Made by a program: the position numbers and the translations under genes. Source: Thiofilum flexile DSM 14609 (GTDB taxonomy: Bacteria > Pseudomonadota > Gammaproteobacteria > Thiotrichales > Thiotrichaceae). Taken from it: a stretch of DNA of 41,740 bases. Positions 1 through 41,740 of this stretch are shown here, one piece after another (position 1 is the first letter of the stretch; each line of letters starts with the position of its first letter). Location: assembly GCF_000380185.1 (NCBI RefSeq), contig NZ_KB904767.1:1-41740 (forward strand), written 5' to 3'. The notes beneath the pieces are model-generated. The model was not told the DNA's origin, ran no database searches, and saw only the letters and a program-made list of their open reading frames with translations.

Positions 1-834
1 CTAGGTTCTGTTGACATTTATAACGATCATTTGCTAAAAGCACTGAATTTCAGTTAGTTAAGATGAGTCGTTACGTTTTGACCGATGAGCAATGGGAAGT
101 ACTTCATCAAGTCCTCCAAGACCACCCACGTGTCTATGTCGGACGCCCTGATCACTGTCGCTTGTTTTTGAATGCGGTGTTGTGGATTCTACGATCAGGT
201 AGTCAATGGCGTAGCTTACCACCAGAGTACGGTCACTGGAATAGCGTGTTTAAGCGTTATAACCGCTGGGCGGCCTTAGGGGTATGGGAGGCTCTCTTTC
301 AAGCGGTTCAGGTCGAACCAGATCTACAAGAAGGCTGCATTGACAGCACGGTGGTACGCGCCCATGCGTGTGCAGCAGGGGCAAAAAAAGTAGTGCCGAG
401 GCCGAAGCTCTAGGGCGCTCGGTTGGCGGCTTTAGTTGTAAAATCCATGTGTTAACCGATGCATTAGGTTATCCCTTACGCTTTATCTTAACACCCGGTC
501 AAACGGCGGATATTACACCGGCTAAGACGTTAGTCGGTTCAATAGCGCTTCAAGCCCTGTTGGCGGATAAGGCCTATGATTCACAAGATTTTATCGATTA
601 TCTTCACGAGCATCAGATAGAAGCCCTGATTCCCTCACGCTCTAATGCGCGGGAACCCCGCACCTATGACAAGGTGAGGTATCAGGAGCGCCACTTAATT
701 GAGTGCTTTTTTGGTAAGATCAAGCACTATCGACGAGTCTTTTCGCGGTTTGACAAGAAGGCTCAAAACTTTAGGGCATTTCTTCATTTTGTCGCTGTTT
801 TAATCTGGACTCGGTAAATGTCAACAGAACCTAG
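1..834 (+). mobile_element. Complete IS5-family insertion sequence (IS427-like organisation)
   Basis: The element is bounded by perfect 20-bp terminal inverted repeats at 1-20 and 815-834. They begin with CTAGGTTCTG and end with the exact complement. The outermost CTAG is itself a palindrome, so it may be the duplicated target rather than part of the element, in which case the element proper is about 5-830. Inside are two overlapping reading frames (63-413 and 368-817) that together make one DDE transposase through a -1 shift. That layout is known for the IS427 subgroup of the IS5 family. The window starts exactly at the left end, so the left flank, and hence a target duplication, cannot be seen. 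Confidence 0.9.
63..817 (+). CDS. IS5-family transposase made by -1 frameshift (orfA 63-413, orfB 368-817)
   Basis: orfA (116 aa) carries the N-terminal DUF4096-like region and the first catalytic aspartate in GCIDSTVVRAH. orfB carries the second aspartate in LLADKAYDS and the glutamate in RHLIECFFGKIKHYRR, completing the DDE triad. The frames overlap at a run of seven A at 383-389. Reading gca-aaa-aaa and slipping back one base gives AKKSSAEAEALGRS and then the conserved GGFSCKIHVLTDALG, a continuous IS5-type transposase of about 251 aa. Without the shift orfA stops soon after, at 413. The catalytic residues and both terminal repeats are intact, so the copy may be active. That frameshifting actually occurs is inferred from the A7 run and from family practice. 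Confidence 0.88.
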
Positions 835-963
835 TAAAATAATTCACTACCGCTCATCCCCGGCTTAAATCCATTAAGGGTATTAATCTTAACCTTATAA
901 CACCTTATACCTGCACTCATTGGGTTTCATAGGCTAAATCCGTAATTTAACCCTTATCAATTT

Positions 964-2892
964 ATGGGTTTGCTTATTATGTTAATGCTCAATGGATGGC
1001 GTACTGCTTTACTCTGTGCTGGATTAGTCTTACCTAGTTTAGGATACACAGAGGAGTTCATAACAACAGATCGTTTTATTATTAATTACGAACCTACTAT
1101 TGGGGCTATGAGTGCTTCTAATCAACTAGCCCATCAAAATCTCATGACCCAAGCAGCGGAAGATCTAACGGGTCTAGACCTAAAACATACTCGTACCCTT
1201 GCTACCGGAGCAGATGTCTTAGTCGCTAGACAAAACATGACCCTTGAAGCCGCCCAAGTTTACGCAGATACCCTAGCGACTTTGCCGGGTGTGGTCAGTG
1301 TTGAACCCGATATCCCTCTGCACCCCAATTTATTACAACCACAAGACCCTTTTTATACTCAACAATCCTATTTATTTGCCCCTAAAGCTAACTATCTCAG
1401 TGCTATTAATGCAGAAGCCGCATGGTCTATTACCCAAGGCGACTCATCGCTTGTCATTGGCGTGCTTGATACTGGGATTACCGAGCATCCTGATCTTAAT
1501 GCTAACCTTGTAGGACACAGTGCTGCTCTCTCTGGCTATGATTTTATTAGTAATGCCAACGTGGCGCGTGATAATGATGCCCGCGATAGCGACCCTACCG
1601 ATCAAGGTACGCTAGATACTACCGAATGGCATGGCACCCATGTGGCTGGACTCATCGCCGCACGGCAAAACGAACAAGGTATTTCTGGTGTTAGCCCTAA
1701 TAGCACCCTACTCAATGCACGGATTATGGGCGCTAATGGGGGTTATACCTCGGATCTAATTGATGCTATCTATTGGGCGATTGGTGAGCCTGTACTCAAT
1801 ACCCCTATCAATCAACACCCCGCACGGATTTTAAATTTAAGCCTTGGTGGACGTAGTGCTATTTGCTCACCTACCCTACAAACCGCCCTCGATAGTGCTA
1901 ACCGTAAAGGGGTCGTGGTCGTGGTCGCCGCCGGTAATGCCGCGATTTCGGTCAGCCAACAAATGCCTGCGAACTGTGAGCATGTGATTGTAGTAGGTGC
2001 TGCGGATTATGCCGGGCAAATGGCAAGCTTTAGTAATCGGGGTAGCGCGGTGGATTTGCTGGCTCCCGGAGTTGATATCCTATCTACCTATAACACGGGC
2101 TATGATGCCCCCTTAAGTGCCACCTATAGCTCTATGACTGGTACTAGTATGTCTACCGCACTAGTGACTGGTGTGAGTGCTTTAATGTTAGCGGCTAACC
2201 CTAATCTGACTAATGGAAAAGTAGCGACAGACTCTGTTCCTGCTCTAATTGAAAGTAAACTAAAACAAAGCACTCGTACCTTTAGTAGCGGAACTCAAAC
2301 ATTATGTGCTGGACAATGTGGGGCGGGATTATTAGATGCTTTTAATGCGGTGAATGCGGTCAGCACCCCACCTGTTGCGGTAGGCAAGGCTGCTGCAACT
2401 ATCGTTAAACAAACCGCGACTTTAGATGCTTCGGCTAGCAGTGATGATAGTTACAATACTCAAGGCTTAGCCTATCGCTGGGAACAAGTGCAAGGCGAAA
2501 CAGTAAAACTCAGCAACAACACTCAAGCCAAAGCTACTTTTACCGCACCGAGCCAGCCTCAAAGCTTAGTCTTTAAACTCACTGTCACCGATGATGTGGG
2601 TTTAAGTGCAAGTACAACCATTACCGTAACGATTAAGGCTGCTCCTACTCCAGTGACACCTACTGAGTCTGTGACTACCACTCCAACACCTGCTATGCCA
2701 ACACCCAACACCCCGACTCAATCAACCCCCTCTACCGAGTCTGTAACACCCACAATCCCAACTCCCTCTACCCCCGCCGTAGCCACCACCACGACTACGT
2801 CTTCAGGCGGTGGCGGTAGCGTTGAATGGTTAGTATTAGTTCTATTAGCCCTATTAGTTTATGTCAGACGGAGTACTAACTTTTGTACTTGA
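964..2892 (+). CDS. Secreted subtilisin-like serine protease (S8) with PKD-like domain and GlyGly-CTERM anchor
   Basis: This 642-aa protein is an exported peptidase of family S8. An N-terminal hydrophobic segment (about residues 2-28) serves as signal peptide. An inhibitor I9-like prodomain follows, then the catalytic domain with Asp169 (VLDTG), His223 (HGTHVAG), Asn325 (AAGN, oxyanion) and Ser395 (GTSMS). From about 470 to 560 there is a PKD/REJ-like beta domain, then a Pro/Thr-rich linker. The C-terminus has a GGGGS motif, a hydrophobic helix and an RR pair. This tripartite tail is the GlyGly-CTERM signal, which in gammaproteobacteria is processed by rhombosortase after type II secretion. 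The start at 964 lacks a clear ribosome binding site; the ATG at 979 is an alternative. The 3' end overlaps the convergent small gene by 34 bases. Confidence 0.9.
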   Translation: MGLLIMLMLNGWRTALLCAGLVLPSLGYTEEFITTDRFIINYEPTIGAMSASNQLAHQNLMTQAAEDLTGLDLKHTRTLATGADVLVARQNMTLEAAQVYADTLATLPGVVSVEPDIPLHPNLLQPQDPFYTQQSYLFAPKANYLSAINAEAAWSITQGDSSLVIGVLDTGITEHPDLNANLVGHSAALSGYDFISNANVARDNDARDSDPTDQGTLDTTEWHGTHVAGLIAARQNEQGISGVSPNSTLLNARIMGANGGYTSDLIDAIYWAIGEPVLNTPINQHPARILNLSLGGRSAICSPTLQTALDSANRKGVVVVVAAGNAAISVSQQMPANCEHVIVVGAADYAGQMASFSNRGSAVDLLAPGVDILSTYNTGYDAPLSATYSSMTGTSMSTALVTGVSALMLAANPNLTNGKVATDSVPALIESKLKQSTRTFSSGTQTLCAGQCGAGLLDAFNAVNAVSTPPVAVGKAAATIVKQTATLDASASSDDSYNTQGLAYRWEQVQGETVKLSNNTQAKATFTAPSQPQSLVFKLTVTDDVGLSASTTITVTIKAAPTPVTPTESVTTTPTPAMPTPNTPTQSTPSTESVTPTIPTPSTPAVATTTTTSSGGGGSVEWLVLVLLALLVYVRRSTNFCT

Positions 2893-3077
2893 GGGGCTAT
2901 TACTAATACGGCTCCAAAGGCAATGGGGAATGCAGTAATAAAGCTTGTTCCCCAACGCAATAAAAAGCCATTCGAAAAGCCAGTATTAAGCGCCACAATG
3001 ATAAAGGTCATCAGTAGCGCCATCGAAAAGGACATTAATAAGGCAAATAACAGGCGCACCTTTAAAGGTTGTTTCAT
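2859..3077 (-). CDS. DUF2798 small two-helix membrane protein
   Basis: A 72-aa protein with two predicted membrane helices, separated by a short loop containing NTGFSNGFLLRWGTSF, followed by FPIAFGAVLVIAP and a basic end. This matches the layout of the DUF2798 family, whose function is unknown. I start it at the ATG at 3077, which is preceded by AGGA about ten bases upstream; an in-frame TTG lies three codons further up. It lies 23 bases downstream of rlmD on the same strand, so the two are probably cotranscribed. Its last 34 bases overlap the end of the protease gene on the other strand. Confidence 0.7.
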   Translation of the reverse strand: MKQPLKVRLLFALLMSFSMALLMTFIIVALNTGFSNGFLLRWGTSFITAFPIAFGAVLVIAPQVQKLVLRLT

Positions 3078-3100
3078 TAGTATCAAATCCTAACTCATTA

Positions 3101-4444
3101 TTATTTATCAAAAACAGCAATAGATTCCACATGGGAAGTATGTGGGAACATATCCATGACTCCGGCACTTGTTAGCCGGTAACCATGCGTATTTACTAGT
3201 TCATGGGCATCCCTTGCAAGTGTTGCGGGATTACAAGACACATAGACAATGCGTTTGGCTTTTAAACGTCCGATATACGGCATGATCTCAATCGCACCTG
3301 CACGGGGGGGATCTAGTAAAATCTTGTCATAGTGGCGTTTTAACCAAGCTTGCTGTTTTAAAGCATCATCATCCATCAGATTACAAGCATGGTAATCCGT
3401 ATTATGAATGTCATTGAGTTCTGCGGAATGTTTCGCCCGCTTCACCATTACCGCATCGCCTTCCACACCTGTGACTTGCATGGCCTGCTGTGCTAAAGGC
3501 AACGTGAAATTTCCCAAACCACAGAATAAGTCGAGTACCGTTTCATTCGCTTGAGGGTCTAATAGTTCTACAGCCCGTTTGACCATGAGACGATTAATCG
3601 ACTGATTGATCTGAAAGAAATCCTGCGGCCCAAACTCTACACGGGTATTAAACTGCGGATGCTCATAATATAGAGTTGGTGTAGTAGGCCAAATGCAATG
3701 CACGGTATCGGGGCCTTTAGGTTGCAAATAAATTTGCTGATTCATGCGCTCGCCATAGGCACGTAATAGCTCTATGTCTTGCGCGGTTAATGGCTCTAGA
3801 TGGCGCACAATCAGCGCGGTTGCATTATCACCGACCGCCACCTCAATCTGTGGAATACGTTCTTTTTGCGACATGCTACTCATTAACTGCTGCAAATCGA
3901 CTAAATGCTCGCCCACACTTGGATGTAGTACTTCACAGCGAGTTAAATCGGCTAAAAAGGAACCCTCACGCTCCCGAAACCCGACTAATACCTTGCCTTT
4001 TTTAGGTACATAGCGCACCCCCAAACGGGCTTTGCGCCGATAACCCCAAATATCTCCCCGTAGCGGCTCCAGCACGGTGTCCGGTTCGACCTTGCCCACA
4101 TGCTTTAATTGATCTAAGAGTGCTTGTTGCTTATAACGAATCTGAGCCTCTGGCGCTAAATGCTGCCAAGAACAGCCTCCGCATACGCTATAGTGCATAC
4201 ATTTGGGGGTAACACGCTCATCCGAGGGAGTTAACACCTCGACCGTCACGGCCTCATCAAAGCTCTTTTTTTGTAGGGTATAACGGGCTTTAACCGTTTC
4301 CGTGGGGAGTGCTCCTTCCACAAATATGACCTTTCCCTCTAAGTGGGCAACTCCTTTTCCCTCTAAAGTCATTGACTCAATGGTTAACTCCACTGGCGGA
4401 AGATGATCAACCCGTGCTGGTTGACGACGCGAACGATGACCCAT
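3101..4444 (-). CDS. rlmD: 23S rRNA (uracil-1939-C5)-methyltransferase RlmD
   Basis: This SAM-dependent enzyme methylates U1939 of 23S rRNA. Its 447 aa begin with a TRAM domain (about residues 16-70), followed by the four cysteines of the [4Fe-4S] cluster (Cys82, Cys88, Cys91 and Cys170, with CGGC and LTRC contexts). The Rossmann SAM site DLFCGLGNFTLPLA, the DPPRAG motif and the catalytic cysteine in VSCNPATLARD follow, and the catalytic glutamate in HVESIAVF lies near the end. I chose the ATG at 4444, which gives an N-terminus like that of known RlmD; the frame is open for 22 more codons upstream without similarity. It is transcribed divergently from the CDF exporter gene. Confidence 0.95.
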   Translation of the reverse strand: MGHRSRRQPARVDHLPPVELTIESMTLEGKGVAHLEGKVIFVEGALPTETVKARYTLQKKSFDEAVTVEVLTPSDERVTPKCMHYSVCGGCSWQHLAPEAQIRYKQQALLDQLKHVGKVEPDTVLEPLRGDIWGYRRKARLGVRYVPKKGKVLVGFREREGSFLADLTRCEVLHPSVGEHLVDLQQLMSSMSQKERIPQIEVAVGDNATALIVRHLEPLTAQDIELLRAYGERMNQQIYLQPKGPDTVHCIWPTTPTLYYEHPQFNTRVEFGPQDFFQINQSINRLMVKRAVELLDPQANETVLDLFCGLGNFTLPLAQQAMQVTGVEGDAVMVKRAKHSAELNDIHNTDYHACNLMDDDALKQQAWLKRHYDKILLDPPRAGAIEIMPYIGRLKAKRIVYVSCNPATLARDAHELVNTHGYRLTSAGVMDMFPHTSHVESIAVFDK

Positions 4445-4579
4445 GAAAACTTTCAATCCATTACACTGACAAAGGGGGCGTATTATGAGGCTAAGTGTGG
4501 GAGGGTGCAAACGGCTAGCTGAAAATCCATAGCATCCCCCGCAGAGCGCGGCTAGTATATGTTATTTCGCTAATTGTAA

Positions 4580-5494
4580 ATGACTATGCCACACTCACAC
4601 TCTAGTGCTGCTAGCCAAGAAAAATCCCTTGTTGCAGCGACCTCCGTCCTAGCCGCTTTAGGCTTAACTACCCTAAAATTTATCGTGGGTTTACTGACGA
4701 ATTCACTCGGTATTTTAGCCGAAGCCGCACACTCCGCTTTAGACCTCATGGCGGCCTTAATTACCTATTTCACTGTGCGGGTATCGGATAAGCCAGCCGA
4801 TAAAAAACACCCCTTTGGGCATGGAAAATTAGAAAATATTTCTGCTCTCATCCAAAGCCTGATTCTTATTTTAACGGCAGGCTGGATTATTTATGAGGCT
4901 TTTGATCGGCTAATACACCCCGGCACCCATTTAGAACTCTCGATCTGGGCGTTTATTGTGATGGGTATTTCAATTGTCGTGGACTATTCACGCTCTAGAA
5001 TGCTCAAAAAGGCTGCCGAAAAACATAAATCTCAAGCACTAGAGGCCGATGCATTACACTTTAGTATTGATATTTGGTCTTCTATGGTAGTGCTTTTAGG
5101 TTTGGGTTTAGTCTGGGCTAGTAGTGCTTTCAATATTATTTGGCTGGAAAAAGCCGATGCTATCGCCGCGATTATTGTGGCACTGATTATTTTATTTGTG
5201 AGTGGTGAATTGGGGCTAAAAGCAGTACATGAATTAATTGATACTGCCCCGCAAAATGGGATTCAAGGGCAAATTATCACCGCAGTTAGTCAACTCCAAG
5301 GTATTACTAATGCTCATGCTTTACGCATTCGTTCCTCTGGAGGGCGTTGGTTTGTCGATATGCATGTGACCGTCCCCGGACAAATGACGGTGCAGGAAAG
5401 CCATGCTCTCACCGAAGAAATTGAGCATTTAGTCGAGGAATTACTTCCTCATTCCGATGTTACTGTCCATGTGGAACCAGATGGCATTCACTGA
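4580..5494 (+). CDS. Cation diffusion facilitator (CDF) family divalent metal exporter
   Basis: A 304-aa inner-membrane antiporter that exports divalent metal ions, probably Zn(II) and possibly Fe(II), Cd(II) or Co(II). The N-terminus is cytosolic and contains HSHSS. Six membrane helices follow, and the cytosolic C-terminal domain ends HVEPDG. The transport site is visible as HSALD in helix 2 (His51, Asp55) and HFSID in helix 5 (His160, Asp164). The HxxxD/HxxxD arrangement is usual for zinc-type CDF proteins, as opposed to DxxxD manganese types. The family motif HPFGHGKLE lies at 77-85. It is followed 38 bases later by msrA on the same strand. Substrate choice is inference. Confidence 0.88.
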   Translation: MTMPHSHSSAASQEKSLVAATSVLAALGLTTLKFIVGLLTNSLGILAEAAHSALDLMAALITYFTVRVSDKPADKKHPFGHGKLENISALIQSLILILTAGWIIYEAFDRLIHPGTHLELSIWAFIVMGISIVVDYSRSRMLKKAAEKHKSQALEADALHFSIDIWSSMVVLLGLGLVWASSAFNIIWLEKADAIAAIIVALIILFVSGELGLKAVHELIDTAPQNGIQGQIITAVSQLQGITNAHALRIRSSGGRWFVDMHVTVPGQMTVQESHALTEEIEHLVEELLPHSDVTVHVEPDGIH

Positions 5495-5532
5495 GTCTAA
5501 GTGCTTATCATTTATTTCTATAGGGGGATGTG

Positions 5533-6147
5533 ATGTCACTTGTTAAAACAGCGCTCTTAGCCAGCAGTGTAATTTTCTTAAGCTTTCATACTTTAGCACA
5601 GGCTAAAACTGAGACGCTTATGGTAGCAGGGGGATGTTTTTGGTGTGCAGAAGCGGATTTCGAGGGTAAAAAAGGGGTGCTTGATGTGGTATCCGGTTAT
5701 ACCGGCGGTCACGTCCCAAACCCTACCTATAAACAAGTTTCGTATACCGATACCGGACATTTTGAAGCGATTCGTATTACTTTTGATGATAGCAAGGTTA
5801 GCTTAAAAGAATTAGTGGATTACTACTGGCATACGATTGATCCTACTAATGCTAGAGGGCAATTTTGTGATAAGGGCAAACCTTATCGCACTGCGCTATT
5901 TTATCAATCCCAACGCCAAAAACTGGTTTTTGACGCCTCACTCAAAGAGCTTAATGCGAGTAAACCTTTCACAGCTCCAATAGTCACCTCAATACTGCCC
6001 GCCAAACCGTTTTATTTAGCCGAAAATTACCATCAGGATTACTACAAAAAAAATCCTATACGTTATAACTATTACCGTTGGAATTGTAACCGTGATGCCA
6101 CAGTTGAAAGGCTTTGGGGTGCGGTTGCAAGTGAAGAGCCTAGGTAA
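5533..6147 (+). CDS. msrA: Peptide-methionine (S)-S-oxide reductase MsrA, exported form
   Basis: This enzyme reduces methionine-S-sulfoxide in oxidised proteins. It is 204 aa with the catalytic signature GGCFWCAE (nucleophile Cys35) and downstream GYTGG and YYWHTIDPT blocks. A signal peptide precedes the domain, with a likely cut after LAQA at residue 24, so it should act in the periplasm; most MsrA proteins are cytosolic. I start at the ATG at 5533 because AGGGGG lies five bases upstream; the GTG just before it is less likely. It follows the CDF exporter gene and converges with sucA, with a shared stem-loop between them. Confidence 0.92.
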   Translation: MSLVKTALLASSVIFLSFHTLAQAKTETLMVAGGCFWCAEADFEGKKGVLDVVSGYTGGHVPNPTYKQVSYTDTGHFEAIRITFDDSKVSLKELVDYYWHTIDPTNARGQFCDKGKPYRTALFYQSQRQKLVFDASLKELNASKPFTAPIVTSILPAKPFYLAENYHQDYYKKNPIRYNYYRWNCNRDATVERLWGAVASEEPR

Positions 6148-6153
6148 AAACAA

Positions 6154-6180
6154 CAAAGCCCGATATTAAATCGGGCTTTG
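6154..6180 (-). terminator. Intrinsic terminator of sucA, possibly bidirectional with msrA
   Basis: A perfect 11-bp inverted repeat (CAAAGCCCGAT and ATCGGGCTTTG) encloses a five-base loop. On the minus strand the GC-rich stem is followed by a T-rich run (TTGTTTTTA), as expected for a rho-independent terminator of the leftward sucA transcript. The plus-strand side has no T tract but could still slow the msrA transcript. Confidence 0.8.
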
Positions 6181-6208
6181 CCAGCATTATTTCATTAAAG
6201 TCTAACGC

Positions 6209-9007
6209 TTACTCTGGAGCCGCTAAGCCTAGAGCTTCTGCGACTAAAGCGCGTTGTTGTCTTTGATGGACATAGAGCGAACCTACCGCTGGAGCTGCTG
6301 ACGAGGGGCGGCTGACGCAAGTGATTTCTGCTGCATCAAACACCTCAAAGCGGTGACGAATACCATCCCAAGCACCTTGATTCACTGGCTCTTCTTGGCA
6401 CCATAATACGGTTTTCATATTAGCGTACTGACGTACAATCTGATTCAGTTCTGGTGCAGGGAATGGATACAGTTGCTCAATACGGACAATCGCCACCTGC
6501 TCCAAGTTTTGTTTACGACGCTCTTCTAATAGATCGTAGTAAACCTTACCGCTACACATGACCACGCGCTCAACTTTTGCTTTAGCCTCTGGTGTCACTG
6601 CATCCACATCATCAATCACTAAGTGGAAATGCCCTTCAGTGAAATCCTTCAGCTCACTCACCGCTAATGGATGACGCAGTAAGCTTTTTGGTGTGAATAC
6701 AATCAAAGGTTTACGATAATTACGTAACACTTGGCGGCGAATCATATGGAAAGTTTGTGCAGGAGTCGATGGCACTATAATCTGCATATTGCCTTGAGCA
6801 CATAACTGTACAAAGCGCTCTAAACGGGCAGAGGAGTGTTCAGGGCCTTGACCTTCAAAACCATGCGGTAAAAACATTACCAGACCACAGAGACGATTCC
6901 ACTTCTGCTCGCCTGAGCTAATGAATTGGTCAATCACCACTTGAGCGCCATTCACGAAGTCACCGAATTGTGCTTCCCAAATGACTAAGGCACTAGGCTC
7001 CGCTGTAGAATAACCATACTCAAAGGCCAATACGGCTTCCTCAGATAGTACCGAGTCAATCACCGTAAACTCACCTTGTGTCTGTGCGGTATGTTTGATA
7101 GGCACCCATTGCTGACGTTGCTTTTGATTATGTAGCACAGCATGACGATGGGAGAAAGTACCACGACCACAGTCTTGACCAGATAGACGGACATTAATAC
7201 CTTGATCCACCAAAGTCGCATAAGCTAGCGTCTCACCAAAGCCCCAATCGGCTGGTTTCTCGCCCCGTCCCATTTCAGCACGCGCTTCAAATACTTTTAA
7301 TACCCGTGGATGAACCATAAAATCAGCAGGAAGATTTTTCAACCATCCCTCGGAAATAGCGCTAATACGCTCGGCTGGATAAGTAGTTTTTGCCTCATCA
7401 CGCCACTTACCTTCTAAGTAAATTTTCCAATGCGTTTGTAATGCAGGGGGTAAGCCTGTCTGATGATAGTTTTCGCAGACTACATCACCGTTCTCCAAGT
7501 GAGTCCGATAGGCTTTCACCATATTATCGGCTTCATCCTGAGTCAGCACCCCTGCGGCTACTAATTTATTCGCATATTGAGTACGAGTGGTCGCAAGGTT
7601 ACGGATAATGTCATACATCACGGGTTGAGTCATTGCTGGCTCATCTGCCTCATTATGACCTAAACGACGATAACAGACTAAATCAATGACCACATCCTTA
7701 CGGAAGCGATCACGATATTCAGCCGCTAATTGAGCCACATAAACCACCGCCTCTGGATCATCCCCATTCACATGGAAAATGGGAATATTGATCATTTTGG
7801 CGACGTCGGTCGGATAATAAGTAGAGCGACTATCGGCAACGGTGCTAGTGGTAAAACCAATTTGGTTATTCACCACAATATGAATAGTGCCGTGGGTACG
7901 ATAGCCACGGGTTTGTGCCATATTGAAGGTTTCCATGACCACGCCCTGTCCTGCAAAGGCCGCATCGCCATGGATTACAATCCCTAACACTTCAGTACCT
8001 GTCTTATCGCCCCGTCGATCTTGACGCGCCCGCACCGAGCCTTCAACTACTGGGCTAACAATTTCTAGATGCGAGGGATTAAAGGCTAAGGCCATATGTA
8101 CCGACCCACCCGGAGTCTGTACATCAGAGGAGTAACCTTTGTGATATTTCACATCGCCTGTGAAATTAGGATCTTCAACCTTACCCTCAAACTCAGCAAA
8201 TAGCTCACCGGAAGGTTTGCACATCACATTAATGAGTACATTCAAGCGCCCCCGATGCGCCATACCAAAGACGACTTCTTTAGCACCAAACTCACCGACT
8301 TTTTGTACAATTTTTTTCAGCATCGGGATTAAGCTTTCGCCACCCTCTAAACCGAAACGCTTTTGCCCTACATAACGACGATGTAAATATTGCTCAAACA
8401 TCTCGGCGGCAGTGACATGGCGCAATAAGGTCTTACGATCATCATTTGTGAGAGTCGCACGCCCTAGACTTAACTCAATGCGTTTTTGCAGCCAGCGCTT
8501 TTCCTCCTCATCCATAATATGCATATACTCAAAACCAATACTACGCACGTAGGTTTCTTTTAATGCATTCACAATATTAGTAAGCGTTGGAGTCGCGGCA
8601 ATATTAAAGGAACCTGGATCAAATACCGTATTACCATCGACATCGGTTAATTGATGATGCTCTAAAGTTAGCTGCGGCATTTCTTGCTTATAGGCATAAC
8701 TACCTAAGGGGTTGGTATCCGCTTGAAAGTGCCCCAAATTACGATAGGCATTAATTAAGCGTGATACTCTCACCTGCATACTACGACGCTCAAGAGCCTG
8801 AGGGCCTTCGGCAGCTAATTGTTGGAACGAGCTAGCACGGGAAGTATTTAATAGGCTATGGTCTAAACCACTAAAGTACTCACGCCATTCTGGAGAGAGC
8901 GAATCGGGCGCTTGTTGGTATTGCAAGTACATCTGCTCTAAAAAGAGCGCATGTTCGCCATCTAAGAAAGTTTCGTCTAATGAACCTAGACCTTGGTGAT
9001 TACTCAT
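6209..9007 (-). CDS. sucA: 2-oxoglutarate dehydrogenase E1 component
   Basis: This thiamine-diphosphate enzyme decarboxylates 2-oxoglutarate in the TCA cycle and passes the succinyl group to the E2 lipoyl domain. At 932 aa it matches the usual length of about 930. The N-terminal E2-binding helix (residues 14-45) is followed by FGMAHRGRLN (247-256), the PSHLE block and the ThDP/Mg site GDAAFAGQG (347-355). The C-terminal transketolase-like half contains SEEAVLAFEYGYS and the QEEPVNQGAW motif. In most gammaproteobacteria sucB and lpd follow directly. Here the gene ends at a terminator and the next gene is convergent msrA, so E2 and E3 must be encoded elsewhere. Confidence 0.97.
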   Translation of the reverse strand: MSNHQGLGSLDETFLDGEHALFLEQMYLQYQQAPDSLSPEWREYFSGLDHSLLNTSRASSFQQLAAEGPQALERRSMQVRVSRLINAYRNLGHFQADTNPLGSYAYKQEMPQLTLEHHQLTDVDGNTVFDPGSFNIAATPTLTNIVNALKETYVRSIGFEYMHIMDEEEKRWLQKRIELSLGRATLTNDDRKTLLRHVTAAEMFEQYLHRRYVGQKRFGLEGGESLIPMLKKIVQKVGEFGAKEVVFGMAHRGRLNVLINVMCKPSGELFAEFEGKVEDPNFTGDVKYHKGYSSDVQTPGGSVHMALAFNPSHLEIVSPVVEGSVRARQDRRGDKTGTEVLGIVIHGDAAFAGQGVVMETFNMAQTRGYRTHGTIHIVVNNQIGFTTSTVADSRSTYYPTDVAKMINIPIFHVNGDDPEAVVYVAQLAAEYRDRFRKDVVIDLVCYRRLGHNEADEPAMTQPVMYDIIRNLATTRTQYANKLVAAGVLTQDEADNMVKAYRTHLENGDVVCENYHQTGLPPALQTHWKIYLEGKWRDEAKTTYPAERISAISEGWLKNLPADFMVHPRVLKVFEARAEMGRGEKPADWGFGETLAYATLVDQGINVRLSGQDCGRGTFSHRHAVLHNQKQRQQWVPIKHTAQTQGEFTVIDSVLSEEAVLAFEYGYSTAEPSALVIWEAQFGDFVNGAQVVIDQFISSGEQKWNRLCGLVMFLPHGFEGQGPEHSSARLERFVQLCAQGNMQIIVPSTPAQTFHMIRRQVLRNYRKPLIVFTPKSLLRHPLAVSELKDFTEGHFHLVIDDVDAVTPEAKAKVERVVMCSGKVYYDLLEERRKQNLEQVAIVRIEQLYPFPAPELNQIVRQYANMKTVLWCQEEPVNQGAWDGIRHRFEVFDAAEITCVSRPSSAAPAVGSLYVHQRQQRALVAEALGLAAPE

Positions 9008-9360
9008 CCATCCTACTCCGAGCTAGTGCTTTAGGGTGTCAACAGTTAGCAACTGCTAAGCAATGTTTCTTTAAATAGTCAAGGCGCAATATTATAGGAT
9101 AAAAGCGCTAGATTGAAAGATGCAAGCAGCATAAATCTACGCTTTAGACCCGTAAAAGGGGATATTTTAATAACTTTTATCGTGTCAACACTCAAGCACA
9201 AAATATCTATAAAGTATACCATAGCGAAATAGTTAAGCGGGTTTTTAGCAAAATTGTCGACATAATGATATTTTTAGCGCAAAACATGCGGGGATGAGTA
9301 GGTTTTGTACATCTCTCCTAGCGGTAGCATAGCAATCTAAATAGGGGGTTAGCATGCTGT
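9008..9360. other. Intergenic region upstream of sucA
   Basis: About 350 bases without a credible gene on either strand. The half near sucA holds a likely leftward promoter (9091-9119) and leaves a leader of roughly 75 bases. The rest is AT-rich with only short palindromes, such as AGCATGCT near 9352, and shows no strong terminator. Confidence 0.5.
9091..9119 (-). promoter_or_regulatory. Candidate sigma-70 promoter for sucA
   Basis: On the minus strand a perfect TATAAT (9096-9091) is preceded, after 17 bases, by CTTTCA (9119-9114), a weak match to TTGACA. It would start transcription near 9084, about 75 bases before the sucA ATG. The call rests on pattern alone. Confidence 0.4.
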
Positions 9361-9627
9361 TTAACTTGCAAAAATAATAACTAGAATTAAGAGCATTAAA
9401 ACCACACTCAGCACTAGGTTAAGTCGTGCTTGATTGCTTAAATCAGAGACATGTTCAGGCACTAGAGGAACATAGACCTCAGCAACCTCTCCCGTTGGAA
9501 TGCGTAGCTCCCGATGCCAACACTCACGGATATCATTTAAGACCAAAAAAGTCCCAACTTGCTCCACTTCCCCTGCATGGTAAGTCTCACCATTTTTTAG
9601 GCTGACAGTATACTTCATTTTCATCAT
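9361..9627 (-). CDS. Hypothetical small membrane protein, soluble N-terminus and one C-terminal helix
   Basis: I do not recognise this protein. It has 88 aa. The first 60 or so look like a small soluble beta-rich domain (KYTVSLKNGETY, EVEQVGTFLVLND). The last 25 form one strongly hydrophobic helix ending in FAS, so it is probably a tail-anchored or C-terminally anchored inner-membrane protein. The start is uncertain: ATG codons lie at 9627 and 9624, with GAGTGG just upstream. It stands alone between sucA and the DUF486 gene. Base composition is like its neighbours, which supports a genuine resident gene. Confidence 0.55.
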   Translation of the reverse strand: MMKMKYTVSLKNGETYHAGEVEQVGTFLVLNDIRECWHRELRIPTGEVAEVYVPLVPEHVSDLSNQARLNLVLSVVLMLLILVIIFAS

Positions 9628-9781
9628 GCACCACTCTTTTATACTCACTCGCTAACCAACGCCCTAGCCATTAAGCCCATGACTAAAGGCCACCTCGTAT
9701 GCAGTTAACCTTCCATAACTACACCCCTTAGTGTCTAGTAAGTATTCAGAATGTAAGATGAATAAATCTCCCCTAATCAAC

Positions 9782-10132
9782 CTAAACGAACTTACTCCTA
9801 AACATAAAGTAAACGGCTCCCACCAAACATAGCCCCGCCCATAAGTAATCTAGCTTCAGTGGCTCTTTAAGGTAATAGACCGAAAAAGGCACAAATACCC
9901 CCAAGGTGATTACCTCTTGAATAATTTTTAGCTGCCCCACGCTTAACACGGTATAGCCAATGCGGTTCGCCGGTACTTGTAATAAATACTCAAACAAGGC
10001 AATCCCCCAGCTCACCAAAGCCGCAATCACCCAAAATTTATTATTCAGCTCCTTTAAATGGGCATACCAAGCAAAGGTCATAAAGATATTACTGCAAATC
10101 AGCAGCCCAACGGTGATAATAATAGGATGCAT
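9782..10132 (-). CDS. DUF486 / DMT-superfamily four-helix membrane protein
   Basis: A 116-aa integral membrane protein with four predicted helices. It shows the conserved DUF486 features: SNIFMTFAWYAHL in helix 1, SWGIALFEYLLQVPANRIGY in the middle, QLKIIQEVITL and YYLKEPL near the end. DUF486 belongs to the drug/metabolite transporter superfamily and resembles half-size EmrE-like units; no substrate is established. It is monocistronic as far as can be seen, with about 130 bases to the next leftward gene. Confidence 0.8.
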   Translation of the reverse strand: MHPIIITVGLLICSNIFMTFAWYAHLKELNNKFWVIAALVSWGIALFEYLLQVPANRIGYTVLSVGQLKIIQEVITLGVFVPFSVYYLKEPLKLDYLWAGLCLVGAVYFMFRSKFV

Positions 10133-10381
10133 AGCCTAGTTTCCCCCCTCTCAATGATGTTAAAATAAGCTATTGTACGAGAGTGTATTGATAATTTTGT
10201 AATCACTTTGGTAAAAAAACAGCTTATCTAACCGTCCCTTATCCAAAATCTGAATAAGCAATTCAGGATTTATCACTTCCCTTTTCTAACAATTCACGTT
10301 AAATTCGTATCGCCGACTTAAAAATAACTCAACATAGAGTACTTAGTATTAGCTCGGTTTTAAATATAGGGAGGAATCAGT

Positions 10382-10528
10382 ATGAAATCATTTCTTGAAA
10401 TCTGGCGACGCATCTTTAATGCCTTAGCCATGAACAACGCCAGTGATTATCTCAGCCAATCTCGCAAATTAACTTTGCTATCTCAAGCCGATACAAAAAC
10501 AACTCAACAGAAACCATCATTAGCTTAA
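10382..10528 (+). CDS. Small ORF, 48 aa, strong ribosome binding site, unknown function
   Basis: The ATG at 10382 is preceded by GGGAGGAATCAGT, close to an ideal Shine-Dalgarno sequence at good spacing. The product has 48 aa. It begins MKSFLEIWRRIFNALAMNN, an amphipathic helix with aromatic, Arg and Leu residues, followed by ASDYLSQSRKLTLL and a polar Gln/Lys/Thr tail. I recognise no family with confidence; it is only loosely like other sub-60-residue proteobacterial proteins with a YLxxS motif. It faces the permease gene convergently and a 10-bp stem-loop follows ten bases after its stop. The 250 bases upstream are AT-rich and hold no other gene. Confidence 0.6.
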   Translation: MKSFLEIWRRIFNALAMNNASDYLSQSRKLTLLSQADTKTTQQKPSLA

Positions 10529-10537
10529 CCTATTCTA

Positions 10538-10563
10538 GTGACCATACTGCTTTGTATGGTCAC
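10538..10563 (+). terminator. Stem-loop between convergent small ORF and permease gene
   Basis: A perfect 10-bp inverted repeat (GTGACCATAC and GTATGGTCAC) with a six-base loop. No T tract follows on either strand, so it is a weak terminator candidate, or an RNA 3'-end stabiliser. Confidence 0.4.
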
Positions 10564-10589
10564 CCGTAACACTGTACTGCCCCCTCCCA

Positions 10590-12356
10590 TCAGAAAGGCC
10601 ACACCACCGCAATCATCACAATCGCTGTTGCACCCGCAATTATGTTCATCGGTGTACCCATTCTTAGGTAATCCAGCGCCCGATAGCCTCCCGGACTATA
10701 CACCATTAAATTAGTTTGATAACCAATTGGTGTCATAAAACTAGCAGAAGCGGCAAACATGATAGTAATCGCAAACGGTACAATATCCACCCCAAACTGT
10801 TTAGCCAAGGAAATAGCCACCGGAAACATCAAGGCGGCTGCGGCATTATTAGTAATGACCTCGGTAAACAGCGAAGTCATGACATAAACCACAACGATAG
10901 CCATTAGCGGACTATTAACCCCCATCCCCATGACAGACTCTGCGATCCATTGGGCAGCTCCCGTCTTAGTCATAGCCTCCCCTAGGGCAAACGAAGCACC
11001 AATCACCGTCAATACCGTAAAATCAATCGAACGCCGTGCTAAGCCTGCATTTAAACAATGCGTTAGTAACATAACACCTGCTGCCACCCAAGCCGCCTCT
11101 AAAATCGGGATAATTTCAAAAGCACTCAGCAACACCATGCCCACTAAAATCCCTAAAGCTAACTTAGCTTTGGCAAAATTGGGCGGGCTTGAATTATCCA
11201 AAGCACTGACCAATAGAAAATCTTTGCGAAAACGATATTGATTAGCAAACTCCTTACCCGCCTCTAGTAACAAGGTATCACCCGCTTGCAAACGCATATT
11301 TAAGCCTTTATCAGGCAAGTGGGTGCCCCCACGAGAAACCGACAATACAACGGCCTGATAATTCGCTAAAAAGTCACATTCCTGAATCGTCATGCCTAAA
11401 AACGGGAACTCACTACTGAGCACGGCCTCCACCAGACGCCGCCGATAATGCACAATCCCCAGATTATGAATATCCTCATTGGCGGGTTGTAAACCCTCAA
11501 TACTACGCAATTCATGAGCGCAACGGGGCGCACCCACAAAGGCTAAGAGGTCATTCGCTTGTAAAATAAAATCGACATCAGGGCTTTGAATTAATTCATT
11601 CCCCCGCTCAATCTCAACCAAATAACCATACCCTAGTTGTGACAAACCAGCGGCGGCAAGGGTTTTACCCACCAAATTACCCTTTTCTTGCACCACCATT
11701 TCGACATGATACTCACGAATCTGCTCAGGCGACTCCAGCACCCCCGCATTACTAGGCAAGAGTCGATTACCGCACAATAAAATAAAACCGGCTCCTGCAC
11801 AGAACACGGCAAAACCTACCAAGGTAATATCAAACATACCCAGTCCTGCATGTCCCGTTTTTTGTAATAGGCCATTCACGACCAGATTAGTACTAGTCCC
11901 AATCAAGGTACATGTACCCCCTAAAATCGCCGCGTAGCTTAGGGGTAGTAAGAGTTTCGAGGGTGGAAGTTTAAGACGCTGACACCAATCTTGTACGGCG
12001 GGCATAAACATAGCCACCACGGTGGTGTTATTTAAGAAAGCACTGAGGAAAGCGGTGGGTAATAATAACCGCCATTGAGCAGCCCGCACGGTGTGAGGCT
12101 GCCCTAAAACCCAACGAGCCAGCCCTTGTATGGCTCCCGTTTCACGTAACCCTGCTGCAACCACGTAAAGGGCTGCAATCGTCATTAGACCTGTGTTACT
12201 AAACCCCGCAAAAGCCTCTTCCGGCGTCAATACCCCACTTACCAGCAAAGTCATTAAGCCTGCCATTAAGATTAAATCGGCAGCAATGGTTGTCAAAGCT
12301 AAAGCGAGTAATACACCCACAACCACTGCTAGGGTTAGCATTGCTTCCCAGCCCAT
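10590..12356 (-). CDS. SLC13/DASS-family permease with two RCK_C (TrkA-C) domains, probable sulfate importer
   Basis: A 588-aa inner-membrane transporter. The N-terminal helices contain LLPTAFLSAFLNNTTVVAMF and the second half contains TEVITNNAAAALMFP, the paired NT/NN motifs of the CitMHS/DASS fold. Two RCK_C (TrkA-C) domains lie in the central cytosolic loop (about residues 215-285 and 305-380). Proteins of this layout include sulfate transporters of algae and cyanobacteria. This is the last gene of a sulfate-assimilation operon with no CysPTWA genes, so sulfate uptake is the likely role, by inference. I start at the ATG at 12356, with AGGAGG four bases upstream. It lies 136 bases after cysI. 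Confidence 0.85.
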   Translation of the reverse strand: MGWEAMLTLAVVVGVLLALALTTIAADLILMAGLMTLLVSGVLTPEEAFAGFSNTGLMTIAALYVVAAGLRETGAIQGLARWVLGQPHTVRAAQWRLLLPTAFLSAFLNNTTVVAMFMPAVQDWCQRLKLPPSKLLLPLSYAAILGGTCTLIGTSTNLVVNGLLQKTGHAGLGMFDITLVGFAVFCAGAGFILLCGNRLLPSNAGVLESPEQIREYHVEMVVQEKGNLVGKTLAAAGLSQLGYGYLVEIERGNELIQSPDVDFILQANDLLAFVGAPRCAHELRSIEGLQPANEDIHNLGIVHYRRRLVEAVLSSEFPFLGMTIQECDFLANYQAVVLSVSRGGTHLPDKGLNMRLQAGDTLLLEAGKEFANQYRFRKDFLLVSALDNSSPPNFAKAKLALGILVGMVLLSAFEIIPILEAAWVAAGVMLLTHCLNAGLARRSIDFTVLTVIGASFALGEAMTKTGAAQWIAESVMGMGVNSPLMAIVVVYVMTSLFTEVITNNAAAALMFPVAISLAKQFGVDIVPFAITIMFAASASFMTPIGYQTNLMVYSPGGYRALDYLRMGTPMNIIAGATAIVMIAVVWPF

Positions 12357-12492
12357 ATACCCTCCTGAGGAATCTTGCAACTTTTATAACCCCCACCCTA
12401 GCCTCCAAATAGGTAGGTACAAGACAAAAGAGCTAACCGTGGGGTGCTATGGAATAGTTTCGCTAAAGCATAGGAACCAAGCAAGGTTTATC

Positions 12493-14250
12493 TTATTGAT
12501 GAAACTCGCGACCTACTAAGGTAGCCCGGATAATTCCCGCTCTAATGACAAAATCACCAAAATGCTCACCAGATAAACGCTCCACCGAATACCGACCGAG
12601 TAACTGATCTAACTCACTCAAAAGCGCTTTTTCATCTAGATTTTCACGGTACAGCTTATTCAAACGTTCACCTTGAAAATCACCGCCTAGATAAAGATTA
12701 TACCGCCCCGGTGACTTACCGATTAAACCAATTTCTGCCATGACCGAGCGCCCACAACCATTCGGGCAGCCCGTCATACGGATTTTGATATCCTCTTGGA
12801 GCAATCCATATTGGCGCAACGTAGGCTCTAACTTATCCAATAAACTAGGCATATAGCGCTCTGCTTCCGCCATGGCTTGTGGGCAGGTATTGAGCGATAC
12901 ACAGGCAATCGAATTACGTCGTAAACCAGAAATATGCTGGGCTTCTAGTTGATAGTGGTAGCGAGTGAGTAAAGTCTCAACCACTGCCTTATCCGCCTCT
13001 TCCACATTAGCTATCACTAAATTTTGATTCGCGCTCAAACGTAAACGGAAATTTGTCCAAGCATGATCCAAGGCATATTGTGATAATTGTGCCAAGGCTG
13101 TTTTGAGTTGATATTCTTCGGTATCTTTCACCCGTCCGTATTCAACCCGTAGTGTTAAATGCCAACGACCATCTGCGGTTTGACGCCAACCAAACTGATC
13201 CCCGGTGGTAATAAATTCCACTGGCTTAGCCGCTGCTAAATCCCAACCTAAACGTTGATTGAGTTCAGCCTTAAACCACTCCAGACCATACTGATCAAGC
13301 GTATATTTAAAGCGCGAGAGTTTGCGATCCGTGCGATTCCCATAATCGCGTTGAATGGATACAATCTGGTAACACACATCTAATACTTGATCAGGCGTGC
13401 AAAAACCAATGGTATCGGCGAGGCGTGGATAAGTATCCTCACGCCCAAAGGTCATTCCTAAACCGCCCCCTACTGCAACATTAAAGCCTACTAGCTTCTC
13501 GCCCTCAGCAATCGCCACTAAGCCAATGTCATTAATATACACATCGGTATCATTATAGGGTGGGATAGCAATAGCTACTTTAAATTTGCGCGGTAGATAA
13601 TGCTTACCATATAAAGGCTCTAACTCTTCTGGCTCACCACCTGCAACCAAAGTACGCCCTTCTGGTTGATCGAGCCATATCTCATGATAGGCACGAGTGC
13701 GAGGTAATAGATGCTCACTAATCTTCTGTGCATACGGAAAGACTTGGGCATGAATAGCGGAGAGAGAAGCATCCGGCGTACACATGACATTCCGATTCAC
13801 ATCGCCACAGGCGGCAATACTATCTAGTACCGCCTCATCCATCATTTGAATCGATTTTTTCAGGTCAAATTTCAAAATACCATGAAACTGCATTGCCTGA
13901 CGGGTCGTGATACGCAAGGTTTTATTAGCATATTGATCCGCAATAGCCGTGAGCTTTAGCCACTGCTGTGCATTCAAATCGCCCCCCGGAACCCGTACCC
14001 GAATCATAAACTCATACGCTGGCTCTAATTTGCGCTCTTGCCGCTCTAAGCGTAGATCACGGTCATCCTCAATATAGGCACCATGAAATTTAATCAGTTG
14101 CACATCATCAGCCGCAATTGCTCCGGTAATAGGATCGGCGAAACTTTCCACTAAAGTGCCACGCAAATAGCGACTTTTGTCTTTAATATGCTCCACCTCA
14201 GAAGGCTTCGCGACCATGACATTAAAGGTCTTAGGTGTAGGCTTAGTCAT
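12493..14250 (-). CDS. cysI: Sulfite reductase (NADPH) hemoprotein, beta subunit
   Basis: CysI reduces sulfite to sulfide with six electrons, using siroheme coupled to a [4Fe-4S] cluster. The 585-aa protein has two ferredoxin-like half-domains and the cluster ligands Cys450, Cys456, Cys495 and Cys499 (CVSLNTC and GCPNGCGRS). These spacings are identical to those of the enterobacterial enzyme. Substrate-binding arginines lie in TLRITTRQAMQFHG. The start overlaps the cysN stop by four bases (ATGA), indicating translational coupling. It partners with CysJ, encoded at the head of the operon. Confidence 0.96.
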   Translation of the reverse strand: MTKPTPKTFNVMVAKPSEVEHIKDKSRYLRGTLVESFADPITGAIAADDVQLIKFHGAYIEDDRDLRLERQERKLEPAYEFMIRVRVPGGDLNAQQWLKLTAIADQYANKTLRITTRQAMQFHGILKFDLKKSIQMMDEAVLDSIAACGDVNRNVMCTPDASLSAIHAQVFPYAQKISEHLLPRTRAYHEIWLDQPEGRTLVAGGEPEELEPLYGKHYLPRKFKVAIAIPPYNDTDVYINDIGLVAIAEGEKLVGFNVAVGGGLGMTFGREDTYPRLADTIGFCTPDQVLDVCYQIVSIQRDYGNRTDRKLSRFKYTLDQYGLEWFKAELNQRLGWDLAAAKPVEFITTGDQFGWRQTADGRWHLTLRVEYGRVKDTEEYQLKTALAQLSQYALDHAWTNFRLRLSANQNLVIANVEEADKAVVETLLTRYHYQLEAQHISGLRRNSIACVSLNTCPQAMAEAERYMPSLLDKLEPTLRQYGLLQEDIKIRMTGCPNGCGRSVMAEIGLIGKSPGRYNLYLGGDFQGERLNKLYRENLDEKALLSELDQLLGRYSVERLSGEHFGDFVIRAGIIRATLVGREFHQ

Positions 14251-15563
14251 GCGGCATCCCTCTGATCTGAATTAGCACTATCAATCAACCCAATCATGCC
14301 TGCACCGACCGTATTATTAGTACTTTCATCAATCACAATGAAAGCTCCGGTGCTGCGATTATCCCGATAAGAATCCGTAAATAAGGGTTGGGCTAATTTA
14401 AAATTCACCACGGCAATATCATTCATACTCAAGCCATTCACCGCTTGACGCTCTAAACTATTCACATCCACACGGTATGGAATGCTCGCAATTTTAGCTT
14501 TCGTTTCACGGGTGGTATGACGAATTAAATAAGTACGCGATTTATCTAAAGGTGTTTCAGATAACCAGCATACTGTGGTTTCAATTTGTTTAGTTTGATT
14601 TGGTAACTCGGTCGCACGTACTAACATATCACCGCGTGAAATATCAATTTCATCATCGAGTAATATGGTCACTGATTGTTCAGTCAATGCTTCTGGCAAA
14701 GATTGTCCACCTAACTCAATCGCTTTAACCGTACTGCTTAAACCAGATGGTAATACCGTGACGCGCTCACCTACTTTAATCGAACCGGACTCAACCCGTC
14801 CCATGAAACCACGATAATCGTGTAATTCGGGATTGGTCGAATCTTGTGGGCGGCATACGTATTGCACCGGTAAACGGAACGCTTCGACATGCTCATCGTG
14901 TGCGGTAGTAGCCGTCTCTAAAATTTCCATTAAGGTCTGCCCTTGATACCACGGCAGATTTTCACCACGCTCAACCACCATATCGCCCTTCAAAGCTGAT
15001 AAGGGGATGAAACGCACATCCTTAATCCCTAATTGCTCGGCAAAAGCTAAATACTCACTACGAATCTTTTCAAACACGCTTTGATCGTAATTGACCAAAT
15101 CCATTTTATTAACCGCCACCACTAAATGGGGGATACCGACCAAATGTGCCAAATAGGAATGGCGACGCGTTTGAGTAATCACACCTTTACGCGCATCGAC
15201 TAGAATCACGGCAAGATCAGCGGTCGAGGCGGCCGTCACCATATTACGCGTGTATTGCTCATGTCCGGGGGCATCAGCAATAATGTATTTGCGAATGCCC
15301 GTTGTGAAATAGCGATACGCTACATCAATCGTAATCCCCTGCTCACGCTCAGCCTGTAAGCCATCGGTCAGTAAGGATAAATCGACTTGCTCCATACCAC
15401 GCTTTAAAGACGTCTTTTCAATGGCCGTCAGGGTATCGGCTAAAATCGCTTTAGAGTCAAATAATAAGCGCCCGATTAAAGTGCTCTTGCCATCATCCAC
15501 ACTGCCACAGGTTAGAAAACGTAATAAACCGTGGTCTTCGATTGGGTGAGTTTGAATAGTCAT
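14247..15563 (-). CDS. cysN: Sulfate adenylyltransferase GTPase subunit
   Basis: CysN is the regulatory GTPase of ATP sulfurylase and drives APS formation by CysD. In 438 aa it shows the elongation-factor-like G motifs GSVDDGKST (20-28), DAPGHE (96-101) and NKMD (151-154), followed by EF-Tu-like beta-barrel domains. There is no C-terminal APS kinase (CysC) extension, unlike the fused NodQ-type form. The coding sequence touches cysD by one base and overlaps cysI by four. Confidence 0.96.
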   Translation of the reverse strand: MTIQTHPIEDHGLLRFLTCGSVDDGKSTLIGRLLFDSKAILADTLTAIEKTSLKRGMEQVDLSLLTDGLQAEREQGITIDVAYRYFTTGIRKYIIADAPGHEQYTRNMVTAASTADLAVILVDARKGVITQTRRHSYLAHLVGIPHLVVAVNKMDLVNYDQSVFEKIRSEYLAFAEQLGIKDVRFIPLSALKGDMVVERGENLPWYQGQTLMEILETATTAHDEHVEAFRLPVQYVCRPQDSTNPELHDYRGFMGRVESGSIKVGERVTVLPSGLSSTVKAIELGGQSLPEALTEQSVTILLDDEIDISRGDMLVRATELPNQTKQIETTVCWLSETPLDKSRTYLIRHTTRETKAKIASIPYRVDVNSLERQAVNGLSMNDIAVVNFKLAQPLFTDSYRDNRSTGAFIVIDESTNNTVGAGMIGLIDSANSDQRDAA

Positions 15564-16465
15564 TAGAAATACCCCTCTTTCTTACGTTGTTCCATCGCGG
15601 CTTCTGAAGCCTGATCATCTAAACGGGTTGCACCACGCTCAGTAATCGTCGTGGTCGCAGTTTCAGCAATAATTTTATCTACAGTATCCGCATCGGAGAG
15701 TACGGGAGCAGTACAGGTAATATCGCCTACGGTACGGAAGCGAACTTGTAAATTCACTACCTCTTCACCTGCTAAAGCTGGTGTCACAGCGGTCACAGGC
15801 TGCATCGCCCCTTTACGCATTACAATCGGACGCGTATGGGCAAAGTAAATGCTCGGTAGCTCTAAACCTTCGCGTTGAATGTATTGCCACACATCTAACT
15901 CGGTCCAATTGGAGATAGGGAACGCGCGAATATTTTCACCTTTATGGCTCCGCGCATTGTATAAGCTCCATAATTCAGGACGCTGATTTTTAGGGTCCCA
16001 CTGACCAAACTCATCACGGAAGCTCATAATGCGTTCTTTAGCACGGGCTTTCTCTTCATCACGGCGAGCGCCCCCAATGCAGGCATCAAAACCAAATTCT
16101 TCGATCGCCTCGAGTAAAGTAACCGATTGATGCTTATTACGTGACTCATTGGGGTGTTTCAGTACCACAGTGCCACGCTTCATCGAGTCTTCTACTGAGC
16201 GCACAATTAAACGCTCACCCAATTCAGCCGCTCTACGATCTCGAAACTCAACCACTTCAGCATAATTGTGTCCGGTATCCACATGTAAGAGTGGAAAAGG
16301 AAAACGTCCGGGGCGAAAGGCTTTTTCTGCCAAACGTAAGAGGCAGATAGAATCCTTACCACCCGAAAAGAGTAAAACGGGGTTAGAACACTGTCCGGCG
16401 ACTTCGCGCAGAATATGAATCGCTTCTGCCTCTAACCAATCCAAATGACTTAACGGTTTAGTCAT
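15563..16465 (-). CDS. cysD: Sulfate adenylyltransferase catalytic subunit
   Basis: CysD transfers AMP from ATP to sulfate, making adenosine 5'-phosphosulfate. The 300-aa protein has the PP-loop SGGKDS (34-39), the HVDTGHNY block, the RRDEEKARAKER stretch and the C-terminal basic end RKKEGYF usual for CysD. It overlaps cysH by four bases at its start and meets cysN at its stop, so the three genes are translationally coupled. Confidence 0.96.
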   Translation of the reverse strand: MTKPLSHLDWLEAEAIHILREVAGQCSNPVLLFSGGKDSICLLRLAEKAFRPGRFPFPLLHVDTGHNYAEVVEFRDRRAAELGERLIVRSVEDSMKRGTVVLKHPNESRNKHQSVTLLEAIEEFGFDACIGGARRDEEKARAKERIMSFRDEFGQWDPKNQRPELWSLYNARSHKGENIRAFPISNWTELDVWQYIQREGLELPSIYFAHTRPIVMRKGAMQPVTAVTPALAGEEVVNLQVRFRTVGDITCTAPVLSDADTVDKIIAETATTTITERGATRLDDQASEAAMEQRKKEGYF

Positions 16466-17232
16466 GCTTTCGTCTCCGCCAATGAAATACCTAGTAAATT
16501 AATTTTTTTAAAGGGAACGGCGGCTGTGCCATCATGTAAACCACACTCTTGATTAGCGGTTTCCCACCACCAACGCCCTGCTCGCTCATCTTCACCCTCA
16601 GCAATAGCGCGGGTACAAGGTTGACAACCAATACTAGGAAAACCTTGATCATGCAGCGGGTTATAGGGTACGCCCTGCTCGGTGATATAGTTGCGCACAT
16701 CAGCTAAAGACCAATGCAGGAGCGGATTAAATTTCAATAAATTCCGAGCTTTATCCCATTCAAATAATTGCATATCTGAACGATAAGCTGACTGTGCGGC
16801 ACGTAAGCCGGTAATCCACACTTCTGCACCTTGTAAGGCGCGATTTAGAGGTTCGATTTTACGAATCGCACAGCACTCTTTGCGGTTAGCTACTGAGTCA
16901 TATAAGGCATTAATGCCTTTAGTTGACACATACTGCTCTAGCATCTCTGTATTGGGATACAGTACTTGAATCGTTTTGCCATACTGTTTAGTCGTCGCTG
17001 CTAAGGTCGAATAATTTTCTGGAAACTGGCGTCCGGTATCTAACGTAAATACATCAATCGCTAAGTGTTGGCTAAAAATCGCTGCGGTAATCACCTGATC
17101 TTCTAGTCCTAAACTGCTAGAAAAAGCGATTTTATGTTGAAAACGTTGACGCAAAGCCTGAAGTGCTACGGCTAACTCATAGCGAGCAAACTCTTCATTT
17201 AAGGCTTTAAGGTCTGGACAGGTGAAAGTCAT
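16462..17232 (-). CDS. cysH: Assimilatory adenylylsulfate (APS) reductase, [4Fe-4S] type CysH
   Basis: This enzyme reduces activated sulfate to sulfite with thioredoxin. The 256-aa protein has the PP-loop-like SSSLGLEDQ (38-46), the TLDTGRQFPE block and the catalytic cysteine in ECGLH (Cys230). It also carries the pairs Cys120-Cys121 (KECC) and Cys203/Cys206 (GCQPC). The CC...CxxC set binds a [4Fe-4S] cluster and marks APS-specific reductases; PAPS reductases of the Escherichia coli type lack it. An APS-specific enzyme needs no APS kinase, which agrees with the absence of cysC in this operon. It starts 23 bases after cysJ ends. Confidence 0.93.
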   Translation of the reverse strand: MTFTCPDLKALNEEFARYELAVALQALRQRFQHKIAFSSSLGLEDQVITAAIFSQHLAIDVFTLDTGRQFPENYSTLAATTKQYGKTIQVLYPNTEMLEQYVSTKGINALYDSVANRKECCAIRKIEPLNRALQGAEVWITGLRAAQSAYRSDMQLFEWDKARNLLKFNPLLHWSLADVRNYITEQGVPYNPLHDQGFPSIGCQPCTRAIAEGEDERAGRWWWETANQECGLHDGTAAVPFKKINLLGISLAETKA

Positions 17233-17255
17233 GTTACAGGTCTTCCTTGTTGTTC

Positions 17256-19010
17256 TTAGTAAACATCGCGTTGATAACGCCCGTCACTAATCCATTGTTC
17301 TAACGTATTCTGGGCTTCTTCCACACTCTGTTTGCCTGCGCTGACCAGTACTTGGACCAAGGCTTGATGGACATCTTTTGCCATTTTGTTCATATCGCCA
17401 CATACATAAATATGAGCACCGGATTGCAGCCACTCATAAACGGCGGATGCATTTTCGGTAATGCGCTGTTGTACATAGATCTTCTGGGTTTGGTCGCGTG
17501 AGAACGCCACGCTCATTTTTTCTAAGGCACCTGACTTTAATAGGGCTTGCCATTCCACTTGATAGAGGAAATCAGTACGGAAACGTTGCTCCCCGAAGAA
17601 TAACCAAGTGTTCCCTGTAATCCCTTGCGCTTCACGCTCAAATAAGAAACTACGGAAGGGGGCAACACCTGTCCCTGCACCGATCATAATGACCTTAGTA
17701 TTAGGATCTTGGGGTAATTTAAAATGAGCATTCGGTTTGACTTGAATCTCGACTTTGTCCCCTAGCTCTACCTGTGCCAAAGCATTAGAGGCAGAACCAC
17801 GGTGTAAACGTTGGAGGTGGGTATACTCCACGCGTTTAATCAATAAATGTACTTCATCCGTATGAGCACTAGGGCTAGAGGCAATCGAATACTGACGCGG
17901 CTGTAATACTCGTAATAAATCAATCCATTGCTGAGCGCTAAGGGTCGATGGGTAACGTCCTACCACATCAATCCAATCGGCATCGGTTAGCCATTCAAAA
18001 TCGGCTTTAGCATCCAGCTCCGCTACCAATGTTTCATTGCCAATCAGCTCTGCATACGCTTTTAGCTGTTTGCGGGTCAGGCTGGTTAACTCGCGCTCTT
18101 GTAGTGCCTCTGCAAAAGAACTGTTACCCGTTTTAGTCGTCACTGTTGCGGAACTGTCCAAACCCAACGCTTGAATAAACTCGGCAACAAATTCGGGATT
18201 ATTTTTGGTTTTCACTACTAAGATATCGCCCGGCGCATAGCTTAAACCAGAATCTTCTAGTGAAAACTCGATATGATAGACATCTTTATCAGACTGGCTG
18301 GCAGTCACACTGACACGATTTAAAACTTCAGCTGCAAAAAAACTATCGGTTGCTTGAGCAACTTGAGCACTGACCGCATTCGGGCGTAGAGAAACGACAT
18401 TGCTCGGTGCTGCGGGCAATTGCTCAATGACGGCCTGTTGCCAAGAACTCGCAGGCTCGGCAAAGTCCACATCGCAATCGGTGCGCTTCACAATAGGTTT
18501 AGCGCCTAACTCGGCTAAACGTGCATCGAGTAACACACCGGCTTGGCAAAATTCTTCATAACTTGAGTCGCCTAACGCTAGCACAGAATACTCTAACTGC
18601 TCTAAACGAGGCGCACGTTTATCTTGTAGGAATTTGTAAAAAGCACGCGCTTCATCCGGCGGCTCACCATTTCCCTGCGTACTCACAACAACATATAAAC
18701 GCGTTTCTTTTTTCAGGTTTTGCGGGCGGTAATCTTTAATATTACTAAGGGTTACAGTCACCCCTTTAGCTTGTAGAGCCGCCTGAAGCTCTGTCGCTAC
18801 CTTTTTACTATTGCCAGTTTGTGTGCCGTATAACACGGTTGCAGTCAGTGCCGTAGTAAGATTAGCGGCGGGGGTCGTTTGGGTCACTTGTCCGACTAAA
18901 GCGGTTTGCGATAAACCACTGAAATAACCGCCTAGCCATGCCAATTGTGTCGGTGATAAGCCGCTTATGGCATTGGTCACTTGCTGAAGCTGCTGCTCAC
19001 TCAAAACCAT
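17256..19010 (-). CDS. cysJ: Sulfite reductase (NADPH) flavoprotein, alpha subunit
   Basis: CysJ carries electrons from NADPH through FAD and FMN to CysI. The 584-aa product has a flavodoxin domain (FMN loop YGTQTGNS at 61-68), a connecting FAD domain with RQYSIASSP, and an NADP domain with GAGTGVAPFRSF and YVCGDMNKMAKDV. It ends SDGRYQRDVY, the conserved CysJ C-terminus. I start at the ATG at 19010, with GGAG nine bases upstream; a longer frame reaches 19025. This is the first gene of the leftward operon cysJ-cysH-cysD-cysN-cysI-permease, and its control region is the 19011-19426 interval. Confidence 0.95.
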   Translation of the reverse strand: MVLSEQQLQQVTNAISGLSPTQLAWLGGYFSGLSQTALVGQVTQTTPAANLTTALTATVLYGTQTGNSKKVATELQAALQAKGVTVTLSNIKDYRPQNLKKETRLYVVVSTQGNGEPPDEARAFYKFLQDKRAPRLEQLEYSVLALGDSSYEEFCQAGVLLDARLAELGAKPIVKRTDCDVDFAEPASSWQQAVIEQLPAAPSNVVSLRPNAVSAQVAQATDSFFAAEVLNRVSVTASQSDKDVYHIEFSLEDSGLSYAPGDILVVKTKNNPEFVAEFIQALGLDSSATVTTKTGNSSFAEALQERELTSLTRKQLKAYAELIGNETLVAELDAKADFEWLTDADWIDVVGRYPSTLSAQQWIDLLRVLQPRQYSIASSPSAHTDEVHLLIKRVEYTHLQRLHRGSASNALAQVELGDKVEIQVKPNAHFKLPQDPNTKVIMIGAGTGVAPFRSFLFEREAQGITGNTWLFFGEQRFRTDFLYQVEWQALLKSGALEKMSVAFSRDQTQKIYVQQRITENASAVYEWLQSGAHIYVCGDMNKMAKDVHQALVQVLVSAGKQSVEEAQNTLEQWISDGRYQRDVY

Positions 19011-19069
19011 TATTGAAATCTCCATACCACTAATGAGAAATGTTAATGCGGGATAGTATGGAATAAAGC

Positions 19070-19119
19070 TTTTAGCTAAAAAAGTGATGTTTATTGATAT
19101 TTAAATCTCTAAAAGAGAT
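19070..19119. promoter_or_regulatory. Two short dyads upstream of cysJ
   Basis: A perfect 12-base palindrome TTTTAGCTAAAA (19070-19081) and a six-base inverted repeat ATCTCT-AAA-AGAGAT (19105-19119) lie 60-110 bases upstream of the cysJ start. AT-rich dyads at this distance would suit a LysR-type regulator such as CysB, but no consensus match can be claimed from one site. Confidence 0.25.
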
Positions 19120-19151
19120 CAAAAAACAATTGCTAGAAGTGCTCTGCAGCT

Positions 19152-19263
19152 ACAAACAGTGAGCGGGTATTTCTTCCGCAGTCGCTGTGAATACGTCCTT
19201 GTACGCTACAAGGCGGCATCCCTGCCGCCAAGACTGCTCCAGAAATACCCGCTCACTGTTTGT
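19152..19263. repeat. Structured palindromic intergenic repeat, copy 1
   Basis: A 23-bp perfect inverted repeat (19152-19174 with 19241-19263) closes a conserved interior of about 66 bases. The interior itself folds: GCAGTC pairs with GACTGC, and within that lie two hairpins, CCTTGTA-CGC-TACAAGG and GGCGGCA-TCCC-TGCCGCC. A second copy at 24712-24817 shares the 76-base core (19170-19245) with two substitutions. This copy lies between the divergent cysJ and the exporter operon. It looks like a REP-type intergenic element. Confidence 0.85.
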
Positions 19264-19426
19264 TTTCGTTCAACTCAAATAGCGCCTGAAGAATAGCTGA
19301 AGAAATTAAGCAAACTCAAAACATTAATTGTTTAAACATTAAGGATATTGTTCCTAGAGCCTGCCATTTTTTATGCTATCCGGCATACTTTAAAAACTCT
19401 TATTGGTATGGGCTAACTTTATTTTT

Positions 19427-20815
19427 ATGATTCAATATCCGTTTAAATTAGTTTTTTTATTGTGTATTAGCGGATTAATCAGTGCTTGTAGTATGGGTAC
19501 ACCCTCTGCTACCTCTGCACCGACCTCGAACAGCGCCGCCTCAATACCTCAAGCAACTAACACTAATATTCGTGTACCACTCGCCAAGCGCCCAGCTATT
19601 CAGACAGCATGGTGGCAACGCTTTAATGACCCACTTATGGTGGCTTTAATTCAAGAATCGTGGCAGGCCAATCCTTCCCTTACTGTGGCAAGAGCTAGTG
19701 TACAATCCGCTCGCGCTCAAGGTGTAATAGCCGGAGCCAGCCTATTACCCACCGTATCCAGTAGTATGAGTGCACGGGATACCAGTAGTAGCAGTCCTAG
19801 CTGGTCATTAGGGGCGGATGCGAGTTGGGAATTGGATTTATGGGGAGGTAATCGCCTCACGGCTAAGGCCGCTAATGAGGATCTTAAAGCGGCTCAAGCG
19901 AGCTATGAGGATGTGAAAGCTTCCTTAGCAGCGGAGGTAGCCAGTGCCTATGTGAATCTTCGTCTGGCGCAAGCGCGATTAAGTCTATCCAATCAAACCA
20001 ATAAATCGCGTGAAGAAACCATGCGCTTAACTGAAATGCGCCTAAAAGCGGGTCTAGATAGTGGCCTCACTACGGAACAAGCCCGCTTAAGCTTAGGCCA
20101 AAATCAGGCTAATCTGCCTACCCTAAATAGTGCCGTACAACGCGCCCAATATGCACTTGCTGTTTTAACCGGAAAATCACCGCAAGCACTAACTCAACGT
20201 CTGAGCACGATTAAACCTATTCCGACCGCGACCGGACGTATTCAACCCAATATCCCGGCTAATGCACTGCGCCAGCGTCCCGACATGCGGGCGGCTGAAT
20301 ATCAAATTGCTGCGGCTCAGGCACGCATTGGAGCCGCAAAAGCCGACCTGTATCCTAGCTTTAGTTTATCTGGTACATTAACTAACAGTGGGCTTACGCT
20401 GGCGGATATTTTAGATCCGAGCGCTATTGTTAAAGCATTAGTGGCTTCGATTAGTGCGCCAATATTTAATGGCGGAAAATTAAGACAACAGGTTGTTATA
20501 AAAGACGCAGCCTATAATCAAGCAGTCGCCAATTATCAACAAACAGTACTGACTGCGCTCAAAGACATTGCAGATGGTTTCGCTACTCTACAAGGTCTAC
20601 AACGACAACAACCAATTCTACAAAAAAATCTAGCTACTGCACGTAGTGCTGAACATTTGGCTAACTTAAGCTATCAAGCTGGCGTGGATGACTTTCAAAA
20701 TGTACTGGATGCACAACGCTCCATCTTAAGTACACAAGAAAGTTTATTATCCGCGCAAGCAGACTACAGTTTAGCCTTAATCAGCCTCTATAAAGCAGTC
20801 GGCGGGGCATGGTAA
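19427..20815 (+). CDS. TolC/NodT-family outer-membrane efflux lipoprotein
   Basis: A 462-aa outer-membrane channel of the OprM/NodT type. From the ATG at 19427 it has a lipoprotein signal peptide with lipobox ISAC (Cys21). Two repeated outer-membrane efflux domains follow, each rich in alpha-helical coiled coil (AAQASYEDVKASLAAEVASA and its counterpart VANYQQTVLTALKDIADGF). The RPDMRAAEYQIAAAQARIGAAKADLYPS segment is diagnostic of the family. A TTG at 19403 extends the frame but would spoil the signal peptide. It is the first gene of a four-gene exporter operon, 15 bases ahead of the adaptor. There is no obvious Shine-Dalgarno sequence. Confidence 0.9.
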   Translation: MIQYPFKLVFLLCISGLISACSMGTPSATSAPTSNSAASIPQATNTNIRVPLAKRPAIQTAWWQRFNDPLMVALIQESWQANPSLTVARASVQSARAQGVIAGASLLPTVSSSMSARDTSSSSPSWSLGADASWELDLWGGNRLTAKAANEDLKAAQASYEDVKASLAAEVASAYVNLRLAQARLSLSNQTNKSREETMRLTEMRLKAGLDSGLTTEQARLSLGQNQANLPTLNSAVQRAQYALAVLTGKSPQALTQRLSTIKPIPTATGRIQPNIPANALRQRPDMRAAEYQIAAAQARIGAAKADLYPSFSLSGTLTNSGLTLADILDPSAIVKALVASISAPIFNGGKLRQQVVIKDAAYNQAVANYQQTVLTALKDIADGFATLQGLQRQQPILQKNLATARSAEHLANLSYQAGVDDFQNVLDAQRSILSTQESLLSAQADYSLALISLYKAVGGAW

Positions 20816-20830
20816 CAAGGGGTCTCTAAC

Positions 20831-22777
20831 ATGGCTAATAACGATATTAATGTAGCCGAATCTGTACGAGCCGTGGTGGGCAAACCCACTAAAAAAAAGG
20901 GTAACTGGGGCAAACGTTTAATCACCTTAACGGTTTTAGCCGCACTCGCAGGCGGGGGGTATTACTACTATCAGAACGCTATTATTCCGGCTAGTAGTAC
21001 CGTCACCTCTTATCAAACTGAGGCCGTGACACGGGGTAATATTAGTACCATAGTGACCGCTACCGGCACTTTACAACCAGTCAATCAAGTGGATATTGGT
21101 ACGGAGCTGTCTGGTACTATCGATGAGGTACTCGTGGATGACAATGACACCGTCAAAAAAGGGCAAAAACTCGCTAGCCTCAAGACCTCTCAATTACAAG
21201 ATAATATTACCAAAATGGAGGCCGCTTTAGCCTCAGCACGCTCTAAAGTGGCTCAGGCGAAAGCCCAACTCGCTCAAACAGACTCCAAAATCCTACAAGC
21301 CAAGGCTAATCTCAAACAGGGGATTGCCAATGCCAAGCAATCCTCGGTGCAAATTCATAAAGATCAGGCTCAGGTACAACAAAACACCGCACAACTCACA
21401 CAAAGCAATGCCTCTGTGCAGCAAAGTCTGGCTCAAGTCCAACAAAATAACGCTCAAATTCAGCAATACTATGCTCAAATTCAACAAATAAACGCTCAAA
21501 TCCAACAGGCTAAGGCAAATATTACCCAAGCTAAAGCCACTACCTTAGAAGCACGGGTCAAACTCAATCGCTTACGCGAGCTACAAAAAGCCAGTGGGGG
21601 GCGGCTACCCGCTCAAACAGAGTTAGACAGCGCGGTAGCAACTTGGCAAAAAGCACAAGCGGCAGAATCCGCTACCGTCTCTAATGTACAAGCCTTGCAA
21701 GCCAGTATTGGGGGGGTAAAGGCTAATATTGAAGCGGCTAAAGCCAATCTAGCCTCTGCTAAGGCAGGGGTTACCTCCTCCAAAGCCGGGGTCACTTCTG
21801 CCCAAGCCAGTATTGACTCAGCTAAAGCGGGAGTGAGTGCTTCCAATTTAAGTGCTGAAGCCTCGCAAGCCAATGTAGAGGGGCTACAAGCCTTAGTGCA
21901 GTCCGCTGAAGCTGATAAAATCAGCGCTAAAGCCAATGTAGAGGCGGTTAATGCTAATGTTATAGAAGCTAAGGCAAACTTACGTAGCGCTCAAAGCGAT
22001 CTTGCCAAAGCCACGATTATCTCGCCTATTGATGGCATCGTGCTCACCCGTTCGGTAGAGCCGGGGCAAACTGTAGCCTCTTCCTTATCCGCTCCGACGC
22101 TATTTACCCTCGCCGAAGACCTAAAAAAAATGGAATTACAGGTCAGTGTTGATGAGGCTGATGTGGGGCAAGTGCAAGAAGGCCAAACGGCTGAATTTAC
22201 TGTGGATGCTTGGTCTGGGCGTAAATACTCCGCCACTATTACACGGGTGAGTTTAGGCTCCACCATTACCGATAATATTGTGTCCTATACCACGCTGCTG
22301 ATGGTTGCTAATGATGACCTAACCCTACGTCCGGGTATGACAGCGACTGCTAATATTAATACTAAAGTGCATGAGAATGTCCTCCTTGTGCCTAATGCGG
22401 CTTTACGCTTCACGCCCCCAAGTGCTGCAGCCGATTCCGAGACAAAAGCGGGGGGTGATTTTTTATCTAAACTCATGCCTAGCCCTCCTATGCGCCGAGA
22501 TCGCAACCGTAACAATAGTGCTAATAATCGCTCCCGGAGCGGAGAGCAACAGATTTGGATCTTAAAAGATAATCAGCCCTCACCTATCACTGTCCAAATA
22601 GGCTTAAGTAATAGCAAAGTAACCGAGATTATTTCTGATCAAATCACTGAAGGCACTGCGGTGATTACAGGTACTAGTACAGGTGTCTCAGGTCGCCCTA
22701 ATCGCCAAGGACGCTCCGGTCAAGGAGGACAAGGCGGGCAAAGGGGTATAGGTGCTAATCGCGGGGCGCAACCATGA
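20831..22777 (+). CDS. macA: MacA/HlyD-family periplasmic adaptor with greatly extended coiled coil
   Basis: This adaptor links the inner-membrane MacB-type transporter to the TolC-type channel. At 648 aa it is far longer than the 370-400 aa usual for MacA. The N-terminal helix at about 28-47 anchors it in the inner membrane. A lipoyl half follows (TGTLQPVNQVDIGTELSG), then a long hairpin of Ala/Gln/Lys heptads from about 105 to 390 with the turn near GGRLPAQTELD. The second lipoyl half (ATIISPIDGIVL) and the beta-barrel domain come next. Residues 180-228 are seven heptads of AQ(I/V)QQ type, encoded by seven 21-base units (21368-21514). An Arg/Asn-rich insertion (near 555-570) and a Gly/Gln/Arg-rich tail are unusual. 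The stop overlaps the ABC gene by four bases. Confidence 0.88.
   Translation: MANNDINVAESVRAVVGKPTKKKGNWGKRLITLTVLAALAGGGYYYYQNAIIPASSTVTSYQTEAVTRGNISTIVTATGTLQPVNQVDIGTELSGTIDEVLVDDNDTVKKGQKLASLKTSQLQDNITKMEAALASARSKVAQAKAQLAQTDSKILQAKANLKQGIANAKQSSVQIHKDQAQVQQNTAQLTQSNASVQQSLAQVQQNNAQIQQYYAQIQQINAQIQQAKANITQAKATTLEARVKLNRLRELQKASGGRLPAQTELDSAVATWQKAQAAESATVSNVQALQASIGGVKANIEAAKANLASAKAGVTSSKAGVTSAQASIDSAKAGVSASNLSAEASQANVEGLQALVQSAEADKISAKANVEAVNANVIEAKANLRSAQSDLAKATIISPIDGIVLTRSVEPGQTVASSLSAPTLFTLAEDLKKMELQVSVDEADVGQVQEGQTAEFTVDAWSGRKYSATITRVSLGSTITDNIVSYTTLLMVANDDLTLRPGMTATANINTKVHENVLLVPNAALRFTPPSAAADSETKAGGDFLSKLMPSPPMRRDRNRNNSANNRSRSGEQQIWILKDNQPSPITVQIGLSNSKVTEIISDQITEGTAVITGTSTGVSGRPNRQGRSGQGGQGGQRGIGANRGAQP
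21368..21514 (+). repeat. Tandem 21-base repeats within the adaptor gene
   Basis: Seven consecutive 21-base units encode heptads such as AQVQQNN, AQIQQYY, AQIQQIN and AQIQQAK. The last four units (from 21431) are the most alike at DNA level, each beginning GCTCAA. They suggest growth of the coiled coil by unit duplication. Confidence 0.8.
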
Positions 22778-23496
22778 ACCTAATCGAGCTACGTCAAATC
22801 ACTAAAACCTATGGACAAGGGCAAGCTCAATTTCAAGCTCTTAAAGGCGTCGACCTTGTGATTGAAAAAGGTGACTTTGTGGCGGTGATGGGGCCTAGTG
22901 GTTCAGGTAAATCGACTTGTATGAATATTTTAGGCTGCCTCGATATACCCACAGGAGGGGAGTATCACTTTCGTGATGTACAAGTAGAACAACTCGACCG
23001 CAACCAACGCGCCCTATTACGCCGCTTTTATTTCGGCTTTGTGTTTCAGGGATTTAACTTATTAGCGCGTACTTCCGCCCAAGAAAATGTTGAACTCCCC
23101 CTCCTCTATCGCGGTGAATCTAGCAGTGAACGCCGTAAAGCTGCACAGGCTGCACTAGAACAAGTCGGACTATCCCAATGGGGGCATCATACCCCAGTAG
23201 AGCTTTCGGGTGGTCAACAACAGCGGGTTGCGATTGCGCGAGCTATTGTGACTAGTCCAGAGCTATTACTCGCCGATGAGCCAACAGGGAATCTGGACTC
23301 CAAACGCAGTCACGAAATTATGGAGCTATTGGTTGATCTCAATCAAACCCACGGCATTACCATTGTGATGGTCACGCATGAGCCGGATATGGCGGAATAT
23401 GCTAAGCGTATTGTGCATTTCGTGGATGGTAATATTGCGAGTGATACCCGCCATCGCCCTCTCAGAGCCGAGGAGATCATCAATGTTTTGGAATAG
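22774..23496 (+). CDS. MacB-type ABC transporter ATP-binding subunit
   Basis: A 240-aa ATPase of the MacB/LolD family that powers the exporter. It has Walker A GPSGSGKST (40-48), the Q-loop in FVFQGFNLL, signature LSGGQQQRVAIARAI, Walker B LLLADEPTGNLDS and the switch histidine in MVTHEPDMA. In MacB proper this domain is fused to the permease; here it is a separate polypeptide whose end overlaps the permease start by 14 bases. The start overlaps the adaptor stop by four bases. Confidence 0.94.
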   Translation: MNLIELRQITKTYGQGQAQFQALKGVDLVIEKGDFVAVMGPSGSGKSTCMNILGCLDIPTGGEYHFRDVQVEQLDRNQRALLRRFYFGFVFQGFNLLARTSAQENVELPLLYRGESSSERRKAAQAALEQVGLSQWGHHTPVELSGGQQQRVAIARAIVTSPELLLADEPTGNLDSKRSHEIMELLVDLNQTHGITIVMVTHEPDMAEYAKRIVHFVDGNIASDTRHRPLRAEEIINVLE

Positions 23497-24694
23497 TTTA
23501 ATCTTGGCGATGCGTGAAATTCGGCGCAATTTATTACGTTCTTTTTTAACCATTTTAGGCATTGTGATTGGGGTCGCTGCGGTTATTACTATGGTCACAT
23601 TGGGCAATGGTGCAACACAGGCGGTCAAAAACCAAGTCGCTAGTTTAGGTAGTAATTTACTCCAAATCCGCACCGGACAACGGATGATGGAGCCACCCGG
23701 TGGTGGGGGCGGTGTGCCTAATTTTCGCGTTGAAGATGCACAGGCGATTCGTAATGAAATTAGTGGGCTAGCGGCGGTATCACCTCAAGTATCACGCACT
23801 GCTACCGTGGTCGCTATGGCTAAGAACTGGTCTACGAGTGTTACGGGTGCTGATAATGACTTTTTTACGGCGGGCAATTGGAGCTTAGAAACAGGCCGCA
23901 CCTTTTCAGATGCCGAACTGGAGACGGGGCAATCGGTTTGTTTACTCGGTGCTACCCTGAGAAAGGAACTCTATGGCACTCGTGAACCTTTAGGCGAACG
24001 CTTAAGGGTCAAAAATTTTTCCTGTGAAATTATTGGTATTTTAAAAGCCAAAGGCCAAGCTGCGATGGGGCGTGATCAGGACGACACTTTAATCATGCCC
24101 TTAAAAACGGTGCAGCGGCGCTTACTTGGCAATAACGATGTATCGACCATTTCCATTTCTGTTCAAGACGAAAATAATATTACTCAAGCTCAAAGTGAGA
24201 TCACTGAATTATTACGCAAACGCCGCCGCCTAACTGAGGGTGAGGATGATAATTTTAATATTATGGATACCCGCCAAATTGCCGACGCGCTCTCCGGTAC
24301 GACGCAAGTCATGACTACGCTCTTAGGTGCGGTTGCTTCGGTGAGCCTATTGGTAGGCGGGATTGGTATTATGAATATTATGCTGGTGTCCGTGACGGAG
24401 CGTACCCGTGAGATTGGTATCCGTTTAGCCATTGGTGCCTTAGAGCGTGAAGTATTAATGCAATTTTTGACCGAGGCGGTGATGCTCTCAGCCTTGGGCG
24501 GGTTAATTGGCATTATACTAGCCACACTAGCCTCCTATGTGCTGTCGGGTGTGATGAATGTGCCTTATGAATTTAATGCCGGTATTAACCTGCTCGCCTT
24601 TGGTTTCTCTGCGGGTATTGGGGTGCTATTCGGCTTTATGCCCGCAAAACGTGCAGCACGGCTAGATCCTATTAATGCGTTGCGGCATGAGTAA
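23483..24694 (+). CDS. MacB-type ABC transporter permease (FtsX domain)
   Basis: A 403-aa inner-membrane subunit. The first helix (LLRSFLTILGIVIGVAAVITM) is followed by a large periplasmic MacB_PCD domain (about 45-260). The C-terminal FtsX domain has three helices and the motif SVTERTREIGIRLAIGA. The protein ends with PAKRAARLDPINALRHE, the standard MacB permease end. I start at the ATG at 23483, with AGGAG seven bases upstream; the frame is open further up but overlaps the ATPase gene. With the two preceding proteins it should form an ATP-driven TolC-type pump; the substrate (macrolide, peptide, siderophore or lipid) cannot be told from sequence. Confidence 0.93.
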   Translation: MFWNSLILAMREIRRNLLRSFLTILGIVIGVAAVITMVTLGNGATQAVKNQVASLGSNLLQIRTGQRMMEPPGGGGGVPNFRVEDAQAIRNEISGLAAVSPQVSRTATVVAMAKNWSTSVTGADNDFFTAGNWSLETGRTFSDAELETGQSVCLLGATLRKELYGTREPLGERLRVKNFSCEIIGILKAKGQAAMGRDQDDTLIMPLKTVQRRLLGNNDVSTISISVQDENNITQAQSEITELLRKRRRLTEGEDDNFNIMDTRQIADALSGTTQVMTTLLGAVASVSLLVGGIGIMNIMLVSVTERTREIGIRLAIGALEREVLMQFLTEAVMLSALGGLIGIILATLASYVLSGVMNVPYEFNAGINLLAFGFSAGIGVLFGFMPAKRAARLDPINALRHE

Positions 24695-24711
24695 GTCACC
24701 AATAGCTGATC

Positions 24712-24817
24712 AAAAGTAAGTGGGCATTTCTTCCGCAGTCGCTGTGAATACATCCTTGTACGCTACAAGGCGGCATCCATGCCGCCAAGACTGCTCCAGA
24801 AACACCCACTTACTTTT
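24712..24817. repeat. Structured palindromic intergenic repeat, copy 2
   Basis: A second copy of the element at 19152-19263. Arms 24712-24731 and 24798-24817 pair over 20 positions with two exceptions, enclosing the same folded core. It lies between the convergent ends of the MacB-type permease gene and recC, ending ten bases before the recC stop codon on the opposite strand. In minus-strand RNA the two exceptions become G-U pairs. Confidence 0.85.
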
Positions 24818-24827
24818 AGGTCGCTGT

Positions 24828-27800
24828 TTATGCGGTTGCACGACATTGAACCAACGGTGACCAAAACTGCTTAGCTAACTCCACAAAACGTGGGTCATCC
24901 TCAATCGGATTAAGCCCACGATAAAGCAAAGCATTTTCAGGTTTTTCTGCTTCTGAGCTACTGTATTCACTCCCCTCCCACGCATTAATAGCTTTTTTCA
25001 GATCCTGATTTTTATCTTCAGCAAGGGCTAAACCGGCCTTAGGAAAACATGGCAATGGCTCACACATTCCCTGCCAATAGGTATTTATAAACTGCATGAG
25101 TAAGTATTGAGTATCTTCATCGATAGCTTGCAGAGTAAAAGTTTTATCGGCGCTATATACTAAGGTTGTTTTAGTAGGACTATCCGCACAATGATTCAGT
25201 GCTAAATGCTTCAGCCAAATATCCACCCATTGCCATGCATGGATTTTACCTATCTTAAAGACTAAGCGCCCTTGTTTAGTTAGCTCGCCAATACTGCCAT
25301 GGAGCTGAAAATCCTGTACCTTAAAATCAAAATGCTGGGGGGCTAACCATTCAATATTCCCCGCTGCGGTTAAACTCCGATAAAACTGCTCGGTACGCTC
25401 GACTTGTTCCTCATAGAGTAAATCCCCCGGTTTACCATGCGGTAATTTCCCCTCCGCCCGTAAGCGCCGACTTAATAGCTTTGGATCAAGCTTTTGATTC
25501 AAATGCTGATCTAATAAAGTAGTGGCTATTTCATCCCCGGCATAATCCTCTAATTCAAAAGGCTCGCGCTCTGGTAACTCAATAGCTCGATCACGGATTC
25601 TTAGATTTAATCGTTTCGCTAAAAAATCACGAGCCGGTTGGCGATAGTAACTCACTAAGGTTTCTAAACCCACTCGCTTATATTCTTCATGCAACGGTGG
25701 TAAGGGTTCGGTTTGCCAAAATTTAATAAATGACTGAGGAGCTTGCTGGCGTGCTTTATAGGCTTCTGCATAATGGGCTGAATAGGTAAATAAACCCTCA
25801 TCCGTAAAATAGCGCGTGCTAAAGGGTTGTAAGGGATGCTTAGTGATTAATGCTTTTGGCTCTAATGCAAAGCGCTTGGTAATGTAATCTAATAGCTCGG
25901 TGACTAAAATAGAGGGCATAATTTCATTATTATCATAAACACTTTGCCCGACATAACTAATATATAAACGGGAGCGGGCGGATAACACACTTTCTAGAAA
26001 TAAATAGCGATCCTCTTCCCGTCTTGAACGGTCGCCGCGTTGTTTTTTATCCTGTGCTAGACGATCAAAACTGAGATAGGTATCGATGCGTGGAAATGCC
26101 TTATCCTGCATGCCCAACAAAGCAACAAGCTTAAAGGGTACGCTACGCATGGGCATTAAGGCGCAAAACGTAATCCCGCGCCCCATAAAACCTTCGGCTT
26201 GATTACGCTGCTCTAAACCATTACGCAAGGCTTCCCGCACAATACGCCAACTCACCGGACGCTCGAATTGGGCTTCAGTCAGACTTTGCTGAGCAATATC
26301 CTCTAAGGTTTTCAGTACTGTTTTTAAGTCCTCTGTATCGCCCAAGACTTGCTTAAATAACTCTCGTACTCGCTCTGCCCAGACCTGAATCGTTTGTAGT
26401 TGCCGCCCCCAATCTGCTAGGGCAAATAAAGGCTCTAACCATTGCAGAAAACGCCCCAATACTTGTGCCTGAGACCCTTCAATCGCGGGATAGGGTAAAA
26501 CCTCATTCATTAACTCATCAACCGGATACACAAACCCCAGCAATAAACGATCTAACCCATAACGCCACGTATGCTCAAAGGTATCGGCTCCACCTTGTTT
26601 AACACGGCGCTCAGCATCTACCCCCCAGCGAATTTTGGTTTTACTCACCCAGATACGGCACTGATGCACATCGTCTAAATCCAAACCCGCCTCGGCACGC
26701 ACTACCTCATTTTCTAAGAGTTCAAAAATACGTTCCGCTTCAAAACGACTATCGGGCAAATCCAACAATTGCAAGCAGGTAGTGATAATGCTTTGAAGTT
26801 GTTTAGGTGACTGGTCGGCAAGACTGAAAGGCAGACGTTGTTTGGGATCACTTACCGTGCCAAATACTGCTTCGATATAGGGGGCATACTGATCAATATC
26901 GGGCGTCATCACCACTATATCCGAGGGAGCGAGCGTTGGGTCGTCCTCAATCGCCGCAAGGATTTGATCATACAGCACCTGCACCTCGCGCATAGGCGAA
27001 TGGCAACTATGCACCCGCACCGAATAATCCTCCGCCAGCTCTAAGGGAAAAACGCTTTCAGAACTCGGAACATGCAGATTGAGAATATCGGCCTGAATCA
27101 CCTTAAGCATTAGGCTACGTGACTCTAGCGTTTGAATCGGCAAAATAAATTGTTCTTGCTCCAGCGGATAAGGTTCTAGGGAGCGTAAATTACCAATAAA
27201 ATCACGCCCCTGTGTACCCCATGAGGCGAGTAAGGGATTTCCAATATCGGATAGCTCTTGTTGTTCTACGCTTAATTTAATCAAACGCTTTTCGGATTCA
27301 ATATCGCTCCAATACTCTTGGGTAGGATTCATAATAAAGAAGTAAATATCAATGAATTGCGCCACTTGATTGACGAGATTGATATAGGCTTTAGAGACGG
27401 CGGGAATGGAGAAAAAGATATAGCGTTTAGGTAAATCTTGAGGGGGCTGTTGTTGCAGTGCCTGTATAAAATCATCCTGTAAGCGTACCCAATGCTGTAA
27501 TTGCTCACTCACCACTACATTACGCCAGAGTCGCCCCTGCCAATCGTGCTCTGCTAAAGTGAGGGCAGAATTTTCCCAGTCTTTAATCCACAAAGGCCGA
27601 AAGAATACATAACCATCAAATACCCTAGCAACCTGTTGAGCTAATTGCCATGCAGCTCCCTCGTCTCCTTCTTTTAAGTAATGTTGCAACTCTGGATAAC
27701 GCACCGCATGCTCTAAAAACTCTTGAAATAAACGCCAACGCAATAACTTAGGCGAGCACGGGTCATGTTTAGGGACAGTAGGCAAGACTTTACGCAATAA

Positions 27801-28010
27801 TTCCCAAGTCGCCTCCGCAGGAAAGAGATAACGCGTATTCGCCGCAATGTTATTATGGATAGCGGTTTGCATCGACAACCAGCGCCCCATGCCCGCGTTT
27901 TGTACCACCACGGTCTCGCCCTCCATAGGAGGCAAAGGCTTAGTGCGGATAAATTCAGCGTATAAAGCGGCTAATGACTCTAGTTGATTGCTATGGATTA
28001 GATACAGCAT
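24828..28010 (-). CDS. recC: Exodeoxyribonuclease V gamma subunit RecC
   Basis: RecC is the subunit of RecBCD that splits the DNA duplex and reads Chi during double-strand break repair. The 1060-aa protein is near the usual 1100. It begins MLYLIHSNQLESLAALYAEF with the following VVVQNAGMGRWL block, and includes SFSLADQSPKQ, the FCALMPMRSVPFKLVALLGM helicase-like motif and RLYISYVGQS, all typical of RecC. It has the inactive helicase and nuclease folds of the family. recB and recD usually follow on the same strand; here the gene ends at the palindromic repeat and a convergent gene, so they must lie elsewhere. It diverges from the rfaQ-like gene over 75 bases. Confidence 0.94.
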   Translation of the reverse strand: MLYLIHSNQLESLAALYAEFIRTKPLPPMEGETVVVQNAGMGRWLSMQTAIHNNIAANTRYLFPAEATWELLRKVLPTVPKHDPCSPKLLRWRLFQEFLEHAVRYPELQHYLKEGDEGAAWQLAQQVARVFDGYVFFRPLWIKDWENSALTLAEHDWQGRLWRNVVVSEQLQHWVRLQDDFIQALQQQPPQDLPKRYIFFSIPAVSKAYINLVNQVAQFIDIYFFIMNPTQEYWSDIESEKRLIKLSVEQQELSDIGNPLLASWGTQGRDFIGNLRSLEPYPLEQEQFILPIQTLESRSLMLKVIQADILNLHVPSSESVFPLELAEDYSVRVHSCHSPMREVQVLYDQILAAIEDDPTLAPSDIVVMTPDIDQYAPYIEAVFGTVSDPKQRLPFSLADQSPKQLQSIITTCLQLLDLPDSRFEAERIFELLENEVVRAEAGLDLDDVHQCRIWVSKTKIRWGVDAERRVKQGGADTFEHTWRYGLDRLLLGFVYPVDELMNEVLPYPAIEGSQAQVLGRFLQWLEPLFALADWGRQLQTIQVWAERVRELFKQVLGDTEDLKTVLKTLEDIAQQSLTEAQFERPVSWRIVREALRNGLEQRNQAEGFMGRGITFCALMPMRSVPFKLVALLGMQDKAFPRIDTYLSFDRLAQDKKQRGDRSRREEDRYLFLESVLSARSRLYISYVGQSVYDNNEIMPSILVTELLDYITKRFALEPKALITKHPLQPFSTRYFTDEGLFTYSAHYAEAYKARQQAPQSFIKFWQTEPLPPLHEEYKRVGLETLVSYYRQPARDFLAKRLNLRIRDRAIELPEREPFELEDYAGDEIATTLLDQHLNQKLDPKLLSRRLRAEGKLPHGKPGDLLYEEQVERTEQFYRSLTAAGNIEWLAPQHFDFKVQDFQLHGSIGELTKQGRLVFKIGKIHAWQWVDIWLKHLALNHCADSPTKTTLVYSADKTFTLQAIDEDTQYLLMQFINTYWQGMCEPLPCFPKAGLALAEDKNQDLKKAINAWEGSEYSSSEAEKPENALLYRGLNPIEDDPRFVELAKQFWSPLVQCRATA

Positions 28011-28085
28011 GGATAAAGATACAACACTATAAATTCGCCTATTCTAACATCAAAACACGGTCAGCCTGTGGTATAAAGAGCGCCT

Positions 28086-29177
28086 ATGAAAATATTGATC
28101 ATGAAATTCCGTAATATTGGCGATGTGCTGCTAACTAGCCCGATGGCGGAGGCACTAGCGACCTTACCCGCAAAACCTGAAATCACCTTTCTAGTTAAAA
28201 AAGGTACGGAGGCTATGCTTACAGGTCATCCCGATATTAAACAAGTCATGATTCTACCGGAGCGCCAAAAACAAGAATCGCAATGGTCGTTTCTCCAACG
28301 TCAAATCGCCTTTATTCAACAATTACGCGCAGAATCCTTTGATATTAGTATTAATACCACCGAAGGTGATCGGGGTTTAATTTTCGGCTGGCTCAGTGGC
28401 GCAAAGCGGCGTATTGGGTATTTAAAAACGACAGATAAATGGTGGCGTAAACAGCTAGTCACCGAATCCCATACCATGCGAGCAGGACGCAGGCATACGG
28501 TATTGCGTAATTTAGACCTACTAGAAAACATTGTTAAACCACAAGCCATTAATGTCAGTATTCACTACACTCCATTCGATGAAATGCGTGTATTGGACTT
28601 ACTAAAACAAGCGGGTTGGTATCAAGAACCTTATGTGCATATTCACCCCGTTTCGCGTTGGTTTTTTAAATGCTGGCGCGATGACTATATGGCACAGACC
28701 ATTGATACTATTCAAAACCAATTAAATTTAAGAGTGGTTTTAACCTGCGCACCTGATCAGAAAGAGCGTGAAAAGCTCAATAGTATTATTAGTCACTGCA
28801 AAACCAAATCCATTGATTTAGGTGGTCAATTAAGCCTTAAAGAAACGGCAGCCTTATCCAGCCAGGCAACGTTTTTCTTAGGTGTGGATAGTGCGCCTAT
28901 GCATATGGCAGCAGCGGTCAACACGCCAGTCACAGCCTTATTCGGGCCATCTGGTACATTCGACTGGGGGCCGTGGCCTAATGGCTGGAATCAATTGGAA
29001 GTGAATCCCTATCCTAAACGCAATGGGACTCAAAAAGTGGGTAAACATACCGTCATTCAACAAGAATGGGACTGTGCCCCCTGTGGTAAAGCGGGCTGTG
29101 AGAATAGTAAACGTAGTCGGTGTTTGGAGGAGTTGAGTTTTAATGACTTTCTAGAGCATGTACTCTTGCAGCAATAA
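28086..29177 (+). CDS. rfaQ: LPS heptosyltransferase III-like protein (GT9, RfaQ/WaaQ)
   Basis: This GT9 glycosyltransferase adds heptose from ADP-heptose to the LPS inner core, on the cytosolic face of the inner membrane. The 363-aa protein opens MKILIMKFRNIGDVLLTSP. It shows the RfaQ-type HPVSRWFFKCW motif and the C-terminal donor site FLGVDSAPMHMAAAVNTPVTALFGPSG. A cysteine cluster near the end (CAPCGKAGC) is common in this subgroup. The last 38 bases overlap the convergent glycosyltransferase gene. Its base composition is like the chromosome to its left, unlike the AT-rich cluster to its right. Confidence 0.88.
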   Translation: MKILIMKFRNIGDVLLTSPMAEALATLPAKPEITFLVKKGTEAMLTGHPDIKQVMILPERQKQESQWSFLQRQIAFIQQLRAESFDISINTTEGDRGLIFGWLSGAKRRIGYLKTTDKWWRKQLVTESHTMRAGRRHTVLRNLDLLENIVKPQAINVSIHYTPFDEMRVLDLLKQAGWYQEPYVHIHPVSRWFFKCWRDDYMAQTIDTIQNQLNLRVVLTCAPDQKEREKLNSIISHCKTKSIDLGGQLSLKETAALSSQATFFLGVDSAPMHMAAAVNTPVTALFGPSGTFDWGPWPNGWNQLEVNPYPKRNGTQKVGKHTVIQQEWDCAPCGKAGCENSKRSRCLEELSFNDFLEHVLLQQ

Positions 29178-30108
29178 GACTTTCAAGCTGATTAAAGTAT
29201 TTTTCTTGATGTAAATACCCCTTAAAATGAGCGACTTTACAATTCTCTGGAAAACTATAGCCCTTACTAAAATAGGTATTGTTATACTCCTCACAGGGTA
29301 AAAGATTAATCCAAATTTTATTTTTTAAATAGATAGGTTTGCGATACTGTTTAAAGGCATTTGAATCGTTTATTAAACAAATTTGTGAAAGTGCAGTTTG
29401 CTCAAGCATAAAATATTGAATTTTCTCTTGCTCTAAAATCCAATCATGCACAAATTGCTTTGCAGCTTCATTACGACGAAAAACTATAACACCCGCATTA
29501 ATAGCATGATAAGGTAGCGGAACACTCATTTTTACACTGGTATCAAAACCTATTTTTACCTCATCTAGCCGTCTTAAAGTTAACGCGACATCGGAGTAAT
29601 CCTCATCAAACAAAGTATTTAATGAAGACCAAGGCATAGCATCAGCATCTAAAAATATCAGAAGATCACTATCATCATTATGGTTTAAACAATCTTGGGC
29701 GCAGGGGGCTTTTTGTGCCCATATACTTAAGCGCTTGCGTTTTTCTTCTATATAAATTTCTTTATCTATAATCCACTCTGATTTATATTGATCCAAATAT
29801 TTTGCTCTAAATTTTCGTGTTAAATATTTTATTTCATCTTTTATTGACCACTTAGGATGAAAATAATTGAAATCTACTTGGTTTACAAATGTAATATTAA
29901 CCCACTTTTCAGGACTCCAATAATTATAAAAAACCAAATCATCATTTTCTGAAATTTCAATCATTTCTTGTGATGGAGACTCGCTTAAATCATAAATATA
30001 TACATTTGAAAGAGGATGTAAAACCCTAAGCATTTTCAAACTCATTCTTAAGTAAGAGATATACTTATAATCTAAAATATAGAAAAAACTAATTTTTTCT
30101 GTTTTCAT
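29140..30108 (-). CDS. DXD-type glycosyltransferase of GT8/GT77-like fold
   Basis: A 322-aa protein that is probably a nucleotide-sugar glycosyltransferase with a GT-A fold. It has DADAMPW (154-160), a DXD-type metal and nucleotide-sugar motif, and downstream YHAINAGVIVFRRNEAAKQFV, the acceptor-side pattern seen in putative nucleotide-diphospho-sugar transferases. It has no signal peptide or membrane segment. Codon use is very AT-rich. It overlaps the upstream GT4 gene by 20 bases and ends inside the rfaQ-like gene. It is the last gene of the leftward polysaccharide operon. Donor and acceptor are unknown. Confidence 0.65.
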   Translation of the reverse strand: MKTEKISFFYILDYKYISYLRMSLKMLRVLHPLSNVYIYDLSESPSQEMIEISENDDLVFYNYWSPEKWVNITFVNQVDFNYFHPKWSIKDEIKYLTRKFRAKYLDQYKSEWIIDKEIYIEEKRKRLSIWAQKAPCAQDCLNHNDDSDLLIFLDADAMPWSSLNTLFDEDYSDVALTLRRLDEVKIGFDTSVKMSVPLPYHAINAGVIVFRRNEAAKQFVHDWILEQEKIQYFMLEQTALSQICLINDSNAFKQYRKPIYLKNKIWINLLPCEEYNNTYFSKGYSFPENCKVAHFKGYLHQEKYFNQLESLIAARVHALESH

Positions 30109-31276
30109 TTAAAACACTCTTCATAAAACCTAAAATATTATTTGCTCTAACAAGCCAAGAATAGTTAAAACCTATAGCTTTGGCATTAGCTGAAACAGTA
30201 GCTTTATCAAAACTATCTTTAGTTGCAAGATTAATTACTGATGCAAGATTTAAATGGTTATTTAGGCTAAATGTTAAAGCATTGCTCATATTATTAACTA
30301 TAGAAGTCATAGACTTTACATCAGGCACTACTACTATCTTACCCATAGCTAAATACTCAAATAGTTTTAGTGGCGAGGTATATAAGCTTGCAATACTAGT
30401 ATCACTTAAGGGTAAAACACAAATATCAGTTTGATGAATTAATTTAAAGCGTTCTTTAGGCTTAATTTTTCCTAAAAATCTTATTCTCTCTGCTACACCT
30501 AACTCTTGAGATAAAGCTTTTAATTCATTAATTCTACCTTGCTCACCACCTGCTATCCAGAGTAAACTTTTATCAATAGTTGGCATCGCTTTAATAATTA
30601 AATCAACACCTTTCCAAGGATGTAAGCTACCTAGATATAATATAATAGGTACTTCATTCCTCACACTTGGTAAAACCAATGCCTGCTCTGCTAGCTCTAA
30701 ATCTACCCCATCCGGTGCAATGACAAACTTATTATCTTTTATAGCATAATAACTTTTAATATCATCCATTAGAAAAGGAGTTAAGGCAATAACACCTTTA
30801 GCTCTCTGATAAACAAAAGACTCTCTCTTTTCGAGCTTTGCCAACTTCTTACTGTTTTTTAGACTCAAAGGTGAGTTTTCCTCAGTAAAAACCTTAGCAA
30901 ATAACTCATGAGTCTCAAAAAAAATAGGTAATTTAGGAAAAATTTTTAACAGATGTTCTGCTAACTTTAAGTTACGTACTAGAATAGTATCAAATTGCTT
31001 TCTATTTTTATAAACCCAATAAGTCGCCAACCAATAAAAAGCTTTATTTGAGTTACTAGGATACCATTTACTTCGACGTAGATCCTTTAAGGCAATTGGA
31101 TGTACATTAGCATTTAACGCTCGCCCTAAAACCTCTTCTGCATTTTTTGTGCTTTGCGGAGTGACTAATAAAACCTCCGCTCCACACTTCCCCATAGCAT
31201 CTACTGTTTGTAGAATTTGCATAGTTTCAGGTAAGATATCAGGTACAGGGTGTGGGTCTATATAGGCTATTTTCAT
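30089..31276 (-). CDS. GT4-family glycosyltransferase
   Basis: A 395-aa retaining glycosyltransferase with two Rossmann-like domains (GT-B). The N-terminal acceptor domain starts MKIAYIDPHPVPD. The C-terminal donor domain has LYLGSLHPWKGVDLIIKAM, the RIRFLGKI strand and SPLKLFEYLAMGKIVVVPD, which carries the glutamate that holds the nucleotide-sugar ribose. It should act in the cytosol on a lipid-linked glycan. The start overlaps the end of the asparagine synthase-like gene by four bases, so the genes are coupled. The sugar is not predictable. Confidence 0.85.
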   Translation of the reverse strand: MKIAYIDPHPVPDILPETMQILQTVDAMGKCGAEVLLVTPQSTKNAEEVLGRALNANVHPIALKDLRRSKWYPSNSNKAFYWLATYWVYKNRKQFDTILVRNLKLAEHLLKIFPKLPIFFETHELFAKVFTEENSPLSLKNSKKLAKLEKRESFVYQRAKGVIALTPFLMDDIKSYYAIKDNKFVIAPDGVDLELAEQALVLPSVRNEVPIILYLGSLHPWKGVDLIIKAMPTIDKSLLWIAGGEQGRINELKALSQELGVAERIRFLGKIKPKERFKLIHQTDICVLPLSDTSIASLYTSPLKLFEYLAMGKIVVVPDVKSMTSIVNNMSNALTFSLNNHLNLASVINLATKDSFDKATVSANAKAIGFNYSWLVRANNILGFMKSVLNENRKN

Positions 31277-33096
31277 TTCAACTCGTCATATTGTTCTAAA
31301 CTAACACGCAATATAATTAATTGTAATAATTGCTCTGCATAGTCATATTTACCTTGATAATAAGCACCTACTAAACTATTCACAGGGGATGCTATTATTT
31401 GGCCATTTGTTAATATTTCTAATACCTCACCTAAATCATAAGTATAGCTCTTTAAATCACTATCTAACCAAGGTTGCAAAGGAGGATTAAATCCCTTTTT
31501 TTTCTGTAATAATGGGTTTAATTGATCTGGGAAATTAGCGAGATCAACGAGTGTTTTTTTAGGAGGTTGAGTAAAACGTTCTTGAACAGATAAGCCCATA
31601 ACTCTTTGTACAAACTGTTGATCCAGTAGAGGGGAGCGCCCTTCAAGACCATGGGCCATAGTCATTAAATCTGCTTTACGTAAGATATATTCGGGTAAGT
31701 AGTTTAATTGATCGATTGCCAACAAAGTATCAATGCTAGGAGGCATATTAGTTGGCATTCTCCAATAATGAGGTGGAATCACTAAACTTGGCTGTAAAGC
31801 CATACGCTGCCCAATACTAAAACCTGAAAAACGTAAGCTATACGCATCAACCCAATTTAAAGTTAGCTCATTCCAAAGTTTAGAAAATCCTTTGCGCTGT
31901 ATAGATTTTACTTTTACCCCTGGCAAATGCCATTTACTTCGCCAAGCAGAGCGTTTATGTTGCTGATAACGTTTATACCCTGCGAATAACTCATCACCAC
32001 CATCGCCATTTAGTACTACTTTTACGGATTGGGTGGCTGCTTTTGATAAATACCATAAAGGAAAACTAGAGGGATCTGCAAAAGGCTCATCTAAATCCGC
32101 GATAATACGCTCAAAATCTTCCTTAATTTCAGTTGGTATATTTATACTAACTTGTGATAGTTTTAAATGCTGAGCTAATTGCTCTGCTCTCTGACTTTCA
32201 TCCAAATCACTATCTAAAAATCTAGCGGTAAAGGCTTGGATATTATTAAAATCTACGGCTCTTAATCGCTGAGCTAATACACTAGAATCAACTCCACCAC
32301 TTAAAAACAAGCCGACTGGTCGATCTGCTACAGTACGCAGCCGAATACTTTCATCTAATACATCACTTAATGAGTGCTGTTCTGAAGGTTTAGGATGCCA
32401 ATAAGCATGCTTAGTGAGAGCATGATTTTTGAAATCATAATGTAAATAATGACCGTTCTCTAAACGTTGTACACCTTGCAGAATTGTATGAGGTGCTGGT
32501 ATATAACGATGAGCTAAATAAGCATCAATACCTATTTTACTAAAAGACTTTGCTTCCTTAGGTAGCCAAGGTAACAAGGTACGTACCGTAGAGGCAAAGG
32601 CAAAACCTTTTTTACTTTGGTGGTAAATAATAGGTTTTAAGCCCATACGATCTCTTAATAAATACAGACTAAAAGAGCGTAAATCTAAGATAGCAAGGGC
32701 AAACATTCCTCTAAGACGAGGAATTAATCCTGCTAAGCCCCAATACTCATAGGCATGCAAAATAAACTCAGTATCTGAATGCGTTTTAAAGATAACACCC
32801 TGTTGCTTGAGAAACGCTGCATCTTGTTCCCAGCCATAGACTTCGCCATTATAGCATAGCCAAATGTTACCATTCTGATTAGACATCGGTTGATTAGCAT
32901 TACTGCTTAAATCACGAATAGATAAACGTGTATGTAATAAAGCTAAATGAGGATTAGTATCAATAGGCTCGAAATCAGGACTCCAACCTTGCCATTGCTG
33001 AGCATCAGGCCCACGTTGCGCCAAATTATGTAGTACCTTAGCTAATAACTCATTAGTTAAAGGCTCGTGACCTAGAATACCCGCTATCCCACACAT
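31273..33096 (-). CDS. asnB: Asparagine synthase (glutamine-hydrolysing)-like amidotransferase
   Basis: A 607-aa protein with an N-terminal Ntn glutaminase domain (catalytic Cys2 after Met1, RGPDAQ, LCYNGEVYG, HSDTEFILH) and a C-terminal ATP pyrophosphatase-type synthetase domain (SGGVDSS at 266-272, NGDGGDELFAGYKRY). These residues are those of AsnB. Within O-antigen and capsule clusters such proteins often amidate uronic acids or other sugar carboxylates rather than making free asparagine. Its position between glycosyltransferase genes favours that role here, by inference. It lies eight bases after the preceding GT4 gene. Confidence 0.87.
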   Translation of the reverse strand: MCGIAGILGHEPLTNELLAKVLHNLAQRGPDAQQWQGWSPDFEPIDTNPHLALLHTRLSIRDLSSNANQPMSNQNGNIWLCYNGEVYGWEQDAAFLKQQGVIFKTHSDTEFILHAYEYWGLAGLIPRLRGMFALAILDLRSFSLYLLRDRMGLKPIIYHQSKKGFAFASTVRTLLPWLPKEAKSFSKIGIDAYLAHRYIPAPHTILQGVQRLENGHYLHYDFKNHALTKHAYWHPKPSEQHSLSDVLDESIRLRTVADRPVGLFLSGGVDSSVLAQRLRAVDFNNIQAFTARFLDSDLDESQRAEQLAQHLKLSQVSINIPTEIKEDFERIIADLDEPFADPSSFPLWYLSKAATQSVKVVLNGDGGDELFAGYKRYQQHKRSAWRSKWHLPGVKVKSIQRKGFSKLWNELTLNWVDAYSLRFSGFSIGQRMALQPSLVIPPHYWRMPTNMPPSIDTLLAIDQLNYLPEYILRKADLMTMAHGLEGRSPLLDQQFVQRVMGLSVQERFTQPPKKTLVDLANFPDQLNPLLQKKKGFNPPLQPWLDSDLKSYTYDLGEVLEILTNGQIIASPVNSLVGAYYQGKYDYAEQLLQLIILRVSLEQYDELK

Positions 33097-33104
33097 TATT
33101 AACC

Positions 33105-34199
33105 CTATTGTTTTAATACCGATTGAAAAACCATTTCCATTTTATCCAACATAATTGTTATGCCAAATAAATCTTGTGCCCGCTGATAACCGGCTGCTGC
33201 TAATTGTTGAGCTAATAATGGTTGCTGCAGCAGTTCATTAATAGCCTGTATTAAGGCTTGACTACTATGGGTTTCTACTAAAAGCCCCGTTTGCCTATTT
33301 TGTACCGCATCAGTCATACCCCCTACCGCAGTGGTAATGACGGGCAAACGACTAGCCATTGCCTGCATCACCGCTTGAGATACTCCCTCATCCCCATAAG
33401 AAGGTAAAACAAAAATATCCATCGCATTCAACCATAATTCGGGATTAGCTTGTCGTCCGACACGATACACTTTTTTACCTAGATTTAATTCATTAATTTT
33501 ATTTTCAATATTAGCTGCTTGGGGGCCATCCCCAACAATTAGTAAGCGTAGATCTGGGTCTTGCTCACTTAGCACTTTAAAAGCATCAAGCAAATAGCGA
33601 TGCCCTTTCCAATTACGCAAAGTAGCTAATATACCAATCACTTTACCCTCAACGCCTAACTCCATTTTTATAGTTGCTTTATCTCTAGGGTAAAAGCGCT
33701 GTAAATCAATTCCAGTGGGGATAGAAGTAATATACTCAGCCGCAAAATGATTATGCTCAACTAAATGACGCTTTAAAGGCTCCCCTGTTACTACAATATG
33801 TCGAGCGGCTGATTGATAAAGCCAATGTGTAGGTCGATTTAAACTGATTGGTGATGAAACATGGCGTGTTCGTACAATAGGACGCTTTTCGATTAATAAT
33901 TGCTGTGCTAATGCCACTAACCAAGAATCCGTTGAGCTATGTGTATTAATCAGATCGAATGACTGAATATGTGTTTTCAACCATTGCCGCAACCACCATA
34001 AATTTTTGAGATTTTTACGCCCTATAGGTGCGGCTACTACTGGAATATTTCGCTCTAACGCTGCCTGATAAATCGTAGACTCGACAGGACATAATAATTT
34101 AATAGTATGACCTCGTTCTATAAAGCCCTGAGCCTCCGTTAAAATACGAATTTCCTGCCCACCCCAACCACAAGAAGACTCCGTGTGTAAAATACGCAT
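33105..34199 (-). CDS. GT4-family glycosyltransferase
   Basis: A 364-aa GT-B glycosyltransferase. It begins MRILHTESSCGWGGQEIRILTEA, the glycine-rich loop of the acceptor domain. The donor domain has GILATLRNWKGHRYLLDAF, LLIVGDGPQ and VLPSYGDEGVSQAVMQAMASRLPVITTAVGG, with the EX7E-like region partly changed (DEGVSQAVMQAM). It probably extends the outer core or O-chain on the cytosolic side. Its first base is shared with the last base of the upstream GT9 gene. Donor sugar is unknown. Confidence 0.85.
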   Translation of the reverse strand: MRILHTESSCGWGGQEIRILTEAQGFIERGHTIKLLCPVESTIYQAALERNIPVVAAPIGRKNLKNLWWLRQWLKTHIQSFDLINTHSSTDSWLVALAQQLLIEKRPIVRTRHVSSPISLNRPTHWLYQSAARHIVVTGEPLKRHLVEHNHFAAEYITSIPTGIDLQRFYPRDKATIKMELGVEGKVIGILATLRNWKGHRYLLDAFKVLSEQDPDLRLLIVGDGPQAANIENKINELNLGKKVYRVGRQANPELWLNAMDIFVLPSYGDEGVSQAVMQAMASRLPVITTAVGGMTDAVQNRQTGLLVETHSSQALIQAINELLQQPLLAQQLAAAGYQRAQDLFGITIMLDKMEMVFQSVLKQ

Positions 34200-35200
34200 T
34201 ATAGTTTTTTTAGCTCCACTACAGTTTTACAAGCTGCCATAACCTCATCCACAGTAATAGCCGCCATATCATGCTCACCTGCTTTGGCAACATCAGGATG
34301 GGCAATAGTGACTAAATAAGGATGATCAATAGGCTTAAGCTGCTCTGGTGTATGATGATAAAGGACAACCATGGGTTTATCAAAGCAACCCATTAAATGG
34401 GTAGGCCCCGTATCAATACCCACATATAAATCTAATAAACTCATACAGGCTGCTGTTTCACGTAAATTCAATTGCCCTGCTAATATAGTAACATAGCCTT
34501 TTAACTGTTCAGCTAACCATGCTACACGCTCATACTCTGCCTTACCCCCCAAAATTACAATATGTGTATTTGGGTTATTTGCTTTGAGTTGCTGTGCTAA
34601 TTGAGAAAAATACTCGATAGGCCAGTCACGATAGCTTCTAGTAGGAAAACTTGCCACCTGAAATCCTACTAGAAAATTATTTTTTGCTAATAGATTTGTT
34701 AATTTTTGCTGGGCAAATAGTTGTTCTTTTTCAGTTAAACTAAAAAGTAGACGCCTACTAGATACGTTATTAATACCAACAGCCTGAGGTAAACGCAATA
34801 AGAAATCGACTGCTGTATCTTTATTTTGATCATCAGGATTCACTATTACTGTTAACTGCTGATTTAATACATTATCTTCCTGTTTAAAGGCTATAACTTT
34901 ATGGGCTGATTTTAAAGCCAAATTAACATATGGTTTAGTAGATCCATATACAAAGGCTAAATCATATTTTTTAGTTGCTACTATACTTTTGATAGAAGCT
35001 AAAAACTTATTAATGGGTATAACTTTTTTAATAAAAGGTAAGTTTAATAATAACTCATAACGCTCAGAATGAGCTAATACAGTAATTTCAGCTTGTGGGA
35101 AGTAGTCAGCTATTGCCTTCACAGCAGGTATTACTAATAAAGTATCGCCAATTCTTGCTACTTGAATAATTAAAATATGTTTGATAGTCGATATGTTCAT
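34199..35200 (-). CDS. GT9 heptosyltransferase-family glycosyltransferase
   Basis: A 333-aa protein related to WaaC/WaaF/WaaQ. It has the N-terminal ILIIQVARIGDTLLVIPAVKAI motif, the central VGFQVASFPTRSYRDWP strand-loop and the C-terminal LYVGIDTGPTHLMGCFDKPMVVLYHH donor site. Sequence drift at the usual core motifs (FPTR for the typical WP/KRWP signature) suggests an outer-core or O-unit transferase rather than inner-core WaaC or WaaF. It is AT-rich and lies 19 bases after the ligase gene in the same operon. Confidence 0.82.
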   Translation of the reverse strand: MNISTIKHILIIQVARIGDTLLVIPAVKAIADYFPQAEITVLAHSERYELLLNLPFIKKVIPINKFLASIKSIVATKKYDLAFVYGSTKPYVNLALKSAHKVIAFKQEDNVLNQQLTVIVNPDDQNKDTAVDFLLRLPQAVGINNVSSRRLLFSLTEKEQLFAQQKLTNLLAKNNFLVGFQVASFPTRSYRDWPIEYFSQLAQQLKANNPNTHIVILGGKAEYERVAWLAEQLKGYVTILAGQLNLRETAACMSLLDLYVGIDTGPTHLMGCFDKPMVVLYHHTPEQLKPIDHPYLVTIAHPDVAKAGEHDMAAITVDEVMAACKTVVELKKL

Positions 35201-35219
35201 ATAGTAATAATATACCTAG

Positions 35220-36374
35220 TTAGCCATTGCTAGTGCTTGATTGTCGCAATAAAAACCCCAATAACATACCGTTAATGCACCAAAATAATAATGACAGATC
35301 ACGGTGAAACATATCATTGACTTGATTGCGTAATACTACTCCCACGACTAGACATATTCCAGCCACTGCTGTTGCCTTTATGAAGGGATCCATACTACAG
35401 CGCTGTATACGCCAGTAGCCTAATAATAAGCAATACCACACGACAGCGATCAAGATAATACCTAGAAAACCTAGGCTAATACCATAATTTAATAAGGTAT
35501 TATGGGCATGCCACATTATGTCATTGATTTCAGGATGTGCTAATTTCATAGCATTGCGCCCAAACCCGAAGCCTGTTTCAGGTTTTTCCCCTAAAATAGT
35601 TAAAGTACGCTCTAAGACTATCAACCTAGGGTCTTCGGCAAGAGGGATCATACCAATGACTCTATCTCGTGCCTGAATCGTAAAAAAGGCGATGGTGCCT
35701 AAAGTGATGATTACTGTAGCTATAAATATTAATATTTTTTGCACAGATACATACTGTGGTTTTAGCAATAAGATTACTAGCAATAACTGAGCTATAAAAA
35801 CAATAAATACAATGCGCTGCCCTGTTAATAGCCCTCCTAATACCATTAATACTAGTATTACTATTAAGTACCCATGATGTTTAGGGAATAAATACCATGC
35901 AGGTAGTATTAACGGTATTAGTGTAATAATATAGGTAGAAAAGCTTGCTGAGCCTCCCACTAAACTCAACTCATTCCAAACTTCTAACGGTATAAACTGA
36001 GCCACTCCTATAAGAGAATAAAAGGCAGCACTCAAACCTAATACTGCAATAAAAAAGCGCAACCACTGCTCATTGCTACTTAAAGCCAGAAAAATAATAA
36101 AACCGACTAAGCCATAACCTATTTCTACTTTTATTTCACTTAATGAATAGCGCCAATCCACTGCATAAGGCAATAATAACAATGGTATAACTAACCAAGC
36201 TAATAGAACTTTAAAACATGGAACCTTAGGTACATCTAATAGTCGCCACTGATAAATAACTACTCCTAAAGCCAGTACTAAAGCCAATACACGAATAGCG
36301 ACTGTATGAGGTAGCGGTAACACCATCAGCAAAATACTAGCTATCAGCAAAGAGCAACGTTGCACTAAGGTCAT
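35220..36374 (-). CDS. O-antigen ligase/polymerase-like membrane protein (Wzy_C family, WaaL-like)
   Basis: A 384-aa integral membrane protein with ten or more predicted helices and a large periplasmic loop. The loop contains RDRVIGMIPLAEDPRLIVLERTL, GFGFGRNAMK and MWHAHNTLLNYGISLGFLG. The HxHN segment (near residue 287) is the hallmark of the PF04932 O-antigen ligase/polymerase family. WaaL joins the finished O-chain to lipid A-core in the periplasm. With an ABC-type export system in the same cluster a ligase is required and a Wzy polymerase is not, so WaaL is the better reading. It follows the WaaG-like gene by 55 bases. Confidence 0.8.
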   Translation of the reverse strand: MTLVQRCSLLIASILLMVLPLPHTVAIRVLALVLALGVVIYQWRLLDVPKVPCFKVLLAWLVIPLLLLPYAVDWRYSLSEIKVEIGYGLVGFIIFLALSSNEQWLRFFIAVLGLSAAFYSLIGVAQFIPLEVWNELSLVGGSASFSTYIITLIPLILPAWYLFPKHHGYLIVILVLMVLGGLLTGQRIVFIVFIAQLLLVILLLKPQYVSVQKILIFIATVIITLGTIAFFTIQARDRVIGMIPLAEDPRLIVLERTLTILGEKPETGFGFGRNAMKLAHPEINDIMWHAHNTLLNYGISLGFLGIILIAVVWYCLLLGYWRIQRCSMDPFIKATAVAGICLVVGVVLRNQVNDMFHRDLSLLFWCINGMLLGFLLRQSSTSNG

Positions 36375-36429
36375 AAATACCTTTCAGCATCCCTAAAAAG
36401 ACGCTAACTTACCACTCCTTATCCGTCTG

Positions 36430-37572
36430 CTAAAGTACTGACATAACTTTTTCTGCCATAACTTGCTGATAAACCGCCGTCAACTCATTAATCATCCGCT
36501 CAATCGGATATTGTTCGACAGTTTTGCGAGCTGCCTGCCCCAACATCGCCCAATCGGTTTTAGTGTTCAGTGCTGTTAACAAGGGTTGAATCGGCTTAAT
36601 CGGAACGACAAAGCCATTAACATCAGGCTCAATTAGCTCTTTATTGCCACAATGCTGGCTAGTAATGACTGGCAAACCCATTGCCATCGCCTCTAAAATG
36701 ACATTAGGAGCAGGATCATACCAAGCAGGATGTACCAATACATCGGCTGCTTGATAAGCAGGACGCACATCTTTCATCATGCCTAAAAATTTCACTCGAT
36801 GACTAACACCCCATTGTAGGCAGATTTTTTGATAATTTTTGGAGTGTTTGTCTTGACCTACCACCAATAAATGCCAATAGGGAGAACGGATTAAAGCTTG
36901 TAGTAATAAGGGGAGTCCTTTGCGCTCAAACCCTGAGCCTACAAACAATAAGGTAGGCATTTTAGCCTTTAAACCCAATGACCGCCGCGCCTCTAGTCTC
37001 TCCGTTGCAGACGGTGGACTAAAATAGCCTAGGTCAATACCGTTACGCACTAAATGTAATTTCGCCGCATCCATCTTAGGGTAGTGCTGTAGAATTTCCT
37101 GTCGCACCTGCTCGGAGTTGCAAATCACCGCTTGCAAATTCGCATGATGAAATAATTCCCGCTCCGATTTTAATACGGCCTGATGAAAGCGATCACGTTG
37201 TTGCCACCACTGCCCCACACGCCCTAAATACTCGCCTCGAATCCTGAGCCACTCTGCATGCACCCCATCGCCTGCACGATAAATCTGGCAACCAGGCACC
37301 CGCTCATGAGCTTGCACCCAATCAAAGGTATGCTGTGTTAATAACGCTTGGGTATTCGCAATAAAATGTTCAAAACGTGCGGCACGTGTCCAACCTCGTC
37401 GTGCTACTTTCAGTACCTTAAAAGACTCCTCACTTCCCTGCCAACGCTCAGTAATCAGGGTAATATCCAGAGGATGGTATTGTTGCAACCCAGTCAGCAT
37501 TCGTTGAATAATGCGCTCAGCGCCCCCGTCTGGGCGGTAGCTTTGGCGAATAATGGCGAGGCTTTGCGTCAT
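36430..37572 (-). CDS. WaaG-like LPS core glycosyltransferase (GT4)
   Basis: A 380-aa GT-B enzyme resembling LPS glucosyltransferase I. It has IRQSYRPDGGAERIIQRML, the WaaG-type sequence HERVPGCQIYRAGDGVHAEWL, LLFVGSGFERKGLPLLLQAL and the donor motif PAPNVILEAMAMGLPVITSQ containing the EX7E element. WaaG adds the first outer-core hexose to heptose II. This is the first gene of the leftward operon running to 29140. I saw no strong promoter match in the 100 bases upstream. Codon use is closer to the chromosome average than that of the genes after it. Confidence 0.82.
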   Translation of the reverse strand: MTQSLAIIRQSYRPDGGAERIIQRMLTGLQQYHPLDITLITERWQGSEESFKVLKVARRGWTRAARFEHFIANTQALLTQHTFDWVQAHERVPGCQIYRAGDGVHAEWLRIRGEYLGRVGQWWQQRDRFHQAVLKSERELFHHANLQAVICNSEQVRQEILQHYPKMDAAKLHLVRNGIDLGYFSPPSATERLEARRSLGLKAKMPTLLFVGSGFERKGLPLLLQALIRSPYWHLLVVGQDKHSKNYQKICLQWGVSHRVKFLGMMKDVRPAYQAADVLVHPAWYDPAPNVILEAMAMGLPVITSQHCGNKELIEPDVNGFVVPIKPIQPLLTALNTKTDWAMLGQAARKTVEQYPIERMINELTAVYQQVMAEKVMSVL

Positions 37573-37678
37573 ATTGTTATTAGTTATCCGTCTGGTAAAA
37601 GAGGGTAAGCATAATACTCTTTATGACAAGAAAGTAAGCGATATAATCAGTATTATTCAATTGGCTGCTGGCAATTAA

Positions 37679-38366
37679 AACTCCCCCTTTATTTTCAACG
37701 GAACTTCTGAACGTGATGCAAACTATCCAGCGCATCCTATTAGCATCCCTGCTACGATTTTGCACGAAGTGGAACGCACTAGTTATTTACTCACTGCTCT
37801 AACGCTTGAACCTAAACCTCCAGCCCTAACCTTATGTAGCCAACCTGAACTACAAAACCAATTTAAACAAAACTTAATCCAAACTCTCTGGTATCAAGAT
37901 CGCCCGATCATAGGTCTACACATCAGTGCTCGCAAAGTTGATCAACGCTGGCCTGCTGAATATTTTATTGAGCTAATCCAGCTACTATCTCAACAATACT
38001 CTTATCAGTTCATGCTATTTTGGTCTCCCGGAGATGAAAATAACAAACACCACCCAGGTGATGATCAAAAAGCCCAGCAAATTATGCAAGCGGTAGCAAA
38101 CTTACCCGTATTCCCCTGCCCGACACAAAACTGATTGCTGCACTGAGCTTGTGTGATGCGGTCATTTGTAGTGATGGTGGTACTATGCATATCGCCTCGC
38201 CGCTGGTTTAGGCAAACCTATTGTCTGTTTCTTTGGCTCTAGTAATGCCGCACAATGGCACCCTTGGGGTGTACCTCATGTGGTTTTACAGCCTGCAAGC
38301 CAGCAAGTGATAGACATCAAACCTACACAGGTTAAGGACGCATTAGCAACACTCTGTTGCCAATAA
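37679..38366 (+). pseudogene. Broken GT9 heptosyltransferase-family gene
   Basis: The C-terminal two thirds of a GT9 protein can be read in three successive frames. The first (about 37679 to 38115) gives PISIPATILHEVERTSYLL and GLHISARKVDQRWPAEYF. The second (to the stop at 38209-38211) gives KLIAALSLCDAVICSDGGTMHIA. The third gives GLGKPIVCFFGSSNAAQWHPWG and ends at 38364-38366. Both shifts are in the same sense, as from single-base losses near 38113-38120 (a C run) and near 38195-38205. The N-terminal third, with its start codon and the first Rossmann motif, is missing. Function is lost unless sequencing errors explain the shifts. Confidence 0.85.
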
Positions 38367-38660
38367 GTACAATTTTTTTGCTCCCCCTTGCTATACGCTT
38401 AACAATTACAGACAATTACCACATTATTTACATCACATCCGTTTTGTTTGAATGGCTAACCCTGCTTCCTTTCAGATTGTCTAAACACAGTCTAACTAAG
38501 CGAGCTTGCTACTTACCTCAACATCTTTGCTCATACTGTATTGACACGGTAGGGCGGTAGCGTGTGTGAGCAATTCTAAACTTAAAGCAAATACTATGAA
38601 TAAATTACCACTACTTGTTGCTAAAATAACCAACATGGGTATCAGAGATAATTAATAGCT
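38367..38660. other. Gap between GT9 pseudogene and wzm
   Basis: About 290 bases with no convincing gene. A 67-codon open frame (38357-38560) lacks a ribosome binding site and family resemblance. A TTGACA occurs at 38541-38546 but has no good -10 at 16-18 bases. The promoter for wzm should lie here but I cannot place it. Confidence 0.45.
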
Positions 38661-39491
38661 ATGAACCCTCATCAAACTGTCTCCATCCACCCCACTCTAT
38701 TAATAAAGTCATTTATCTCTAATTTTTCATTGATTAAGCAAATGACATGGCGTGAAGTCATAGGGCGCTATAGAGGCTCTATGCTAGGTTTAGCTTGGTC
38801 ATTTTTCACACCTGTATTAATGCTAGCCGTTTATACGTTTGTATTTAGTGTGGTCTTTAAAGCACGGTGGGGTATAGGTGGTGAGGAGAGTAAAACGCAG
38901 TTTGCGGTGGTACTATTTGTAGGCATGATTGTACATGGTTTATTTGCAGAAGTGTTAAATCGAGCACCAGGACTGGTATTAAGCAATGTTAATTATGTCA
39001 AGAAAGTCGTTTTTCCTTTAGAAATTTTACCCTTTATTACTATGGGTGCAGCATTGTTTCATACCTTAATTAGTATTGGGGTATTATTGCTAGCGTTTAT
39101 CTTATTTAATGGTTTTCTATACTGGACAGTGATTTTTCTGCCTCTAGTTTTACTACCTTTAATTATTTTGACCCTGGGGTTGGCTTGGTTTTTAGCATCT
39201 TTAGGTGTTTATTTGCGTGATGTGGGGCAAACTATTGGAATCATTACGATGATTATGATGTTTTTATCTCCCGTATTTTACCCCATCAGTGCTATCCCTG
39301 AATCGATACAACCCATCATTATGGCTAATCCGCTTACCTTTATTATTGAACAAGCGCGTGATGTGGTGATTTGGGGTCGTTTACCCAATGTTTGGGGATT
39401 GATACTTTATACTTTAATAGCCTCTAGTGTGGCTTGGTTGGGATATATATGGTTTCAAAAGACCCGCAGGGGGTTTGCTGATGTGCTCTGA
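38661..39491 (+). CDS. wzm: O-antigen/polysaccharide ABC-2 transporter permease
   Basis: A 276-aa inner-membrane protein that forms the channel carrying lipid-linked polysaccharide to the periplasm. After an amphipathic N-terminus comes MTWREVIGRYRGSMLGLAWSFFTPVLMLAVYTFVF, the diagnostic opening of Wzm/TagG-type ABC-2 permeases. Six membrane helices follow, with MFLSPVFYPISAIPESIQPIIMANPLTFIIEQARDVV towards the end. The gene overlaps wzt by 11 bases. Pairing with Wzt and its position beside an O-antigen ligase gene support O-antigen export. Confidence 0.93.
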   Translation: MNPHQTVSIHPTLLIKSFISNFSLIKQMTWREVIGRYRGSMLGLAWSFFTPVLMLAVYTFVFSVVFKARWGIGGEESKTQFAVVLFVGMIVHGLFAEVLNRAPGLVLSNVNYVKKVVFPLEILPFITMGAALFHTLISIGVLLLAFILFNGFLYWTVIFLPLVLLPLIILTLGLAWFLASLGVYLRDVGQTIGIITMIMMFLSPVFYPISAIPESIQPIIMANPLTFIIEQARDVVIWGRLPNVWGLILYTLIASSVAWLGYIWFQKTRRGFADVL

Positions 39492-40854
39492 TGTAGCCAT
39501 TCGAGTTGAAAACTTGAGTAAATGTTATCAGATTTACGATAAACCTTCTGATCGACTGAAGCAGTCACTTTACCCAAAAGTACAGCATTTATTGGGGCGT
39601 GAGCCTCGGCAGTACTTTAAGGAATTTTGGGCACTGAAGAATGTTTCATTTGAAGTAAAAAAAGGTGAAACAGTAGGGATCATCGGACGTAATGGCTCAG
39701 GAAAATCGACATTATTGCAAATGATCTGTGGAACCTTGACTCCAACCTCTGGAAGTGTACAAACATTTGGACGCGTTGCGGCACTTTTGGAGTTAGGATC
39801 TGGGTTTAATCCAGAGTTCACAGGTCGAGAAAATGTTTATTTAAATGCTGCTATTTTGGGTTTATCTAAAGAAGAAATTGATCAAAAATTTGATGCAATT
39901 GCAGCATTTGCAGATATTGGGGAACATTTAGAACAACCCGTTAAAACCTATTCAAGTGGAATGTTTGTTAGATTAGCATTTGCAGTTATAGCTCATGTTG
40001 ATGCAGATATTTTAATAGTTGATGAGGCACTAGCAGTTGGAGATGCATTTTTTACTCAAAAATGTATGCGTTTTTTACGTGAGTTTATGAAAACTGGAAC
40101 AGTACTCTTTGTAAGTCATGATACTGGAGCTGTAGTTAACCTCTGTACATCTGCCATGTTAATCCGTAATGGTATTAACTTATTATTTTCGACACCAAAA
40201 GAAGTTATCGAAGAGTATTTGGTTGATCTCTATGAATCCACCCAAAATGTCGATGGTGTATTAAAAAATAAAATTTCTATTATAGAAAATAATATTACAG
40301 AAACCAAAGTTGACTATAAAGACTTTAGATCTGACCTAATAGAATCTTCTCATTTACGTAATGATATAGAAATATTTAAATTTAATCCTGATCGAGCAAG
40401 CTTTGGTACTGGTGACGCAGAGATAACCTCAACCCGAATTCTTGATAAAAATCAAATACCCTTATCATGGATAATTGGTGGCGAAGATGTCATTTTGGAA
40501 ATACAATGTATAGCACATAAAAAAATTTATATGCCAATTATCGGGTTTATATTCAAGGATAAATTAGGACAAGTCATTTTTGCAGATAACACCTATTTAT
40601 CATATATGCATACCCCTCAGACTATTAATAAAAATGAAGTCTTTATCGCTCAATTTATTTTTAGATTACCCATTTTGCCTAGTGGTGAATATACAGTTTC
40701 TCCAGCAATAGCAGAGGGAACTCAAGAGAATCATGTGCAGCATCATTGGGTACATGATGCTCTGCTGATCAAAGTACATGCTAGTCAAGTCTGTTTTGGC
40801 CTCTTAGCCATACCAATGAAAGAAATCAGATTAATAACAAAGAGTCACCTGTAG
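39481..40854 (+). CDS. wzt: O-antigen ABC transporter ATPase with C-terminal carbohydrate-binding domain
   Basis: A 457-aa ATPase. It has Walker A GRNGSGKST (69-77), the Wzt-type VAALLELGSGFNPEFTGRENVYLNAAILG, signature TYSSGMFVRLAFA, Walker B ILIVDEALAVGD and the switch HDTGAVVNLC. After about residue 250 comes a linker, and from about 300 a beta-sandwich Wzt_C domain (GDAEITSTRILD, LPILPSGEYTVSPAIAEG). In the O8/O9a systems of Escherichia coli this domain binds the modified chain end before export. I start at the ATG at 39481, with AGGGGG upstream; a longer frame runs inside wzm. The codon use turns strongly AT-rich in the C-terminal half, which suits a domain exchanged between O-types. Confidence 0.92.
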   Translation: MCSDVAIRVENLSKCYQIYDKPSDRLKQSLYPKVQHLLGREPRQYFKEFWALKNVSFEVKKGETVGIIGRNGSGKSTLLQMICGTLTPTSGSVQTFGRVAALLELGSGFNPEFTGRENVYLNAAILGLSKEEIDQKFDAIAAFADIGEHLEQPVKTYSSGMFVRLAFAVIAHVDADILIVDEALAVGDAFFTQKCMRFLREFMKTGTVLFVSHDTGAVVNLCTSAMLIRNGINLLFSTPKEVIEEYLVDLYESTQNVDGVLKNKISIIENNITETKVDYKDFRSDLIESSHLRNDIEIFKFNPDRASFGTGDAEITSTRILDKNQIPLSWIIGGEDVILEIQCIAHKKIYMPIIGFIFKDKLGQVIFADNTYLSYMHTPQTINKNEVFIAQFIFRLPILPSGEYTVSPAIAEGTQENHVQHHWVHDALLIKVHASQVCFGLLAIPMKEIRLITKSHL

Positions 40855-40862
40855 GATAAATC

Positions 40863-41740
40863 ATGGAATTTACTGGCGAACGCTATATACCAACTGAGCA
40901 AGGTAAGATACGTCTTGAGCACTATCATCGTTACGCAATTATATTAGAATTTTTAACTAATAAATGTGTACTTGATATAGCAAGTGGTGAGGGTTATGGC
41001 TCTGCCATGATGGCACAGACGGCAAAGTCAGTAGTAGGTGTAGATATTGATTCAGAAGCTATTTCCCATGCTACAAATACCTACCAAAATGTTAATAATT
41101 TAACATTTTTACAGGGGGATGTTACTGCAATTCCTGCTAAAAATGAATCCTTTGATATAGTAGTATCTTTTGAGACAATCGAACATTTGATCGAACAATA
41201 TGAAATGCTTACTGAAATTAAACGAGTTTTACGAAAAGATGGTGTTTTAATTATATCATCTCCTAATAGACCTATATATTCTGAGGAAAGTGGTGAGCAT
41301 AATAAATTCCACCTAAAAGAACTTGATTTTTATGAGTTTAATCAATTATTAAAAGGACAATTTTCTCAAGTACAATATTATGGTCAAAAAATGATGATAG
41401 GTTCTACTATTCAATCTATCGAGAATAGGACAAGTACTTATCAAACATGGCATGATGATGGTATCAATATTAAAACTGGATCTACACTTATACAAAAACC
41501 AGTTTATTTTTTAGCAGTTTGCGGCTCTAACAATGCTACGCTGCCATTATTAAACGCATCAATTATTTATCCTGATAAATTAGATTTGGTTGAACACTAT
41601 GTCGGGTTTGCAAAATGGGCTCAGGCAGTTGATAAAACTATTATAGAGCGTGATAAGCAAATTATTGAGTACAATAATACTATCAATGCTAATAATCAGC
41701 AAATTGATAGCCTTAATCAAATAGTTGAAGAGCGTGATCA
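40863..41740 (+). CDS. SAM-dependent methyltransferase with following coiled coil, cut by window end
   Basis: The frame starts eight bases after wzt with AGGA upstream and stays open to the window edge (292 codons seen). It opens MEFTGERYIPTEQGKIRLEHYHRY. The class I methyltransferase motifs are LDIASGEGYG (37-46), VVGVDIDSE and FDIVVSFETIEHL. Towards the end, IIERDKQIIEYNNTINANNQQ and the following residues show heptads rich in Ile, Asn and Gln, the likely start of a coiled coil. A methyltransferase beside a Wzt with a C-terminal binding domain fits methylation of the non-reducing O-chain end, as in WbdD. More domains, such as a kinase or glycosyltransferases, may follow outside the window. 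Confidence 0.8.
   Translation, partial: MEFTGERYIPTEQGKIRLEHYHRYAIILEFLTNKCVLDIASGEGYGSAMMAQTAKSVVGVDIDSEAISHATNTYQNVNNLTFLQGDVTAIPAKNESFDIVVSFETIEHLIEQYEMLTEIKRVLRKDGVLIISSPNRPIYSEESGEHNKFHLKELDFYEFNQLLKGQFSQVQYYGQKMMIGSTIQSIENRTSTYQTWHDDGINIKTGSTLIQKPVYFLAVCGSNNATLPLLNASIIYPDKLDLVEHYVGFAKWAQAVDKTIIERDKQIIEYNNTINANNQQIDSLNQIVEERD

Follow-up and report, generated by a model that had tools for sequence, protein, structure and literature searches.

Two closely matching palindromes bracket an exporter operon in a 41,740-nucleotide stretch of Thiofilum flexile DSM 14609 (the window, by which we mean the whole stretch analysed), and this raises the question of what they are and what keeps their folds alike. 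An earlier note on this DNA had proposed selection for a fold in RNA read leftward. An isolated pair would, by that note's own criterion, have refuted this reading, but the genome carries at least 90 copies, full or partial, with these two among them. A reversed control pattern gave no match there, so that chance is excluded; the pair of matching folds is thus confirmed as two copies of a dispersed palindromic repeat. With a probability of about 0.58, we assign them to a class of non-autonomous mobile palindromic elements of gammaproteobacteria that is related to YPAL/RU-2 and whose transcribed GGA-strand loops would be bound by CsrA.

Results

The two copies in the window

The ungapped element lies where the earlier note had placed it (Table 1), with two substitutions between the cores, likewise as reported; in copy 1 the arms reach 3 nt further on each side (19152-19183 with 19232-19263, 91% complementary). 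Folding energies of the plus/minus RNA were -60.3/-63.4 kcal/mol for copy 1 and -49.1/-55.6 kcal/mol for copy 2, and the folding z of both copies, plus and minus RNA, ranged from -8.0 to -9.7. Compensated arm pairs between the copies were indeed present, but numbered three (C-G to A-T, G-C to A-T and C-G to T-A) and not two. On the plus strand the two mispaired positions of copy 2 read C/A and A/C; on the minus strand they are therefore G-U, in agreement with the former description.

Pfam bore out the gene setting around the operon: copy 1 lies between divergent genes, one for a CysJ-type flavoprotein (-) and one for an outer membrane efflux protein (+), and copy 2 between convergent genes for a MacB-type permease (+) and RecC (-). 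Because the genome holds about 90 copies, this bracketing probably needs no special explanation. In a search of the whole window against Rfam the gathering score was reached by no family, and a terminator scan, whose loop limit of 8 is too short to span the core, called neither copy terminator-like.

Table 1. Coordinates of the two element copies, their parts and the adjoining minus-strand genes in the window.
Feature	Position	Strand	Remarks
Copy 1 of element, RNA (GGA) orientation	19155..19260	-	model R2 125.3 bits; repeat D1
Copy 1 outer arm	19155..19174	.	partner 19241-19260
Copy 1 outer arm	19241..19260	.	partner 19155-19174
Copy 1 hairpin P3, GGC[AGGGAU]GCC	19212..19229, loop 19218-19223	-	
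Copy 1 hairpin P4, UAC[AAGGAC]GUA	19192..19203, loop 19195-19200	-	CsrA SELEX consensus 11/12
Copy 2 of element, RNA (GGA) orientation	24712..24817	-	model R2 123.8 bits; repeat D1
Copy 2 outer arm	24712..24731	.	partner 24798-24817
Copy 2 outer arm	24798..24817	.	partner 24712-24731
Copy 2 hairpin P3, GGC[AUGGAU]GCC	24769..24786, loop 24775-24780	-	
Copy 2 hairpin P4, UAC[AAGGAU]GUA	24749..24760, loop 24752-24757	-	CsrA SELEX consensus 12/12
CysJ-type flavoprotein gene	17256..19025	-	129 nt downstream of copy 1 in RNA direction
RecC gene	24828..28010	-	3' end 10 nt before copy 2 in RNA direction

Covariation and strand bias

Four alignments were compared: A1 (78 copies), A2 (86 rows), A3 (34 rows, including one near-identical pair) and A4 (40 matches in 34 loci). 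Arm mispairs on the strand read leftward were far more often G-U than A-C in all of them (84/10 in A1, 139/62 in A2, 44/12 in A3 and 22/4 in A4). Model R3 was built on A3, with which A4 shares at least two places (L256, and L247, which coincides by coordinates with L139); without L256, A4 still gave 22 G-U against 4 A-C. As judged from these aligned copies, the bias shows that foldability is kept on one strand, which in the window is read leftward, although it fits single-stranded DNA equally as well as RNA.

In A1, doubly changed cells numbered 199, against 39.8 upon shuffling and 17-34 when slid; the corresponding values in A4 were 558, 163 and 118-139. Arms that vary without compensation, which the earlier note had named as evidence against its reading, were not what the other copies revealed; all 20 arm pairs covary. 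Across genera (A4), both hairpin stems, P3 and P4, covaried as well as the arms, while two of five covariation measures stood barely or not above shuffles, namely pairs changed on both sides (35 vs 32.3, reached by 3 of 500 shuffles) and further pair types (110 vs 106.6, reached by 121 of 500). Part of the drawn fold is unsupported, since the stem below P4 pairs in only 32.5% of A4 cells and pairing is mostly lost there at two inner positions of P2.

In four of the 78 A1 copies an internal loop that is unpaired as a rule had become fully complementary, three times in one direction and once in the other, which points to arm copying at the DNA level as well. For this reason compensated changes alone are no proof of selection on RNA: of the proposed leftward-read RNA fold, the conserved fold of that strand stood, and the step from compensation to RNA selection did not.

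CsrA-type loops on the leftward-read strand

On the leftward strand, C[ANGGAN]G hexaloops cap a pair of hairpins at a spacing of 19-22 nt (20 in the window copies), a feature that, like the relation to YPAL, was missing from the earlier description. In the relevant sections of PMC7652899, which also give a SELEX consensus, this loop is the recognition element of CsrA/RsmE, with two sites 10-63 nt apart, and at the level of sequence the window element conforms to that rule. Two ANGGAN hairpins were found in 71 of 78 rows of A1, and in 53 of 86, 23 of 34 and 39 of 40 rows of A2, A3 and A4, where loop conservation is biased because these were gathered with models that contain the loops; A1 is free of such bias outside columns 44-61, within which the A before the P4 GGA falls. 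The antisense strand never had two such hairpins in any alignment row. Among the A1 copies, 44 of 78 matched the SELEX consensus at 12 of 12 positions and 32 at 11, the antisense strand of the copies reaching at most 10; the P4 of copy 2 is the sole 12/12 match in the window when both strands are scanned.

When the 42 core columns not covered by the search pattern were ordered by variability, the N positions of the loops ranked 1, 2, 3 and 6 (p=1.3e-4), whereas GGA was nearly invariant, and the loop-closing C-G pairs were kept in 39/39 and 40/40 cases in A4. Conservation across genomes extends to AGC before P4 and AUU after it, which CsrA does not explain. A csrA gene was found in the T. flexile genome and, among genomes with completeness of 90% or more and contamination of 5% or less, in 59 of 60 that bear the element versus 221 of 254 others; five genomes with the element, including a 98% complete one (G218), had no csrA detected above the cut-off. 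These data suggest that the transcribed GGA strand is a putative CsrA-binding RNA. A literature search retrieved no paper containing both words, YPAL and CsrA.

Gene context and mobility

Copies sit just behind gene 3' ends, at a median distance of 21 nt. Convergent gaps hold 29 of 75 copies, and between tandem genes the copy lay nearer to the upstream 3' end in 30 of 35 cases (the gap control relied on a simple gene caller, with 68 gaps free of the element). The element RNA was sense in 16 of the tandem pairs and antisense in 19, so that no regulatory role for individual genes is visible.

On Pantoea plasmids, filled and empty sites differed by the element plus a duplicated whole terminator palindrome (28-bp), a comparison of one site outside the T. 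flexile genome. Around 42 end-bearing T. flexile copies, flanking direct repeats were no longer than in mismatched pairs and flanking inverted repeats were slightly in excess (0.12 vs 0.05 with 7 or more); because of these flank data, an origin of the arms by terminator-loop insertion or from self-palindromic targets was not adopted for T. flexile. No link to a REP-associated (RAYT) transposase, for which the earlier note had advised a search, was found: seven Y1 transposase fragments were present, all at contig ends, with no copy of the element in the fetched flanks.

Distribution

Of 369 gammaproteobacterial genomes sampled, 72 yielded the element family, and the element class was found in 65 of 271 sampled genera. 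Exact patterns had no match in a genome-contig and a viral-contig collection, nor did a 48-nt consensus at E 0.01 against plasmids and phages or at E 1 against E. coli genomes. With a 60-nt query, 37 plasmid records matched (Pantoea, one Enterobacter and weak, chance-like matches) and E. coli gave none. Literature searches by sequence strings returned papers that, judged by title, were all on other subjects. Long variants carry extra hairpins with GGA on the other strand.

Discussion

The core of the element is built from the long stem of the arms, a short inner stem and a pair of hairpins whose C[ANGGAN]G hexaloops lie some 20 nt from each other. In the reading that we prefer, the GGA strand would be transcribed, for example as the 3' end of recC in the window; one CsrA dimer would bind both loops, the transcribed copies together would provide dispersed CsrA docking sites or decoys, and the arm hairpin may shield or end the mRNA. 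Because the element is neutral in its orientation towards genes, the fold is probably under selection at the level of the entire element, through propagation or host tolerance, and not for regulation of each neighbour.

The same strand-specific fold, together with this neutrality towards genes, would also suit a conserved strand that acts as single-stranded DNA, its hairpins recognized by a transposase or nuclease during mobilization and its loops serving as contacts, with CsrA irrelevant. Elements of such a class move and target dyads, G-T pairs form in DNA too, and csrA went undetected in the five genomes mentioned. We nevertheless hold this to be rather unlikely, as the loops follow the published CsrA/RsmE rule (fixed A and GGA, free N, closure by C-G, spacing of about 20 nt) and the Y1 fragments and flanks examined linked no hairpin-recognizing enzyme to the element.

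If the copies descended from a dead MITE and served simply as bidirectional terminators or as protectors of mRNA 3' ends, the arms would matter and the core would hitch-hike. This reading would agree with their position behind gene 3' ends and with stem ends that are T-rich in 14 of 31 type-B versus 8 of 47 type-A copies (heuristic labels, descriptive only). It is improbable, however: such terminators predict no strand bias, the window copies drew no call in the limited terminator scan, and a conserved core would be unneeded, yet one copy with six compensated arm pairs (L007) keeps its core unchanged. Very improbable is arm covariation as a mere by-product of template switching in replication (quasi-palindrome correction), with no selection on the fold. 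The fully complementary internal loops, and the 20 of 20 intact pairs in many copies with altered arms, would be expected from it; but it predicts equal G-U and A-C, and P3 and P4 covary too while their loops stay. The strand bias already contradicts template switching as the sole cause.

Returning to the proposed CsrA-bound loops, it is possible, if doubtful, that the class represents a portable two-site CsrA/RsmA docking RNA, that tens of copies act as a distributed CsrA decoy and that CsrA may serve the stability or mobility of the element itself. If so, free CsrA levels would depend on the copy load, and the repeat content of a genome would be tied to a global regulator. If CsrA binds the loops, a hopping DNA element would spread regulator-binding RNA across genomes, and two separate fields, short palindromic repeats and the Csr/Rsm network, would be linked. 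Such repeats are commonly viewed as selfish debris or terminators, and this element offers a cheap test of why they preserve an intact core. Were CsrA sites seeded behind genes by a mobile element, 3' ends would have a route to post-transcriptional control.

Comparison with known systems

Rfam Ysr224 (RF02770; gathering score 70) matched a T. flexile copy weakly (19.7 bits, E 2.8) and reached at best 51.3 bits across the 369 genomes; its model served as a seed for finding relatives. This annotated Yersinia sRNA is drawn on the strand opposite to the GGA strand, and its antisense, read by eye, has both ANGGAN loops. A cmscan of eight loci up to E 10 returned Ysr224 only, with no match to CsrB/RsmZ or TwoAYGGAY, families that are represented in Rfam. 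CsrB/RsmZ-type decoys are dedicated sRNA genes, whereas here a repeat scattered through the genome carries two loop sites. In the sections of PMC7652899 that treat them, these decoys carry GGA in hairpin loops (ANGGAN) at several sites per RNA.

GTAG-tagged REPs with RAYT and CGTC-tagged REPs are likewise intergenic high-copy palindromes, but as characterized in parts of PMC3733652 they measure 20-40 bp, bear a GTAG or CGTC tag and, in the GTAG type, are mobilized by a tyrosine transposase. ERIC, NEMIS and other TA-ended MITEs, according to portions of PMC2229807, are imperfect palindromes of about 100-150 bp with TA ends, and resemble our element in size and ends only. The nearest described element is YPAL/RU-2, the Yersinia palindromic repeat. 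The RU-2 core, as given in passages of PMC2759123, has in common with the window element a P3 C[AAGGAU]G hairpin followed by P4 UAC[AUGGAU]GUA on the GGA strand at a spacing of 21 nt, and YPAL/RU-2 is described there and in parts of PMC2229807 as also intergenic, mobile and targeted at or beside dyads. In those same descriptions it differs in its 168 nt, its other ends and its lack of a terminal TA. Since the element here has a 106-nt core and, in many copies, outer ends TAAGTA..TACTTA, with arms that differ among copies, and not about 168 bp with YPAL ends, it is a relative of YPAL and not YPAL in the strict sense.

Copies of the element in the window and the genome

Both palindromic copies described in the earlier note were confirmed in the window, and both of their strands were predicted to fold far more stably than shuffled sequence. 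An Rfam scan of the window gave no match at the gathering score; the sole Rfam lead for the element was a weak one to Ysr224. An 18-base piece of the core occurred 95 times with up to three mismatches in the Thiofilum flexile genome (3.79 Mb, 71 contigs), where the reversed control pattern gave no match. The pair is accompanied by further copies genome-wide, read at 90 of these places (some of the copies being partial); the other five places all carry three mismatches and may be due to chance. Among 39 genomes of relatives searched, counting that of T. flexile itself, six others showed one core match each with at most two mismatches, about the number given by the control pattern, and the exact core is nearly private to T. 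flexile.

Positions of the element copies and insertion sites
Feature	Sequence	Position	Strand
Copy 1	the window	19155-19260	-
Copy 2	the window	24712-24817	-
Copy within another hairpin	locus L028	1498-1603	
Element with duplicated terminator	locus L235, Pantoea agglomerans plasmid NZ_CP016890.1	1410-1640	
Two opposed copies	locus L237, Enterobacter plasmid NZ_CP097174.1	1475-1802	

Seventy-eight of the 90 copies could be aligned without gaps (alignment A1), leaving out seven long variants, three truncated or replaced copies (L066, L089, L099), L039 with an inserted base, and one copy cut by the locus end. The long variants (L042, L055, L062, L074, L078, L087, L093) carry extra hairpins inside the core, AAAATCGT..ACGATTTT and GGCGC..GCGCC, not both in each copy, with the GGA loops of these hairpins on the other strand. 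In nine copies (L025, L027, L029, L031, L039, L041, L054, L080, L096) the outer ends CTTGAGC / GGTATACC are swapped relative to the core, as though the interior had been inverted by way of the arms. The L028 copy lies within another hairpin whose 13-base arms AAAAAGTAATCGG resemble the arms of the element, perhaps representing a nested insertion.

Covariation of the arms and strand of the fold

Changes on both sides were seen at all 20 arm pairs in the 78 copies of A1. Doubly changed arm cells numbered 199, where shuffles gave 39.8 and slid structures 17-34; in L007, for example, six arm pairs depart from the consensus while the core is unchanged. The earlier note had taken such compensation as a sign of selection for a fold in RNA. 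Compensation alone is no proof of this, however, because in four of the 78 copies (L067, L069, L070, L072) the unpaired internal loop has become fully complementary; in three of them both sides carry the letters of the right arm, in the fourth those of the left. These are traces of arm-to-arm templating, and the best explanation of the conversion is that one arm was copied onto its partner. The part of the proposal that stands is the strand bias, a test independent of arm copying. Read in the orientation of the GGA strand (leftward in the window), G-U mispairs outnumbered A-C mispairs by 84 to 10 in A1, 139 to 62 in A2, which holds 86 of the listed matches from members of the family, 44 to 12 in the 34 matches of A3 (from 28 of 29 loci) and 22 to 4 in A4. 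These counts include related, non-independent copies, though A3 and A4 are drawn from many different genera. A4 comprised 40 matches in 34 loci, taken from the 38 loci L242-L279 after excluding four that were from T. flexile or already in A3; the overlapping places L247 and L256 were retained. Per column, the bias in A1 was 24 to 4 in favour of G-U (sign test, p=1.8e-4), and without the columns of widely shared mispairs the counts were 42 and 18. The drawn fold is weaker at the stem below hairpin P4 (paired in 32.5%, A4) and at the two inner pairs of the inner stem P2.

Resemblance of the hairpin loops to CsrA sites

On the GGA strand the core forms two hairpins, each with a C[ANGGAN]G loop. 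Both were present in 71/78 (A1), 53/86 (A2), 23/34 (A3) and 39/40 (A4) rows, and the antisense strand showed two such hairpins in no row of these alignments; GGA-to-GGA spacing was 19-22 nt throughout. As the A1 search pattern spans columns 44-61, 42 other core columns were left for ranking. By variability the four loop N positions came 1, 2, 3 and 6 among them (p=1.3e-4), whereas GGA and the preceding A were conserved in 76-78 of 78 copies, the A of P4 lying inside the search pattern. The closing C-G pair was constant in A4 although the stems vary (in P4, UAC/GUA, CCC/GGG, UCC/GGA, CAC/GUG and others).

One paper (PMC7652899) gives RUACARGGAUGU as the SELEX consensus of the RNA-binding regulator CsrA, with hexaloops closed by AC/GU, ANGGAN as the RsmE loop, and two-site bridging over 10-63 nt that works best above 18. 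Each of these features is shared by the element. The consensus was matched at 12 of 12 positions by 44 of the 78 copies, copy 2 of the window included, and at 11 by 32, including copy 1. We infer that the element may be bound by CsrA and could affect free CsrA.

T. flexile has one csrA. When genomes were restricted to a completeness of at least 90% and a contamination of at most 5%, csrA was detected in 59 of the 60 that carry the element and in 221 of the 254 that do not (p=0.009), a difference that genome size may confound. A repeated search found no csrA above the cut-off in the five element-bearing genomes that had lacked it, G218 (98% complete), G364, G031, G092 and G122.

Distribution and gene setting

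Model searches also recovered the element in relatives. R2, built from the T. flexile copies, detected it in 11/63 family genomes and 7/8 genera, and R3 in 72/369 genomes and 65/271 genera of the class; both counts include T. flexile. A sample of the phylum, whose listing does not state the share of genomes outside the class, gave matches in 28 of 398 genomes, all 28 in the same class. Copy numbers from these searches are lower limits, as scoring covered at most 9 or 10 candidates per genome in the wide searches and at most 62 in that of the family.

Gene positions were counted for 75 copies with genes called on both sides. Convergent gaps hold 29 of these, compared with 5 of 68 element-free gaps; the median distance was 21 nt for the 3' ends of genes but 111 nt for their 5' ends, and in tandem gaps the upstream gene's end was nearer in 30/35. 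These distances and counts therefore place insertion or retention at gene 3' ends. Orientation of the RNA relative to tandem genes was neutral (16 sense, 19 antisense). A message reading through a copy in the right direction would gain a hairpin with a CsrA platform of two sites. In the window, such a platform would join the recC message, copy 2 starting 10 nt past the stop, and that of copy 1 might lie in the cysJ leader; no promoter-like site was found on the RNA strand of copy 1 between 19000 and 19500.

Evidence of movement

On Pantoea plasmids an element of this repeat class (R3, 49.4 bits) is flanked by genes for a pirin and an alpha/beta-hydrolase. A 28-bp terminator palindrome is found on both sides of the filled site and once in the empty site; in L235 it is exactly duplicated around the element, which is of the type of the Yersinia palindromic repeat YPAL (RU-2). 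The region was matched by 51 records: coverage of the filled query reaches 80% or more in 14, the shorter, empty form (by about 220 bp) is seen in 29, and eight match one flank only. Letter-by-letter reading covered two filled sites, one empty one and L241, an aberrant filled site without the right duplicate. The two copies of L237, in opposite orientation, are about 220 nt apart, and similar opposed pairs occur in L270, L276 and L248.

No target duplication was demonstrable in T. flexile. Y1 (IS200-type) transposase fragments were found there at the ends of contigs C2, C11, C23, C24, C33, C36 and C47, and their examined flanks held no element copies, which lends no support to the REP-associated transposase considered earlier.

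Relation to known repeats

No literature joining YPAL with CsrA was found, most subscription papers lying outside the search, and judging by titles and the beginnings of abstracts, apparently none of the papers found joins palindromic repeats, MITEs or repetitive extragenic elements with CsrA or sponges. The RU-2/YPAL sequence printed in the table of Delihas (PMC2759123) has in its core the same two hairpins as the element, 21 nt apart. According to a review (PMC2229807), YPAL is co-expressed with upstream genes and generates target duplications 3-26 bp long, at dyad symmetry or next to it. The repeat class itself is already known from Yersinia. What appears to be new, within the literature searched, is how broadly it occurs in the bacterial class, together with its covarying architecture and the CsrA reading.
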